A DNA stretch of 5,242 nucleotides from Zoogloea sp. GTDB taxonomy: Bacteria; Pseudomonadota; Gammaproteobacteria; Burkholderiales; Rhodocyclaceae. This document shows positions 1-5,242 of this stretch, one piece after another; the stretch's first letter is position 1; each line of letters starts with the position of its first letter. The position numbers were made by a program, and so were the translations under genes. A model generated the notes under the pieces. It was not told the origin of the DNA. It made no database searches and saw only the letters and a list, made by a program, of their open reading frames with translations. The stretch lies in NCBI GenBank assembly GCA_016790385.1, contig JAEUNV010000025.1:1-5242 (forward strand), written 5' to 3'.

Positions 1-43
1 ACTCGTGTGGGATTTCGGTACAAGACAGACGGGCGGACCCGGT

Positions 44-48
44 GGAGA
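44..48 (+). promoter_or_regulatory. Ribosome binding site for the hybrid kinase
   Basis: GGAGA lies seven bases before the GTG at position 56. It is the only Shine-Dalgarno-like sequence near the 5' end of the reading frame, and it decides the start chosen for the kinase over the GTG at position 5, whose upstream sequence is not in the window. Confidence 0.6.
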
Positions 49-55
49 CCTGGCA

Positions 56-2764
56 GTGAGCAACCCTTCGTGGAAGTCCCTGAGAACGCGACTTGTTGCC
101 GGGGCGCTGTGCGCGTCGGTGGTGTCGATCTGGATCGTCGCCCTGGGAATAGGCCGCTACGTCCGTTCGGACATGGAGGCCGCCATCTCCGCGCAGCAGT
201 TTTCGACCATCTCCATCCTGGCCTCGGAGATCGATCGCTCCCTACTGGAGCGCAATGAAATTCTGAGCCAGCTTGCGCAACGGCTGGAGGCCTTGCCGAA
301 CGCGGACGCGGCCCACATCCAGTCTATGCTCGAGGCCCAGGTCGGCGTCGACGCGCTCTTTAACTGGGGCGTGATCGTTGTGGACGCAGAGGGCACGGCG
401 ATGGCTAGCGTACCCGCTCATCTTGAACGTGTGGGAACGGCCTACGGCGACCGGGCTTACTTCCAAACCTTGCGCAAAACACTGACTCCCATCATCACGC
501 CACCCATGGTCGGACGCAGGACCGGTGTTCCCGTGATCACCATCGCAGTCCCGATCCGGGGCGCAGACAAACGTTTCCGTGGCGCGGTGCTTGGTGTCAC
601 CAACCTGCTCGAACCTAATTTCCTGGACCAGATCAGCCGGGCAAAGTACGGGCACACCGGCGACTTCGTGATCACGGACAGCAGGACCCGGACCTACATC
701 GCTTCGTCCGACAAGCGCCGGGTCATGGGGGCAGGCCCCGCCGCAGGCGTGAATCCCATCTACGACAAGTACATCGCCGGACATGAAGGCTCAGGTATCG
801 CGGTCAGCTCCCGCGGCGTAGAGGAGCTCTCTTCATCGGTCAGGATTGGCAAGACAGCTTGGCTCATGCAATCCGTACTGCCGACCCAGGAGGCCTTCCT
901 GGTGGCACGTCAGATCCAGGTGCGACTTGTAGTGGCGGCCTTGGTGCTGACATTTTTTACAGGCTGGGTTGCGTGGTGGTGGGTACGCCGCCAGCTACGG
1001 CCACTCGAGAAATCGGCCATCCTGCTGGAAGAGATGCGCCAAGGTACCCGGCCACGGGAGGCTCTGCCGGTCGAGCGGGACGATGAGATCGGAAAACTGG
1101 CCAATGCCTTCAACGGACTGCTCAAGGCCATTGTCGATCAGGAGGCCGTGATCACCCGCATGGCGGCGACCGAGCAGGTGCGCAAGATTCTGACTCACGT
1201 ACCTGGGATGGTGTTCAAGTACCGACAGCTTCCCGACGGGACAGGCGCCTTCCCCTTTGCCAGCGAGGCCGTGCGCAGCCTCTACGGGGTCAGTTCGGAA
1301 ACCGTGGAGGAAAGCGCATCGAGCATCCGCCGACTTCTCTTCCACGAAGACCGTGAGCGATTCTTCGCGTCGCTCCGCCAGTCGGCCGAACACATGGAGC
1401 GCTGGTTGGTGGATTACCGCATCCAGTTGGACGATGGTTCGCTCAAATGGCTGCATGTGGACGCGGTTCCCGAGCGGGACACGGACGGCTGCACGGTATG
1501 GTATGGCTTTGTGACCGACGTGACCGCGACAAAGACGCTGGAACATGAGCTTGACATGCACCGGGCGCACCTGGAGGAACTGGTCCACAAACGCACCGAA
1601 GAGCTTGAAACGGCGCGCAATGCCGCGGAGGCCGCCAACGTCGCCAAGAGCACCTTCCTGGCGAACATGAGCCATGAGATCCGCACCCCCCTGAATGCCA
1701 TCTCCGGGATGGCCTACCTGATGCGGAAGTCCGGCACCACGCCCGAGCAGACGGACCGCCTGGACAAGATCACCGCTGCCAGCAAGCATCTGCTGGAGAT
1801 CATCGATTCGATTCTGGATCTGTCCAAGATCGAGGCCGGCAAGCTGACCCTTGGCGCGGAACCCATCCACCTGCAGGCTCTGCTCGACAACGTGGTTTCA
1901 ATCATGAATGACCGGGCTGCCGGAAAGGGAATCCGCCTGAGGGCGGAACCGGTCACCGATCTGCAGGGTGTCTTGGGCGACGGCACGCGCTTGCGTCAGG
2001 CGCTGCTCAATTACGTGGGCAATGCCATCAAGTTTACCCAGCAGGGCTGCGTAAGCTTGAGAGCTCGCGTCGATCAGGATGAAGGCAGCAGCGTGCTGGT
2101 GCGCTTCGAGGTGGAGGACACCGGAATCGGCATCCCCGCCGACGCAATCGGCAAGATTTTTCACGCCTTTGAGCAGGCAGACAGCTCAACAACCCGGGAG
2201 TACGGCGGTACCGGCCTGGGCCTGGCGATTACCCAACGCCTTGCCGAATTGATGGGTGGCACCGTAGGCGTGAACAGTACGCCTGACAAGGGCAGTATCT
2301 TCTGGCTGACCGCCCGGCTGGAACGACACGCGCTGCCACAAACCGACACCGAACTGCCCGACCAGACCCACATCGAGGCACGGCTGCGAGACATCAGCCC
2401 CGGCAAGTGCGTCCTCCTGGTGGAGGACGAGCCGGTCTGTCAGATGGTGGCAGAGGAGCTTCTTACCGACATGGGGCTTGCCGTGGACACGGCGGATGAC
2501 GGTCAGCAGGCCGTCCGGATGGCAACCGAGAAGGCCTACGATGTCATTTTGATGGATATGCAGATGCCCAGGATGGACGGCCTTTCCGCCGCGCGCAGCA
2601 TCCGTCTGCTGGCGGCACGGCAGTCCGTTCCCATCGTGGCGATGACCGCCAATGTATTCAATGAAGACAGGGCCAACTGCATGGCCGCTGGCATGAACGA
2701 CTTTCTCCCCAAACCGATCGTCCCGGATCGACTTTACGCGATGCTCGTGCGCTGGCTGAGCTGA
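56..2764 (+). CDS. Hybrid sensor histidine kinase (Cache-HAMP-PAS-HisKA-HATPase-REC)
   Basis: An inner-membrane hybrid kinase of about 902 residues that should autophosphorylate on histidine and pass the phosphate to its own receiver domain. Domains, numbered from GTG 56: TM1 about 14-36; a periplasmic double-Cache-like sensor about 37-285 with a DRAYF motif near 132-136; TM2 about 288-310; HAMP about 311-363; PAS about 374-493; a charged coiled-coil linker about 494-531; HisKA with H540 in [11 protein letters not shown]; HATPase with N box ([10 protein letters not shown]), G1 (DTGIGI, 688-693), F box (FEQAD) and G2 (GGTGLGL, 717-723); receiver about 785-900 with acidic pair E790/D791, phospho-acceptor D834, T864 and K886. 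All catalytic residues look intact. There is no Hpt or DNA-binding domain, so a separate phosphotransfer partner is expected. The frame stays open to the left edge, so a start at position 5 or further upstream is possible; GTG 56 is preferred because of its RBS and because it places TM1 close to the N-terminus. The ligand is unknown. The gene converges on the acxR-like gene and is not co-transcribed with it. Confidence 0.93.
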
Positions 2765-2801
2765 AGGGCGGCGCTCGAAGCCCTCGACCTGCGACGGCCG
2801 C

Positions 2802-4814
2802 TCAGGTGACCGATCGGGTCCAGTGCTTCGCCTCCCGAGCCCGGATGGCCGCCAGCTTTACATACAGCGTGCTTCGCGAGATCCCCAGCGTGCGCGCCGC
2901 CAGGGACATATTGCCGCGGGCACCGGCGATGGCATCCAGCACTGCCTGACGCTCCACCTGCTCAAGGCGCCCCATTCCTTCCGCCGCGGGCGCCTCGCCA
3001 AGCCCCTCGGCCTGTTCGGCCATCACCCGGGAGATTGCGGGGGGCAGTTGGGCGGCATCGATGAGTTCGCCATCGCTCAACGCAAACATGGCCTCAAACA
3101 CGTTGCGCAGCTCACGGATGTTACCGGGCCAGCGATAGCACCGAAATGCCCGGTGGACCAACGGATCCAGAGCTTTCGGCGCACAGCCATACTTGGCCGC
3201 CAGACGCTGGTTGAGGTGTTCCACGATGATCTCGATATCGCCGGGGCGCTCCCGCAGGGCCGGCAAGCTCAAACTCACGGCACACAGCCGGTGATAGAGA
3301 TCCTCCCTGAAACGCCCGGCCTCCACTTCGGTTTGCAGATCGCGATTGGTGGCGGCCACGATGCGGACCGCCACTTTGCGCTGACGGATATCCCCCAGCC
3401 GTACCACCTGCCCGTCCTGCAACACCCGCAGAAGGTGAGGTTGCATGTCGAGGGGCATTTCCCCCACTTCGTCGAGAAACAGCGTCCCCCCGTCGGCCTG
3501 TTCGAACTTGCCGGCCAGGCCGCCCCGGCGGGCACCCGTAAACGCCCCCTCGACATAACCAAAGAGTTCGCTGGCCAGGAGCTCCCGCGTCAGGGCGCCG
3601 CAATTGACCGCCACGAAGGGGCCGCTGGATTGCCCGCCGGCACCATGCAAGGCGCGGGCGAAAAGCTCTTTTCCGGCGCCCGTCTCGCCCAGCAGGAGAA
3701 CGGGAAGATCCAGCGGCGCAATCCGCCGCGCACGCTCCTTGGACGCCTTCAGCACCGCGCTGTCGCCAATGATCTCCGCAAAGGCATCGGTCGCCCCGGC
3801 ACCGTCGGTGCCGGCCCGGGTGGAGGACGAGACGCTCCGGTGCCCACGCGCCCCCAGGGGAATCACCAGCAGTGTCCCGAGCACCGTGTCTCCGTCCCTT
3901 ATTGGATGGAGCCATTCCGGCAGCAGCCAGGCAGGTCGAGCCCGCTGGCGGTCGGAGGCCGAGAGACTGAGATTGAGGGCCACCAGTTGCGCGCCTACCT
4001 CGAAGGGCAGTCGAACCCCATGGTGCTCTCGCGCGGCCTGGACACTGCCCGACGTCCGCACCACACGACCGCGCGGATCACAGAGCATCAAACAGTCATT
4101 GCCGTAGCGGATGAAATCATCCATGGCCCTGGCCAGCAGACGGGCATGCAGGATGCCGTCACGCCGGGCCAACTCGCCTTCGATCTGCTTGGCCGCCGCC
4201 ATCACCAGGGCCAGGCTATGGCCATGGAAGGTCTCCTTGACACCGGAAACATCCACCACGCCAAGGAGATTCCGACCCAAAGGATCGAGGATGGGCGCCG
4301 CCGCGCAGGTCCATCGCTTGACGTCCACGCAAAAGTGCTCGCTCGCGTGGATCTGCACCGGCACACCGGTGGCAATTGCGGTGCCGATCGCATTGGTACC
4401 AATCAGCTCTTCGTTCCAGCACCCCCCCATTGCCAGATTCACCCCCTCTCCGGCGCTGCGGACCCGTGACTCTCCGTTGAGGTCGAGGATGGTGCCGCCG
4501 GGGTCGGTGAGCATGATGAGCGAGCCGCATTCCCGAAGGATGTCCCGCAGGCCATCCAGGACCGGGCGCGCGGCATCACAGAGCTCTCGATGCTCCGCCA
4601 GCAGCTGGCGCACCCGCTCGTGGTCCACTGCCGGTGCGCAGGAGCTTTCCGGATTGACCGCCTCGGATCGGCAGCGCTGCCACGAATGCAGCACCACACT
4701 GCGCACACCGCCCACCTGCACAGACTGATGCTGGAGGAAGCGCGTCCAGGCAGCCGCCACGACCTGCTCGTCACCAATCCGGGGAATCAGGGTACCGCAG
4801 TGGGAAAAGGGCAT
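2802..4814 (-). CDS. acxR: AcoR/AcxR-type sigma-54-dependent activator, likely regulator of acetone carboxylase
   Basis: A 670-residue bacterial enhancer-binding protein that uses ATP hydrolysis to open sigma-54 promoters. Seen in order: an N-terminal region with the SWQRCR motif (44-49); a GAF-type sensor about 75-215 carrying the AcoR hallmark [11 protein letters not shown], an EHF motif, CAAAPI and GVVDVSG; a poorly conserved PAS-like segment about 222-320; an AAA+ domain about 345-575 with Walker A GETGAGKE (376-383), the sigma-54 contact loop GAFTGA (423-428), Walker B GGTLFLDE (442-449) and FREDLYHRL (502-510); and a Fis-type helix-turn-helix about 617-660 ([17 protein letters not shown]). 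There is no receiver domain, so control is probably by a small ligand and not by phosphorylation. The name rests on divergence from an acxA-like gene plus family type; AcoR (acetoin) or another ketone/alcohol regulator is the alternative. The ATG at 4814 follows a run of seven C on the coding strand with only a weak AGAG as RBS, so the start is less certain than the gene. Confidence 0.93.
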
Positions 4815-4855
4815 GGGGGGGCTCTGACAGGCAGGTTGAAAAAAGATCGGACCTC

Positions 4856-4863
4856 TCCGGACA
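4856..4863 (+). promoter_or_regulatory. Half-site TCCGGACA at the predicted acxR transcription start
   Basis: This octamer is identical to the right arm of the palindrome at 4945-4961. The matching left arm is absent here (TCGGACCT in its place), so it is only a half-site. It overlaps the edge of the proposed acxR -10 element and its predicted start point, a location that would suit autorepression. That role is inference. Confidence 0.4.
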
Positions 4864-4891
4864 AACTAGCTTCATTGCACCATAAAGTCAA
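4863..4891 (-). promoter_or_regulatory. Candidate sigma-70 promoter of acxR
   Basis: On the minus strand, TTGACT (4886-4891, five of six to the -35 consensus) is followed after exactly 17 bp by TAGTTT (4863-4868, three of six to the -10 consensus). Transcription would begin near 4856, giving a leader of about 42 nt. The surrounding 60 bp are distinctly AT-rich against the GC-rich background. A TTGATA further upstream on the same strand is an alternative -35 without a better -10. Confidence 0.4.
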
Positions 4892-4944
4892 TAAATTACC
4901 ATATATATCAATGACTTGTGCGACGCAACAGAAGCCCTGAAAAG

Positions 4945-4961
4945 TGTCCGGAATCCGGACA
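4945..4961. promoter_or_regulatory. Perfect 17-bp palindrome, probable enhancer (UAS) for AcxR
   Basis: TGTCCGGA, one central A, then TCCGGACA: both 8-bp arms match perfectly. Its centre lies about 167 bp upstream of the start point predicted from the -24/-12 element and about 97 bp upstream of the predicted acxR start. Dyad sites at 80-200 bp upstream are the normal binding sites of dimeric Fis-type HTH enhancer-binding proteins, and AcxR is the only such protein encoded here. Binding by AcxR is inferred. Confidence 0.7.
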
Positions 4962-4973
4962 ACCAGTCCGCTG

Positions 4974-4990
4974 ATTCAGGATTCCGGACA
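4974..4990. promoter_or_regulatory. Second, degenerate copy of the enhancer palindrome
   Basis: The right arm TCCGGACA (4983-4990) is identical to the first site; the left arm ATTCAGGA matches TGTCCGGA at five of eight positions. The centre is 29 bp from the first palindrome, a little under three helical turns, so both sites face roughly the same side of the DNA. Paired sites of unequal strength are typical for sigma-54 activators, which oligomerise when bound. Confidence 0.55.
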
Positions 4991-5038
4991 GAATCGCCAC
5001 CGGTCCGCCCCCCGCCCCGGGCGCCCATTGATTGACCC

Positions 5039-5063
5039 GGGAGCCTTGCTGCACAAGGCTCCC
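5039..5063. repeat. Inverted repeat, 10-bp arms with 5-nt loop
   Basis: GGGAGCCTTG (5039-5048) and CAAGGCTCCC (5054-5063) are perfectly complementary around CTGCA; with one bulged C the pairing extends to flanking CCGG. It sits between the enhancer sites and the sigma-54 promoter, about 57-81 bp upstream of the predicted start. No T-run follows on either strand, so it does not look like an intrinsic terminator. It could be a binding site for another regulator. Function unknown. Confidence 0.6.
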
Positions 5064-5093
5064 CGGCCGCTTTCCACGACCTGGCATGTCCCC

Positions 5094-5109
5094 TGGCCCG
5101 TCCCTTGCC
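5094..5109 (+). promoter_or_regulatory. Sigma-54 (-24/-12) promoter of acxA
   Basis: TGGCCCG, four bases, then TTGCC: this matches the consensus TGGCACG-N4-TTGCW at all but two positions, and the invariant GG (5095-5096) and GC (5107-5108) are separated by exactly 10 bp. Transcription should start near 5119-5120, leaving a leader of about 43 nt before the acxA ATG. The intact GAFTGA loop in the divergent activator independently predicts such a promoter here. Confidence 0.8.
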
Positions 5110-5150
5110 CTTGGATTGATGTGGAGCCCCGCTTCACACACACCAATGAC

Positions 5151-5155
5151 AGGAG
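5151..5155 (+). promoter_or_regulatory. Ribosome binding site of acxA
   Basis: AGGAG is placed seven bases before ATG 5163. It favours this ATG over the internal ATG at 5193, which lies too close to the conserved GIDAGGT motif. Confidence 0.75.
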
Positions 5156-5162
5156 ACACGAC

Positions 5163-5242
5163 ATGCAAGTCCAGCAGTCAAATGTGCAGGTGATGGGCAT
5201 CGATGCCGGCGGCACGATGACCGACACCTTCTTCGTCCGCGC
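5163..5242 (+). CDS. acxA: Acetone carboxylase beta subunit, N-terminal fragment (runs off the window)
   Basis: Only 26 complete codons are present: the protein begins MQVQQSNVQV and continues with MGIDAGGTMTDTFFVR. The D-x-G-G-T-x-T-D loop is the N-terminal phosphate-binding motif of the hydantoinase A/oxoprolinase (ASKHA-fold) family, and the form GIDAGGTMTDTFFV, with methionine after GGT, is what I recall for acetone carboxylase beta subunits. That enzyme carboxylates acetone to acetoacetate with bicarbonate, spending ATP to AMP and two phosphates, and acts as an alpha-beta-gamma complex in the cytoplasm. The preceding sigma-54 promoter and divergent AcoR-type regulator support the call. 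With so short a fragment, a related carboxylase (for example acetophenone carboxylase) or an N-methylhydantoinase A cannot be excluded. The alpha and gamma subunit genes would be expected downstream. Confidence 0.8.
   Translation, partial: MQVQQSNVQVMGIDAGGTMTDTFFVR

Follow-up and report, generated by a model that had tools for sequence, protein, structure and literature searches.

A conserved palindrome pair between the divergent acxR and acxA genes as the probable AcxR enhancer of the acetone carboxylase operon

The window analyzed here is the whole of a 5,242-base contig from a 3.0-Mb assembly that is 72% complete. Its genus is probably that of Zoogloea dura, as G583, a genome assigned to the same genus as the window, shares coordinates with the genome of the named locus L009. 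It holds a histidine kinase gene, acxR and the beginning of acxA, and the last two genes are divergent and separated by a gap of 348 bp. The features discussed below are as follows:

2-2764, plus strand: hybrid histidine kinase with Cache-HAMP-PAS and a receiver domain, convergent with acxR
2802-4814, minus strand: acxR, encoding a 670-aa activator with GAF, sigma-54 AAA+ (GAFTGA) and Fis-type HTH domains
4856-4863, plus strand: stray octamer TCCGGACA, at the predicted acxR start
4863-4891, minus strand: predicted acxR promoter TTGACT-N17-TAGTTT, start predicted near 4856
4906-4918, plus strand: TATCAATGACTTG, a match to the IHF consensus
4915-4931: PhaR-type box CTTGTGCGACGCAACAG, an exact match to YTKNTGCRNYGCANMAR, centered at about -67 of acxR
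4945-4961: candidate operator I, perfect 8+1+8 palindrome TGTCCGGA-A-TCCGGACA, that is TGTCCGGAATCCGGACA, 0 mismatches
4974-4990: candidate operator II, ATTCAGGATTCCGGACA, one arm perfect, 3 mismatches, 29 bp from operator I
5041-5061: perfect inverted repeat GAGCCTTG-N5-CAAGGCTC
5094-5109, plus strand: predicted sigma-54 -24/-12 promoter of acxA, TGGCCCGTCCCTTGCC, start predicted near 5120
5163-5242, plus strand: start of acxA (acetone carboxylase beta subunit), truncated by the contig end

The domain content of the regulator (GAF, AAA+ with GAFTGA, Fis HTH) and the adjoining acxABC locus, of which acxB and acxC lie beyond the contig, are those of an AcxR. The full-length acxA ortholog of Zoogloea dura matches, over its length, acetone carboxylase beta chains of known structure (5m45 and 5svb), and a gamma subunit of the enzyme is annotated at the locus of C. 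pinatubonensis.

Allowing up to three mismatches, the palindrome matches twice in the window, where 0.04 matches are expected and no more than one was reached in 200 shuffles. The preliminary description had noticed a perfect palindrome followed 29 bp away by a copy with one perfect arm, and had counted the octamer TCCGGACA three times in the window, all within one intergenic region. Both observations hold, the count of three being that of the plus strand (4856, 4954 and 4983); on both strands together there are four copies, all inside the acxR-acxA gap, against 0.22 expected and with four reached in 0 of 200 shuffles. The stray copy at the predicted acxR start is not retained in the half-site lists of the two nearest relatives, L094 and L095. 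Across the 3.0-Mb assembly the exact 17-bp palindrome is present once (0.001 expected from simple base composition). At up to three mismatches the genome-wide count is uninformative, with 11 matches against 11 for a reversed-pattern control, so that only near-exact copies are meaningful at this scale.

An order-wide sample contained AcxR at the cut-off in just 3 of 300 genomes, the window's own included, and we therefore relied on family and genus searches. These gave 42 acxR loci: 17 from the family of the window (17/395 genomes), four from another family of the order (4/61), 14 from the genus of Cupriavidus sp. amp6 (13/60 genomes) and seven from the genus of Paraburkholderia phosphatilytica (7/144). 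Some of these loci are near-identical, and 35 are left after removal of such copies. Conservation in orthologous acxR-acxA regions, on which the preliminary description had staked its operator, proved complete: the best palindrome match within 460 bases of acxR, here called the primary site, departs from the exact sequence at 0-3 positions in 42/42 loci, and positions 2-6 and 13 are invariant. The base counts of the 42 primary sites fit the dyad TGT-N11-ACA. The best partner site lies 29-31 bp away, on either side of the primary site, in 40/42 loci, the exceptions being L136 (18 bp) and L143 (34 bp). Partners are weak, with 5-6 mismatches, in seven loci (L006, L096-L100 and L102); two of these, L098 and L099, have a match of equal quality 51 or 58 bp away. 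Partners with at most four mismatches at 28-31 bp are found in 26 of the 35 non-redundant loci, compared with a mean of 0.007 and a maximum of 1 in 300 flank shuffles.

The position of the pair is conserved as well. A search of related genomes for palindromes upstream of -24/-12 promoters had been suggested, and such a promoter pattern does follow in all 40 loci with acxA in reach, as TGGC-N7-TTGC in 34 and in a looser form in six (L105-L108, L140 and L142). With the sigma-54 start taken 26 bp after the TGG of the promoter, the palindrome centers of the window fall at about -167 and -138, as originally placed. Measured from the predicted acxA start, the centers span -169 to -161 and -138 to -131 in 38/40 loci (the second center in L094, L095 and L098 being the 29-bp partner, not the second-best match), or about -165 and -136, within 80-200 bp upstream of the -24/-12 element. 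One of the two exceptions is Zoogloea dura (L103), in which both sites have moved together by 10 bp, to -154/-125; the other is L136.

On the opposite side of the gap, TTGACT occurs upstream of acxR in 32/42 loci, with TA...T 17 bp further in 31 of the 32. We call an acxR promoter because of this conservation and not from the generic scan, since a simple scan of 4700-5242 reported no terminator-like site, no generic sigma-70 promoter and not the predicted acxR promoter either. Counted from the predicted acxR start, the nearer operator is centered at -92 to -98 in 31 of the 32 TTGACT loci and at -103 in L123. Given near-constant distances to both predicted starts, one pair holds two distances in compact loci such as the window.

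The occurrence of the palindrome follows that of the regulator. AcxR orthologs (62-100% identity) are present in 17/395 genomes of the family; 75 of the 395 match at 1e-150, and 58 of these 75 contain paralogs only, at 40-47% identity. The exact palindrome occurs in 15/395 genomes, as one copy per genome and by coordinates always directly upstream of acxR, while the remaining two acxR genomes (L006 and L098) have one-mismatch sites. It is found in 0/378 family genomes without acxR, with the reversed control also at 0, and the association has a Fisher p of 3e-25; as far as the listed handles show, the AcxR and palindrome searches used the same draw of 395 genomes. In the Cupriavidus genome G300, the sole copy with at most one mismatch adjoins acxR. 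This tracking of acxR by the exact copy supports the earlier proposal that the palindrome may be the recognition sequence of an AcxR-type regulator.

Comparison of recognition helices extends the association to more distant activators. The core GTCCG-N5-CGGAC is found near the gene in 48/55 loci of AcoR- or AcxR-like activators in which STLY is followed by V, L or M, and once the 42-locus set is set aside it is still present in 11/16 (5/6 alphaproteobacterial AcxR and 6/10 paralogs with V or L). It is found in 0/32 loci with R or K after STLY, which are far relatives with other neighbors. Outside this contrast stand 39 loci with an unparsed helix and seven with I, A, C, N or S, and neither site is found in them; the exact core is absent from the acxR loci L137 and L138, which have A or S in the helix. 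Among distant AcxR-type loci, Aquabacter (L014, 42% identity, divergent acxA) contains TGTCCGGAAATCGGACA, L019 and L169 carry such palindromes between co-directional acxR and acxA, and in L170 one falls within the 3' end of acxR as annotated, with none at the far loci L010, L011 and L168. Exact sites beside acxR, combined with like sites at related activators, point to AcxR as the likely owner.

Judged from its sequence and from a conservation that is unusually firm, the pair is a real and specific cis element of a known kind. We consider it very probable (about 90%) that the two palindromes are the binding sites of two AcxR dimers, which together would form the enhancer of the acetone carboxylase operon. 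A rough scheme can be proposed. Acetone or a related signal would be sensed by the GAF part of AcxR, and AcxR dimers on the operator pair would assemble a hexamer that loops to RNA polymerase-sigma-54 waiting at the -24/-12 promoter of acxA and opens this promoter by ATP hydrolysis. IHF may help the looping in most relatives: 34/41 loci carry, ahead of acxA, a second IHF-like site with no more than one mismatch, and in 31 of these it falls between -71 and -75, compared with a shuffle mean of 2.7 and a maximum of 6. The site near -74 is absent from the window (3 mismatches) as well as from L094 and L095 (3-4 mismatches). An IHF site between the enhancer and the acxA promoter was considered for the window and rejected, the best match there having three mismatches, and because the -74 site is absent we do not count IHF as a looping part in this locus. 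Near the position that the IHF-like site takes in most relatives the window has the perfect inverted repeat at 5041-5061, which is shorter in L094.

The proposed element resembles several described systems. TGT-N10-12-ACA enhancer sites have been described for many sigma-54 activators, including FhlA, NifA and groups from Clostridiales (in the accessible part of PMC6615313), and like them the sites in the window are dyads, have TGT and ACA ends separated by 11 bp and lie upstream of a -24/-12 promoter. Unlike them, the motif has full 8-bp arms, is arranged in tandem at 29-31 bp and, in the 15 family genomes with an exact site, has just one such site each. For C. metallidurans CH34, a sigma-54-like promoter pattern in the acxR-acxA gap was described previously, and induction of the acx locus by acetone and 2-propanol is given as a personal communication (PMC2864759, in part). 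The acxRABC arrangement of that strain, with a divergent acxR and a sigma-54 promoter upstream of acxA, is like that of the window, and the available portion of its description names no AcxR binding site (PMC2864759). In Xanthobacter autotrophicus Py2 an AcxR-type sigma-54 activator adjoins acxABC (Sluis 2002, as relayed in the consulted section of PMC2864759). Aquabacter, which is alphaproteobacterial like Xanthobacter, has the core TGTCCG-N5-CGGACA; it differs in its regulator, of about 42% identity, and in showing no clear pair at 29-31 bp. The BmoR/Pbmo system of Thauera butanivorans likewise combines a sigma-54 activator with a far-upstream inverted repeat, and IHF looping has been proposed for Pbmo, where, in contrast, induction persists after deletion of the repeat (PMC8899819, in part). 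The open-access papers searched on AcxR, acetone carboxylase regulation, AcoR-type sites and the octamer, a scope outside which the 2002 Xanthobacter paper falls, yielded no stated AcxR operator. The pair supplies AcxR, whose locus has been described since 2002 (according to the accessible text of PMC2864759), with an exact consensus, a spacing and a testable geometry. AcxR acting on the pair would explain how acetone use gets switched on, and the consensus could be used to find or build acetone- or isopropanol-responsive promoters.

In several relatives the gap has grown by a gene. An LRAT-like gene lies between acxR and acxA in 19 Cupriavidus and Paraburkholderia loci (L122-L133, L135, L139-L143 and L145), in minus orientation in ten and plus in nine. 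It carries a lecithin retinol acyltransferase family annotation in C. pinatubonensis and was recognized elsewhere by its NCEHF motif; a search by eye for a promoter of this gene found none. In all 17 of these loci with acxA in reach (L141 and L145 being the other two) there is one pair near acxR and another near acxA, the latter at the usual distance from acxA. L143 lacks TTGACT and hence has no acxR distance. The acxA-side sites are weaker, both having five mismatches in L130, L131 and L135 and one of the two in L126 and L133. C. metallidurans CH34 (L134, by coordinates) is without the LRAT-like gene and has a single pair at -166/-137 of acxA, and L144 has a 601-bp gap without the gene and a pair on the acxA side only, the acxR-side pair being absent. 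Our reading is that the operator pair may have two jobs and was doubled as the gap grew. Descent without function appears less likely because the acxR-side sites remain near-perfect; L144, without an acxR-side pair, speaks otherwise. We thus read the element as one AcxR enhancer that would serve two promoters: from its place near -96/-126 of the acxR promoter, the pair may also set acxR expression. This two-promoter reading, like the PhaR link discussed below, is less certain than the assignment of the operator to AcxR. The loci with doubled pairs allow the acxR and acxA roles of the site to be separated.

Several other explanations of the palindromes have to be weighed against this reading. 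The pair could belong to AcxR and act on acxR only, in autoregulation, with acxA activated without a dedicated upstream site, a mode of action open to some sigma-54 activators. The nearly fixed place of the nearer operator relative to the predicted acxR start (31/32 loci) would agree with this, as would the activation by BmoR without its putative site (reported in the accessible part of PMC8899819), but the second pair that keeps the acxA distance in 17/17 testable insertion loci, albeit with weaker sites, and the acxA-side-only pair of L144 both argue against it and leave it a small chance. Ownership of the palindromes by a DNA-binding protein other than AcxR, for which the additional conserved boxes in the gap could speak, as several proteins may act there, has in our view a very slim chance, since the exact sites occur solely beside acxR in 395 genomes and related activators with similar recognition helices have like sites by their own genes (6/10 paralogs with V or L). 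Finally, perfect symmetry might betray a function in RNA, as a hairpin or terminator, or the leftover of a repeat family. A one-base center would leave no proper loop, nothing terminator-like was found in 4700-5242, the sites are upstream of both predicted starts, and the 3.0-Mb, 72% complete assembly holds no further exact copy; we give this explanation practically no credence.

A conserved neighbor of the pair is the PhaR-type box on the acxR side, which is kept near -66 in more than one family. Its position relative to the predicted acxR start is -63 to -67 in 31/31 loci with both TTGACT and a box of at most two mismatches, and with at most one mismatch it is at the conserved place in 22 of the 35 non-redundant loci (shuffle mean 0.15, maximum 2). 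The IHF-consensus match at 4906-4918 overlaps the box by four bases and is kept in many relatives. The genome of the window contains six exact copies of the PhaR consensus of Cupriavidus necator compared with none for the control; one is the box of the window, another lies 116 bp upstream of a phasin gene (L165:1501-1517), and at least two of the six are inside long open frames (L162 and L166). The PhaR domain PF07879 was not found in this 72% complete genome. PhaR is an activator of phaP3, where sites are predicted some 70 and 200 bp ahead of the phaP3 start (PMC12849132, in part). The box thus resembles the PhaR sites of C. necator both in its exact consensus at 4915-4931 and in its distance, the nearer phaP3 site being placed similarly to the box of acxR, and the accessible part of the same source does not mention PhaR action on acxR (PMC12849132).

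These observations hint that the box at -66 of acxR may link the locus to PHB storage. The same box, TTGTGC-N3-GCAACA, could instead be a third, different site of AcxR or of some other regulator and not of PhaR, as its distance of about 30 bp from operator I would suggest. The 30-bp phase shared with the operators and the failure to find PF07879 would favor this, the latter in a genome just 72% complete; the sequence of the box is unlike that of the operator, and the window box is the exact published PhaR consensus, a match also found upstream of the phasin gene of the same genome. We regard a third site as quite possible, if somewhat short of even odds. The reading of AcxR serving both promoters and a possible action of PhaR at the box can be drawn together into a shared switch. 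In it the 30-bp-phased sites at -66 (the PhaR-type box), -96 and -126 of acxR would include, as their operator pair, the -165/-136 enhancer of acxA; the pair would have been doubled on entry of the LRAT-like gene in Cupriavidus and Paraburkholderia, each promoter keeping its own; and PhaR, as a sensor of the PHB store, would set the level of acxR and so tie acetone use to carbon storage. Taken as a whole this model is tentative, and we would sooner expect some part of it to fail; the PhaR-type box nevertheless makes the link between acetone use and PHB storage testable.

The recognition helices were also compared for a strict code of one helix residue to one base. In a first set, regulators with STLYQ had GTTCG-N5-CGAAC in 4/4 cases. 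A wider set was then made up of the 30 best-ranking matches; 25 of its loci were of the Q type, and of these six had T sites only, six C sites only, one both and 12 neither exact form. Because Q-type sites are mixed in this wider set the strict code was dropped, and the broader link between clade and site was retained. AcoR-like paralogs beside other genes (L109-L111, L114, L118, L121 and many of L173-L201) have CGTYCG-N5-CGRACG sites, often two and commonly 32-33 bp apart. At L017, the neighbor of the AcoR-like paralog appears by eye to be an acyl-CoA-synthetase-like frame.
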